A stretch of DNA of 64,000 nt from Eutreptiella sp. 'Long Island Sound 2002' (lineage: Eukaryota > Euglenozoa > Euglenophyceae > Eutreptiales > Eutreptiaceae), in the NCBI GenBank assembly GCA_964036045.1, contig OZ038380.1, forward strand, positions 189,131,694 through 189,195,693, in the 5' to 3' direction. This document shows, piece after piece, positions 1-64,000 of this stretch. Below the pieces are notes generated by a model. That model made no database searches. It saw nothing but the letters and a program-made list of their open reading frames with translations, and was not told where the DNA came from. The translations under genes and the position numbers were made by a program. Position 1 is the stretch's first letter, and each line of letters starts with the position of its first letter.

Positions 1-2
1 GC

Positions 3-53
3 CCGCGCACCGCCGAGACCGACTGGCTGCGCGTGCTCAACGCCGCAGCGTGA
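3..53 (+). CDS. 3' end of a gene entering from the left (partial)
   Basis: An open frame runs from the window edge to a TGA at 51-53 and ends with the residues ETDWLRVLNAAA. The codons are rich in G/C at the third position, as in the well-supported genes further on, and the residues look like ordinary globular protein rather than repeat translation. Nothing upstream is visible, so the product cannot be named. The open frame is only 16 codons and could arise by chance. The DNA after the stop loses coding character. Confidence 0.35.
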   Translation, partial: PRTAETDWLRVLNAAA

Positions 54-427
54 GCAGCGACCCGGACGGGACAGCGCACGCGACGTTCCGGTCCCCGGGG
101 ACGGGCGTGCTCTCGCACGTCAAGCCGCGGGCGCCCGCGGCGGGGGGCGCGGTGCCGGGAGAGGGCCCAGCGTTGGGGTGGGGGGGGGGAGGGGCACAGG
201 CTCTCAGTGATGTGCACGGGGCCCGGCTGCTGCTCCGCCAGTGGACAGTGCACACGCCCCCGACCCTCAATGACCGCAGGCGCCCGTTCTCGGAAAAGTG
301 TATTCTCCGACACGGCGCTGCCGCACACGGGCACCGGATCGGGTGACGCACCGCCTTTTACACACGGACCCGGGGACATCCCATGCGCCATCCCCCACGC
401 GTCTGCCACGTGAGCCCCCACGCCCCC

Positions 428-620
428 CAGATTTGCCACTAGCGTCCGCCAGCCCAGACATGATCAGATGGAGCGCGGTCCTACTGAGCCACACGCTGGA
501 CGCGGCACATTCCTACTGAGTTCCGGTGGTGCAGGGGGCGGTTATTACCGAGTGGCTGTTGCTGCGGGGCCGATTCGTTCTGAGAACCACTTTCCCTGCC
601 GGACGCTCGTGGCATGTCTG
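428..620 (+). mobile_element. 193-bp hAT-like MITE, copy 1
   Basis: The ends are inverted repeats sharing the core TGCCACTAGCGTCCG, with one mismatch here, preceded by CAGA. The same sequence recurs at 22315-22507 with exactly the same length (193 bp). No coding capacity is seen. The flanking 8 bp are not duplicated in this copy, so it is probably older, or its edges have mutated. The CAG start and the 8-bp target duplication of the sister copy fit the hAT superfamily; that assignment is an inference. Confidence 0.8.
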
Positions 621-2124
621 TCTCCAACCCCCCACTCCGTCCGCCGGCACCGGTGGTGCACGGGACCCCCTGAGGCCCAGGACCTCGCCCCTTCTGACCT
701 CCTTTGTGACCACTCAATGCCGCTCCACTTCGTGTCCCGCACTCGGCGCCCGGCCTCAGGCGGGGGGGGGGTCGGGCTTGGGCTGGCAGCGACCGACTGA
801 GAGGCAGGCCCCCACCGAGAAGGCCCATCCCCCCCCCCCCCCCCGCACATGCCCTGCAGCACAGGGCAGGAGGGTACAGGACGAAGGGCCTGTTCAACCC
901 AAAGTAGTCTCCTGAGACTTTCGTTTAGACACCCCCCCTCCCGCTCTCTTCAGAGTCTGCCTCCCCTCGGGCCCCACGAAGTCTTATCGTGCCTGTTGGC
1001 ACCCACGGGGGGGGGGGGGGGGAGGCTGGGTGCTTAGAGTTGCCCAGAATTTTCTATGGCAGCCCGGAAGGTGGAGGGGGGGGGCAGGGCTGCCCAGGGA
1101 TGCATTAGAAGGGAAGGCACCTCAGAGGTGGCCCAAGCAGCGGTTAGACAGGTTGCCAAAGCGGTTGGGGGCGGTTACTGGCGGTTACAAATGCCCCGGC
1201 ACGTGCCGTCAGGGAGACAGTGGGTGGGCGCAGGCTGGGCGCCCTGGAGGGGGGGAGGAGGGGTGGCTCCACCCCTTCCAATGCATCCCTGGGGCTGCCT
1301 AAAGTTGCCCACCAGAAGCCGAAGGATCATGTGATCTCACAAGAGCCTAAACCCCGTGGGTCAGCGAAGCCAGTAGGCGCCCTGGACAAAATAAAGCGCT
1401 TGCTGGTGGGGGGCGTTCAGCAGCCGGAGCTTCATGCCTGGGTCCCAGGGCGCCGCCCCCCGCAAAGCACCCGGCCTCTCTTTCAGTGTGTTTTGTGTTG
1501 TCCTGGGCCGGCGTCCGCGGGGCGCCAGGAGTCCCCAAGCCTTTCCGATGGATTGCATTTGCTCTTGACCCTGCTTGCTCTGTCTTGGCGGCCGGAGGTG
1601 AGAGACCGGGGAGACGGGCCGTCGCAGGGCGAGGGCAGGGTCAGCCCAGGCCTGTGCTGAAGTTGTTTTTCCGCAAGGAGCCCCCCCCCCCCCCCCGACC
1701 ACAGTGACCATCGTGGGGGGAAAACGAAGTTTGCAATCGGGGAAATCTTGTCTGGCGATTTATGGTACACAAATTTTTGGGTCCCAGCCCCCTCCTCCCG
1801 CCCCCTCCCCCCTCCCGTTAAGCACAGCCCTGGGTCAGCCCCACGCTAGACCATCCCTCCATCCATCCAGCCCTTCAGAGTCCACGGCCGGTCGCCCGAT
1901 CGCCGCTCTCTTGTCAGGGCAACCTGAAAATTGCTCCGCGGGGGGGGGGGGGGGGGGGTGTGACATGGACGCCCGCCGAAGGGGGGGGGGGATTGGAGAA
2001 ATGGGGTTCCGTGTCGGGCCCTTTGTTTTGTGTAAGAACGGATGTTGGCGCCAAAGGCGCAGAAACACAAACTTTGGCCCGAAAAAGTTTTTTCCACCAA
2101 TAATTCCCCCCCCCCCCCCCCCCC

Positions 2125-2206
2125 CCACATTTGAGTAGTCAAAATGATCAGCGCGACGTGGGTATCATTTTGAGCCATAGATGTTGGGTTGACCCCCCCC
2201 CCCCCC
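2125..2206 (+). repeat. Dispersed repeat, copy at 2.1 kb
   Basis: The block with CAAAATGATCAGCG and ATCATTTTGAG, followed by a long C run, recurs at 31035-31130 in the same orientation. Both copies sit between poly-C runs. It looks like part of a longer dispersed element whose ends I cannot define. Confidence 0.6.
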
Positions 2207-2609
2207 GGCACGGCAGGTCGGGCACCCCCGCCCTGAACCCCCCTCTCCCGTCACGGCGGCCAAGGAGGGAGGGGGGGGGGGTTGGGAAAATGGGCTTCCG
2301 TGTCACCCCCCCCCTGCAGAGCAATTTTCTTCCCGCCCTGCAGCAAGGCACCTACGGTCTGTGATTGTCCACTGAGCCGCCCCCGTGTTACGTGCTGCGG
2401 TGCGCGTGCCCTTCCACTGCCATGATGCGGCTTTTCCCACTTGAGGGGGGAGGGGAGGGCGGAGAGACCGCAGCCCTGCCCCATCGCATCAGCGCTCCTC
2501 GGGGGGCCGAGGTGCTTTGCTCGTGCGCGTGCGGGAGGTGCGGGACGGGCACCGGCTGCGGGAGCACGCCCCACGTCCAGACCAAAGGTCACGGGTCCGA
2601 ACACGCGAG

Positions 2610-2840
2610 GGACCCGGCTGACCCTCCGGTACCCCTCCTTCGGGTCAAAAAATTTTCTTGTTTTTTTAACACAAATATGAATTCTCTACAAGATTTTGAG
2701 CATTTTGAGTATAAACAGATGGTATGAAAAATTTTTTTGGCGCCTTCAGCGCCGGACAGTTTTCTCTAGAGACACTTGTTGGTGGCCGACCCGGCACAAA
2801 CTATGTTTCAAACCCGGGGGGGGGGGGGGGGGGGGGTGGC
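2610..2840 (-). repeat. Dispersed repeat with GGCGCC hairpin, copy 1
   Basis: This block holds GGGTCAAAA, a T-run, TGAATTCTC, ATTTTGAGTATA, AAATTTTTTTGGCGCC and then a long G run. It matches the reverse complement of about 30785-30990 in the same order of landmarks. The two copies are diverged and in opposite orientation. No open frame of note. Confidence 0.6.
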
Positions 2841-3109
2841 CATTCCCCTCCGGCGCAGGGGCCGGCAGTGCACCCACGCCCTTCGGGGGGCGAGGCGCGC
2901 CTTCTGTGGCTGCCCCGGGGGACTGAGCGGCCGCAGCCACCGGCGATGTCCATCGGACCTCTTGCCTCAGCCCCCGACGACGGACCTGCGCCCGCGCGCG
3001 TGCGGCGTGGGCACGGCGGTGGCGGTCATGAGGCCCCCGGGGGTGGGGCAGGGCTGTCCTGAGGAACTCCATTTTTCTTTTGTTTCAGGCCATCCCTTCA
3101 GGACACCCC

Positions 3110-3207
3110 AAGGACCACCAACCGCCAACCGCCACCAACCGCCCACCGCCAACCATCAACCGCCGCCACCCGCCAACTGCCAACCGCCACCAACCGCCCA
3201 CCATTGT
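3110..3207 (+). repeat. CCAACCGCCA-type minisatellite
   Basis: Short units of the type CCAACCGCCA and CCACCAACCG repeat irregularly. A longer array of the same units lies at 61985-62205. Both arrays follow an AGGACCACC/AGGGACCAC lead-in and end near an ACCATNGTT block, so they are members of one dispersed family. Confidence 0.75.
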
Positions 3208-3871
3208 TCAATCCTGTTTCTGTGGTCCTGTGTCTTGCCCATGTCTTGACCATGAAGCAGATAGCGTCCCCGTGAACGTTCGTTCCTGTTGGGCGTTACG
3301 GACCCCCCCCCCCCCCCGTTTTCCCCTGAAGGATAGCCCTGGGCGGGGGCTTGGAGCCCCCTCAAAAATGGTGGTGGTGGTGGCGGGGGGTTCTGGGTCA
3401 AGGGGCTCCAAGGGCCAATGCCAATGAGATGCTTCTCAGCCAAAGTGCACAGACCAGAGGCCAGGGTGGGGGTGGGGGCGACGGGTTGGAATGCGAATTG
3501 TCCAGGAGTCTTCCATCTTCCGCATCAACGGAGGTCGATGCGGTGAAGGGGGCAGTGAGGGCGGGGGCTCGACCGATGCACCATCGCCTCCGGGGGGCAT
3601 CATCGGCTGAGGCTCAGGTCTCCCTCGCGGGCGGCGGCATGCGCCAGTCGGGGACTTCACCGGCACCGCCTGAGGGCCTGCCTGCCCCCTCATGGCAGCG
3701 CCGGACATGTGCAGTACACGACGCCTGGGGCTAAGGGCATGCCAGCCCCCACCGCCTTGGGACATCCACATGTTTTGGGGGGGGGGTCAAGCTGTCAAAC
3801 TACACAGACATGTCCCGTGATGGTGGGCAGTATGGGCTCGGTCACGCCCGTGGGGGCTGTTGCTGCCAAGA

Positions 3872-4179
3872 CAAGGGGGGCGTACCGTGCGCTGTGCACG
3901 CGCTGTGCGTGCGCTGTGCGAAAAGTTGGCTGTTCTCCACCGGGAGTTCGGTAAGTTCAGAAGATTGAAAGGACGTCATTGAATGGCTGCTGCAGTGGAC
4001 GGGGCTATAGGGGGCAGAATTTAGGTCCCTGAGACCCATGGCAAGCATCGGATGTTTGAATTTTTGAGTTTTGAATTGATTGTGCATGATTCCGCAGGTG
4101 GGTGGTTTTCAGGGTTGTTACCTGGATAATCACTGTAATAATTCGCGCTGTGCCCGCGCTGTGCGAAAACGCCCCCAAG
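3872..4179 (+). repeat. 308-bp dispersed repeat, uninterrupted copy (empty site)
   Basis: This repeat starts at AAGGGGGGCGTACCGTGC and ends at GAAAACGCCCCCAAG. It recurs at 32542-35259, where a 2.4-kb element splits it at GGCTATAGGG. Here the corresponding site, GGGGCTATAGGGGGC at 4001-4015, is intact and serves as the empty site. Units of GCGCTGTGC occur near both ends. No protein is encoded. Confidence 0.85.
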
Positions 4180-7100
4180 ACTCTGCCTCGGAACTCCATC
4201 TGTTTTGAGGTGCTTCGTAGCCATGGTCCGTGTGGTGGTGTGGCACGGCGGTCGCCTGCAGCCGCTACACCGCTGGTGTTCGCGTCCCTGCCACTTGGAT
4301 GGGTCTCTGTCCTGGGAATGATTCCTTTTTGAGCTGAAGGACATGTGCATTGGGCACACTGCACAATCCCCCATTGGACTGTAAATAGGAAGCCCAAGCC
4401 TTTTCCCACACCTGCAGCCCAGGCCGGCCTGCAGTTGGCATGTGGCACGTAGAGAAAAGCTTAAGCTGTATCATAGTACCGGAAAGGGGGTGGTCCCATG
4501 TTGGGGCTTTCCCTGCTGTGTTCGCTCGTAAAGTTGCTCGGTCCACAGTTTGTGTTTTGCCGATACTTCCGAATTCAAATCAGCCGCGCATAGTTGACCG
4601 GTGCTTTGCGTTCATTCTGGCGGATAATTCGGTGCATCTTTGGATAACACACAGAGACAGACAGACAGACAGACACCCACACACCCGCACACCCACACAC
4701 CCACACACCCACACACCCACACACCCACACACCCACACACCCACACACCCACACACGTACACACACTCACGCACGCGCGCACACATGTGCACACACGGGC
4801 GCACACACACACATACGCAGACGCATGTGCAGATGGATAAGGGAGTCCCGCATTCTCGGTCTGCACACACACCCTGCACTATGTGACCGCCGGGGGTGGC
4901 CGGGGTAGTGATAATGCCCACAAACCATCCCATCGGGCCTCAGAAGTAGGGTCGACGTTTGCCCCTGACCCAAAAGGGGGGCTGCTCTGAAGGTGGACAG
5001 AGGCCCTGATGGTTCGCCAACTGTGACGAAGTGCCCAGGCTTTGAGTGCGGGTCGAAGCAGCCAACCCCTTGGCAACCAAGCCCCAGAGTTTCTATTCTG
5101 TTTCTTTGTCACCAGCCACATAGATTTTCCAAAGGCCATGTGGGAAGAAGCGTGGGTCTTCAACGTGCCATGGTCTTCAGAGCACCATTTTCAGAGCAAT
5201 TGGAACAAATGGTCATTTCGGAAAAACAGAGTTTAGCGATGAAAGTTTTGTTTTGCCACAGCAGAAACAGAATGAGACACTGTGTTTGTGGTTGGATTTT
5301 AGAACCGGAACAGGGATTGAGCTGATGTGGACTAGTGTTGCACGCACGCATGCAACACTCGCACATCAGTCGCTGTCCAGCGCCAACGCTGCAATCCGGA
5401 AGTTGGCCGTCTCGATGGAGCTGTGCCCACGGTTCGGCGCTCCACCCGCATAAGCGATGGCCCAACAGGGTACGGCTGGCCCGGAGGTAGAGGTCGTCTA
5501 TGAGGGCGAAGTCCAGGATCAGTCCTCCAGCGATGGACCCCAAGCTGCACGCTATCAGAGCTTCCGGCATGGGGGCTGTCCCGGGGGGGGGGGGGGGGGT
5601 AGAACAGCCTTGGCCAGCCCATGTGCTCGGCGGTTCAGCTGGGCGAGAGGGTCTTGGAGCCCTGGGGAGTGCTGGCCTGCATCCACAGTTCTCAGAACTG
5701 GAGGCCACTGAAATGGCACCAGCTTCCAAGTGCAGAGCCATGTGATGGCTCCATCGTGGTTTCGAACCAGCCTCCATAGTGTTGAGTGCATTGAGCTGAT
5801 TGGCCAGTGTTCTTTCTCTTCTGTTTGTTCCAGGGTGCTGCGGCAGGACAGAAACGGGGGGGGGGGGGGGGGGCATGGGCAAATCTAGTTTGCCGTCGCT
5901 GTTTGAAGTGGCGGAGACCCCATGCTTGGCACCAAGAGAGTTACGCTGCCTACGCGGCTGTGATTAGACATTGTGGGTGCAGTCTCAAAACTGCGGCTGC
6001 ATTGATTTTTGTTGAGTGAGCGTTCATGGACCCGCCCATCAGTTGCGACCACGTTCACCATTTGTTCATGATCATGCACACCCAGTACCCGAACTTGAAG
6101 CCCCACGACACCACCCTGCACGGCAAACTCCCAAACACTATTTACTGTCTTCACCAATGCAAATAGATATTCCCAGCATTAAGCCTACCGAATATATATC
6201 TGAGCAGCAGCACGGCCTACAATGTTGCGAACCGGGCAAAGGGCTTCAGTTTCGAGAAGAATTGACTCCCTGCTTTGAAAGCTGTAGGCATTGCCAGTGA
6301 AACCACGTGTTTCTCTTTATGTGGGCCAGACAGTCTGCTATTCACATAGGTTGCGCCGTGCACCTGTTTGTTTTCCGCAGTTTCTCTTCATCTTCTTGTG
6401 TTGCATGTTGCTTTTGTGCAGTTGGACGGTGTCATGATACATGGGGCATTTCGCCCCCACCACTTGAGACACAGGTGCATGTGCATTTTGTACTGTCCAG
6501 GATTGAGGATTCAGTGCAGGATAGGGGAAGAAAAGGGGGTGCAGAGCTGTGGGAATACGAGGCTACGGCTGGGTAGTAGTGTTCCTGAAGTAAAGGGGCT
6601 GGGTGTGGGACTGTCGGGATTCAGGAGCTGGGGTTTGCAAGAGTGCAGGAGATGTTGCAAATCTCACTGATTTAATTTTACATGCACCCTGTTTTTTGGG
6701 AACAGTTGGTCAGATTTTGCCAAGCTGTACAGTTGCTCTGGGGTTGCATGGTCAAGGACCCTTTCCACATTGTTGTTCGGCACTCCGCCCATCCACCCAC
6801 ATTTTAATCAGTCAGCCCAAGGTGTATCATTTGTGTACAAAAAGATACAGAGAAAGCAAAAAGAGCAAAGGCTAGAAGGTAAAAGAGAGAAATGGAAGAA
6901 ATTCTTAAGATCCAAGAAGCTGGCCCAAGGAAAAGCCCCAAAGCTTTCGCCCAAGTCAAGCCAAGACCATCAGGAAGCGTCTATGAACAAAGAATATGCC
7001 TATTTTCTGAAGTCCAACATTTTGTTTTGCTGTGTTTGCTGGCCATGTGTTTCTTTTGGCACTTCTGCAATGATGAATGATGATGGACCATTTGCAGGCT

Positions 7101-8359
7101 GTTTCTGCAGCCCCAACACTCTTCAATGTCCCATTGGCAGGGGTGGTGCAACGGGCATGTGCTAGGGTAGGGATACCTGTGGGCCATTTGAGGAGAGAAA
7201 AGGGGTTCCAAACAGCGAAGGTGGGCCTACATCACTTAGGACGCTGATGCAAGTAATTTTGGTTTGGAGCCCACAAGAACCTTACTCAGTTTGTTAGCCA
7301 TTCATTGACACATCCAAGGTGCACCAACACTTAATAGCCATCTCCACATGAGGGGATACAAACACAAGTACATACAAATTTGGACACCAGGGCATGGACG
7401 AAGTGCGCAGTTTGCTGTGTGTGGGGTGCAAGGTTTATATTGTTGAATATTTGTGTCCTCAACATATCAGTCCCAATATTCAATTGTGGTTCAGGGTTGG
7501 GGTTCTGTTGCAGGGGTTAGGGTTGTTGGGTTTGGGGCAAGACTCATGGCTTTGCACTTCTCTCATGGGCCAGGGCAGAGTTGTTGGCATCACGGTTGGT
7601 TGGGTCATAGATTGGTGTTTTTGGGGTTAGGATCGATGGATCATGCAATGTTCATCATAATTTGCCTAATATTTGGTAATATTTTTCGTAATACTTCCTT
7701 TACGTTCCGTATCTACAAAGGTCGTAACCTGTACCTATCTGTGCTTCAACAGGCTGGTGCTTCAATGTGCCATGGGTAGAGGTTTTGCGATACACACTTG
7801 ATACCTTTTACAAGAGTAGTTGAAGTTCTAGGGGGCGTAGTAGGGTGTAGTAGGGTGTGCCCGCTGTGCACAAAGTTTGTGCAGGACCATACCCAAGCTA
7901 TATAGCAGTGCTCCGTACCAATAATAATGAGCCTTGATATGCAATTGCATGAGTTGCTTGCATGCCTTGCCCTCATTTATAGTGCATTTGTGTGTGTTGT
8001 TGTGCATGTCATTCAAAAAGGGTATCCAATTTGGTGGTACGGTGGCCCCTTCCAGTTGGGGATATGCATTAGCCCATTTTCAGTTGGGGATATGGCCTGG
8101 CCCCTATCCGGTTGGGGACATGGAGTGCCCCTTTTCCAGTTGGGGATATGTTGACCAAGTGGAGGAGATTGAGCGGCAAAGACAAGAGGGTGTCGATGCG
8201 GAATTGGTGCAAGAGTATAAGAAGGGGGAATATCCTTCTCACCCCCTCCGTCATGCACCTCTTCCATGTGGGCAAGTGCCCTCCTACCTTACCTTGGGTT
8301 CTACCATGCCAAGCAGCTGCGCCGGTTGGTCCCCCCCCCCCCCCCGGGATAGGCTTCAC
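4180..8359. other. No recognisable gene; microsatellite and scattered ORFs
   Basis: Only short open frames occur. One at 6770-7165 has a lysine-rich middle but no motif I recognise and no support as a gene. A lower-GC stretch at about 6000-8300 precedes the LINE and may contain its decayed 5' part, but no endonuclease motif could be found. Confidence 0.5.
4672..4757 (+). repeat. CCCACACA microsatellite
   Basis: About ten units of the 8-mer CCCACACA follow a short ACAG run and pass into imperfect CA-rich DNA up to about 4830. Open frames on both strands here (Thr/His/Pro or Val/Cys/Gly) are translations of the repeat. Confidence 0.95.
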
Positions 8360-9305
8360 TGCTCCGCTTCCCCGGGGGATGATGGCATCGGTGCAGCCTT
8401 CTACAAAAAGTTTAGGGATTTATTTGTGCCTTTGATGTTCCAGTTGTGTCACCCTTCTTTTTCCCGAAGGGTGCCTTCCCCACGGATGGGAAATGGCCTC
8501 ATTAACATGATTCCTAAGACAGCCGGCCTGGCCCCTATCCCTAAATGAAGGCCAATTGCACTTCAATGCGATAAAAAGAAATGGATGATGACGCTAGTCG
8601 CCATGCAAGTGGGGCAGACCATCCAGCAGCTATCTCACAAGCAACAAGTTGGGTGTATCAAAGGGCGACACATGATACAGCATATCTGGGGGGTCAAGGG
8701 GGGATTCGAGTCTCTACACAAAGGCATCTTGGTCAGTCTAGATTTTAGTAATGCCTTCCCGATTTTGAGCCACACCTTCATTAAGGCAGTACTCCAGAAA
8801 ATACATCTACCACCTTTTCACATACAATGCATCATTTCCACACTTTTGTGTTGGTAAAGATGTTGTTAGGGAGATCTTGTTTACTCCGGCAGCGGGAATC
8901 GGCCAAGGTGACCCCTTCTCGCCACTCTGGTTCTCATTATGCGCCTCGTTCGTACTATTTGCCTTTAAACCCATGCAGTCTGTTCATCCGTTCATGTTTG
9001 TAGATGATTTGTGTGTGTTGATTACGAGTGGCTTCTGCCAATCAGTGTGGTTTGTGCTTGGCAGTGTGGTAGAGTTTGGACAAGTTTGTGGTCTTCAGCT
9101 CAACTTGTCCAAGTCAGCAATGGTCCTAAAAGGGAATTTTGCTGGCGGTGACATGAACACACTCCAAAACTGTGGATTACCCATCACGGCCTCCGCACGC
9201 TATCTCGGAGTGCTTATCAGTCATGTCACAGTGACACAAGCCTTCTCCAAGGCTCTTGGGGAAGCACAGTGTAGAGCTTCACAGCTATCTGTCTACTCCC
9301 TTTGA
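8360..9305 (+). pseudogene. LINE reverse transcriptase domain
   Basis: The fingers motif PGDDGIGAAFYKKF, the palm Asp in LVSLDFSNAF, GIGQGDPFSPL (motif B) and FVDDL (motif C) occur in the canonical order, followed by LSKSAMVL and ARYLGVLI. Frame 2 is used up to about 8857 and frame 3 from about 8877, so a frameshift lies between. Both Asp residues of motif C are kept. Confidence 0.85.
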
Positions 9306-10707
9306 CGATCATTGAGCGAGTCCAGTAACTGAAAGTTTGGATCCTCCCTGTCCTGTTACTTACTGCACGTGCCTATCATGCCACAGAAAAGGAAGAACGA
9401 TCCTTGAAGACTGTCTACAACACCACACTGAAATTTGATGGCTGGGGAGTCACATTCTCCCAGCTATCGCTTCCAGCAGATGCTGGAGGGTACAACTTAG
9501 CCCCTCTAGACACGTGGTTGCGTGTACAAGTGGGCTTGGCTTTTGCCAGATTTTCCGGGCACCAGTCGGAATTTTCCCCCTTCATCACACATGTGTTTAG
9601 GCAGTGGGCCAAAAGGTTTGGCGTATTGTGGACGCCCAGGGCAATGCCGTACTTACAGCTCGGGCCTGTGCTGTACTCCCCTATGGGTTGTCTGGCTCTC
9701 TCGCTCAAATCTTTTTCACAAGCTAGGTGATATGTGCTTGACGGCTTGCTTGATGGCATGCCAGTTGACAAATTGCCGCTTTGGCACGGTGTACTGTTTC
9801 ACAATGCAAATAATCTCATGTATTGTTGCCCCAAGTTAATCAAACGAGGGGTCCTGCTTGTCTCAGACCTCTTTGATGCTCAAGGGCAACCCAATCCCCA
9901 GCTGATATCCATGTTAGGTCCCACATGGCATGCTGTTTACCCTGTGTCCATTGCCAAATTTTTGCAGCTGCCCTCCTCGGAGTGGTCCCTCAATTTAGTC
10001 TGGGTTGGTAGCCGGGGTAAGTCTGCATCGCTTGAGAAAATGGCTCCTGTACCATAGGTACCGCACAGACAGCCTCAAGAAGTCTGCAGTGTTTTTTGGA
10101 CCTCAAAAATGCCCCTAGCCATGAAAGAATTTGTCTACCAGTCCCCATGGGCCAAATTAAAAACAGGTGAAAGGTTAAGCAACTGGACCAAGCACCCTTT
10201 GTGCGCTATATGTGCACAGTTGGAAACAGTGGCTCATGCCCTACAGTTTTGCAGGTTCCACCAATTAGCACGAGATGTTATTGACTACAGGCTTGGACCG
10301 CATTATCATGAGAATCAATCTGTCACTACACAATCCTTGCCTGTCAAGCTATCGCTGTCTGCCCCGCAGGGACTTGCCTTGGACTAGCAGATCTGCACAC
10401 TGGGCCCTACGAAATGCAGCCAAATTCCACAATGTGCCCCCAGAGTTGGAGGTGTCCCTGGACACCTGGGCACACGTGGTCTTAGCACTTAATGAGTGGC
10501 AACCATTTGCTGGGTGGGCCAATGTTTTCATGCAATTTCATCATGTTATTGTCACTGTACATCAGTCTGGCTGTATGCCGGGTGGCCGCATGACGCTTCA
10601 GAGGGACACCCAAGATGCTGATCGGGAAGCTAAACACTAGCACACCCAAGCAAAGAAGGAACAACTTGCACAGCAAGCAGTACTGGCCATAGCACAACTA
10701 GAGGAAC

Positions 10708-11160
10708 AAGGATGGACTATGGCTTACACTGATGGCTCAGCTGAGCATCATAATAGGGTAGGATGGGTAGCCAGCTTTGGCTGCACCATTCCTGGGGAGT
10801 GGGAGAAATGAGGATCCCTCCTAGCACACTCACAGCAAACAAACAACTGAGTGGAAATGATGGCCGTCATTTGTCTTCTTGAATATGTGCATGGCAGAAC
10901 CGGCAATCTTGCCACAGCCACTGATTCTCAATATGTTTATGACAGCGTCACGGGCTCCGCTTACAAATGGCGGAATATGGGATGGGTTAACTCCCAGGGG
11001 CCAGTCGCAAATGTAGACCTCTGGATCACGTTGCTTCGTCTCATTGACGATGCCACTATGACCCTTTAAAGTCCCCAGCCACACAACCACGGCAATTGAG
11101 GGCAATCGCAGAGCAGAGCGCCTGGCTGAGGAAGGTCACCTCACTTCGTCTTTATATCAA
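10708..11160 (+). pseudogene. LINE RNase H domain
   Basis: The four catalytic landmarks are visible: YTDGSA (10711), the Glu in VEMMAV (about 10849), ATDSQYVYD (about 10918) and the terminal VPSHTTTAIEGNRRAERLAE (about 11072-11131). They lie in different frames separated by stops. The stretch KWRNMGWVNSQGPVANVDLW resembles cellular RNase HI strongly. It is the 3' domain of the LINE. Confidence 0.8.
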
Positions 11161-13460
11161 GTTTTATCAGTGCCAGAAAGGCCAGTCATCTCAGTAGAAC
11201 TGCCGTTCACCCCCACCCCCCGGCGAGCCCCAGCAATGCCCAGGTCACTTGATATTCGGGAGATGGAGACCCCACTCAGAGACACCCCAACCCTCATCCC
11301 CGGAGCCCGCAGAAGCGTGAATCCTGCTCAGGCAGACAGTCCAGTGCGTTGTGTCTTCGGCACACCGCCCAATCAATTCTGTCAGTATGTAGCTGATTCT
11401 AATGATTATCCTATGAGCATTTCCTCTGGGGACTCACCCTTTTCTCAGCATGAAGACATGAGGTCGCCCGCCACTACGGTCTCATGGCCTCTACGGCCTC
11501 GACATCCAGAGAGAACAATGGTGCCACATGGGCACAGTTGGGCCTAAGTCCGATGATCACACCACAAATGCCACGATGCATGCTTCCCGTCAGTACACCT
11601 AGCACAGATGTCAGCACACCCGGATACCACTGAGAAGATGGATTCGCCGTAGACTCCGGGGCAGCTTCGCCCATGTCACATACATCAGAGTACATTGATG
11701 AGTCATAACAGCTGTACTCTTAGACTTCCTCACCCTCACTCTCCCGTACTCCTCCTCACTTGATCGCAGGTTCCACTAAAGCACTTGATCGTTGTGTATC
11801 AGCCTTAGGCGAGGTGCTTTACGACGACCATGTCATGAGGCGAGCGCCTACAGTGTATAGTACCATGCAAACACGATGTGTTGACAAAATAAGGCTTAGT
11901 AGCAGATGAAACCTCGGTTGGTGTGTACAAACAATCTCATGAGAACTGCCGAACATTGCTGCACATGCATACCAGGACGTGTGGAGCGCTTTATGACCTG
12001 CTTGCGGCCCCCCGGGGTGAGGCTTGGCACATGGTGGGAGTCAGAGTTGACGCTTTGCAAGCTAGCACACAGTGTCTCCTCTGGGATATGAGTTGCTAGG
12101 CCGCCGGTTGGCATGGTGATGCATGGTTGTGGCAGCCCTCGCCTGGGCATTAACCCCCATGTGAATCATGGCAAGAGGGGGCCAGTGGCTTGGTTGCAAC
12201 CTTGTTTGGTTTATGGGTGGTCTGGTTTGTCTCGAGGAACGGACCAACCTTTTTCCCTGAGATTGGTTTTGCCCATAGGGGTGCTGGCAGGCGTGGTTTT
12301 GGATGGAACCCATTGCAGGGCATTGGGGTAAGGGAACAACATAATTTTTGTAGCACTTGTATTTGGTGCTACACAGCCCCCTATGTGTTCATAGGTGCAC
12401 CAATCATCACAAAGGATGACACCTAGCCCAAGGCTGCCTGCGGGGTACTAAGGGTGTCCCAAAACCTGCGATTTTCCCGCCAACCCATGCAACCATCTTG
12501 CACAAGATAATTTCGCTGATTTGGAGGTTGGGGGCCATGATCGGCATACAAGGGGCTGGTGCGTGTTAATGTGTGTTTTATTGGGAGAAGGAATGCCCTG
12601 GCAACAATCATACAATTGCGTGCATGGGTGGTACGGGGCACAGATTGGTCAACTTTTTTTGTGGCGCTGGCAAATCATTGGCAGTGCCAATGATTTGCAT
12701 CTATGTCTGGGGCAACAGACCTACCTCCAAATACAAAGTTGTGCAAAGTACAATTAAATGTGTACTGATAGACCATGGGAACGCGTACCCCCTCATGTGT
12801 GCACCATTAGTGATGTAATGAATATGGCTACCATGCAAGGTGCATGCATGGTGGGGGCGGGGGTGGTGTGCAGGTACTTTACGCTGTTAACAGACACAAC
12901 ACGTTCTGGTGATTGTAATGGACATGTTGTGCAGGATGTATTGACCCACGCACTTGTGGAGACAAAACTGTTTATCCGCACAATAGATGTTACAGTTCTG
13001 AGGCAATTGGAATTGATAGATTTGGTGTTGTGTTGTGTGCTCTGCACCAATGGTTTTGGGGTTGATTTAGCTTGTAGGGTGGCGTAAGAGACCGCATATG
13101 TGGAGGGACCTCACCAGTCCCTCTATACCCCAGCATCTAGCCATGACAAACAGGAGCTTGTTGCTGTACCACTTGCCCCACTCCTCTGTGCCCCGACAGT
13201 ATTCTATGGACCAGATAGGGCGGGGCACATTCACGAGCGGCACCACCTCACTGCATCTGGACGCAGCCGCAGGCGTGTGCACAGGGACCGCGACCTCAAT
13301 GGGTGGCCCTGCGGTTATGTGGTTTGTTGTCGCATGTGCGACTCAGAACTTTCCACCGTGTTGTGAGAGGTGGTGTTTTGGATGGCATTGCGACGGAACG
13401 TCCCTCCCAGGCCTGCCCACCAATGCTCCCTTACGAAACAGACTTTTTGTCTCGTTTGCA
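11161..13460. other. No gene recognised
   Basis: The first few hundred bases probably represent the LINE 3' region. A short block at 11938-12012 (ACTGCCGAACATTGCTGC, then CATGCATACCAGGA) recurs at 38214-38292. Open frames here have no recognisable motif. Confidence 0.45.
11938..12012 (+). repeat. Dispersed repeat, copy 1
   Basis: ACTGCCGAACATTGCTGC, CATGCATACCAGGA and GACCTGC-TGCGGCCC occur here and in the same order at 38214-38292. The flanks are unrelated, so this is a fragment of a dispersed element. Confidence 0.7.
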
Positions 13461-13462
13461 CG

Positions 13463-13663
13463 ATGGCGTCGCATGACAACGGCAAAGGGCCGCAAAGGGC
13501 CGGGCATGGAGGTCGAGTGGAACTCCAAGGAGGTGGCAAAGTGGGCGCTGAAGAGAGGGTGGCGTGCAGGTTTGGCGAGCTGTGTGGCGACAAACACTGC
13601 CCATGGAGCCACGGAGACGCGAGACTGTTGGTGGAGTTGAGTGCCGAAGCTCAGCAAGACTTT
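13463..13663 (+). CDS. Possible CCCH zinc-finger ORF (fragment or exon)
   Basis: From the ATG at 13463 the frame reads a basic, glycine-rich N-terminus and then CRFGELCGDKHCPWSH, which fits a C-x5-C-x4-C-x3-H zinc finger of the kind that binds RNA. After about residue 65 the frame continues into less convincing sequence, so the 3' limit is a guess, probably a splice site. It lies 1.7 kb upstream of the RRM-like gene on the same strand. A CCCH finger followed by an RRM is a known combination in splicing factors such as U2AF35 and RBM22, so the two may be one gene; that link is inference only. Confidence 0.35.
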
Positions 13664-14649
13664 TCTCATGTTCGTTGCCCCTGCAGTCACCCCTGCTACC
13701 CCCTGTCTTTCCACCCACTGCCCTCCCGGACCCTGCATGGAATGCCATTTGCTCATGGAACGAAGAGTACGAAATGCACCGCAGTGTGCCTCTGGGTGAA
13801 TCGACTCAGGTCAGTCCTGCGTCGATCTTTTTGCCAAACAACAGACATCTGCACTGTGTAATTGTCTACCTGACCTGTCTAACCTGCCTGGACACCTGTT
13901 GTGGTACAGGAGTAGACGGTCCCACTTCAGTTTTTTTTGGTGGGGGAGGGGGCTCGGTCACTTATTTTGAATTTGACAGGTGCTGAAACCTCACGAAATT
14001 GGCCACGGGTTCCATGTTAGGGCCTGTTGCAGTACGTCTTGACGGTGGCCCCAAGGGGTTGGGAGGGAATGGTTTTTCGGTCGGTGGCATCCGTGCCAGG
14101 ACTGCTAGGTGCAGGTCGGAGAAAGGACAGAGGAGTGGCGAGGGTATGTATGGGTTCTTACTGCATCCAATGGGTGGAGGAATCGTCGGGTCGGTCAGTG
14201 TCGCCGGTCTCAGCGTGCTCTTGGCGTAGTCCCGGTCGGACATTAGGATGACCTCGTCTCAGTCAGAGGGCAGCGAAAGAAAAAAGCTCGCGTTGCGAGA
14301 TGGGGGGTATGCATATCTTTCCCAAACTATGTCAAAGTCCCCCTGTGCAAGTGTCGGCGGTGTGTTGTGCGCATGCTAGGGTAGGGGTGCAAGAGTCACT
14401 GGGGGTTGAACAATGGTCAAAAATGATCTTTTCCAGCGGGGAGTGGGGGCCATCAAGATGGTAGAGAGGATATTGGCACAGTGTGAGCACCTGTCTTTGG
14501 CCCGTGTGCATCAGCAAAGCTTGAAACGGCCTTGAAACTGGCCCTGTTGAAATGCGTACCTGGGTCAGAAACGGTGCGCAGGGGACACCAAATTCTTCAT
14601 TTTTAGCCACCTTTCTCCCCACGTCAATATCGGAGCATTGTCAATGTGC

Positions 14650-14985
14650 ATGTGGGTACCGTGCGATGTGCAGAGTGCGCAGGGTGCAACGTGCAAAGTG
14701 TGCAGTGTCTCATGTGCAGAGTGCAGGACGTAGTGTGCAAAGCACGCAGTATGCAAAGTGCAGTGTGCAGCGTGCGTAGTGTGGGATGTGCAGTGTGGTG
14801 AGTGCGCACTGTGCAAGGTGCACAGGGTGCCATGTGCAGGGTATGCAGTCTGCATTGTGCAAAGCGAAGTATACCGTGTGCGGTGTGCAGCGTGTTGAGT
14901 ATTGTGTGCACAGTGCGTTGCGTGCGTTGTGTGCCGTGCACAGTGTGCCGAGTGCACAGGGCGCAATGTGCAGAACCCAGAGTGC
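14650..14985 (+). repeat. Degenerate GTGCA-rich minisatellite
   Basis: Units such as GTGCAAAGTGTGCAGTG repeat loosely with a spacing of roughly 8-12 bp. Long open frames on both strands (Cys/Val/Arg/Ala or His/Thr/Cys/Ala) are products of the repeat. It lies just upstream of the predicted gene at 15367. Confidence 0.8.
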
Positions 14986-15366
14986 CTCACTAAGTCCCAT
15001 GCAGTCCATCATTTTCCTTCGCATCGCAAGCATGGCTGTCGGTTGGCTAGCTCCTGTAGACGTGATTCACGCGCATATTCAACTCCTCCCTCAACCTTGC
15101 GTCAGGCCTCAGCATTAGCGCTGCCACATGACGGTTGTGCGCAAAGCACCGATGAAGCGACGGCGAAGGGCGGAGGACACGGGCATGAGGACGGACCTGA
15201 GGACTGGGACAGGGACTGGGAGACCCTCTCCCCCTCCCTACCCCTCTCAACCCGATTCTCCTCCCCCCCTCTCTCCCTCGAATCCCCTGAGCCCCTGGAT
15301 CTCTCTCCCTCTCAGCCCCTCTCCCCCCCGCTCCCTCTCTTCTCCCCCGCTCCGTCCCTCTCTCCC

Positions 15367-17136
15367 ATGGACCGGGACATAGCCTCCAAAAGCGACAGAG
15401 ACAGACACAAAGACGGGGATAGGGACGAGGACAGGGAGAAGGACAGGGACCCGGAGTGGGACCGGGAGATGGATGGGGCCGATAACAGTGACCGGGATAG
15501 CGACTGGGAGCCGGTCAGGGGCATCAATGGGGACGACGACGATGACAGAGACGCGGGTGTGGACACGTGGGACAGGGACGCGGATGATGTCTCCGTTGAG
15601 CCCCCGCACAAGCGCCCACGCAGGAGCCTCCACTGCAGCCCATGTCCTCCGACACGCCTCTGCCCGTCGCCATCGCAAGGCGGCGCCCTCACGCCCGGAG
15701 ACAGCGACAAGGATGGGGATGGGGACGCAGACGCGGACAGGAACGGGGACGGGGGCGCGTACCACAATGGAGACAACGCTCGCGCCGGGCTGATGGTGCC
15801 CGCAGCAGTGATACCAGAGGTAGTGCAGGTGGCCACTGAGCGGCAGGTCAGGGTCTGGCTCAGGCACACCATCGCAAACCACTCCGCCTCTTCCCTGCCC
15901 CAAACCCCAGGGGCGTGGGCCCGTGCGTTGGTGAATGAGCCACTGAGGCCCCTTCGTTTGGACGAGCACGTCAAGACTGACTTCGCGGAACATTTGGTGC
16001 AGCGCCTGCACTGTGAAGGGGCGCTGGTTTGCACTGGGGCCCCTCTGCAACCCGGTCCAATGGCCACGCCGATCCAAAACCATTGCGGTCGCAGTGGCGG
16101 TGGCGCACCTCAACACACGAAACAATCGCGGGAACACCCCCAGCAACAGTTACACTCTGCCCCACCCCATTGCCACGCCACACCCCCAGAGCCTGCCCCT
16201 GCACCGACCGGTTCCGCAGGCGCAGACCGCACATCAGGACCCACAGAACAAGGATCCGCCAGACCCGACCCCCAAGAACAGCCCCAGGCACCCCCAAGGC
16301 AGTGCCCCCGCTCAAAGCCGTCGTGCGGCCAGCGTGCCCTACGTGCCTGCGACGATCAGATTGCAGCCTGCGCCGGTCTCTGCAGAGGACACGCGCCTTG
16401 TGCTGTCGCGGCTGTACGGAAGGGTCGTTGCGGTGATCGTGCACCCTCCGTACGCAGAAGTCAAGTTCGCAAGCGCCCGTGCCGCGGAGTTGGCCCTGGA
16501 GGCCCGTTACACGTGCATCGACGGGACACGCTGCACGATTCTGCCCGGGCTCCTCCCATTGACGCAGACTTCCACCCCCACCAACGTGCTTGCAGGCAAA
16601 GGGAAAGGGAACGGGACGTGGCCGGTGGAAAGGAGTCTGGGGGAGCTCTTGGCAGCTATTGCCAGCTCTCGAGGGAGCGGATGGACGCCGAAGGGAGGGG
16701 AAGGCATAGGGCGCCGGAGTACAGAGAGTACAGCAGGTGGGAGGGGAGGCGGGGGGTTTTGGACGTGGGAAAGGGAGGAGGCTGCAGAAGCAGTGAGCCC
16801 GTGCTGACGGGGGGAGAGCACTGGGGGCGTGCTAATTTGGGCAGGACAGAACAGGGCACCCTCCCTCACCCTCAAGACCCTGGCGACATCGCAGTTGAGC
16901 CCCGCGCACGCTCTCCAAGGGTAGTCTTGGTGCTCGTGCACGGTACTCGGCGAACGAGGGTGCGTGTGAAGCGTGATGTGCCACTCGGGCACATGCTGCA
17001 ACAATACCGTCGCTGGAACCCCGGAAAGCGACTTGTGTTCAAGTGTGCCTCGCAGGTGTTGCAAGAGATGCATACGCCCGCTGATTACGGTTTTCAGGAC
17101 GGGGCGGGAATCTTTGTCCAGGAGAGCCTCATCTGA
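15367..17136 (+). CDS. Predicted RNA-binding protein: Asp/Arg-rich region, RRM-like segment, SUMO-like C-terminus
   Basis: The start ATG at 15367 sits in a good context (CCCATGG), but the same frame is open from 14902. Frame 1 gives an Asp/Arg dipeptide-rich tract (about 15370-15600), a basic PHKRPRR patch, and a segment around 15810-16020 with normal protein composition. Frame 2 at about 16340-16560 then gives an RRM-like fold, with RVVAVIVHPPYAEVKF as the second and third strands and ELALEARYTCIDGTRC after it. Frame 1 resumes at about 16917-17136 with a SUMO/Rad60-like domain (TPADYGFQDGAGIFVQ near the end). Introns are needed to join the frames; GTTTGC near 16026 with CGCAG at 16219, and GTGGGA near 16739 with an AG before 16917, are candidates. 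A nuclear RNA-processing role is inferred. Confidence 0.5.
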   Translation: MDRDIASKSDRDRHKDGDRDEDREKDRDPEWDREMDGADNSDRDSDWEPVRGINGDDDDDRDAGVDTWDRDADDVSVEPPHKRPRRSLHCSPCPPTRLCPSPSQGGALTPGDSDKDGDGDADADRNGDGGAYHNGDNARAGLMVPAAVIPEVVQVATERQVRVWLRHTIANHSASSLPQTPGAWARALVNEPLRPLRLDEHVKTDFAEHLVQRLHCEGALVCTGAPLQPGPMATPIQNHCGRSGGGAPQHTKQSREHPQQQLHSAPPHCHATPPEPAPAPTGSAGADRTSGPTEQGSARPDPQEQPQAPPRQCPRSKPSCGQRALRACDDQIAACAGLCRGHAPCAVAAVRKGRCGDRAPSVRRSQVRKRPCRGVGPGGPLHVHRRDTLHDSARAPPIDADFHPHQRACRQRERERDVAGGKESGGALGSYCQLSRERMDAEGRGRHRAPEYREYSRWEGRRGVLDVGKGGGCRSSEPVLTGGEHWGRANLGRTEQGTLPHPQDPGDIAVEPRARSPRVVLVLVHGTRRTRVRVKRDVPLGHMLQQYRRWNPGKRLVFKCASQVLQEMHTPADYGFQDGAGIFVQESLI

Positions 17137-19066
17137 AAGCAGAAGACAACGAAGGAGAGGGTGGGATGACGGACCTCCGCTCCGCTGTTCTCGTGTGAAG
17201 CTGCGCATTTCCTGATGCTCATGGGCGCTGTACTCTCAGCACTGCACTATGTGCTTTCGTTGCATGATGCTGCACTGTCTCCTTCCCTGTGCAGTGCAAG
17301 ATCTGGTGTGCTGTGTGTGCAACCCCACGAGAGGCCAGGCCAAAAAGTATTTGTCGTGCATGATGTCCGACTTTTGGCTCATTGTGTATTGGGCTTTCGA
17401 TCATTAATAACAAATCGGTGCCCTCATCTTTAACAATTTGATAGCCGTAAGTGAGGCCGTGACACTTGCCAGACCGGCAGAGGTTCTTGTATATTGCTCC
17501 TTGTCTTGCGGGTTTCGAGGGGACAGAGCCAGTGCTTGCATGACACAACAGGAGGACGGAGACGGACAAGAGGAAGGGACATTTGCAGATGGAAAGAGGG
17601 AGCATCAGCGAACATGTGCATTCGTCCCGTATCGCATGCACATATGGAACCCTCGTCGCGTTTTCCATTCCAGGAGCCTTTCTTTTTTCCTTGAGTCTCC
17701 AGTATTGTCATCTTCATTTGTTCCGCCTGTCCCTCAGTACTATTGCGTGGTAATCGCCCGCTGAGGGGGCCAGCCCTGCTAATATTCTTCAGTTTGCTGG
17801 TAGCATGCCATTGGCATGGTGTGACCACTGGCTAATGTGCTGTAACACCTGACTAGGCCTGGGACCAACCTTGTGCATGTCCCTCGACCTCGCTGCACTG
17901 CACCGCAGAGAATGAATAGGGTCTGAAGGCTTACACGATTGTTATTCCTCTCTAATTCCTGCACCCTGGCACGACCACTGTTTTGACTGGACCGGACCGG
18001 ACGGGACCCTCCCCTGATCCAGTCGTTTACTCAGCACACGTTGTAACAATGTTTCCCACATCACACGGCATTGTCCTGCACTAAACTACACTAGACTACG
18101 CTACGCTACAGCACACTACGCTGCGTCACGCTTCACTGCACCGTTTTGTGTCGTAGTGATCATCCAACTCAGAGGAATTCCAAGCCGTTGCAACGTACAT
18201 GCGAGTCCAAGGCGCGAGGAATGTTAGGTTGCTAGGATTGGTGGGCTGTGTGTGCATCAGGACATTAGGCCAGGCACCTCAAATACTGATCCTGGGAGCT
18301 ATGCCTTGTGTTGGCCGTATCCTCCGGATGTGTGCATGCACAAGTGCCCGTATGGATTTCTGCTCCTGAGTGTATAGTATGAGTGCTGTGTGTGTGACTG
18401 TAGCCCCAGAGAAGAGAGAGAGAGCGCGCGTCGTGTTTTGTGGCTCCACCAATAACAGCAGAGGGGCCCACTGTTCGCCCTCGATGGTCATGGTGTGAAT
18501 GGCCCTCAGTGCTTGTTCAAGGCCTAGTCTTGCACTGCAGCGAGGGGACCAATCTCACAGTGGAAACATGTATGCAAAACAAAATCACAGTCACCAGCCC
18601 TTTGAAACGCTTCCAACGATTTGAAGCATTCCAGCGCCTCATTATCATCAGTTGAGTGCTGTTGACGGGCTGAATGGTCAGTGGTGGGGACATTTCAATT
18701 TCACAGCCCTTGCAAGACTGTCATTTGGGTGTGCTTTGTCCTGTACTGTATCCGTTCTGCACTTTCTTTCCTCAGGAGAGGGTCTCCTGTGCAGCAGTCA
18801 GCCAGTCTCAGGAAGAGCAAGCAATCTTGTGATGCATTTGAAATGTTTCACTCCTACTTTTTACTGAAGCGAATTTGTTGCAATGTGAAGTCGTTTCCCT
18901 CCCTGTATTTTGTGGATCCATGTGATGGCAACAAATGTCTCCCATGAGAGGGACCAACACATTCATGTGGGGTGGGGTGGGGGGGGGGGCAGGGATGCAA
19001 TGTGGATTTTGCAGTCTGAAATGGTAGTGCTATGGGTCGTTGCCTTGTGCCCTGGCTTGCCAGGAT

Positions 19067-19143
19067 CCAGTGTATCATATAGGGCGGATGCCCGCTTTCC
19101 AAGAAGTGTCGACAGGACTCTGCTTTGAACAAGGTTGAGTCAG
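19067..19143 (+). repeat. Dispersed 77-bp repeat, copy 1
   Basis: CCAGTGTATCATAT, GATGCCCGCTTT and TTGAACAAGGTTGAGTCAGCC occur in the same order at 46151-46226, right after the AFG1 stop codon. It is a fragment of an unknown dispersed element. Confidence 0.75.
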
Positions 19144-19432
19144 CCCCTCAAAAAATTTGCAGTCTGAAGTGGTAGCTACAGATAGAAGAACACGGAAGCT
19201 TCTACCTGCACCTTAGCTCAGAGGTATGGGCCTCTCAAGTGGGTCCACAAAGGCGGTATTTCAGGGGCGGGGGGGGGGGGCGTCAGACTGGGGTCTGACA
19301 GCCCTCTGACAATGGCGCTGAGGCCGGGGGGGTAAATGAAGTCAGTCAGACAGTGGCCTTCCAAGTGGCGTGGAAGACGGCAATGACAGTGGATCAGACA
19401 CAGAGGCGGTGTGGGTGAAGTGCCCGCCAAGT

Positions 19433-19527
19433 CCCCCCCCCCCCCCCGTGTCCAAGAACCACCTTGCGCAAGAACCGACCCCTGGTTCCGCGGTCAAACA
19501 TTGCTGGTTCCTGGACACGGGGGGGGG
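19433..19527 (+). mobile_element. Short TIR element capped by poly-C/poly-G (internally deleted)
   Basis: The element runs from a C run followed by GTGTCCAAGAACCA to TGGTTCCTGGACAC followed by a G run, so its ends are inverted repeats. Between them lies a block built on GCGCAAGAACCGACCCC and TGGTTCCGCGGTCAAA. The same ends and block bound the 800-bp insertion at 60511-61310, of which this looks like an internally deleted derivative. Confidence 0.8.
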
Positions 19528-19618
19528 AGGGTATGGGGTTTGGCAAACGGGAAAGGGCTTAGTCATCCCTACGGGATGTTACCCAAGCAAACTCTGTGCC
19601 ACGGGGGTTCCGCACCCA

Positions 19619-19888
19619 GGGGTTGCCATACGGACGCTCAGCCTTTTTTTTTTTTTTACTAAGGCAGCCACCCTCTGATGTTTGGTGGCTACCCACCAAC
19701 CGCCATCGGTTACCCACCAACCGCCATCGGTTACCCACCAACCGCCATCGGTTACACACCAACCGCCATCAATTACCCACCAACCGCCATCGGTTACACA
19801 CCAACCGCCATCAGTTACCCACCGGCCGCCATCATAGGGCGTATTGGACACTCCGAGTTTTTTTTTTTATTTTTATTATGGCAACCCC
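19619..19888 (+). mobile_element. TIR element with 21-bp minisatellite core, copy A
   Basis: A perfect 12-bp inverted repeat, GGGGTTGCCATA and TATGGCAACCCC, bounds the element. Inside are a T run, CTCTGATGTTTGGTGG, about seven 21-bp units of the type TTACCCACCAACCGCCATCGG, then GGGCGTATTGGACACTCCGAG and a second T run. The same plan occurs at 26359-26646. The in-frame 7-residue repeat (GYPPTAI) is not evidence of a gene. Confidence 0.85.
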
Positions 19889-20884
19889 TGACCGCACCCC
19901 TGCCAAACCCGTTGCCAAAGCCTGTCCCAAACACGCTGCCATGCCTCGTGCCCCCAAACAGGTGGCAACCAATCCGCCCTTTGTTCGGCCCCACAAAATC
20001 GGACGCCCAGAGCAGGCTACAGCTCAGTGGCGACCATGACCTATACTCTGGGGGGGGGGGGGTTGGCACGAGGCCATGGTGTCAGTTTGTTCGCCTTTGG
20101 CGGCGCCTATTGGCCTCTCGCCCCTGCACATTTTGACCCTGTGTTTTGGTCGTGTCAACGGAGCCCCTGGATGACTTGTCCTGGGGGGGGAGGGGTCATA
20201 TCGATACCTATACGTGGGGGGGGGGGGGGGGGCAGGAGCACCGGCCGCAGCGGCCGACAGAAAGCAGATGGGCGTGAGGGAGGTGAACTTTGTTTGCCTG
20301 TTTAATGGATTCAGGGATGCCAGCTCATCCATCCAGGGCCAACTCTGTCATGCGCATGCCTCTGCGGCTGGACTGCGGCGTGTTTGAGTGGTGGTTTTGA
20401 TTGAAACCGCGCCTTGTGGCATTCGAAATGAGTCCGGCAGCGACCCCACGCAACATGCGAAGGGAAGGACGGCTGACTGTCCAGGGCCCTGTAAAGGAAC
20501 AAAAACCAGACAGAACGTCACACGGGGGGTCAGAGGCCAAAAAACAGTTTGTACCTGAAGTTGACCTCCAATTTCGGGCCCCTTTGATACATTTCATTTT
20601 TTTTTCCTGAGGAAAAGGTTTCTGATGTCGGTGGGTCGGTGGGGGGGGGGGGTGAGTCAGGCGGAAGAGCCCAGGCTGCCACCCCGCCCCCCAAGTGACG
20701 GTAAGCCGTGGCCTGGCCCAGAGTTTTCTCTTTTCCTTCCCCTAAAGGAACCAGACACTCAGGGGCACGAGCAGAGCAGTGCTTTCGCGTGCGTGCGGTG
20801 CCTGAGCCTCGACTGGCCGCCTTCGCCCGACCACCACAGCCTTTGCCGCAACCGCCCTCCCCGTCTGGACATGCCGGGCGGGGC

Positions 20885-23800
20885 ATGACCGCCCCGCCCG
20901 CCGGTGGCGCGTCCCAATGCTCCGCCACCGCCCTCCGCACCACAGCCCAGGCGGCCGTGCTGGCCCTGCTCCTTGCCATTTGGGGCGGAGTGCAGTTGTG
21001 GCGCCGACCCAGCCCGGTCCCCCTCGCCGTCCGGGGGGCGCGCGCGGCGCGCGAAAAGCCCCGGTGGCTGCGCACGGTCTACTGGTTTGACAACGCCGGG
21101 CTCAGCACGGCGGGCGCCAACCGCACGGAGCTGCACGTGGAGCGGTCCGCGGACCCCGCGCCCCACGACGACCCCTCGAACGAGGACGTCATGAGCCGGA
21201 TGACGGTGCGGCTGTACCCCGGCCCCGTCCCGTGCCCCCGCACGCTGCCGGGCCGCACCCTCTTCGCGGCGAAGCTGCACCCGCAGTACGGCTTCGAGAC
21301 GAACCCGATGCACGCGCTGCACGACGTCATCGCCCCCCTCTTCACGGCGCTGCTGCACGCCCGCCGCCGCCGCGCGCCCGTCGCGCGGATCGTGACGTAC
21401 CACCCGTTCCCGCGCCCGACCGGGTACCTCGGCGGCCTGCTCACCGCCCTCTGCAGCCACTTCAACGTGGAGGTCGTGCAGCAGCCGGCCGATGCTGCGC
21501 TGCAGTGCTTCGAGGTCTGCTGGGCCCCCAGGGCCGTCCTGCAGACTTGTGGTTTATGCGGAGCAGCGCGGCCCCTGACCGCGCCAATGAGGAGGCCAAA
21601 GCTGTGGACGGCATGCGGAGGGGGTGCTGGGTGGGGGGGAACGGCGTGAAGGAAGGCGGCGCTGGGGGCATGGCCATTGCAGGCAAACATGGCCCCGGAA
21701 TTGAGTTTCGTCTTCAGTTCACTGAAAACTTTATTTCAATAAAAAAAAATCGCTATTCATCCGTGCACGAACGATGAGGTTTAACCAATGCAAGACTGAA
21801 ATAAACACATTTTCAGCAAATGCCTAAAGATCGACAATTTCTGCAGAACTAACGAACTAACAGGAGCTAACGAAATGATTTTAATGAAATCACGGTCTCT
21901 GAATGCTCTGGCCAGAGGTCCACACACCAACTGGTAAACCCTCAGAATTGATCAGACGCAAGGGCTCAGGACACATCGTGTTTGTGGGTGGGGTCTGGGT
22001 GGCGCAGTGCCCCCCGGTGCCACTACTGTCGAAATAGGGATTTTACGACGCGTCGGGCCCCGACACCTCCCGACGCGTCGTACATCCCCGACGCGTCGGG
22101 CCCCGACACCTTGTACGACACTGTACGACGCGTCGTACATCCCCGACGCGTCGGGCCCCGACGCCTTGTACGACACTGTACGACGCGTGGGTGGGGTCTG
22201 GGTGGCGCAGTGCCCCCCGGTGCAATGCCGCGTCGGGGCGACGGTGCTGTGCTTGGCAGCGGGGGCTGGGCTTTGCATGGGACGGGCCTCCGCCGGTGGA
22301 CACAGCCTTTGCCCCAGACTTGCCACTAGCGTCCGCCGGCTCAGACATGATCGGATGGAGCAGGGTCCTACTGAGCCACACGCTGGACGCAGCACATTCC
22401 TACTGAGTTTCGGTGGTGTGGGGGGCGGGTATTACTGAGTGGCCGTAGATCCGGGGCCGATTCCTACCGAGAACCAGTTTCCCTGCCGGACGCTAGTGGC
22501 ATGTCTGCTTTGCCCCACTGCGCTCCCGCTCGGCCGGGGCTTCCACCCGCCGCCTCCCTCAGGCGCTGCTGGTCTCGGGATACGACACTCTGCTCCGCTT
22601 TGACTCGGACCGCGGGTACCACAAGTCCCGCATGATGGCCCACCTCCGCCAGATCGTACTGCAGCACTACGGCCTCGGCTCGGCCGCCCCGGCCCCCGGC
22701 CCAAACGTGCACTTACGCATCTTCCCGCGACACGGCACCAGCCGCGAGCTGACGGACCTCGACTGCGTCACGCAATGTCTGCGCGACGCCCTCCGGCCCC
22801 AGAAGGTCACCGCCTGCAGCCCCCTCCCCCCCCCCCCCCGCCCCCCTGCATATGAACATGAGCGGTGCTGCAGGGTATCGGAACATTCGTGAGCTGTGAC
22901 CCGTCGCCTGTGACACGGGGGAGTTTGGTAGCCAAGTATCCGGTGCTTCATGGCCCCCGCCCCCCCTGCAGCACCGCATAGCGTCGCCGCGCTGGACTGC
23001 ACTGCACTGCACTGCACTGCCCCGCACTCCACTGCACTGCACTGCACTGCACTGCACTGCACTCCACTGCACTGCACTCCACTGCACTGCACTGCACTGC
23101 CCTGCCCTGCACTGCACGGCACTGCCCTTCCCTGCCCCGCACTGCACTCCACCCCCCTGCACTGCACTCCTGCCCTGTGCTTGACCCCCAGTCCCACACC
23201 GTCAGAGCACTCAGGTGTGTCTGTGGGCGTGCTATGGGCCGCGGGGCTGCTTACTTCATTGTGTGACCCTCTCGCAGTCCGTCGATGTGGAGGTGATGAC
23301 CAATGTCACGGTCTTCGGCGACATGGTCCGGCAGTACCACGGCGCTGATGTGTATCTGGAGTCGTCCGGGGGGCAGGCGGCCAACCATCTGTTCCTGCCC
23401 TCGCACGCCGCAGTGTTCACCTTCTCCCCCTGCTTCTACGTGCCGCCCCTGAGCTGGTACGGCACGCTGCCCTACATCCCCTCCCACAACTACTACCTCT
23501 ACCGCTGGTGTGAGACAAAAGGGGGCAAGGCTGTGGACATCGGCGGGTACCATCCCCGTGTCAACGTGAGCTGCGCGCTGCTTCAGAGCCACATTGTCCC
23601 CCGCATTCTCAAGCAGGTGTGCCCCTGGGCCGGGGCTCGTTGTGCTGTGGCCACGGCGGAGGTCAGGGGATGAAGGCTGGGCACAAGGAGGCCAATGGGG
23701 CAGTCACAGCGGCGCCTCAAGGCAGGCGCATGCGACCGACAATCCCCCACTGACACCGTCGCACTGCATTCCCCAGGCACATGGGGACCATAGTGGAAGC

Positions 23801-24932
23801 TTCAACGCACTGTGCGCTGTATTTTGGGTGCTCCTTTTTTTTGCTTGTTGTCAGGTGGCAGTCCCATATCTTCTCCTTGCGCTTTTTCTTGGCGCCTCAC
23901 CGGTCCCGCAAACCCCCCCGCCGTGGCCACGGGGTAGGGCGCCAAGCCAGGCTGCGATCGCGATGGTGCACATTAGCCATGGGTGCCTCAACCCACGATC
24001 AGAGGCACAAACGATTTCTGTGGAGGCGCGCATAGGGCGAGGGGGTGGGTGTGTGCCATCAATGCCTGGTCAGTATTCAAGCAGAGGTCTCTCCATTTGC
24101 GTGTTGTACATCGTACCACTTGCAGCCCTGAAAGTGATCAACACATTCCGTTTTTCTATGCCTCGTCCCTCTCACGCAAACCAGGCCTCCCCTGGCAGGG
24201 GGTGTGTGCGGCTACAACCGCCATGACATTGTTTACGAGGTGGAGTGGAGGCCTCCAGTGTGGTATGTTTACCCCTGAGGTGTGTTACGTAGATACCTCT
24301 AATGAGGGCCGTTCTTCTTCCCAGCGATTTCGTCTGCAATGAGGAAGACTAGGACCCAGCGCGGTCCTAGTTGTAAGGCTAGATCACTCAGCCTTTGTGG
24401 CACACCTCCCTTCGGTGAAGGTTGTGTGAAGACAGGTGCAACCGGAGCAAAGTGGCCGGACCGGACTGACCTTCTTGAGGCTCCTTGAACCCCCTTGGCC
24501 TCAACCCCTGCCGCCAGACCAAAGTGTTCACAAGGGGAAACGACGAAATTTACAGCAGGGAAAATCCAGTGGTACCATTTTTGGTACACAATTTGTGGGG
24601 TCCCAGACCCGCCTCCCCAACAGAAGCAACAGAAGGGACAGCAGATTGCATGTCAATGTCAACTGTTTCAGGGCCATGCCAACGGGGTGGCCCCACAGGA
24701 CAGGGACAATCGCAGAAGCGTCGCGTTGGGTCCGGCATGCCCCCCGTCTCTCCCACTCCCCCGTGCCTTGCAGGTCCGGTTCATGGCTGCGGTGCAGAAG
24801 GCCGGCGCGCCGCGATGCGCCCGCACCGTCCGCCAGGAGTTCCAGTACTCGCAGGGTCCGGCCCCGTGCCCTGCCCCGCGGCCGCTGGACGTGAAGGAGC
24901 TGAAGTCCCAGCACGGCCGCGGATGTGCGTGA
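20885..24932 (+). CDS. GT61/DUF563-like glycosyltransferase, type II membrane protein (4 exons)
   Basis: Proposed exons are 20885-21514, 22563-22805, 23278-23616 and 24774-24932, giving about 456 residues, with all three introns in phase 0. The N-terminus has a short cytoplasmic part and one membrane anchor (AAVLALLLAIWGGVQLW, about residues 19-36), as in Golgi type II enzymes. Exon 1 has NPMHALHDVIAPLF, matching the N-H-D motif of the family. Exon 2 has RIFPRHGTSRELTDLDC, the family's R-x-G-T-S-R region. Exon 3 has GADVYLESSGGQAANHLFLP, in the place of the HGAGLTN loop but with the His-Gly-Ala changed. Exon 4 begins VRFMAAV. The substrate is unknown; relatives transfer xylose, arabinose or GlcNAc. 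An upstream in-frame ATG at 20708 would add 59 residues. The donors GTCTGC and GTCACC are weak. Confidence 0.75.
21980..22225 (+). repeat. GACGCGTCG palindrome repeats in intron 1 of the glycosyltransferase gene
   Basis: Units with CGACGCGTCG and GGGCCCCGAC repeat with a 55-bp period, for example TACATCCCCGACGCGTCG at 22081 and 22136. A 35-bp block (GGGTGGGGTCTGGGTGGCG onward) flanks the array at about 21985 and again at 22189. The units can form strong hairpins. Confidence 0.85.
22315..22507 (+). mobile_element. 193-bp hAT-like MITE, copy 2, with 8-bp target duplication
   Basis: The element lies in intron 1 of the glycosyltransferase gene. Its ends are a 21-bp inverted repeat with one mismatch, sharing TGCCACTAGCGTCCG and starting CAGAC. 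The 8 bp on each side are identical (CTTTGCCC at 22307-22314 and 22508-22515), the expected hAT target-site duplication. It is the best-preserved member of the family seen here. Confidence 0.92.
22997..23165 (+). repeat. CACTG pentanucleotide repeat in intron 2 of the glycosyltransferase gene
   Basis: More than thirty units of CACTG or close variants (CCCTG, CACTC) fill the middle of the intron between exons 2 and 3. The Cys/Thr/Ala/Leu or Ser/Ala/Val/Gln open frames on either strand are artefacts. Confidence 0.95.
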
Positions 24933-25194
24933 GGCAGCGGATGCGCGCGCGGCACCCGGGGGTCTCCCCGGGGCTGTGCTGCTGGTGGCCCTGGAACAGC
25001 GCGGCGTCCATGGGAGAAGGAAAAAGGGCCCCTGGGCCCAAGGGAATACGGAGACGCGGCGGGGCCTCTCGCCACCGTCTGTGCCCGTTCATCTCCAAAA
25101 GCACAACGAGGCCCCGTGGCTCCGCCCTCGTCGCACGTGACGCCCGACGGAGAGGTGCCGAGTGCGGGCCCGAATCGAGGCAGGAGTACTGACT

Positions 25195-25383
25195 AGACGT
25201 GTCCCTACGGCCTGGAACCAGAGCTGAGTTTTGGCGGGGATCAGATCCCGCACCCCCGCCACTCAGTGCTATCCGCTGCTGTTGCATTCGGAGCTCAGTA
25301 GGAACCGGCTGCGTCCCGTGTGACTCAGTAAGACCCGGCTCCTGCTGACTACGTGTGATCTGCCGGACGCTCATGGCCAGGCT
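25195..25383 (-). mobile_element. Degenerate copy 3 of the 193-bp MITE
   Basis: Read on the minus strand, GAGCGTCCGGCAG, GGTCTTACTGAGTCACACG and GACGCAGCCGGTTCCTACTGAG (interrupted) follow the order and spacing of copies 1 and 2. The distal end is too diverged to place exactly. Confidence 0.6.
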
Positions 25384-25797
25384 GGTCCTACCCACGCCGT
25401 CCTGGGCACTGGGGTGTCCCCTGTGCCCCCGTGGGGCCCACGGGGGGGGGCGGCCGGGCCCGGTCCTTGTATGCGACACCCCCCAGCCCCCCCCCCCCCC
25501 CAGGGTTTTGAGAGATAGTGGTGTCGGGGCCATGGCACCAACGGCGCCGAAGTTTTTTTGTGCATGCTTCCCGTTCATCAAACCATCCATGTTTTGAGCG
25601 CCAGATTAGCAAGACGAGGCGCTAAGCAAATGCAGTTTGTTGCGAAGTGAAGATTACCACAACCACTGTGGACACACCTGCCAATCTGCAGCCCCTGCTT
25701 CGCAACAGCCACTAGCCGCTTCCCACCCCAGACACACATCCCCCCTAGAGGTATGCATGTGGTTGTTGTGGGTCGCGCGTAGGCCCCCCCACCTTGG

Positions 25798-26010
25798 GAA
25801 TCCCCCCCCCCCCCCCCCCACGCCCTCCAGCCGACCCCCCCCCCCCCCCAGACCCTCCAGCCGACCCCCCCCCCCCCCAGACCCTCCAGCTGACCCCCCC
25901 CCCTAGACCCTCCAGCTGACCCCCCCCCCCCCCTAAGACCCTCCAGCTGACCCCCCCCCCCCCCCCCAGACCCTCCAGCCGACCCCCCACCTGCCCCCCC
26001 CCCCCCCCCC
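25798..26010 (+). repeat. C-run array with CAGACCCTCCAGC spacers
   Basis: Runs of 9-19 C alternate about six times with the spacer AGACCCTCCAGCYGA. Long Gly-rich or Pro-rich open frames on both strands come from this array. Confidence 0.9.
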
Positions 26011-26358
26011 AAGTTTTGACCGATAGCTGGGGGGGTGTCGCATCAGGACCGGTTGTAGTCACCCCCCCGTGATGGGGCCGGAAGGGACTGCGGGGACGGG
26101 CCCGGGACATGCGTGGTTCGCAGGCGCGACATCGCCGGGGGACGGCGGGGCAGAGCGCTTGGGGTCCAGGGCCCTGTGCGGATGGGGCGCTCTCTGTCAT
26201 CGGCCCCGCGCCAACGCGACGGCGGAGGCAGCAGCCACCCCCGCAACGCAGATTCGTGCGGAGCGGAAGGGGCGTGGGGGCGTGGGGGCGTCAGTGGGGC
26301 AGGGGCCTTGTGGACGGGCGCGGGCCGTGGCGAGTGTGCCCCCGCGCCGGCGGCGGCA

Positions 26359-26646
26359 GGGGGTGCCATAAGGACGCTCACCCCCCCCCCCCTTTTTTTC
26401 TATGGCATCCACTCTCTGATGTTTGGTGGTTACACACCAACCGCCATCGGTTACCCACCAACCGCCATCGGTTACCCACCGGCCGCCATCGGTTACACAC
26501 CAACCGCCATCGGTTACACACCAACCGCCATCGGTTACCCACCAACCGCCATCGGTTACACACCAACCGCCATCGGTTACACACCAACCGCCATCGTAGG
26601 GCGTATTGGACACTCCGAGTGTTTTTTTTTTCATTACGGCACCCCC
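26359..26646 (+). mobile_element. TIR element with 21-bp minisatellite core, copy B
   Basis: The ends GGGGGTGCCATAA and TTACGGCACCCCC are inverted repeats with one mismatch. The interior follows copy A (19619-19888): a C/T run, CTCTGATGTTTGGTGG, about eight 21-bp units, GGGCGTATTGGACACTCCGAG and a T run. The unit number differs between copies. Confidence 0.85.
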
Positions 26647-27613
26647 TGGGCGGCGGCGGCGGGGGGGGGGGGGGGGGCACGGGGCCGTGGGGCTGCACCG
26701 CATGTCCCCGGGGCCAGTGCCCTGGCTGCCCGGCCGACGTCGGGGGCGGTCCGGCCGCTGGACGGGGCTCTGCCCCTGCCCGGCCCCCGGCCCGTGCGGA
26801 CGTGGACTGGGGACGCGCTGAAGCACAGTCCACTGCCGCCTCCAGCGCTGCGCCGCCGCCCGTGCCCCCCCCCGCCCCCCCCCCCAAACAGACGGACCCG
26901 CAGGGCACACCTGCCGTCCAGCGCTGCAGACGGCGGTGCCTGGGGCCTGGGGCCTGCCCATGCGGACGTGGGTGGTGCGCAGCGCTACCACCGCAGAGCC
27001 CCGCGGCAATGGCCTCCCTCCAAAGCGGACCGGAGCGTTGACCCCCCCCGACGCCGCCGTCCATGGCCCAAGGGCACGCAACGGACCTCACCCCCGGTCC
27101 CCGACAGCGGCCCTTTTGCGGCGGGGGCCCTGGGGGACCCCCACGGGCCCGCCTTCGGGCGATTCGATGCGCCGGATGCAGCGCCGCCTCTGCCCACGCC
27201 TCCGCACCAGAGCCCTGGCGTCCCCCTGTGGGCCCCGACACGCAGCAGCAGTCGAGGGCGTGAAGGGGGACCGCCGTAGCCGATGGGCCCGAAGGACGAC
27301 GGAGGAGGAGCGGACGGGGCCGCACGCCGGGCGGCGCACGATGGCGGCGGCCCTGGCGGTCGTCACCCGCGCCGTTGCCGCAACGCGAATGCGGTGGTCA
27401 CCGCCCCGGTCCACCCCCGGCGACCCCCATGTTTTAGGGGCCGATGAATGTAACGCCAAAGACCCCTCCCCCCCCCCCCGATCGGCACTCGATGGACGTT
27501 GGGCTGGTGTCGTGGCCGGTGGAGTGCCACGATCCCGCATCGTTGGGCCCGAACCCGTTCCACGAGCGCACCGTTTCCGCGTGTGTCCCGGAGCACCAAC
27601 GCGGCCCAAGGAC

Positions 27614-27884
27614 TTGCTGTTGGTCGGGAAACAGGAGTGAGCGCATGACCATTTTTGGAGGGTGTCGAATCACAGTGCTCCTGCGTGGCTATCGCTCCGA
27701 GGGCCCCACTTAAAGACCGAGATTGGCGTAGAGTGGGAGGTCCACCGGGCCTTTGATCAACATCAACGAGCCGACGGACCCCCCGCCCTTTCGCTGGGCC
27801 ATGCAGCCGTTGACCGTCAGTCCAATGAACCGGCGGAGGGAGGGAGGAAGGGCGGGCACACCAATGCACACGATTGGCAGTGAC
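27614..27884 (+). repeat. Direct repeat, copy 1 (about 270 bp)
   Basis: TTGCTGTTGGTCG, ACAGGAGTGAGCGCAT, TCGAATCACAGTGCTCC, ACTTAAAGACCGAGATTGG and GATTGGCAGTGAC occur in this order and again at 28531-28774. Divergence is modest, so the duplication or double insertion is fairly recent. Confidence 0.85.
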
Positions 27885-28530
27885 GCTCAATGAACGGATG
27901 GACCGCAACGACCCCCCCCCCCCCCCCACAGTCTGTGAGCTCCCCTCCGGAGCCGGTTCACAAGTGCATCACACGCCCAAGACGCGGCCCGTCTGGTTGT
28001 GTCCCCCTTTTGGCTGGGTCTCTTGACAGGCCCTGGCCCCTTGTGTGAGTGCCCCCGTGTTTTGCACGTGTTCTGGTGCCATCGTTTCCGTTCAGGGCGA
28101 GGGTTTGTCGGTTTGTTTGTCCGCAAAACCCCCGTCACAGTCGTCCTACCAACACAGAAATGGCCCTCTGGTTGGTCATAAGGTGCGCCATTGCCACACG
28201 TGTGTGAACCCTCCTGCGTCCATTCACTGCCAGCTCAGCTGTGATGGTCACATGGAAGCGTGACCTTGCGGGCGAATTTTGATGGTAGGCACAAGGGAGC
28301 ATGCTGCACCGCTTTCCAAGTGGCTGCCTGCCATGATGCCCGCATCACAAGGGAACTCCCGGGATGAAAGAGGCGACAAGGAAAGATTCGCCGAAGTCCG
28401 CAGAAAGTGAGAGCAGCGATGTACACACACATCCCAGCAATGCAAAGGAGCCCGGCCGGTTGGCGAGGCCTTGCAAGGAGGGTACCTTGAACGGAGGAGT
28501 CCGGTGGTTTATTGACCTTGTGCCAAACTG

Positions 28531-28774
28531 TTGCTGTTGGTCGAAAAACAGGAGTGAGCGCATTGTGGCCGGTATCGAATCACAGTGCTCCCACGTGGCT
28601 ATCGCTCCGAGGGCTCCACTTAAAGACCGAGATTGGCGTAGAGTGGGAGGTCCATCAGGCCTTTGATCAACATCACCAAGCCAAGCCCTCGGACCCCTGC
28701 CCTTTTGGCCGATGAAATGAAATGGCGGAGGGAGGGAGGGAGGGCGGGCATGAATGCACATGATTGGCAGTGAC
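28531..28774 (+). repeat. Direct repeat, copy 2 (about 244 bp)
   Basis: Same landmarks and orientation as 27614-27884, with small deletions after GAGCGCATT and before the GGAGGGAGGG tract. No coding meaning is apparent. Confidence 0.85.
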
Positions 28775-30784
28775 AATACATGCGCACATGACTGCTGGAC
28801 ACGGGGCAGTAAAGGCCGTGGTCAGGCAGGCACACCTCGGGCCTGACGCGGACAGTGCACCCGGACCTGATCATAGCCATTCCCTGGGCCACCACACCCT
28901 TCTACATGCATCAGTCCGCACAAGCACACCGGTCCATTTCCAAAAAATGTCAGAAACGTGCGTATGGCTGACGCTCAATACCCGATCGATGATTCCCAAG
29001 GGCAATAGACAACGCCCTGTGGCGCAAGGCCAAAGCCATGCACCCGCCGTGATTTACTGTTTGCGCCAAACAACCCCAAAGCCACCGCTGTCTGCTCCCG
29101 TCGGGTGGCCCTCCGGTTGCCCCAGCAGTTGCGCCGCACTCGCACCGGCCGCATCTTTGATGTGACAGAATCCGGGTGAATCCCTTCACTTCAGCTCGGC
29201 AGTTGGTGGGGATGGCACACCATTCCAAGCCGTACCCCTGCACTCAACCAACCCAAACATCCCACGGGATGGAGGCATACACCCTTGGTGCTCCACTTTG
29301 AGGGCCCCTCCTGGACACCCATTGACGGAGTGATGGAGTCAAAAGGGGGGAAATGATGTTGGCATCCGGCCGCCTCATCTTTCTAAACATGGGGGAGGGG
29401 GCGTGTGGCCCGGGCCATTGGGGTGTATGCCCTGATGGGGCATGCGTTCTTTGCTGTCATTGTATGGTCCCAGGGTCAGGTTCCAGACAGGGGGATCCGC
29501 CTAGACAAGGCTGTAGGTGTGTGGGGGGTGGAGGGGGGGGCTTGTTCTCAGCCCGCATGAGTTGGCCGAAAAATTACGATTTTGGAGCAATTGTTGCAAA
29601 CCCGTGGAGGCTCTAGGACAGGTTTGGGTCATCATTTGGTAACTGTGCGAGTACATAGGGCCCCCCTAGCACCGTTCGGCCCTTGAACCCGGGGGGGGGG
29701 GGGGGCGGCAAGAGGCCGCCAGCCAACAATGAGTTGTCAAAGGTACCGGCCTCAGCAATCCACAAGCACCAAAACCACACCACCTCGACCTTTGTTTTGC
29801 ATGAACCCTATCCGCTGCAACGGGGACTTGCCACAGGCAACGGAATGGTTTGGAATTTTTCAATTTGCAGCCGAAAGGTCATCTTCGGTCGCCACTCGGG
29901 GGGGCTGGTAGGGGAAACATCCCTCATGAGGCTGTATGGGCCGCTTTGGGCCTACCATAAACAGATAAAAGGAGTAGATGTCTTGGGCCACTGATGGCAC
30001 ACAGAAAAATTGTGGTAAAAGGAAATCCCATCCATTGACCTCCAGAATTTGGCGAGTCCTCTCATCCATTTTGGATAAAAGAGCAAGGCCCTAGGGAGAA
30101 GAGGAAACATTGGTTGATCGGTATAGGTGGGTGTGAGCCGGGACCAAGGGCGCCTACTAGAATGGCGCTCAGAGCGTGGAGTATATAAACACGGGACATG
30201 CAAAGATGAGGGCGGCCATTCCCCAAGCCCCAGCCACCTAGAAATAGCCCACAGATGGCCCTTTTGGGGCCTGTGTGCTGCTACCAGGGCCGCGGGGGTA
30301 GGGGGGACTCCTCGGGTTTGGACATAAGGCCATGAAGGGGTTCGGGGGCGGGGAACTCTTCGGAGTGGCCAAGACCACTGGGTGAGAAACAAGATCACAT
30401 TGGTTCCCCAATTGCCAAACCTTGTGATGGGGGAGCCCCTGCAGATTGGGAAACCAACTCTTGGGCCAATTGGAGTTCCTGTACACTAGTTAGGAGGGAG
30501 GACTCAACTGGCCACACACATGTTATTGCCAAATATATACACATGGAGGGATGAACGTGTTGCTGCCGAATGCACAACTCCCAGAAAAGGAGTGGCTTTG
30601 CATAAGAATTCGTTAGGAAAAAGAGCAACGGCACGATAGGAAATACTCTCTCTCTCACGTCAACAAGAGACGTCCTCAGGGGAGAAGGAACAAGCACAAG
30701 AGACTAGCCCACGGGGGCTGGCCCTGGCCGGACCCCGACCCCAAAGGGAGGGGGGGGGGACCCCCCCCCCCCTCTACGGACCCC

Positions 30785-30990
30785 AAAATTGTCGTACGGA
30801 ACAATGTGCTTTGTCGGCGCCAGAGGCGCCGGAGATTTTGTTTTAGGCATAGGGCAGGGGGAAATTTTTTTGTTCGACCCTATGTGTCTGTACTCAAAAT
30901 ACTCAGAATTTCGTGGAGAATTCAAAAATGGCTAAAAAGCACAAAAAAGGATTTTGACCCCGACCCGGCCTCCGGGTCGGACCTTGGCTG
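30785..30990 (+). repeat. Dispersed repeat with GGCGCC hairpin, copy 2
   Basis: GGCGCCAGAGGCGCC, AAATTTTTTTG, TACTCAAAATACTCAGAAT and GAGAATTCAAAA are followed by a GGGTCGG block. The order matches the reverse complement of 2610-2840. A C/G run flanks both copies at the GGCGCC side. Confidence 0.6.
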
Positions 30991-32541
30991 ATGGGAGCCT
31001 GAGTTGATGGGCAAATTTTTTTTGAAAAAAATTTTTACCTCACATGTGCGTATTCAAAATGATCAGCGTGTCATGGGGATCATTTTGAGGTATGTATGTT
31101 GGGGTACCCACCGACCCCCCCCGGGGGGCCCGGCGGCTGACCGCCCGACCCGCCGACCCCCAAGGTTTGGGTCAACCAAGGGGGGGGGAGGGGTCCCCCC
31201 CCCCCCCCTTTGGAGGGGGGTGGGGGTCCCCCCCCCCCCTACAGCCCCCCAAACTGTCGAACACCCCTCGGGGTCACACATTGGCTGGCGCCAGCCCCCG
31301 TGGACTAGCCACCCCCATCCCTAGTTGCTTCGCCCAAACAACTTGGTTAGCCCAGGACTCCTGCCATTCAACCATAGGAGGTATTGACGACATGATAGGG
31401 TCATCTCCCATAGAGCTACCCAGTACAGACTTGTCGGTCACAGCCCCCCCCCCCCCCCTCTCTTCTGATCCCAAGTCGCATCATTGCTGTGGCATGTACC
31501 ACAAATAGCAACGAATGTCGAGATCCCTGCCATCCCCTGAGCTGTATGATGCTGTTGCGCCGTACCCCCCCCCCCCCCTGTCCAAGCCACGTGAGTGTTT
31601 GGCACGGATGTCAGTGAACGCACAGAAAGCGGAATCGGGGCAGGGAGGGCCGGTGAGGGTAATCAAGAGCTCACAATGGTCTAAAGAACGGCGGCTGACC
31701 TGAAGGCGGAGATGTAGGGGCGTCTGACGGCGCCTTGTGGAACAGCTTGCCGGGTACTGAAAAATCTGTGGCGGCGCCTCACAGGGCCATATTTATGACA
31801 ATGCACTGAGAGAGTTCCCGGAGAGATTCCCTGAACGTGGCGGCCATTGTCACTCTGTGGCCAAGCCACCCCTTATCCAAGCCTGCCTAACTCCAGGGAC
31901 CATGTTAATTAGGCCTTGACGGTGAGATGTTTTATGGGCAACGTTGGTCCCCGGTAGGTTGCTGATATGTGACACTTGGCGCTGCCCCCTTGTGCCCCCC
32001 TTGACTGCCTAGAGTTCGTAATCCGGTGTCCATCATCACCGGCGCTGCAATCCAGAATGGAGTTGGAGTCCTTGGCAGACCCATTTGCAGTGCAGCAGCT
32101 GGTATGGCCCAATTGCCTTGAGGGATGGAATAATCTGGTACTGGACTCGGGCTTAGACGTGGGGGCGGGGGGTAGTTTGTGATATCCCACGTCTGCAGTA
32201 ATCATTGAATGCTCCTTTGGTTTGGCTGGGCGCATTTCTGCTGAGAACCAGCAGAACCTGTTGACTAACCTTGGTGCTGTGATTCTGCACTGGACCAGTG
32301 ATATGGAGCCCCATTTCACCACGTGGTAGTGGGGTATTAGACTACAGCAAGTGCTGGGGGTAAATGGACAATGGAAATGGAGACCAGGGCGTTCTTTCGG
32401 GACACAAACCACCGTTGTTTTGTTGCAGGGAGGAATGTCCCCACAGTTCCACCTAACAACTCAGCAGTACAGTTGACACCCCACCCCCCCACCCCTAAGC
32501 AAAATCCCCAGGGAGAGAGGTTGTTGGATCATGGCAAGGTC

Positions 32542-32674
32542 CAAGGGGGGCGTACCGTGCGCTGTGCGCGCACTGTGCGAAAACTTGGCTGTTCTCCACC
32601 ACCGGGAGTTTGGTAAGTTCAGAAGATTGAAAGGACGTCATTGAATGGCTGCTGCAGTGGACGGGGCTATAGGG
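32542..32674 (+). repeat. 308-bp repeat, left half of the split copy
   Basis: This part equals 3872-4011 of the uninterrupted copy, with small differences such as an extra CAC in CCACCACC. It ends at GGCTATAGGG (32665-32674), which is duplicated on the far side of the inserted element. Confidence 0.85.
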
Positions 32675-32675
32675 T

Positions 32676-33065
32676 GTCAAGCGTAAGTCGCTTATTTTTT
32701 TTTTGCGTAAGTCGCTTATTTTTTTTTTTTGGCGTAAGTCGCGTGTGGAAAAAACAAACTCAAAAATGTATGATACGCGACTTACGCTTTTTTTTGCGAC
32801 GCAACCTACACCAAAAAAAAAGTTACGCGACTTACGCTTTTTTTGATATGCGACCTATGGCAAAAAAAACAATAAATAAGCGAGTTACGCTTTTTTTATA
32901 AAAAAAAAGCGAGTTACGCTTTTTTTTCTTATAAAAAAGCGAGTTACACTTTTTTCTTTATACAAAAGCGAGTTACGCTTTTTTTTTCTTATAAAAAAGC
33001 GAGTTACGCTTTTTTTTAATAAAAAAGCGAGGTACGTGACCTACGCTTATTTCGATACGCAACCT
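32676..33065 (+). repeat. Left terminal array of GCGTAAGTCGC / GCGAGTTACGC motifs
   Basis: Three GCGTAAGTCGC units separated by T runs are followed by inverted units (GCGACTTACGC) and then by about six AGCGAGTTACGC units alternating with T runs. It mirrors the right array at about 34895-35045. Confidence 0.85.
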
Positions 33066-33088
33066 ACAACCAAAAAAAATATGAAGAA

Positions 33089-33455
33089 GGACTCACAATC
33101 CACGCTTTTTTGCGTGGCCCCTCGAGTTGGGGTTAGGGACTCACAATCCACGCTTTGTTGTGTGGCCCCTCGAGTTGGGGTTAGGGACTCACAATCCACG
33201 CTCTTTTGCGTGGCCCCTCGAGTTGGGGTTAGGGACTCACAATCCACGCTTTTTTGTGTGGCCCCTCGAGTTGGGGTTAGGGACTCACAATCCACGCTCT
33301 TTTGCGTGGCCCCTCGAGTTGGAGTTAGGGACTCACAATCCACGCTTTGTTGCGTGGCCCCTCGAGTTGGGGTTAGGGACTCACAATCCACGCTTTGTTG
33401 TGTGGCCGCTCGAGTTGGGGTTAGGGACTCACAATCCACGCTTTGTTGTGTGGTT
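33089..33455 (+). repeat. 48-bp tandem repeat, about 7.6 units
   Basis: Each unit reads GACTCACAATCCACGCTTT, a GTG/GCG-TGG part, CCCCTCGAGTTGG and GGTTAGG. Because 48 is a multiple of three, all frames give a 16-residue repeat; none is continuous with the protease frame. The array ends at the 5' edge of the protease ORF and could be its promoter region. Confidence 0.95.
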
Positions 33456-34339
33456 TTTGCTTGACCACAGTGGAGTGCCCCATGCGAGGCCGCATCCCTC
33501 CTAATGAGGATGCGTCGTTGTACCGCAAGTGGAAAACAGAGGTTGACGTGGATTCCCTCCTGCAAGCTACCTTGCCCCCTGGTCCTATTGAGGATGAGGT
33601 GGACTCGTACGAGGCGTTCGTACTAGCTGGTAGGGTGAGCGAGCTTTCAAATGCCGCCACTCCAGAGCAAGATGCTGTGGTGCCTGTCCTTGCCACTCCC
33701 TCCAATGTAGCCAAGCCGTTGATTGCCGGCATTTCCGAGGAGGAGGATACTGCTATCCCTGTGGCTCTAGCACGGATGGCGACCCGCCGGACGCCCGTCG
33801 ATGAAACCAAGCCTCTTGTTGTGGGAGATTGGATAAGCGACAAGGACATTGTTGCGTGGCAGAACGACAAGTTGTTCCACAATGAGGTCGAGGAGCCACG
33901 GGCATGGACTATGGCGGTGACATACATTGCGTCCTGCCTGAATAGGATGAGGAAGTACAAAGACAGTAAGGGCAACAACCATAAAACTGTTCGTTTGGCT
34001 TGGAGGCAACGCCACATATTTATTGTTAATAGTGACGATCGCGAAGGGCTCCATTGGTTTCTTTGTGCCATCGACTGCAAAGTCCCGGTATGGGCCTTCA
34101 AAGTCCACATTTGGGAGCCACTTTGTGGCAATTCTTTGGTCCGGCCAATGTTGAGACGCCTCCAGTCAAAGGGTGTTGCCGCACATGCTCGGGTTTTGGG
34201 TTTTCAAGAGGATGGTTGGTCATGTGGCTATCAATCGCTGCATCTTTGTGATGAGGTGGCCAACCATAAGTGTTCATCTGTGGGAAGCTTTTCGAGGTGC
34301 CCGAGGCGTACCCAAAGGGCGCAGAGGGTCAGTTGGTGA
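33443..34339 (+). CDS. ULP1-like (C48) cysteine protease within a mobile element
   Basis: A 298-residue frame. The first ATG-like start overlaps the last unit of the 48-bp array, so the true start may be at 33482 or later. The C-terminal half has the C48 signature: RHIFIVNSD, then HWFLCAID with the catalytic His (about residue 204), HIWEPL where an acidic residue (Glu instead of the usual Asp, about 225) would complete the triad, and GFQEDGWSCGYQSL with the oxyanion Gln (255) and catalytic Cys (261). The N-terminal half is acidic and unrecognised. The family removes SUMO or similar tags; the role in a transposon is unknown. The frame breaks near 34290: downstream coding sequence continues in another frame to 34491. 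Confidence 0.75.
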   Translation: MLCGFCLTTVECPMRGRIPPNEDASLYRKWKTEVDVDSLLQATLPPGPIEDEVDSYEAFVLAGRVSELSNAATPEQDAVVPVLATPSNVAKPLIAGISEEEDTAIPVALARMATRRTPVDETKPLVVGDWISDKDIVAWQNDKLFHNEVEEPRAWTMAVTYIASCLNRMRKYKDSKGNNHKTVRLAWRQRHIFIVNSDDREGLHWFLCAIDCKVPVWAFKVHIWEPLCGNSLVRPMLRRLQSKGVAAHARVLGFQEDGWSCGYQSLHLCDEVANHKCSSVGSFSRCPRRTQRAQRVSW

Positions 34340-34491
34340 ACGACAAACGATTTATTCGAGAGCTGGAAGAGTTGCTTGTGAAGGACATCCGTAACGCTTG
34401 TGCGCGGAACACAAATCCGCGTGCAAAGCCGAAGGCATCGGACACAAAGTCTGATTTGATCTACAAGCGTGTGTTTGGCGACTTCTTGTAG
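34270..34491 (+). CDS. C-terminal continuation of the ULP1-like protease in another frame
   Basis: This frame reads FEVPEAYPKGAEGQLVNDKR, a charged helix (FIRELEELLVKDI) and a basic tail ending in VFGDFL before a TAG. It has protein-like composition, follows the protease core directly and overlaps the end of the first frame. A one-base indel or a short intron near 34260-34300 would join the two. I infer one gene rather than two. Confidence 0.5.
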   Translation: MFICGKLFEVPEAYPKGAEGQLVNDKRFIRELEELLVKDIRNACARNTNPRAKPKASDTKSDLIYKRVFGDFL

Positions 34492-34894
34492 TTGGCCCCA
34501 CGCCATTATGGTTGCATGCGAAGAATGTAGTTCGCCCCACGTGACCGGACTCAGGTGATATCACTGGCTTGAGCTTCGTAGCCGGTGGCGCTAGCAGCAA
34601 TATAGTCATTTTGATACCGCTTGCCAAAGGCCGAAGGGCAAATTGCATTTTTTGTTTGCGGTCATGATGAGTGTGCTTCACGTTATTTCCGCCATCTGCC
34701 GCACGTTATTTCCGCCATCTGCCGGCGATGAGTATAAAAACCACCCTTCACGCCACGGCTCCATTGCTTTACCCGTGCCGGAGGTACCCAAAATGTCCGT
34801 GGGGGCTATATGCTTCACCTCCTCCGGTAGCAATGGCGGTTGTTGGGTGGTTCTTGTGTTTCCCCGCCTTTTTTTTTGGAAAAATGGGTTTTTT

Positions 34895-35045
34895 TTTCCC
34901 ATACGCGACTTACGCCAAAAAAAAAAGTTTACGTGACTTACACCAAAAAAAAAATTTCCGTCGAAAAAAAAACGCGACTTACGCCAAAAAAAAAAAAGTT
35001 ACGCGACTTACGCCAAAAAAAAATAAAAAAGCGACTTACGCTTAT
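34895..35045 (+). repeat. Right terminal array of GCGACTTACGC motifs
   Basis: Five units of GCGACTTACGC or GTGACTTACACC alternate with A runs; the orientation is inverted relative to the left array. The outermost 26 bp (CCACAATCGAGCTTCGCCTC onward) have no partner at the left end. Confidence 0.85.
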
Positions 35046-35071
35046 TTCCACAATCGAGCTTCGCCTCCCTT

Positions 35072-35259
35072 GGCTATAGGGGGCAGAATTTAGGTCCCTG
35101 GGACCCATGGCAAGCATCAGATGTTTGAATTTTTGAGTTTTGAATTGATTATGCATGATTCCGCAGGTGGGTGGTTTTCGGGGTTGTTACCTGGATAATC
35201 ACCGTAATAATTGGCGCTGTGCGCGCGCTGTGCCCGCACTGTGCGAAAACGCCCCCAAG
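35072..35259 (+). repeat. 308-bp repeat, right half of the split copy
   Basis: It begins with the duplicated GGCTATAGGG and follows 4003-4179 closely to GAAAACGCCCCCAAG. It ends only 150 bp upstream of the C2 gene start. Confidence 0.85.
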
Positions 35260-35409
35260 CAAGCCATTTCCCCTGTTTCGGGAGGGAACCGGGTAGCATG
35301 CCCCAAGGGGATAAAGTTTCCGTTTCACACTTTGTAAAATTTGCATCTCCTTCCTCCTTCCCATTCCTCTTTGGCGTTGTGTGTAGCTTGTGCGTAGCTC
35401 TTGCACAAG

Positions 35410-35988
35410 ATGCCGGGGGAGCTGGAGATCTTCGATATCAGCGCAAGGCATCTCACGGCCTCGGACCACACGGGGACGGTCACCCGCCGCATGGGCCGCC
35501 GCGCTAACTCGGACCCGTACTGCGTGTTCCAGCTGGGGAGGGCCGAGGTCAAGACGAAGGTTGTGAAGAAGGACCTGAACCCGGTGTGGGAAGACGTGCT
35601 GCATCTGGAGGTCTGCTCGGACAAGGACCAGCTCTGCGTCCGCGTGTTCGACTGGGACCGCCTGACAAAGGACGACCCGCTGGGCCTGTTCTACTGGGAC
35701 CTGCCGCACGGGGACCGCGAGGGGACGGTGGTGGGGCGGTTGCTGGAGCAGAGGGGCCAGAAGCTGCCGGCCTTCGGCGAGATCAAGTTCAGCTACAAAT
35801 ACGTGGCGTCCGGGTCGCAGCGGAGGCTTGGTCCGGACGGGATCGCCCCCCCGACCTCCGCACGGAGCACGTCCGAGGCCACACCCCGCGGCAGTGGGGG
35901 CGGTGGGGGCGGACTCGGGGGCCTCGACAGTTACCAGCTGGTCATCGCAGGGGTCGCACTGCTTTGGTTCCTCTGGTTCTGTTGCTAG
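35410..35988 (+). CDS. C2-domain protein with C-terminal membrane anchor
   Basis: A single-exon frame of 192 residues starting MPGELEIFDISARHL. Residues about 4-125 form one C2 domain: NSDPYCVFQLG carries the first calcium-binding Asp, the KTKVVKKDLNPVWED stretch is a hallmark of the fold, and FDWDRLTKDDPLG has the Asp-x-Asp and further Asp of the second calcium loop. A Ser/Thr/Gly-rich linker (about 140-170) leads to one hydrophobic segment (YQLVIAGVALLWFLWFCC) at the very C-terminus, so the protein is probably tail-anchored with its C2 domain in the cytosol. C2 domains bind phospholipid, often through calcium, in trafficking or signalling. An inserted mobile element ends about 340 bp upstream and may have displaced promoter sequence. 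Confidence 0.85.
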   Translation: MPGELEIFDISARHLTASDHTGTVTRRMGRRANSDPYCVFQLGRAEVKTKVVKKDLNPVWEDVLHLEVCSDKDQLCVRVFDWDRLTKDDPLGLFYWDLPHGDREGTVVGRLLEQRGQKLPAFGEIKFSYKYVASGSQRRLGPDGIAPPTSARSTSEATPRGSGGGGGGLGGLDSYQLVIAGVALLWFLWFCC

Positions 35989-37145
35989 TTCTGAGCAGCG
36001 GAGTGTGTCGGACGGCTGCGGTGGCGTCCCCGAGTGCACTCAATGTGCGTTCTGCAGGCCGCCTGGACCCGCTGACGGGAACAAATAGTGCCTCGTTGAT
36101 GGGGGCGCACCCGCCGCAGCGGTGCTTACGCCCAAACGGACGACTGCGCGTGCGCGGGTGTGATTGTGCGTGGGAGGACCGCTGTTGTTTATCGCTCGTC
36201 CGGGTCTTTCTTTGAGGGTGTCATGCTCAGGGTGAACTCTGACCCGGTTCCAGTACTCAGAGCAGGGGCATATTGCTGTCTGTACTCCACGGCCGCTGCA
36301 CCAAGGGGCAGTCCCACGGGCGCAGTCTGGAGTTGCTGGCCATTACATGTCCCTGACCTTCGGTTCGCGTTGATGTCCGTCCGGGTTGGGGTGTGTGCCC
36401 ATGAGCTCCCCTCGCCCAATAGTCCGTCAACCCAAAGTGGAAGTGTTTCCACGCGGAGCCTGTGACATTGTGTGTGGTTTGCAGTTCTATTTTGGAACCG
36501 AAATGGGGGGGGGGATTCCGGTTGCCCCTGCCTCTGGTAGTGAACCAAAGCCTTCCAAATGGCTCCAGGAAATGAAATCCCATGCGGAAGTACAGCATGA
36601 CTCATGTGCATTGGGCATGGACAGATGTGACCGGCGACTTCTTTGTCAGGTGGGACCCTGTCCTCAACAAGGCAACACGCTGTGGGGCATGTGACGGGCA
36701 TGCGGATTGACGAGACTACACTCGTACTGTTGCTGAACTCTGGCAATGTTGTTGAGACCACAAAATCCGGTTGCCCCTGCGTATCACGCACTGCGGCCAC
36801 ACTCCTGCAACATCTCCATCTCCGTTGTGTACCACAGGCGAGTCACTTGGTTCCTTCCCCACTGCCACCACTACTGGGTCCCACTGGTTTGCTGCGGTGC
36901 GCCATTCAGTACATTGGGAATATGTTAGCGCGCCGGGTGCGCCGGGCAAATTTTTCTCCTATCTTTCCCCGGTTCCCCCCATTTTCCCCCATTTTTTGTC
37001 CCCGTGTTGGGGAGCCATTGTTGTTTGAAAACGGGTATTTTGATGCTTCTTTCACATATTTGCATTTTCACCCACTTTCACCTGTTTTCACACATTTTTT
37101 GCTCGTTTCCACCACATCCACTCCTTTCTAGGTTTTCTCCCCACC
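35989..37145. other. No gene recognised
   Basis: Probable 3' flank of the C2 gene followed by unrecognised DNA. A minus-strand frame at 36189-36800 is long (203 codons) but has no motif and no coding-like composition. A CCCCCATTTT-rich tract lies near 36970. Confidence 0.4.
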
Positions 37146-37153
37146 ATGGGTAC

Positions 37154-37660
37154 CAGACTATATGTTAGTGTGCATCCCAGAAAATTTTTTTTGTGTATCC
37201 TGTGTATCCCAAAGAAGAATGTTGTGTATCTGGTGTGTATCCCAAAATTTTTTTTTGTGTATCCGCAGCAGGGGGTCCCATATGGAGAGTCACAGCCCTT
37301 GTCGTACTTCTGTCATGGGTCGTTAGGCGTTCATTTTTGAAAAAAAAATTTATGCCCCAGTCTATAGACCCCCCTTGCGCGCTACGTGGATCAAAAAGTG
37401 GTCGTATCTGAGTTGGTACATGCAATTGCTTTAAGTCTTCAGGTCCTGGGATCAATACCTGGTTCAGGCAGACTACTGCTAAACCTCCCAGGGATGCATT
37501 GTGTTTTTTGTGATACCTGTTTGTGGCCTCTCAGGTAAGTGCATGGGTACTGTAGGTGTGTTGTGATCCCGCTGTGTATCTTTTTGTGTATCCAGTGTGT
37601 ATCCCAAAATTTTTTTTTGTGCATCCCGCCTGGCCCGGATACACACTAACATATAGTCTG
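37154..37660 (+). mobile_element. 507-bp hAT-like MITE with 8-bp target duplication
   Basis: The ends are inverted repeats: CAGACTATATGTTAGTGTG, then T/C-ATCC. The flanking 8 bp are identical (ATGGGTAC at 37146-37153 and 37661-37668). Inside, GTGTATCCCAAAATTTTTTTT blocks occur near both ends and a tRNA-like segment sits in the middle. No protein is encoded. The 8-bp duplication and CAG start fit hAT. Confidence 0.92.
37393..37455 (+). other. tRNA-like segment (possible SINE head)
   Basis: ATCTGAGTTGGTA resembles an internal promoter A box, and GGGATCAATACC, about 40 bp further, resembles a B box (GGTTCRANNCC). A similar pair lies at 47030-47100. There is no clear acceptor stem, so this is not a functional tRNA gene. 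Confidence 0.35.
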
Positions 37661-38213
37661 ATGGGTACCCAGAGAAGGCAGGGGTGATGTAGCCATTCTG
37701 CCCACATGTGGGCCCCTGAGACGGCAGGGGTTAAGCAGCCCCTCCTCAGTGACAAACCGAAGCCGAAGTATGTACGCACGCGCCGGGCAAACGGACCCTC
37801 ATTAACGGTCTGGTGGATGACGCCCAGCGTCGCTTCATGGCCCTGTTGTGGCTCCTGGGGATCAGGGACCAGCACCGACATTTTTTTTGGGGGGCAGCAG
37901 TGCCAATGGTTGGGCCTGCTCACCGTGTTCAAGAGCAAGCGAAGCGCCCATTCCGGGGGGCGCTGGTCGGGGCCATGGGAGGGGCCATGCACACGGCTTT
38001 GCACTGCAAAGCCCATTCAGGGCACAAAGCCCCAAACCTGAGGGGGTGGGGGGGGGGGGCGGGTTGTGTTCCTGCAGCTGTGGGTTGGGGTGCCGGCTGG
38101 AGTGGGAGGGGGGGGGGTGGCCCTCCCCTTTCCCTCAGCCCCACCTCCCGCAAGAGGCAGTACTACACGCGTTGCGCTCGCGGTGCTCATTATGAAGGAT
38201 GAGCATTTATCAA

Positions 38214-38292
38214 TGGAACTGCCGAACATTGCTGCATATGCATACCAGGATGTCTATGTGTAGAGCGCCTTGTTGACCTGCATGCGGCCCGG
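38214..38292 (+). repeat. Dispersed repeat, copy 2
   Basis: Same landmarks as 11938-12012 (ACTGCCGAACATTGCTGC, ATGCATACCAGGA, GACCTGCATGCGGCCC). The rest of 37.7-40.6 kb contains only G runs and short frames without motifs. Confidence 0.7.
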
Positions 38293-40652
38293 GAGGGGGG
38301 ATTGGTTTTTTCTTGTGTACCGCAGACCAAGGTCGACCGGTGGGCAATGGGTGAGTATGGGGCTGATGGGGGTCGGTGGAGCAAGAAGCAGACCCCTCTC
38401 CAAGAGTTCTGGCAGTTCTGACCCCATGCTTTTCTCATAACATACGCCTACAGACAATTCGTGTCGCGGCTTCGCCGCGTTCAGAAGTGAAGTGCAGTTG
38501 TGTATGCCCCAGCCCTAATGGCAGGACATTTTGCCCCAATCCAACAATTCAACCTCCAACCTCCGCAAACATTCTTTGGATTCTGAGGATCCAGGTTCTG
38601 ACCCCCGGAATGGCCCACCACCTCTGCAGTTGTTCCCATGATCCTGAAGCAGTTCAAAGGGTGCTTTCCACAAGATCTGGGGAGGAGGTCATCCATGTCT
38701 TGGCCAGTGTCCAGCCAAGAACATGTGGGTGTTGCAGAGCCCCATCTTAGTGGGTGGTCCGGTCAGAGTTGCATTTTGGCTGGGAGACGGCCAAGATACA
38801 TTCTGGTTGAACTCGACCGATTCAGGCATTTGTACAAATTCCATCATTAGACCTCCCATTTTTTCCCATGCCTCTGTTTCTGACGTCCAAGCCACACAAC
38901 ACATGGCACCCTCCGCCGCATTGGCACACCACACCTTATCCAATCAACACTGGGTGATGTCTCAATGAATTTTCTGTTGGAATAGAGTGGTATGCATGTG
39001 CAGTGCTGTGCAGTGTCCTGCTGGTACACAATATGTCGAAAGGCGGAGCCCATCACGAGGCCCTAACTATCAAGTATCCATGGGTGGTGCCTGTCTGGAG
39101 CCTTAGACATTGGCACAACCCTGGTGGTGCAAACCCGGAGCCCTACCCAATCACCTGTACCTGGGTTCAGCCGCACAAGAAGCCTACATCCTGGGTGGGG
39201 TCCATCTAGAATTCTAACTGATCAAATCTCTTTGGGTGAAGCATAGCAGCAGCCCCAGTCACCAGATCTACAGCAGTTGAATGGGACCGATGCTCTGGAA
39301 GACACAATAGCTCAGCGGCTGATGGCTGTGAGACAATTTGGATTTTTCTAGCGTGTGGTTTGTTGCTTTGGGCATGTGCTGCTGCACCGTCTGACCGGCC
39401 ACAAGACGCCACAGGATCCCCAACCTTGTAAAGAGTGCAGAAGTGCATTGCTGCAGGGGGGAATCATGGTATGGTACGGGTCTCAGTGAAGCCCTGGGAG
39501 CGGGAGGGCCTGACCCAGACCGCCCATGAAACATTCGATGGCAGTGTCAGGGCAGCAAAGATGGATATAAGAGTGACGTAAATCTCAGGGTGCGGGTGGG
39601 GGGAGGCTCAGATGACGAAATGATGAGATGACGAAATGCCTGAACTGACTTGGGGAGGACATCTGTGAAGAGTCTGCTCCATGTGCATCCCTGCAGAGAA
39701 ACATCTGCATGCACAAGGCCAAGGCACTTTCAGAACTGACGCCGAACTATTTCATTGCAAAAAAAAATCCATGCAGACAAACATCTCTCTTTCTCCTGAT
39801 TCCTTCAGGGAACAACCAGGAAGTGGCACCAGCATTGACACCTCAGAGTCTTCTGATGAGGAAGAGATTCGACGAATTTTGGCAAAATGCCAGAAGACTA
39901 CTCAACAGATATTTGTTTTGACAGCCACCCTCGGACCATCAGCCTGTCATTTCATCATTTAATCATCCGGGGGGCGGGAGGGGGGGGCGTATATCCATCC
40001 CTGTAGGGCGGTGATCTCAAGGCCACATTCGGTGCTGGGATCTGGTTTCCGCTGCGGAAGCAGCAAGGCAAAACACTGTGTGATTGCGGAACAGCCGAGC
40101 AGTGTTGAACTGAATGAGTCTGGCATGAGGTGAGGATCATGCTGGTTATTTCAAAATCTGACATCATGGCCATTGTGAGAGCAACACCCTTGTCAGAGCA
40201 ACAGCAGGTGTCGTTTCCTCAACTTTTAGAACCAGTTAATTTGGCGGTTCCTTTTTCTCGTGGCCCTTGAGTATCAAGTTTTTCTGTCGTTTGGGGCTCC
40301 TGCCACCCACTTTTATCCCTTCTTGTCCTTTGGAGGTGGAGATGGGGGGGGGGGGGGCACTTTGGCCCATTTGATCTAAAAAAAAAGGTGGTGGCAATTG
40401 GGTAACCACCTGGCGACTAGTGCATTCACGATGCAACAGTCACTGCCCGTGTCTTTTTGCGCCTGCACGCGAACAACGTCCTTGTCAAAGCGGCACTGGG
40501 TGCAGTTTCCATCAAATTTCAAAATTTTAGCCTTCTTCTTGCTAGAAGGGGGGGGGGGGGGGTAAGGGGGTGCGGTTTGGTGGGCGGTCTGGGTCCGTCC
40601 TGCGGTTGTATGCCCAGGTCCAAGGGCCTTTTGTGGAGCCTGCCGTCCCCAC

Positions 40653-43600
40653 ATGCTCCTCCCGGCGCGCGGGTGTGCGCTTGCGCGCCTTGCCTGGCCG
40701 CGGCCCACATGGAGGCAGAGGGGGCACATCGATGGACGCATACGGGGCCAGTGGCGGCGAGTGGCCACGCACCCCGACCTTGTGAAAGGCACCGCGGACA
40801 CCCCCTGCCTGGGCGCGCTGTACCGCAAGTTGGTCACGTCCGGGGTGCTGCAGGAGGATGAGCACCAGCTGCAGGCCGTGCAGGCCTTGGCGGCGGTCTT
40901 GGAGGGCATCAACCGGCAGCAGCATGGGCGGCCCCCTCCTCCAGCGACAGCCCCGCGGCCGCTGCGTGCGCAGGCCCAAGGCACGGCCCCCACCCACCCC
41001 ATGGCAGACCTGGCCCAGGGATGTCTGGCTGGGGTCCAGGATTGGGTCGCCTTTCTCAGGGAGGGGGCCGCGGATCTCTGGGGGAGCAGGGGCCCCGCCG
41101 CCGAGCCCGGCCTCCGGCCCTACGGCGCTGGGGCCCCCGTCCCCGCAGCCCCTGAAGCTCAGTGCCACGGCCTCTACATCTACGGGGAGGTGGGGTGCGG
41201 GAAGACGATGCTCATGGACATGTTCTTCCACGCGGTGCCCGTGCCCCAGAAGCGGCGCCTCCACTTGGCCATGTTCATGTCTGAAGTGTACCAGCGCCTG
41301 CACCGGCTGACAGACCGGACCCACCCCCTCAGCGCCGCGGAGCGCCTGGCGGACGAGATCACGGCCGAGTCATGGGTGCTGTGCTTTGACGAATTCCAGG
41401 TCCCGGACGGCCGGGCACCAACAGCGCCTGTGTTGCGGGGTGCTGTGGTTGGGCGGGGCAACGGGTACCCCCCCCCCCCCCGCGGGGCTTGGAATGGCAA
41501 GATTTGGTGTGCCAAAGTATGCCACAGTATTTGAAGGTCCGAAGCCATTTTTCTCGGTGTCATTGTCTGCGCTCTTCGTATGCACATTCCCATTGTGCCC
41601 GCGCACTTTGCTGGATAAGGACCCGTTGGCATGCGAGGGGGAGGCGCAGCAACATGTCTGCACGAGGCTTTGGTACATCACATTTGAAAGGGGCTGCAGG
41701 GGTTGCCAAGAAATAACAGCAACCAACCAAAGGCCCGTAGGAAATGACAACCACCATTCCCAGTCTGTGCTTGTTCTTTTGCCACAGTCTGGGAATTTGT
41801 GCCAAGTTTTGGTATTGGTGGTGGCAGTTTACGCACTGATGGGGGCGAAGGTGCGGTAATTATTGATGGTGGGCCATGGAATGAAGACCTTTAAACCCGG
41901 CGAACCGGGTTTTGCACAGTGCACGCGCACGCCTCCGCCTGTGGTTTAGGCTGTATGGGTGCGAAGCGTGCGGGCAGGGGGCCGTACGCAGGGGCGTTCG
42001 GCCCCATTTGTTGCAAAAAAGTGGGTTTCGTGGCCATTTGGAAGCTCTGGATATCACTGTGAAGCAGCACGCCCCCGAAATGCGCACCCAACATTGGAAC
42101 CATCAGCCCGCTTTTAAGGCTTATTTATCAGCCACTGTGCAAAGGTTCGTTCAACAGACAGTAGAGTCACCAGACTATCAGTCGGGCGCGAACGAGCTTC
42201 AACGCTGCCGCCTGATCAGACATCTTCTCACGCCTGTATTTGCTACACAGTTGTCCTGTACGCCCGTCAGTTGTCCTGTACGCCCGTCAGTTGTCCTGTG
42301 TGCCCCTCAGGTCTCCTGTGTGCCCCTCAGTTCTCCTGTGCGCCCCTCAGTTCTCCTGTGCGCCCCTCAGTTCTCCTGTATGCCCCTCAGGTTTCCTGTG
42401 CGCCCCTCAGTTGTCCTGTGTGCCCCTCACACTGGTCTACCTTGCAGCACACTATGTGATCAGGATGAAGCGCATAGCACAGGTGTACCTCAATATTACA
42501 GCTGCACTGTCCTCCACATACCATAGGGCGGTGGGGTCTCTCTCATGGAAACGTAAGCACGAGGCCATCATCCAGCTGGCCTCCAAGAGACAAGGCCAAC
42601 ATGTTACTCCCTAGACCATTGCTGAAGCGCCCTCGAATGGCCCCCTCGCCGAGAGCGCCTCGAAAACGCCGTCTCCCAAAAACTTGGGGTGCACTACACG
42701 CACAGATACAGCCGTAAACCCCCAAACCTAGGGCGCCGTAAACAATACACACTTTTGGAAAACATGTGTGTGAGAGGGCTCTAACCCCCTCAATCACCAA
42801 CGGGGAACCAATGAAAATTTTCAATGCTAGCGCCGTAAACGTTGACGAATCTCGGTCAAATTTTCCATTTTCTCTACACCGAAATTTACCTGAAAAACAC
42901 AGTTCTAGCAACGTGGTGTACCAATATGTCAAACCCTGGGCCTTGTTCAGATATGGTACGACGGTTCATTGGCAGCCCCGGAGGAATGTAGAAAAAGAAA
43001 CGAAAAAGAGAAGGATAGGTGCAAGATCTAATTTGCAAACTAGAGGCAAGGCTTCTGTCTATTTGGACAACTGCAAGGAAGGAAATATTGATCTCTGCAG
43101 TCCAAACAGCCAATCAAACTATCACCTCTTTGTAATTTTCCCTGTAGAGATTCTGCTTCCATTAAAGCCTCTCTGTGAAAATGTTTACAGCGCCAGTGCC
43201 GTAAAAAATGACGGCTGTCAGGAACTTGGAAAACAGCAGAATGTGGTGCAAATATTGTTACTCACTACAGGGGTGGGGCAGAGATGCCTAGATGGGGAGG
43301 AAGCTGCGTGGTCCACTGGTGCTTCCCATATGTGTGTCACATTTGTCATTGCTGTTGATGATAGGCAGTGCCACAAAACCCCTGTTGTCACAGTAATCGT
43401 TGGAACCAAGAGATTTAGGAAGGTGTTGCACTGCAGTGAGATTGGGGGCTCCCCACTTGAAAGAATTTTTGGCTCTTATAGCCCGTTTCAAACCACCCGC
43501 AAAAAGACAACCTAATAATTTCAACTGTTGGATCCTCTTAGGCTGGTGTAGAAACCTTTTTAGATCACCCCCATATTTTCATGACCCCTGCATATGGCAG

Positions 43601-46142
43601 TTTGTGCAGTTTGCAGTTTTCACATTTGTCACCGTGTTTCGGTGCACCCGGAACTTTTCCGGCTGGTGCTGGTGAAGGGCACTGCCACACAAACCCCATT
43701 GTCGCGATAATCATCAGAAATTACCCCCTCTCATTTAACGGCGCCAGTGCCGTAAAAATTTACGGCACTAGCACCGTAAATGTGTACCCACTACAGAATG
43801 ATCCCCCCTTGCCCATCGGTGGTGTTCACTGGTGTGTCCCATTAGGCTTGTGTGGACAGCTTTTGAGTTCACCCCCATATCAGCATGATGCAACAAGAGG
43901 ACTATGCAGGTTCCTCCCAATTTGTCCATCTCTGCCCTTCTCTGTCAGAGAGGGATCCAAGGAGGGATGTAGCCTCTAGGGGTTCGAATATCCCTGCTTC
44001 TTGACTGCTTCCCTCCGATACTCTTGACTATTTACGCGCTGTCGCCGTAAATGCTTACGTTAGAAATGTGCCAAACCGCCTACTATCCCCCCTTTGGCAA
44101 TCCCTACACTTAATGGAAACCTCCATGGTGTTTACGGCACTTTTCGCACCCGCGCGCCCCACGTTTACGGCGCTACGCGTGCGCACAGTGCACCCCAAGA
44201 AAAAGTTTGTGGCTCATTGAGAAACTCGGTGATACTATGTTTGATCTGCAAGTTCCTGAAATTGATTTCAGCCGATGACCAACCCCTCGGGGAGTTGCGG
44301 TCTGGGAACGTCGGCTTTTGTATGTTTTTCGTCTTTGCCCCCCTGGGTCACGGTTATTTGCAGGCTTCCTGTATGACTTTCCTCTTTTGTGATCGACTAA
44401 AGCTGTGTTCCATGTTTCCGCCCCCTTGGGCTGTATACCAGGCTTCTCTTCGGACGAGTCGGTGGTCCACTGGATACCGACTCTGCACGTACACATGATC
44501 CTTACACGACACGATGCCTATTGCCGTGACAGCGACTGCTGTACTCCATGGTATTCTCTATTGAGCAGATGTGAGATGCACGGTCCTCATTAACACACTC
44601 ACCCCTGTGGAGGCTTGGCGTTGTCAAATCTCAGAGACACTTGACCCCAGGATCTTACCTGAGATTTATCATGGCACCTTCAGCCGTCTGGTTGACGTCA
44701 CACATTTCAAAAGTCGAACACACACACACACAAAAAAAGCAAAGGTTCGTTCAAATCTTTTTTCCATCGTCATGGGTGATGTCTGAAGAGTGTGACCAAT
44801 AGCACTTGCCCAAGATCAATCCCAAGGACTCGCAGGTGGAAGGGGATTTGTCGTGCCAGGTACTGGTTTTCGGGTGTCATTTTTGACTATTTTTGACCCA
44901 ACTCCACATGGTTCACTGGCCCCCGGAGGCCGCCCGGGGACTCTACCTCCACCTCCACCTCCAGGTCACGGACATCGCGGACGCCGCGCTGCTGACGACG
45001 CTGTTCACGCTGCTCTTCGAGCGCGGGGTCGTGGTGGTGGCCACCAGCAACAAGACCCCGGACACGCTGTACGACATGAGCGCGGGCTTCGCCGCGTTCG
45101 TGGGGCTGCTCAAGCGGCGCTGCGTCATCCACCGCCTCGACCGGCGGCAGGACTACCGGCTGCTGGGCACCGTCACCCACAACACGTACTTCACGCCCCA
45201 CAACGCGGACACGGAGCGGCGCGTGTACGCCACGTTCGTGCGGCTGACGGACCACCCGGTCACGAAGGGGGCCGTGCTCCCCCACTTTGGCCGCACGCTG
45301 GTCGTGCCGTACGCCAAGGGACCGTGCGCCCTCTTCTCCTTCCAGTACCTCTGCGGCGACGGCACGGCCCTGGGCCCCAACGACTATGGGGCCCTGGCGA
45401 GGGCCTTTCACACGATCTGCATCACCGACATCCCGGTCCTGGGGCTCCGCAACCGCCAGCAGAGCCGCCGCTTCATTTCGCTGGTGGATGAGCTGTACCG
45501 CTACAAAGTGAAGGTGTGTTTTTATCCATTTTCTTTGTTTTTTTTTTCAATTGTTTTTCAATTCTTTTGCTGTTTGCGCCCAACAAGGCGCGTGCGCTCG
45601 GACAATCGCTTCCGCTTTGTGCCGTCGCGGGTACGGGCCCCACATAGCACGAGCAGGGTACACATGCGATGGATCAGAAGGGGGGGCAGGGGCTGCAAGT
45701 GGTCAGGGGTGGACCGCCACTTTGATCCAGCTGCGCCTGCCCCGCGGCCTTCATTGCACTGCAGGTGGTGTGCTCCGCCGCCAGCGGCCCCGACGGTCTG
45801 TTTGCCTTTGAAGAGCTGACGGAGGCGGCAACAGAGGAGAGGGCGTCGGAGTACGCGGCGGACAGCAAGACGGAGCGGGAGCAGGGCTCGTCCTACTTCG
45901 AGCACTTTGAGTACACGTTCGGGGACGAGTACTCGTGCGAGGACAAGCCGTACCTGAGGGACGCGGAGGCGAAGGACAAGCGGTTCACGGGGAAGGACGA
46001 GGTGTTTGCCTTCCGGCGGGTGCAATCCCGGCTGCGGGAGATGATGACCGACGAGTACCTGCGGGTGCAGCACTTGTGCTTCACGACGCAGGAGGTCAAC
46101 GTGGACCTGCTGCTCAGTTCCACGAGACGCCTGGAGGCTTAG
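40653..46142 (+). CDS. AFG1: AFG1-like (AFG1L/LACE1) AAA-type ATPase, 3 exons
   Basis: Exons 40653-41399, 44965-45513 and 45765-46142 join in phase 0 to about 557 residues. Exon 1 has the family start (ALYRKLVTSGVLQEDEHQ), then YIYGEVGCGKTMLMDMF (Walker A) and VLCFDEFQ (Walker B). Exon 2 continues VTDIADAALL, which completes the conserved FDEFQVTDIADA string, then VVVATSNKTPDTLY (sensor 1) and the HNTYF region. Exon 3 ends KDEVFAFRRVQSRLREMMTD, typical of the AFG1 C-terminus. AFG1 is a mitochondrial inner-membrane ATPase that helps degrade or extract respiratory-chain subunits; ATP hydrolysis residues are kept here. The first 40 residues are basic and could be a targeting peptide, but the exact start is uncertain. 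Intron 1 (3,565 bp) is full of repeats; intron 2 is 251 bp. Confidence 0.9.
42248..42430 (+). repeat. 20-bp tandem repeat inside AFG1 intron 1
   Basis: About nine units of the type TTGTCCTGTACGCCCGTCAG, drifting to TTCTCCTGTGCGCCCCTCAG. Three Pro/Ser/Cys/Val frames cross it and are artefacts. Confidence 0.95.
42705..44182 (+). repeat. Field of CCGTAAA / TTTACGGC motifs inside AFG1 intron 1
   Basis: CCGTAAA or its complement occurs about nine times in 1.5 kb, often within GCGCCAGTGCCGTAAA. At 43739-43780 two units face each other across AATTT, forming a long hairpin. The spacing is irregular, so it is not a tandem array. Confidence 0.7.
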
Positions 46143-46150
46143 CCAGGGAC

Positions 46151-46226
46151 CCAGTGTATCATATGCGTCCGATGCCCGCTTTGCAAGAACTGTCTTGAGT
46201 ACTCTCCTTTGAACAAGTTGAGTCAG
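46151..46226 (+). repeat. Dispersed 77-bp repeat, copy 2
   Basis: Matches 19067-19143. It begins nine bases after the AFG1 stop codon, so it probably forms part of the 3' UTR. Confidence 0.75.
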
Positions 46227-46719
46227 CCAAAGAAAAAGCGAGACAATTGGAGTCCTGTTGACACGGTTCATGTCGCGGGCGGACTGGCCCTCGACGAGGC
46301 TGTCGGTGCGCAGAGACCAGGAGGGGCTGCCAGCGGTGCGTGATCTGGCGCGGCATGATGCGGCGGCAGTTGCTGACGCAATTTGAGTGCGATCTGCGAA
46401 GGTGATCGCCAGCAAATCGATGTCATCGCCAGACGAGTGAAGTACCCGTTGCATCGAGGAAAGGAGAGTCCACTGCAGAAGGGTGCACGGGATAGTGACA
46501 CAGGCTTTGGCCATCTTCCAAGACACTGCAGAGAACACTAAACGAACTCTGTTCGCCTTGATCCACCTGGTGGTCACGGTTTCTTTTGTTTTGGCGACCG
46601 ACTTTCGACATGTTCGATGATTTGGGGACTCAGGGGGCCAGTGCCCCAATGAATCCCAAGTTCATCTGCACTAACTACCCGTGAACAACCCCATCTCCTT
46701 CAGTAGACACACGGCAGAA

Positions 46720-47278
46720 CCAGGCTTCGTTTATAAGAGCTATTTTGCAATGGGGGGGGGTCTGGGTGGGTGGGTCTTCAGCCGGGTGGGTGGGTCTAAA
46801 GCTCTGGACCCCCCCCCTCTTATAATTCTGAGGGTTTTCTGGGTTGGGCTCCTGCCACACCTTCTTTCTTTGGTCACCAGAGCCTTGTCTGGCTGTTTGC
46901 TGGTGCCCCTTTCTGTTGTGTCGTTGTGCGCGTGGCAGGTGTGCAGGTGGCAATTTTTCACATGGCGGACTTTTTTTTGATAACATGTTAAACCTGTGGA
47001 CCCTTTGTTGCACAATGCTGTCAGAGCTGGTTGGTGGCCCAGTTGTCAAGGAACTTAACTGCAATTCCAAAGATCCCTGGTTCAAACCCTGGTGTTGTGA
47101 AGTTTTTGGTGGGGGGGGGTATTTTGGACAAGACTCACCCACCCAACTTTTGACCCACCCAGACCCCCCCCCCTCTTATAATTCTGTGGGGAGCATTTTT
47201 TGTGAACCAAATTGAAGCCAAGGCGCTCTCCCGGGTTAGGCATCCCCAAAGGGTGACACTCTTATAAACGAAGCCTGG
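46720..47278 (+). mobile_element. 559-bp TIR element with 6-bp target duplication
   Basis: The ends are a perfect 20-bp inverted repeat, CCAGGCTTCGTTTATAAGAG. GCAGAA flanks both sides (46714-46719 and 47279-47284). Inside are CCCCCTCTTATAATTCTG blocks near both ends and a tRNA-like segment. No protein is encoded. The short duplication does not identify a superfamily. Confidence 0.85.
47030..47104 (+). other. tRNA-like segment (possible SINE head)
   Basis: TGGTGGCCCAGTTGTCAAGG resembles an A box and GGTTCAAACCC is a perfect B-box match, spaced as in tRNAs. The stems around them pair poorly and no anticodon arm is convincing. It lies within the 46720-47278 element. Confidence 0.4.
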
Positions 47279-47643
47279 GCAGAACACACGTGTGGCGGGT
47301 CACTGAATGAATCCGCGTCACAGAGGTACTCCTGCATCCCAGAAACCGGGGCGCCCGCTGCAACCCTCCGATGCAGCTGTGTGACCGTAGGTTTGAACCA
47401 TCCCAGGTCTTCCACCGCACACTTCACGGAGGTGATGCCGTGCAGGGCCGAGGCCGTGGCACCGGAGCTCGCACGCTCCGCCAGCAGGCCTGCCAGTGCC
47501 CCGGGGATAGAACCCGCGCCCTCTCTTTGCGCAAAAGCCGCGAGGGCCTGCACCTGCAGACAAGAGCCATACTGGGCGCACGTGCAGTGGCGCCAGGAGG
47601 GCATGGCACTCTGCTCGGCGGTGGTCGGTTCATCAAACGGTGA

Positions 47644-48022
47644 GTCCTTGGCCCATGGGCGAGAGTGGTGTCGACGGACATGCTGCCGAGCGTGGCGTGG
47701 TGGCAGGGCGTGGTGATTGTACAATATCTTGATGACATACTACTGGTGGGGGGTGATAAGGGTGCTCTCGTGGCTGTGGCCGAAGCTGCTGTACAGGCGC
47801 TCTTCCTTATGAGTGAGAAGTCCAAGTGTGAGCCCTAGAGTAGCCTGTGGTGGATGGGGAAGGATGTGGACCTGCAAGGCAGGTAGACTGCCCCTGCGCC
47901 GTCAGCAGTGGCGGTGGTCGTGGCCGCCTGGGTGCAACTCGGGCTCTTCCCGTACACGTATGTTGCCCTTCGCAAGCTACTCGGGAAGCTGGGGTGGTTG
48001 GGGATGCCGGGGAACCACTGGT
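47644..48022 (+). pseudogene. Reverse transcriptase fragment with YLDD motif
   Basis: After a TGA at 47641 the frame reads to VVIVQYLDDILLVGG, the catalytic palm motif C of an LTR- or DIRS-type reverse transcriptase. It goes on through FLMSEKSKCEP, a TAG (47836), WWMGKDVDLQGR, a second TAG, and then LRKLLGKLGWLGMPGN, which matches the thumb/connection LLGKLNWL region. Upstream palm motifs are missing. It is therefore a 5'-truncated dead fragment. It is followed at 48024 by a block that recurs at 61601. Confidence 0.75.
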
Positions 48023-48023
48023 T

Positions 48024-48062
48024 GAACCTCGTTTCAACTTTTGTTTGCATCTACATTTTAGG
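48024..48062 (+). repeat. Short dispersed repeat, copy 1
   Basis: TGAACCTCGTTTCAACT, TTGTTTGCATCTACATT is shared with 61602-61640. The left flanks differ (RT fragment here, unrelated DNA there), so it may mark the end of an element. Confidence 0.7.
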
Positions 48063-48091
48063 CAGCTTTCTGTCCTTATTTTGGTGTTTGT

Positions 48092-49031
48092 GTGACCAAT
48101 AAGGACGGTCAACCCCCTCATTCCCACCAGCAAGTAGGAGTAGACAACGGGCAGCTCCGCACGGCTACCCCACAAGAACGACGGGAGGCGCAAGCTCGAG
48201 AGATTCAGCAGCTGTGTGCCCAGCTCGCAAGAGCGATAGTCCGCGACACCCTGACGTTGCCAGCACTGAGTGCGCCGGAAATTGACAGAAAGACCGACTC
48301 GCCCAATGGATGCGGATCACCGTCGCTAATTTGCGGCCATATGTCGCCTTCAGGGCAGGAGGCATGGGCGAAATTGAGCGCCCAACGGAGTTTCAATGCT
48401 AGCACGACCCCGCCACCATGAACCCTGGGGACCTCTTCGCGTGGCGGACCGGGTATCATTTTCATTAGGCTCGGTCAGCTTTTGCAAGGCGCTACATGAG
48501 TGTCGGTGGGGCCGGTGCCGCGGCACAGTAGTTTGGGATCTCGGCGGAAGCGTGGGCAGCCCTCAACGAAAACTTCACGTGGTGCAGCATAGAGCATCCG
48601 GGCCTGGATCCATGCACACGCCGCGGGGACAGACCTTAGGGCTGACCACCTCGTCTAGCCCTCCTGGAGGCCGGTCTAGAGGCTCCCCTGGTGGAGTGCC
48701 TGGCAGCCTCCCCCTACTCCACGGCGCGCTAGCACGCCCTACGGCACGGGGGGGTTGTTGGGCCACGCGCCCCGACACCCACTACTATAAATGGTGGGGT
48801 GGGTGGCAAAGTATTGCGGTGGCTATGCAGTGTGCTACCAAGTGGAAGGACACCGACGTCATAGCCGAGGCTGTGCTCCCTACGTTCATTTATGGCCACC
48901 AACCACACTGCAACGGTAGGCGGATTGGCCTCCTCTCTATTTGGGGTGCGGCCATGTACCCTGATGTGCCTAAGGCGCTACATAGGATGAATGGGTGCGT
49001 GGAGAGGAGGCGGAAGAAGGCGAGGTGGTAG
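48092..49031 (+). CDS. Unrecognised ORFs upstream of an RT-RNase H element
   Basis: Frames 48092-48421 and 48396-49031 overlap. The first has a charged helix (ERREAQAREIQQLCAQLARA) and the second ends in a basic RRRKKARW tail. Their place before the reverse transcriptase suggests a gag-like region, but no motif confirms it. Confidence 0.3.
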
Positions 49032-49234
49032 GTGCCTTCCTAGTCAAAGGGGGCATAGAAGGCCTGCGCCCTGCCCCGAGCCCGGGGGCTCGGACCGGTG
49101 CGACCGAGTGGTCGGCAATCCGCCCCTGTGATGCAGGCATCACCCCAAACTTGCATCGAATGGCGCTGCGCCTTCAGTCTAGTCTGTGGCTACTCGTCAA
49201 GCAGTTGCAGGTGGCGCTCAACTAGATCTTTGAC

Positions 49235-50905
49235 ATGGCGGAGGATTTCCGACTGGCGGATATGGTGCCTGTGCTGCTCGCGGCAATACCTGCCCTCACC
49301 CCGGAGGCGTGGGATGCCTGCCTCCACCACTCGAATTCGCCGGTACCCCGAGCCATTGGGTTGAAGGAGGGCATCGTGGACAAGCGGCTTGGCCCCATAG
49401 GTTCCTACCACCTACCCTTTGACCTATGGAATGAGGTCATCCCCCCCTTTTTACGAGGGGGGGTGCCCAAATTTGATGCCAAGGAAGGCTGGGAGGATAG
49501 GGACCGGCCTCGTAAGGGCGCCTCACCTTGGGTTTCCCCGGAAGTGCAGTGCCTTGTCCACGTTTTGCGGTGGAATGGGTCTATCATGAGCCGGAGGATC
49601 CCCTCCCATCCACTTGCTACCCTTTTGCCATCCCCAAGTCCTCCGGGAAAGTCAGTTTGATACCTAGCTGTGTCAAGCTAATCAAGCAAGATGGCATAGT
49701 TCCCCCGGCTTTTCGCTTGTCTTCGTGGGAGGACTTATCCGGGGCGCCTGTCCAGATCCACCCCGATGTCTTTACAAGCTGCATATTGACCCCAAAAACA
49801 CCTTTTGGTTGTTCCGTTTACATGTGGAGGCTTGCCGAATTTTCCGTTTTCATCCGGCACCCGGGGCGGCGCCCGTCGAGCTGGGCAGCTTCCCCTTCGG
49901 TTGGAAATACGGCCCCTACTTTTGCCAAACGGCATTTGCCCGGGTATTGCGGGGGGTGCCCCTTGATGTGGTCCTGCTCGTCCACGACTTGGATGACTTG
50001 GCTGGTTTCCTCCTGGTGTTTACGGGCCCTAAAGGTTCTTGAGGGGGCGGGCAGGCGGGCGGTGGATGTGCTTGTCAAAGCGGGTTTCCTCATTAGCCCT
50101 AAGAGTGTGTTGCAGTAGGTCCGCTTGCTCTCTTTCCTTGGGAAATCTTTGGACCTAGTGGGGCGAACGGTAGCTAGCCATCCACAAGCACTGTCACAAC
50201 TTTCAGTCCATTGGCTCTGTTTGGCGGTGGGGGCCGAGCAATCCGGGCACTTGAGGAGTTTTTTGGATCTCTTAAACTGGCATGTGCGGCCGCGTAGGTT
50301 GGCTTGCCCCTTCACGGTTGGGGATTGGTGCTAGTTGTGGTGGGGGCGCACGCGGGAAGGCGTGCCGCTAAAAGTCCTCCATGGGCTTGCGACCCTTATG
50401 GCCCTCACAGCCGAAATGTGGCGGGCACCTATAGGGGGTTAGTGGTTCCAGCTTGGTCATTTCAAGTTTGGGGCGGAGGCGCGGGTGTCGCCTGCTGATG
50501 TGTGGGCGGGGGACCTCACGGCCGGTGTGGACGGGGCTGGGGATGGTGGGAGGGGGAGGGTGGGTGTCCTGGTTCCTTTCCTGGGTGTACGAGTCTTCCG
50601 GCCGCTGTTTCGCAGCTTTGCATTGCAGCAAACAATGGAATCACACGCCATTTCTTCGGCAGTTCGGCTTCCAATCCGGCTTGGTCGCTCCTGTTACGGT
50701 ATTCAATGACACCAGGGTAGCCATTGCGCAGGTCCTACGCCTCCAGGACCAAAGCTGCCTAGCCCACTAGATACGGGGCCTTGCCCACGTCGTATGGAAC
50801 TCAGGGGTTGTGCTTCGCTTGGTATGGGTTCCCTCGCACCTGCACCCGGCTGACCCGATGTCCCGAGTGGAGCAGGATTTTGGCGGTTTGCGGGCCCGGG
50901 CCGAG
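49235..50905 (+). pseudogene. Decayed RT-RNase H retroelement (DIRS- or LTR-like)
   Basis: Frames shift repeatedly, but the order of RT motifs is clear: YPFAIPKSSGKVSLIPSCVK (about 49620), KLHIDPKNTFW (motif A), GSFPFGWKYGPYFCQ (motif B) and VLLVHDLDDL (motif C, HDLDD, at about 49978), then KAGFLISPKSVL. An RNase H remnant follows, ending with VWVPSHLHPADPMSRVEQD at about 50823. The PFGW and ADPxSR strings are typical of DIRS and LTR-class elements, not LINEs. No integrase or tyrosine recombinase was seen. Several stops make it inactive. Confidence 0.7.
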
Positions 50906-51339
50906 GCGTAGGCGTGGGCGGTCTGTGAATTGCTTTCCCTCAACCACTAGCTATGCGAAGTCCGAGGGGCGGTCTGCTTGCGGGCGCCGTGAAGGGTGGG
51001 GGGCGGGAAGTTTTGTGCGGCCTACATTGACTGCGCTCGTCCAATTTTTGTCATGCCTAAGAGCTGTGCGAAGCATGCGGAGCAGAGGAGGCCACAGCAG
51101 GCGCAGCTGTGCCCAGTCCGCGGCCTCGGCTATGGGGCGGCACCAGAAGAGCCGAACGCGGTTACGCTAGAGGTGCGGGGTTTGCTGCCGGAGTGTCATT
51201 TTGAAGGGTTCTCCTCGGGTGTACGTGCAAGTGCCGGTGACCAAATCAGCGGCACTTGCAGTGCTCTGCAATGCTACCGCCGACCTGGCTCGGGCCTCAA
51301 AATTACCCATTTCCGGAACGTTACCGTGCACTCCTCCCC

Positions 51340-51860
51340 GAAATGGGCTGATTTAGGGAAAATGGGGGGAAATGGGGGAAAGTGTGGGAAATTTTGGATG
51401 CTCAATGGAAAAATGGGGAATTTTGGGGCTAAAAAGGCCAAAAATGTGGTTTTGATTGGCAACAAGGCTTTGGGGGGGGGGTGCATTGGTGAAAGCGCAT
51501 GAGGAAAAATGTCAGCAAATGGGGGGAAATGGGGGAAAGTGTGGGAATTTTGGATGCTCAATGGAATAATTGGGAATTTAGGAGCCGAAAAGGTCAAAAA
51601 ACATGGTTTTGATTGGCAACAAAGCTAGGGGGCGGGGGGGGGGGGGGGGCTGCTTTGGGGAAAGCTCTCGACGAAAAATGGGGGAAACTAGGCGGAAACG
51701 GGCAAAACAAACATGTCCACCGTAGCTCCGCAATTTTTGTGATTTGCCCCCATCTCCCCCCCATAACACCCAATTTGCCCCCATTTCCTCTCATGTTCCC
51801 CCATTTTTCGCCGTTTCCCCCCATTTGACACCATTTCCCCCCATTTTTCCTCTGATACTA
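51340..51860 (+). repeat. 156-bp tandem duplication in AATGGGGG-rich DNA
   Basis: GGATGCTCAATGGAA occurs at 51396 and 51552, with GGTTTTGATTGGCAACAA after each copy and a G run at the end of each. The flank is rich in CCCCCATTT. Open frames on either strand are artefacts. Confidence 0.85.
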
Positions 51861-52334
51861 GGTACATTACGGGTACTTTGCTAGGTATATTACCGCCCAC
51901 ATTGTCCGGGTAGGTCTGAGGCTTGCTGGCGCGGAAGCTCTAGGGAGTGCCGCGATAGATCCTCGACGCGGCCGGTCGCATCAATGTGAAGCCGCCGAGT
52001 CAGCACCACCTATGTGTCGAGCGCCGAGAGGCGGTTTTTGCCTTTGGGGGGGTCTTTTTTAGCCTTTCCCACCACCGTAAGGTGGCCGGGTCATGGTGTC
52101 ATGGTGTCAACGCTAGGTCCCACCTCCTCAGGAGGCAGTTGCCTACGGTCCCGGCCGGGCCAGAGTGGCACAATACCGCAGCAAGTGCAACACCCTGTGC
52201 AACACTCCGCGAAACCTCTCCCCCCCTTCCCTGCACTGTCGCTGTCCACGCCACATGGCATGGGCAGCTACAGGGTCGACCACACAGCCGGGCCCCCATG
52301 CAAGTCCCTGTGCACACAGGGCCCCCAATGTATT

Positions 52335-53343
52335 CGGTTCAGTCAAAAGTAATAAATTCTGCATGGGCACACACCCAATGCCTTCGGTTCTACGGAAAGT
52401 CATAGATTCTGCATGGGCAGACGCCCAATGCCTTCCAGGCGCCCAAAAGCAATAAATTTTGCATGGGCACACACCCAATGCCTCCGGTTCTGCGAAAAGT
52501 AATAAATTCTGCATGGGCACACACCCAATGCCTTCCAGTTCTGCCAAAAGCAATAAATTCTGCATGGGCATACACCCAATGCCTTCAAATCTGCCAAAAG
52601 CAATTAATTTTGCATGGGCACACACCCAATGCCTCCGGTTCTGCCAAAAGCAATAAATTCTGCATGGACACACACCCAATGCCTTCGGTTCTGCGAAAAG
52701 GAAAAAATTCTGCACGGGCACGCACCCAACGCATTCACTTCTGCCAAAAGCAATTAATTTTGCATGGGCACACACCCAATGCCTTCAGTTCTGCCAAAAG
52801 TAATTAATTCTGCATGGTTACACACCCAATGCCTCCAGTTCCACCAAAAGTAATAAATTCTGCATGGGCACACACCCAATGCCCTCAGTTCTGCCAAAAG
52901 TAATAAACTCTGCCTGGGCACACATCCAATGCCTTCAATTTTGCCAAAAGTAATAAATTCTGCATGGGCACACACCTGGTGCCTTCAGTTATGCCAAAAG
53001 CAATAAATTCTGCATGGGCACACACCCAACACATTCACTTCCGCCAAAAGCAATAAATTCTGCATAGGCACACGCCCAATGCCTTCAATTTTGCCAAAAG
53101 TAATAAATTCTGCATGGGCACACACCTGGTGCCTTCAGTTCTGCCAAAAGCAATAAATTCTGCATGGGCACACACCCAACACATTCACTTCTGCCAAAAG
53201 CAATAAATTCTGCATAGGCACACGCCCAATGCCTTCAATTTTGCCAAAAGTAATAAATTCTGCATTGGCACACATCCAATGCCTTGAGTTCTGCCAAAAG
53301 CAATAAATTTTGCATGGGCGGCCCTCAGTTTCGCCAAAAGCGG
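52335..53343 (+). repeat. 50-bp minisatellite, about 20 units
   Basis: Each unit contains AATAAATTCTGCATGGGCAC, ACACCCAATGCCTTC and TTCTGCCAAAAGY. The units differ by point changes and a few higher-order duplications are visible (two neighbouring units near 52960-53100 recur near 53110-53230). All frames crossing it are artefacts. Confidence 0.95.
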
Positions 53344-53423
53344 CGCTGAGGGTGGACACAGGTCAACCCCCGCCTGAGTTGCCACACATCCTATAGCTGC
53401 AGCCGTTACACTGCAGTCACTGC

Positions 53424-53760
53424 CGTTACCAATCCAGGGACTATGGGGAGAAGCTGCAACCCGCACCTCACCCGCCACATGGCAAGAGCCCAGGCCGCAG
53501 TGGTGGCGCCTTTGCTTGGCGCAACCAGCCCCCATCCCGTTACCAATCCGGGGACTATGGGGGTTTTGCACCGGTTCCGCAAGCACCACAACCCTCCTTC
53601 TTAGGTGCTGCAAGCACTACAGCACTCCGTCTCAGCTGCTGCAAGTATTGCAGCTCTCCTTCGCTGCCGCACAGCAGCAGTCCTGGAGCTCCAGCTGCTG
53701 CACTGCAGCTTGACACAGTCAGCCCCCGTCCCGTTACCAATCCAAGGACTATGGGGGGGT
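53424..53760 (+). repeat. Three spaced copies of a 30-bp repeat
   Basis: CCGTTACCAATCCNGGGACT and ATGGGG appear at about 53422, 53536 and 53732, separated by unrelated DNA with CTGCAAGCAC-type units. 53,760-55,150 shows no gene; its frames are G/P-rich. Confidence 0.75.
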
Positions 53761-55154
53761 GTTGCCTCCCACTGCACCCGCCGCACGGCAGGGCTGCAGA
53801 GCTGTCCATAGCCAACTGGCGTCACAGATGCGGTGTGCCTGGGCTCAGGCTGATCACACGACCAGCAAAAAGGCTTAAGCTGGACACCTAGCTCTGGGGA
53901 CTTAAAACGGGCCATGTCATTTTATGGCCGTGAGGCAGGGGGGATGGGCCCCTGGGCTCACCGGAAGTTATTTTGGCCCCCACCCCCTTGTTTTCCCTAC
54001 CCCCAGCTGTCACACCGCACGGCGGGACCGCCCCAAAGCACGGAAGCTGCACGGCCTCCAAGCCAAGCCACTGAGCCAAGTGGCTGTTTTGGTCTGCTCC
54101 CAAGTGCCCCGGTCACACGACCCTTGGGAAACTTCCGCGAGTAAGGTGGCCGGGGAGAGGGTCCCCTGTTTTGGGTGCAGGGGCGCCCGTGAGGGTTGTT
54201 CCAGTGCCGCCTTTAGGTGCGCACCCGGGCCCTTCTTGCAGTGGTGTTGTTGCCTCCGGGGGGCTTGTGTGCAGGGGCCATGAGCGGGAACGCCACATAT
54301 ATTTGTTGCCAAGGAGATTGTGGCCTTTTTGTCTGAATGCCTTTCCTTTCCGCATCCATCACCCAACTCAGTTTTCAACCCACTACGTGGTGCTACGCGG
54401 GTCCTGCCGGGAGCTGGCATGCGCGCTAGGAGGTTATGGGGCGTTGGGCATGGGTGGGGGTTGGGTTGGGTTGGGTTGGATCAAGGCCTCGCCTGGTCGC
54501 CTACCCACCGTCCGCGCCGCCTTCCCTGCCGGACCCGACTGGGCGGCCGTACCCGGGTGTCCGGTCACAAGGCCTGCCGGACTGTTGACCGCCCCCAGAC
54601 CCCGCGGTGGCGCTCGCGGGCGGGAGATGCCGCCGCGCCTGTGTGTATGTGCCCTTGTGTGTCTGGGGGGGGGGGGGGGGGCTGTGGCACACCTGCTTGC
54701 TCCATTGTTGTTCGGCCGTGGCGCACATGCCATGGGGACGTGTGTGCCTGGTGCTCCGGGCCCCGGCAGGGAGGCTGGAGAGCCTGACTCTGAGCCCGCC
54801 GGGGGAGATGTGGGCCTGGGCTCGCAACCTCCACGTCACAAGGACATACTACCCAACCACTCCAAGACTGCCTATTGGCACGGGAAGGCGGTGGTACGTG
54901 GCACGACTGGGGTCAGACCCGCACTCCTTGACTGCCTTAGGCACAGGTGGTGCTGCCTCGCGGGCTGGGTCCGGCTCCCACGGCCGAGGGCGTACCCCGG
55001 GCAGGTGGAGGGGCACCAGGGCGCAGAGTGTGCTTCCCTGCCCTGGGTGCCGCCAGTGCTGGCTGCACTGGCTGCGGCGCTACAGCCCGCGTAGACGAGG
55101 GGGCCCAGAGGGCACCACACCCGAATGGCCTCTCCTTTGGCATGGGTGGGGGGA

Positions 55155-55514
55155 GGGGGGGTCAGATTCAATTGATAGATAACAGCCTGTAGATGGTCAT
55201 GCTATGCGTTTGTAACTGTTGCTTGGCGGCTGGAAATACCGCTGCACAGGGACATGGTTGAATTCTGCAGTGCATGCCATATGCATTTCGACATGAAGCC
55301 TGTATAAAGGAAAGAGCACGGTGTCACCGGACACTGTGTTCCCTGTAGGTGGGCGTTGGCCGCTGGACTTCATTACAGTACCTGGACTGAGTACCGCCAT
55401 ATCTGCAACTCTCCTTCCAGACCGAAAGGCGCCTATGGTACCACTGATGAGGATTTTTTTGTGCTGACGTGTGCTTGCTCTTGTGACTAGCACACCACAC
55501 GACTCCAAACGGGA
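55155..55514 (+). repeat. 5' terminal direct repeat (pseudo-LTR)
   Basis: From GGTCAGATTCAATTGATAG to CGACTCCAAACGGG. TATAAAGGA at 55303 may be a TATA-type promoter, about 300 bp before the first ORF. The ends are not TG...CA, unlike true LTRs. The GAAA and CTGATGA strings of a hammerhead core lie at 55422-55452. Confidence 0.85.
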
Positions 55515-55602
55515 GGATAATACGCGATTGCCACGTGGTGAACGGCCACTGCGTTTCGCTGTCTGAACCCTTGCAAGCAACCATCCACAGGAAGTACCAA
55601 CA

Positions 55603-56670
55603 ATGCCTGTGATTTGTACGTACTGCCATGAAGGAGGACACCATATTTCAAACCGCCCTGCTCTGCCGAGTAAATCTGAGTCTGCAAGAGACGGCAGCCC
55701 ACCCTCCCCGTGCTGGTGGTGTGATGGAGACCACTGGTTGAATACATGCCCTAAAAAGGAGGAACGTCGGAAAGCAAAACAATGCATACACTGTGGGTCT
55801 GACAAGCATTGGGTAAAAGCCTGCCCTGAGTTCAACAAAATGAAGGAGGACCCAAGCAGAGGTATCAACAACCTGGTGGTCTGGTGTATGCGCTGCGGTA
55901 CCAAGGACCACAACACAGTGCAGTGCACGGAGACCGGTCGAGCAATCAATATGCCTGATGCCGACGATGGAGTACAGTGCTGCCTGTGGTGTGGAATAAA
56001 AGGTCATGACTGGGAGGAGTGCTTCAAAAGACTGCCTGTTGCGCAACGAGAAATGAATGAAAAACTCACCGAGACGACTTCTCAGCTGGATAGCACCAAG
56101 GACCGCCTAGATGCTCTGGAGCGTCGCGCCGACCGCACAAATGAAGCACTGAGCAACATTCATGATATTGAAGCAGATATTTCAACAATCAAGGGTCAAG
56201 TGGAGAGGCTGCTAAACTGGAAATCTGACACCGAAAAGAGACTGGCCAAGAATGATGAAGAAATGTCTCGCTTTGACAAAGCGTTGAAAGAACATACCAA
56301 AGCCATGCAGAAATCTGACACGCAGTTGATGCAACATCATGCCACGCTGACAGCTTTTGACAAGGCGCTGATCGCAGCAAAAATTATACCGCAATCGGGG
56401 ATGAACAAGCGACCACCAGTAGAGGATGCCACAAACGTGGATCAATTATCCCAGACCACCTCTTCCCCGAGGAATAAACGAGACGGTGCATCAAGTTCCA
56501 CTGCGCCTGCGTCGCCCGACAATCGCCCACGGAAACACAGACCCGGTTCCGCAGACAACGAGTGGTATATGACACTTCAACCTGCTGTTGGGGCTGATCC
56601 TGATGAACTGTGGCTTGAAGCCTTGATGGACGAACTGCCGGTCGACTGGTCGCCTGAAAGGTTCGAATGA
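55603..56670 (+). CDS. Zinc-knuckle and coiled-coil ORF1 of the Penelope-like element
   Basis: A 355-residue frame from the ATG at 55603. The first 145 residues hold five knuckle-like units: CTYCHEGGHH (last Cys missing), CWWCDGDHWLNTC (one residue short), and three canonical C-x2-C-x4-H-x4-C units, CIHCGSDKHWVKAC, CMRCGTKDHNTVQC and CLWCGIKGHDWEEC. Residues about 150-265 form a coiled coil with heptads (LDSTKDRLDALERRADRTNE). A basic, Ser-rich linker and an acidic C-terminus follow. By analogy with Gag and LINE ORF1 proteins it should bind element RNA and multimerise. Penelope-like elements usually lack such a Gag-like ORF. Confidence 0.75.
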   Translation: MPVICTYCHEGGHHISNRPALPSKSESARDGSPPSPCWWCDGDHWLNTCPKKEERRKAKQCIHCGSDKHWVKACPEFNKMKEDPSRGINNLVVWCMRCGTKDHNTVQCTETGRAINMPDADDGVQCCLWCGIKGHDWEECFKRLPVAQREMNEKLTETTSQLDSTKDRLDALERRADRTNEALSNIHDIEADISTIKGQVERLLNWKSDTEKRLAKNDEEMSRFDKALKEHTKAMQKSDTQLMQHHATLTAFDKALIAAKIIPQSGMNKRPPVEDATNVDQLSQTTSSPRNKRDGASSSTAPASPDNRPRKHRPGSADNEWYMTLQPAVGADPDELWLEALMDELPVDWSPERFE

Positions 56671-56804
56671 CTCGAAAATTGGCTAAAGGAATGGTCGTCA
56701 GAGGAGATGCTACATACTATGATGAGCTTGAAAACCGGGGTATCAAGAAACACACGAAATAGAGGCATTCGTACGATTCTTCATGGCACCAAAATACCCC
56801 CAAA

Positions 56805-57872
56805 GTGTTTCGCCTCGCGACCGGCAACGTCTGCTTAGAAGACTTTGACGATGAAATGCAGCTGCTGCAGAACAGGCTCCAGATGGCTCTGCAGAAATTG
56901 TCCCTGGCAAAACGCCTGCTAAGTGCAACACAATCCACGCCAACACCTCAAGCAAGATATGATTACATTCCCGCATTGCTCTCACACTCCTATGACAGCA
57001 TGTTGCGCCATGAGTATGGGTTAGATGCGTCTGGCGTGCGACTGTGGTGTGTACTGCATGCATCCTCTATGGGTGAACGATGGTTATCAGACCCTGAGTC
57101 GGTGAAACAAAGTTTAATCGCTGCAGCACGCACAAAGTCAGAAATTTGGTCGCAACTGAGTCACACTGTGTTTAGGAATAGTCCCCTCACACCCCCGATG
57201 TGGGCTCGCCGCTTCGTCATTTTGGCGCTCAATACAGTTTGCGTCTGGCACCACCCAAAGGCACTATGCAGCACCAGGCACTTTAGTGTGCATGAGCGCT
57301 GGCAGAGATACAATACGAGCCCTGCACCCCCTGCTGTTGACTATATTAGTCACGATGTAACAGGTATGTTCCCTGATTGTGAAAAACAGTGGGTGTGGAG
57401 CACATCCGACGGATATCCTTTCCCTGATCTGTCTGATTTTCACTGTGTGGCAGGCGGGGAATTTCAGCAGGTAACGTGGTACCTGCACACGACACGTGCT
57501 GCTTTGGCTGCAACAGCAAGCCTACAGCGGTTAAGGGTCCATGCATTGTTTAAACACCAGAAGAAAGGTTGGAGTAACCTATGGGCGCCTTCTGACTACC
57601 AGCAACTACTTTGTAATGCATACACACGTGCCATCAGGACTGCCGACAGAGACAGCAACCTGGGTAGATGGGCTGAGTTATTGGAGTTTCGTATCACGCA
57701 TCTTCCCTACCAAAAAAACCCCTTGTTATGGATGATCCGAGCATGCTCACACATACATCAGTGGTCGTTAGCTACGCCTGTTTATGGACACATGATATAT
57801 GTTGTATTCCATGTACACCTGTTTTGCCTTTACATTGGAGTATTACTTGGTAACTCACTAAAGGTGCCCTGA
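56805..57872 (+). CDS. ORF2 of the Penelope-like element: unknown region plus start of GIY-YIG nuclease
   Basis: A 355-residue frame whose first start may lie further upstream in another frame (about 56673-56790 also looks coding, with a stop at 56760). The first 320 residues are unrecognised and rich in Trp and His. The end has MIYVVFH (57792) and LYIGV (57828-57842), the two strands of a GIY-YIG domain. The frame stops at 57872, but the domain goes on in another frame with QLRKHNKEWL (Arg at 57884, His at 57890) and then in the RT frame. I infer that this ORF and the next were once one polyprotein. Confidence 0.65.
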   Translation: MFRLATGNVCLEDFDDEMQLLQNRLQMALQKLSLAKRLLSATQSTPTPQARYDYIPALLSHSYDSMLRHEYGLDASGVRLWCVLHASSMGERWLSDPESVKQSLIAAARTKSEIWSQLSHTVFRNSPLTPPMWARRFVILALNTVCVWHHPKALCSTRHFSVHERWQRYNTSPAPPAVDYISHDVTGMFPDCEKQWVWSTSDGYPFPDLSDFHCVAGGEFQQVTWYLHTTRAALAATASLQRLRVHALFKHQKKGWSNLWAPSDYQQLLCNAYTRAIRTADRDSNLGRWAELLEFRITHLPYQKNPLLWMIRACSHIHQWSLATPVYGHMIYVVFHVHLFCLYIGVLLGNSLKVP

Positions 57873-57971
57873 TCACTCAACTACGTAAGCACAACAAGGA
57901 GTGGCTCAGAGGACAGCCCTTTTTATAACCTACTGTGTCGGACAGGAATTCAGCACTGGACTATTGCCCCT

Positions 57972-60323
57972 TTGCAATGGACGGACTGCGAAACAACCGC
58001 ATGTTTTTTAGAGAGAGCCTGGTGGTCTAAGTGGCAGAGATGGGCCCTGAACGCGTGCGCACCGGCTGTACCTGCATCACATGACACACAGACACCGCCA
58101 CCACAACATACGAAACGACTGGCCACAGTGTTGCGTCGCCTGCACACAGCACGCATCGACAGAGACTATGCGCAGTGCCACTTTCTCCAAAAGGAAGCTG
58201 CTGCCATTTGCTCAGGATTGAACATCCCTTATGTGCCTACACCCGTTGTTAAAGTGCCAGACCTAACTGGTCCCCAACGTGCTGCAATTGGTTCAGTGAT
58301 CCGCAGTCTGGTTAAGAAGGTGCCTGTCCCACGCTGGCACAAACAGGCTATTAGGGCTTCCATTCGCGTGGTACAGACGGTGCCTCACTCATTACGTAAA
58401 GTGGTGGAGAAACAGGGGAATGCATTAGCATGGAGTGCGGAACCCCCGGAATGTCGGTGCAACAGTCAGTACAGGCATTTGTGGGAGAGTGCAGGTGATA
58501 TAACAATTCTTGATGGCCATTTTGCGTTACTTCCGGTTACTATATATCAGCACGACAGTGTCCTGCGGTCAGGCGATCCGTTGCCGCAACATGGGCAGAA
58601 GTCTCGGTGTGAAACGGTGGCAGGCTTAGAACGGTTGGCTGGTAGTCTACACGCCGAGCACCCACCTTGGCGGTCTGCTTTACCCCTTGATCTTTTCAAT
58701 GAATCTGGGTCCGATCTCAAACGTGTTTGCCAAGTTGTGGAAAATCTCTGTTCTGTGGCGTATGTGCGCATTGTGGATAAACACTCGTCAACCATGTGGG
58801 CATTTTGTAGACGATGGGCCTGGGATGAGCATATCAGGTTTGTAAAAGACGAGGGGTATCAGCCCGTTGATAAATCAGTGCTGCAAGTGTCCCGGATACT
58901 GAAAGAGAGGGTGTCAGAACATGGCTGGAAAGCAGGAACAAATGCACGCATCGCCCTGATGTACCTGTTGGGGAAAGCCAAATCCCTGCGGCTACCAGAT
59001 ATTCTCTGGAGACCTATAGCGGCGGCCAACAGACCGTTTGTCAGCAGGAACACGTTGCGCATTGCAGCGCGTGCTTTTACCTGTTTTTTGAGATGTCTGT
59101 GCACCGAAGTGACCGCAGCTATTTTAGCCCTGCGAATTTCTGATATAGCCCCTTGGTTGAATGACTTAAGTCAGTGGGGAGCAACCTGTATTGGCGAGGC
59201 GGACTGCAAAGAGCAGTTCAACCGCATCAAGCCCAGCACTACTTTAGAGGAGATTAGAGAGGCGTCTCAATTTTTATACCAGAAGCGTCGCTGGGGGAGC
59301 ACAGACATTGTCTGGAGCGTACACCGTGATTGTAAGGCATTGGATAGGGCAGGAAAGGCAGCGTCAGCCTCATTCTGGCATCTGAGCCATGCGGAATTAG
59401 AGAGTATGGTGTGTTTTTCTCTCACTGAGGACAACACGGTCTGGTGTGCTGGGTCCCTATGGAAAAGGAGTGGGGAAATACCTATGGGGGGGTCCTTCAG
59501 TGCGCAGTGCGCAGATCTGCATAGCATCTGGGCTATGAAGAAAAACGTGGATATCATGAAACAGTTTGGGAAACTGGTGAGAACGGTCCCATTCCCGTTG
59601 TGGGAAACCCCTGCAGGCAATATAGTTTCGCTTTCCCAATTCAGGGATAACGTGAACGTCGCTGCCAAAGGCCCCACGGCACCACAGGAGATGTCCCGCG
59701 TGTGTTCAGCGTTGAGCGATTGCTGGGGGCTGCCTGTACTATGTGACTGTTTGAGTGAGGGTGATGAATGCACAGGCGTATGCATGTCTCAGCGACTTTG
59801 CATTTTAGGACTGACTGTCCATGTCGGAGAGACTGTGGTATGTTACTCAACCCCGTCAGCACTGAACAATCAATGGATTTTAAAGTGGGGACCGAGCCTG
59901 CAGAGCCCCTGGGCCATGAATGCAGCCAGCCTGAGCAATATTTTCACAGGTTCCCTCGTCAATTCAATGCCTTTTCAATTTTCCTGGTCCTGCTTTTTAC
60001 TGAGTGTGTCCAGTTGGATGCAACTTGCGTTTCTGTGTGGGCACTCAGCGTCGGTGATTCTCAGAGCCATGAAAGCGGCGGTGCATAAATGTTGCAGCTG
60101 CTCAGAGTGGTGTGTTGAGGCCTCGATTGGATGGGCTGTGGTACAGGGGAGGAATTTACCCACCTCACCGAAAGACGCCGGTGGCTTACTTCAGAGGTGG
60201 CTCCAACAGCAAGCCTATTGGTCCGATGTAAAGTATGCCTGTTGGCATGTGCCACATGAGGGCTCCTGCAGTGAACACTGTGCAGCATGGAACAGTGATT
60301 ACCATATGTTATCGCATATATAA
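57972..60323 (+). CDS. Penelope-type reverse transcriptase with GIY-YIG C-terminal part (FRDN active site)
   Basis: A 783-residue frame; the frame is open upstream to about 57918, so the start is nominal. Residues about 1-30 finish the GIY-YIG domain (catalytic Glu in LERAWW, Asn in LNAC). RIVDKHSSTMWAF (about 268) matches the DKG motif special to Penelope-like RTs. Motif A is EADCKEQFNRI (Asp about 411), motif B is EIPMGGSFSAQCADL (about 502), and motif C is SQFRDNVNV (Asp 559, Asn 560). The Asn replaces the second catalytic Asp of YxDD. The 200 residues after motif C are Cys/Trp-rich and hydrophobic. The enzyme would prime reverse transcription at nicked target DNA. Confidence 0.75.
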   Translation: MQWTDCETTACFLERAWWSKWQRWALNACAPAVPASHDTQTPPPQHTKRLATVLRRLHTARIDRDYAQCHFLQKEAAAICSGLNIPYVPTPVVKVPDLTGPQRAAIGSVIRSLVKKVPVPRWHKQAIRASIRVVQTVPHSLRKVVEKQGNALAWSAEPPECRCNSQYRHLWESAGDITILDGHFALLPVTIYQHDSVLRSGDPLPQHGQKSRCETVAGLERLAGSLHAEHPPWRSALPLDLFNESGSDLKRVCQVVENLCSVAYVRIVDKHSSTMWAFCRRWAWDEHIRFVKDEGYQPVDKSVLQVSRILKERVSEHGWKAGTNARIALMYLLGKAKSLRLPDILWRPIAAANRPFVSRNTLRIAARAFTCFLRCLCTEVTAAILALRISDIAPWLNDLSQWGATCIGEADCKEQFNRIKPSTTLEEIREASQFLYQKRRWGSTDIVWSVHRDCKALDRAGKAASASFWHLSHAELESMVCFSLTEDNTVWCAGSLWKRSGEIPMGGSFSAQCADLHSIWAMKKNVDIMKQFGKLVRTVPFPLWETPAGNIVSLSQFRDNVNVAAKGPTAPQEMSRVCSALSDCWGLPVLCDCLSEGDECTGVCMSQRLCILGLTVHVGETVVCYSTPSALNNQWILKWGPSLQSPWAMNAASLSNIFTGSLVNSMPFQFSWSCFLLSVSSWMQLAFLCGHSASVILRAMKAAVHKCCSCSEWCVEASIGWAVVQGRNLPTSPKDAGGLLQRWLQQQAYWSDVKYACWHVPHEGSCSEHCAAWNSDYHMLSHI

Positions 60324-60510
60324 CAGCGAACAGTGTACGTGATACCAAATGGCGGGGGGAGGGCGGGTCAGATTCAATTGATAGATAACAGCCTGTAGAT
60401 GGTCATGCTATGCGTTTGTAACTGTTGCTTGGCGGCTGGAAATACCGCTGCACAGGGACAGGGTTGAATTCTGCAGTGCATGCCATATGCATTTCGACAT
60501 GAAGCCTGTA

Positions 60511-61310
60511 CCCCAGCCCCCCCCCCCCCCCCGTGTCCAAGAACCACCTTGCGCAAGAACCAACCCCTGGTTCCGCGGTCAAATTCTCGCATCACTTTTT
60601 TTACCAGGGTAGTGGGGTTTTCATGTTTCTGGTGGATGTAGGACAGCTATTCAGGTGTGCAGGACATCATTTCATGTGTGTTACTACGGGTCCCCCCATC
60701 AGGGGGGACCCTATCAGTCACTCACAGGCGCACATACCCCTTAAACCCCTCCCCCCTGCTCTGGACCCCTTCCCCGAAGCAACCAGCCCCTGACAAGCTT
60801 GGCACATGTGTTCAACAACAAGCTGTTTTTCACAAGGGACATCATGGATGATGATGCAGTCCCCATGCATTTTAACGTCCCAGAACCCAAGCCTAAGCCT
60901 AAGCCGAAGCCAGCTCCAAAGGCGACTGCAGCACCGAAGCCTGGCCCCAAAGGGCAGCACAGACAGGAATTCAGGATGGTGTATCACAGGAAGAAGGGTA
61001 TTACGTCTCAGCCAGTTGAACAGTACATCATCCCATGCACGTTGGAAGGCACACTACAGCCCAGTCAGCTGAGATTCACTCCTTTGGTGTTCATTTGTCA
61101 ACGTGGTTAACTGTGGGAAAGGAGAGGGCACGCATGTCTCGGCGCAACGCGCCGGAAAATTTTTTTTACGCGGTACGGGGTTACCCATGGCTGTGCGCAA
61201 GAACCAACCCCTGGTTCCGCGGTCAAATTTAGGGGGACAGGTGTGCGCAAGAACCGACCCCTGGTTCCGCGGTCAAACATTGCTGGTTCCTGGACACGGG
61301 GGGGGGGGGG
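60511..61310 (+). mobile_element. 800-bp TIR element capped by poly-C/poly-G, inserted in the 3' pseudo-LTR
   Basis: The 5' pseudo-LTR provides the empty site (CCTGTATAAAGG). GTA (or TA) is present on both sides here, so the duplication is 2-3 bp. The ends are C run-GTGTCCAAGAACCA and TGGTTCCTGGACAC-G run. The GCGCAAGAACC/TGGTTCCGCGGTCAAA block appears once near the left end and twice near the right end. A TA or TWA duplication fits Tc1/mariner or PIF/Harbinger; no transposase was recognised. Confidence 0.85.
60799..61110 (+). CDS. Hypothetical ORF inside the 800-bp TIR element
   Basis: A 103-residue frame; a methionine at 60845 (MDDDAVPMHFNVPEPK) is a likelier start. A Lys-Pro repeat (PKPKPKPKPAPK) is followed by a basic segment. 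It is not a known transposase. An overlapping upstream frame (60533-60793) has VFMFLVDVGQLF. Neither is strongly supported. Confidence 0.25.
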   Translation: MAHVFNNKLFFTRDIMDDDAVPMHFNVPEPKPKPKPKPAPKATAAPKPGPKGQHRQEFRMVYHRKKGITSQPVEQYIIPCTLEGTLQPSQLRFTPLVFICQRG

Positions 61311-61523
61311 GTATAAAGGAAAGAGCACGGTGTCACCGGACACTGTGTTCTCTGTAGGTGGGCGTTGGCCGCTGGACTTCATTACAGTACCTGGACTGAG
61401 TACCGCCATATCTGCAACTCTCCTTCCAGACCGAAAGGCGCCTATGGTACCACTGATGAGGATTTTTTTGTGCTGACGTGTGCTTGCTCTTGTGACTAGC
61501 ACACCACACGACTCCAAACGGGG

Positions 61524-62560
61524 GGCTTGGTGCTAGGCCGAGGCCAGAATGAATGCCCAAATTCTGAAGCAGTTGTATTCTTGTGCTTTCGTAAACACGA
61601 GCTGAACCTCGTTTCAACTGTTGTTTGCATCTACATTGAAGGCAACCTTTCTTTCCTTGCCCACCCACCCACCTAGCGCCCAGTTATCGGCCTCTTACGC
61701 CCAAGCTTTCGCTTGGGGCTTTTGCATGCGCCGTTGGGTCTACCTGAGGGTCATGCCGCCCACCCACCCACCTCCTGCCAATGTTTGCTGAAACCGACAC
61801 CGCCGCGTGTTCCAAGGCGTTGTCTAACTGAGTTGACGCCTGCATTCTTGCGTTTCTGGTCGTGGGTGTCTAGTGTATGACTAGTTGGGCAAGTGGGTCC
61901 TTAGGTAACTACCCCCCCCCCCCCCCCGGGGGGGGTAGATTTTTTTTTGTTAAGGACCGCCCTTAGGGACCGCCCCAAGGGACCACGAACCGCCAACCAC
62001 CAACCACCACCAACCGCCAACCGCCACCAATCGCCAACTGCCAACCGCCAGCGGCAACCAACCACCAACCGCCAACCACTGCCAACCACCACCAACCATC
62101 AATCACCAACCACCAACCGCTGCCAACCATCACCAACCGCCACCAACCGCCAACCGCCAACCGCCAATCGCCACCAACCGCCAACCGCCAAGCGCCACCA
62201 ACCATGGTTGAACATATGAGCTACACGTGGTCTTTTTGCAAAACTGCCGTTCTCGAACACTTTTTTTTCCTCTTAAGGACACCCCTGTGGTTGGGTCCCG
62301 CATTGCGGAGCGGAATGTCAACGCACCTGTCCATGCTACTGCCGGCGACACGGGTTTTGGTGACACTTTGTGCCCGTCCCAAATTCTGAATTGAGCGGTT
62401 GTCTTCTTGTGCTTTCGCTAACTGGGGGGATGATTTCTGGTAGGGGCGCGTTCGTGGCTGCGGTGGGGGCCCCAGTGGGCCTGCAGCCCCCGCACACCGT
62501 GGTCCGGGGCCTGTGTGAGGCAATCGCGATGGTGTGTCAGGGGTGGGAGCCTGAGCCGGC
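61524..62560. other. Repeat-rich DNA, no gene
   Basis: It holds CCCAAATTCTGAA with TTCTTGTGCTTTCG at 61556-61597 and again at 62376-62421, the block shared with 48024 at 61602-61640, and the CCAACCGCCA array at 61985-62205 after a C/G run at 61912-61935. Confidence 0.6.
61985..62205 (+). repeat. CCAACCGCCA-type minisatellite, long array
   Basis: Irregular units of CCAACCGCCA, CCACCAACC and CCAATCGCCA; same family as 3110-3207. Open frames on both strands here (Gln/Pro/Thr or Gly/Trp/Val) are artefacts. Confidence 0.9.
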
Positions 62561-62940
62561 GGACATTGGACATCCCGCGTATTTTTGTTGATGCCATGTG
62601 ATGCGCGCTCACCACAAGCCCCCACCCCTCGTACTGTGTGGGGTGGTGGGGCTCAGGGGGGAGGGGCGATTTGGCGCTGTGCCCCAGCTGGGTCACTAGC
62701 CAGCAGGCAGCCGAGCTCTATGGCGCTCTCGTGGCGCTGGGGTGTTGGTGGGGGACAACATGGATGCGTTGGCGCAGCTGCTCTGGGTTGGGGGGGGCGG
62801 GATACGGCAGCAGCAGCGCATATTGCGCCTTGTAGCGCATCGCTTGCGTTGGACAGGTGTGACCGTGACCCTCTGCTGTGTACCTTTGGGGCTAAACCCC
62901 GCGGACCCTATCAGCCGTGCGTGGGATGGATGCACCGCTT
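62560..62940 (+). pseudogene. RNase H fragment of a DIRS/LTR-like retroelement
   Basis: All four RNase H landmarks are visible in different frames: RIFVDAM (62577), TSQQAAELYGALVAL (about 62698), MLVGDNMDALAQLL (62742) and VPLGLNPADPISR (about 62881). The ADPISR end matches the ADPMSR of 49235-50905, so the two are probably related elements. The rest of the element is missing. Confidence 0.65.
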
Positions 62941-63106
62941 GGCAAGCAGTGCTTGAACGCGGCGGCCAAGGGACGCGTGTGGTTGGTGTTGCCGCAACGG
63001 TCCGCATGGGGGGCCATCGGAGACTGCAATAAAGCAGGGACTCTGTGTCAACTCCAGCTCCCCGCGTCGGAGGGGGGGGGGGTTGACAGACATAATATTT
63101 TTTCGT

Positions 63107-63202
63107 GAGGCAGGCAAAAGACTGTTTGCAGCAAATAGCGAAGAGGACTCCCAGGGTGTTGTGCCATGCAGGGCGGGGCAGGGCAGGGCTCCAGCAAACA
63201 AA
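63107..63202 (+). repeat. 96-bp direct repeat, copy 1
   Basis: GGCAGGCAAAAGACTGTTTG, CAGGGTGTTGTGCCAT and GGCAGGGCTCCAG recur at 63403-63499, 296 bp away in the same orientation. Confidence 0.9.
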
Positions 63203-63402
63203 ACTGTGGTTTTCCATAAAAACTGAGATTTTATTTGGGGCGGGGGGGCTGGCTGTGGCAGTGGCTGTGACTGACCTGTACCCCGCCCCCTGTATACTTT
63301 AGCGGATGTTCATTTTGTGAGAGGGACCTCAGCGGTCACCTCGCCCATACACTGCACTATTTGGCGCCCTGAGCGCAGCCAAGCGCCATCATCATACCCC
63401 CA

Positions 63403-63499
63403 TGGGGCAGGCAAAAGACTGTTTGCAGCAAATAATGAAGAGGACTCTCAGGGTGTTGTGCCATCCAGGGCGGGGCAGGGCAGGGCTCCAGTAAACAAA
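63403..63499 (+). repeat. 97-bp direct repeat, copy 2
   Basis: See 63107-63202; a handful of differences. The remaining DNA to 64000 has only short frames without motifs. Confidence 0.9.
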
Positions 63500-64000
63500 A
63501 CATGGCCATGGCCATGACCACAGCGACAAATATCACCACAACAACGGGGAGTACACTTGCGCAGACCATGTGGGCCAGCAATGATTCCCTTACAACCCAC
63601 GTTGTGCACATTGATCTGTTGACCCTGTCACTCTCCACTCTGGTAGCAAGAAATTAGTGCATAATGCGCGGATCAACGATACATCCATTCTATCGGCTGG
63701 CCGATTCCGCAGGTGTGCAGCAGGTGCTGCACTGTGGGTCAGGGTCATTTTCAGGGGCACGGTCATTTTGGGTTCGGTCATATTTGGGGGTTGGGGTCTT
63801 ACCGGGGGCTGGGGTCATATTTGGGGTAGGGAGCAGGAAAAAAAAATTATGAGAACAGAAAGTACCAGAGAACTTGAGGATGGGCTGACCAGTCATAGCG
63901 CAATAGCGACATTTCAAGAATCAAATCATTCTCCGTGAAAAGTGATGCTCTCCAGTAATGTGGAGAATGACCTGTCCTGCTGTAAGGGAAGGGAAATCCA

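Follow-up and report, generated by a model that had tools for sequence, protein, structure and literature searches.

The DNA that interrupts a 308-bp repeat in the window, i.e. the whole 64,000-nucleotide stretch from Eutreptiella that was analysed here, is with high probability (about 0.88) a Mutator-like element (MULE) copy that is non-autonomous and internally deleted; the full-length members encode one fused transposase/protease-like protein. This protein starts with an N-terminal region, followed by a MULE DDE transposase, a zinc motif of SWIM-like type, another Cys-rich motif, a region resembling ULP1/C48 proteases and, at the C-terminus, a conserved tail. The direct observations are the insertion itself, its 9-bp duplications, the shared ends, the occurrence of repeated copies, and one copy of 7831 bp whose 1246-aa frame is uninterrupted. 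An earlier note on this DNA had proposed a Mutator-type element, which is now supported by the 9-bp target duplication and by a longer relative with a MULE transposase.

The 308-bp host repeat is intact at 3872-4179 (plus strand), which represents the empty site, and a second copy at 32542-35259 is interrupted, just as the earlier note had described. According to the alignment and the comparison of flanks, the left part of the split repeat (32542-32673, plus strand) ends in the 9-bp target, and the right part extends over 35081-35259 on the same strand. When the joined flanks of the split repeat (311 bp) were compared with the unsplit copy, 254 of 268 aligned positions were identical (95%), and the alignment continued straight across the insertion site. 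The sequence GGCTATAGGG occurs three times on the plus strand of the window (4003, 32665 and 35072), i.e. nowhere except the empty site and the two borders. The interruption of the repeat is real and beyond chance.

The target-site duplication GGCTATAGG, located at 32665-32673 on the left and at 35072-35080 on the right (both plus strand), is 9 bp long and not 10 bp as previously assumed, because the base preceding TGTCA is a G in nearly all placed copies and because the right flanks repeat nine bases only; the tenth base is the first G of the element. Therefore, the inserted element, the internally deleted MULE derivative, covers 32674-35071 on the plus strand. Its borders had been regarded as exactly defined for an insert of 2,397 bp; fixed ends were indeed found, but they enclose 2398 bp. 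The 9-bp duplication falls into the range of 8-11 bp given for MULEs in the available text of PMC6446971, according to which terminal inverted repeats (TIRs) are absent from some MULEs. The left terminus GTGTCAAGCGTAAGTCGCTTATTT (32674-32697, plus strand) starts with G and is the same as in the 7.8-kb copy described below. The right terminus CACAATCGAGCTTCGCCTCCCTT (35049-35071, minus strand) differs by four changes from CACAATCGAGCTACGCTTTCCTC, the form usually found in other copies. If the right end is reversed and extended by one more base, it pairs with the left end at approximately 15 of 24 bases in a hand count on the usual end sequences. Hence, the right border is probably not unpaired, as had been stated, but appears to be a degenerate inverted repeat that is further altered in the window copy.

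The scan of 51 stretches of the 2.28-Gb genome, including 20 around motif matches on contig C1 and 30 loci from a DNA search with the right 572 bp (1811 candidates, 40 of them scored, 41 matches), identified 17 copies with both ends at the fixed borders. This count allowed up to three changes in the left and up to four in the right terminus, skipped left matches inside the array, and left out L022, L045 and others. The 9-bp flanks are identical at all nine positions in seven copies, at eight positions in four and at seven in three, and the remaining copies show 6, 5 and 2 matches, respectively; six of the 17 copies thus have seven or fewer matching flank bases. When left and right flanks were mispaired between copies as a control (n = 272), the maximum was 7/9, which was reached once. 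In L016 (5/9) and L019 (2/9), the flanks match by eye after a one-base shift or gap.

A longer relative that carries a MULE transposase, as had been predicted, is located at C15:33267673-33275503. This copy of 7831 bp has arrays at both ends and the same termini as the other copies, with an exact left terminus and one mismatch in the right terminus, and is bordered on both sides by the perfect duplication TTGTTGGGG. Its single uninterrupted open frame of 1246 aa contains the MULE transposase, the zinc motifs and, at the C-terminus, the protease-like region known from the window. Residues 293-392 match positions 3-99 of the 99 positions of the PF10551 (MULE) model with an E value of 9.3e-5 and 23.2 bits, the curated cut-off being 27.6; apart from a non-significant match to DurN, Pfam listed no other family for the full protein. 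In the 1232-aa reading that begins at the first Met, the first and second Asp motifs start at 291 and 360, respectively, followed by the CxxH motif (385), the SWIM-like motif (608), the Cys-rich CGQC (726), His-Trp (944), His-Ile-Trp-Glu-Pro-Leu (962) and Gly-Phe-Gln ... Cys-Gly (993).

The fusion is also visible at other places of the genome. In the frame of L040, other sequence with a SWIM-like motif runs into the protease-like protein; together with its upstream DNA, L040 forms a 3161-bp element with the perfect duplication AGAGCGCTT, whose frame is a 535-aa fusion piece ending inside the protease region. When the genome was searched with the C-terminus of the transposase, the part located upstream in L040, 1130 candidates were obtained, of which 133 were scored and gave 134 matches; many of them fall into long open frames, and the second best corresponds to the 1246-aa frame of C15. 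Parts of the fusion were furthermore found in P0097, P0016, P0113 and P0114 from other contigs. A direct comparison with one canonical MULE ORF of the same genome was not significant (best E 0.64), which, like the PF10551 scores below the cut-off, speaks against the MULE reading.

The window copy matches the 7.8-kb copy in two blocks that are 96% and 93% identical. In the window, the two blocks share 19 bp, and in the longer copy approximately 430 bp lie between them; therefore, an internal deletion occurred in the protease region. Its junction maps to 34248-34266 (plus strand), and the frame breaks near here. The protease-like open frame at 33425-34339 (plus strand, stop to stop) corresponds to part of the C-terminal half of the fusion protein, and it is regarded as broken because what remains of the C-terminus follows in a different frame (34270-34491, plus strand). 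The transposase part is lost, in agreement with the earlier description of the insert as lacking a transposase. We infer that the window copy is a deletion derivative, which would be mobile only if the full protein were supplied. The ULP1-like protease that had been assigned to the insert is present as a protease-like region, but its frame is disrupted here, its name reflects a residue pattern, and in the full element it is no separate gene but forms the C-terminus of the protein that contains the transposase.

The relation of this region to ULP1 proteases was analyzed by several approaches. Pfam scans of protein pieces and of full proteins gave no match to C48; the best protease profile was Peptidase_C78, which matched 21 residues around the Cys non-significantly (E 0.16-0.17). 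Sequence searches in the PDB were empty or non-significant, and structure models were of low confidence, too weak for a fold assignment. Inspection of the three families discussed below revealed the order His-Trp, then Glu (in two families) or Asp (in one), and finally a Gln that precedes the Cys by six residues. We take this order, His-Trp ... Glu or Asp ... Gln-x5-Cys, to fit clan CE peptidases. The region is accordingly named ULP1-like by its residue pattern only and is not filed under C48.

The presence of inverted motif arrays at the ends of the insert could be confirmed. Searching both strands of the window, nine exact GCGTAAGTCGC sites were detected, every one of them within the insert, with three forward and two reverse sites on the left and four reverse sites on the right. 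The left array (32681-33046) starts with the three forward copies, which are followed by reverse copies ranging from exact to two mismatches, and the right array (34905-35041, minus strand) contains four exact reverse copies and one with two mismatches. Genome-wide, GCGTAAGTCGC was counted 1037 times in forward and 1042 times in reverse orientation (2079) versus 299 and 340 times (639) for a reversed-pattern control. The 48-bp tandem array with 7.6 copies was likewise found as reported (33089-33453); it is common to some other short copies (L013, L015, L016 and L017) and gave no match in L061.

Two further families, each represented by one element that was read, show the same protein organization. 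The element of the second family (C4:14813943-14822788, minus strand) has a length of 8846 bp, a frame of 1366 aa, approximately 55% identity in the transposase region searched and the perfect duplication TGTGCTGGT. The element of the third family (C14:6005822-6014909) is 9088 bp long and encodes 1425 aa in its frame, with approximately 45% identity in the transposase region searched and the perfect 9-bp duplication CCAAGGATT. Both duplications were located by scanning near the array borders, with the border not fixed beforehand. The motif order is identical in the C15, C4 and C14 proteins, and each of them is encoded in a single frame. PF10551 was matched by the C14 protein (E 1.6e-4, model positions 13-99 of 99, 22.4 bits at a curated cut-off of 27.6), and the Pfam scan of the C4 protein returned no PF10551 match at E <= 1. 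The SWIM-like pattern Cys-x-Cys ... Cys was recognized by inspection in all three families, and Pfam gave no SWIM match. The motifs in the end arrays differ between the elements: GCGTAAGTCGC is found in C15, GTAAGTCGTGTAA in C4 and GGTAAAACTGAGTA in C14. GCGTAAGTCGC is absent from the C4 element even if two mismatches are allowed, and its single one-mismatch match at C14 lies outside the element. In these three elements, protein and end arrays hence diverge together. Because the arrays are inverted at both ends and are family-specific like the protein, they are best read as putative sites to which the protein encoded by the element itself binds.

The role of the protease-like frame in the short copies has to be considered separately. 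Proteins from this frame form clusters of 532 aa with 68 members and of 457 aa with 35 members; of the 18 protease-frame cluster proteins, 16 were used in set A1 and 10 in set A2, each time together with the query, and in A4 one sequence was left out owing to a stop codon. Related proteins show identities down to 46% among the 108 listed matches, all of which are marked 'ena'. Among 50 scanned loci, some of them cut by edges, 32 harbor a matching frame, which reaches at least 480 aa in five; of these five, L040 is the fusion piece mentioned above, and L033 and L056 begin, as printed, with unrelated sequence. The dN/dS values of the protease region were between 0.44 and 0.98 (13 frames) for those of the 78 pairs with at least 200 codons; unrelated sequence at the N-terminus of some of these frames may have raised both rates. 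These values fit weak constraint, or constraint in the active lineage mixed with neutral decay in the copies.

It appears somewhat probable that the protease-like frame of the short copies is left-over coding sequence and that these copies were amplified via their kept ends only. The small share of long frames would agree with such an origin, as would four copies of 852, 1091, 1397 and 1562 bp, whose flanks agree at 7, 7, 7 and 9 of the nine bases, respectively, and which gave no matching frame. However, the clusters of 68 and 35 members suggest that long frames were kept or are young. The same clusters would also be in line with protease-only short copies being selected helpers, which act in trans against silencing in a VANC-like manner, while transposition is carried out by the full copies. 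The lone protease part would then bind the motif arrays and remove silencing marks from family members. Motif arrays flanking the protease-like frame in the window copy and their divergence among the three elements read would be in line with this possibility. According to the available texts, VANC proteins of Arabidopsis VANDAL elements bind short motifs, which are repeated in tandem within non-coding regions of these elements (PMC5735166), and a subset of them carries Ulp1 (PMC13317346). We nevertheless consider selected helpers unlikely, since the region is fused to the transposase in full copies, only five of the 32 matching frames attain 480 aa with the restrictions named above, the frame of the window copy is broken, and the dN/dS values are without strong constraint. 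It is also rather doubtful, albeit conceivable, that one protein serves as transposase and as its own anti-silencing factor, with arrays and protein co-diverging so that each family frees itself alone. The zinc/protease part would in this case read its own end arrays, and short protease-only copies would act as separate helpers. If true, a VANC-like system would have been reached independently and in fusion with the transposase.

For the deleted MULE copy and its full-length relatives as interpreted here, the following mechanism can be proposed. The fused protein may bind the short motif arrays at both ends, pair the ends, and cut and insert the element as well as its deleted derivatives. By analogy with MULE biology, the transposase would join the element to a staggered 9-bp target. 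The C-terminal region could be an active cysteine protease that frees the transposase or local chromatin from SUMO- or ubiquitin-like tags, and their removal might help the element either to escape silencing or to bring transposition to completion.

MULEs with Ulp1 domains have been described from hydra, lancelet and plants (PMC2836005), and Ulp1 in MULEs was also reported in PMC6117577 and PMC2528002. The MULE transposase, a target duplication of 8-11 bp and, in our case putatively, an Ulp1-type domain inside the element are common features. Judged from the available descriptions, our elements differ from those of hydra, lancelet and plants by combining the SWIM-like, Cys-rich and protease-like parts in one frame of 1246-1425 aa and by inverted, family-specific end arrays of an 11-14-bp motif. 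Kaonashi and KIU-carrying VANDAL MULEs are likewise high-copy MULEs with a ULP-like gene (PMC6117577, PMC13317346, PMC2528002). As far as these texts describe KI-MULEs, their ULP domain is oriented opposite to mudrA and they belong to the non-TIR MULEs, whereas here the protease-like region is located in the same frame C-terminal to the transposase, and the ends appear to be degenerate TIRs. The elements were hence not assigned to the Kaonashi/KIU MULEs, because the protease-like region is not reversed. The motif arrays resemble the non-coding motif repeats that are VANC targets in Arabidopsis VANDAL elements; this parallel is close in kind and is meant as an analogy only, with no homology claimed.

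A single-frame MULE-SWIM-zinc-protease protein combined with inverted family-specific end arrays is new, as far as the literature searched shows. The finding bears on the question why SUMO/ubiquitin-type protease domains recur in different transposons, here with the protease-like region inside the transposase protein itself and kept in three families (approximately 45-55% identity in the transposase region searched). Furthermore, the shared protein layout with its three motif sets and the naturally deleted copies, some of which retain the protease region while others lack it, provide a testable system, and the 1811 right-end candidates, of which 40 were scored, offer a large candidate set of copies.

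An assignment of the insert to the Ginger1, KDZ or CACTA elements carrying Ulp1 is very improbable. CACTA/Spm elements have inverted arrays of the TnpA motif in subterminal position at both ends, together with a 3-bp duplication and CACTA ends. The element described here differs by its 9-bp duplication, its G-starting ends and its MULE-type transposase. Ulp1 domains are known in Ginger1 and CACTA elements (PMC2836005, PMC2528002), Ginger1 likewise combines transposase and a C-terminal Ulp1 protease domain in one protein, and the TGTCA following the first G is compatible with the TGTNR start of Ginger1 (PMC2836005). However, according to the available text Ginger1 uses a Gypsy-type integrase and generates 4-bp duplications of CCGG or CCGT (PMC2836005), and membership was rejected in view of the 9-bp duplications of varied sequence; the PF10551 match also argues against these groups, and Pfam listed, besides MULE, only the non-significant DurN for the full protein. 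The idea that a larger ancestral repeat included the 2.4-kb segment, with the copy at 3872-4179 made by deletion, is practically negligible, since no supporting point was found, the unsplit copy is without any remnant of the insert, and the element resides between different flanks elsewhere. The earlier note was thus right in regarding the segment as a mobile insertion with its empty site in the window and not as something always enclosed by the 308-bp repeat: the 17 copies are situated between different flanks, most of them with their own duplication.

The 308-bp host repeat, which lies unsplit at window 3872-4179 and is split by the MULE-derived insert at 32542-35259, is itself bounded by short inverted sequences (CAAGGGGGGCG.../...CGCCCCCAAG) and appears to be a small non-autonomous DNA element. 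Among the related Mutator-like copies fetched from the same genome, the right end and the flank CTCATGATGCTT are identical in L021 and L028, hence these two stretches may represent one segmental duplication rather than two insertions. A transposase piece at L054:3147-3560, about 1 kb past the right end of another copy, shares 40% identity with the C-terminus of the family's transposase and is perhaps a decayed relative. In this genome, matches to the MULE transposase profile PF10551 cluster locally at C2:10452318-10461156 and at C16:6.4-6.8 Mb, and four matches on contig C2 are spaced by exactly 2946 bp, as if they had arisen by tandem amplification.

In frames of a 5.5-kb copy within the stretch L011 (C1:24979000-24987000), PHD-finger-like Cys/His patterns were seen by eye. 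At L063:1-1627 and in the left part of the reversed L064, an 85-bp minisatellite (CCCCCGCTCTGAAGCGGTGGGGATCCCCGATACGGC...) is situated upstream of the frame, with approximately 19 copies per fetched stretch, and translated repeats judged by eye to be similar to it occur in L023, L059/L040 and L062/L061.

Elsewhere in the window, an AFG1-like ATPase gene (PF03969 match) is found at 40566-45816 in two pieces, presumably due to introns. Three consecutive long frames at 55567-60323, the first with zinc-knuckle-like patterns, are possibly a retroelement; the Pfam scan of the 816-aa frame within this stretch gave no match.
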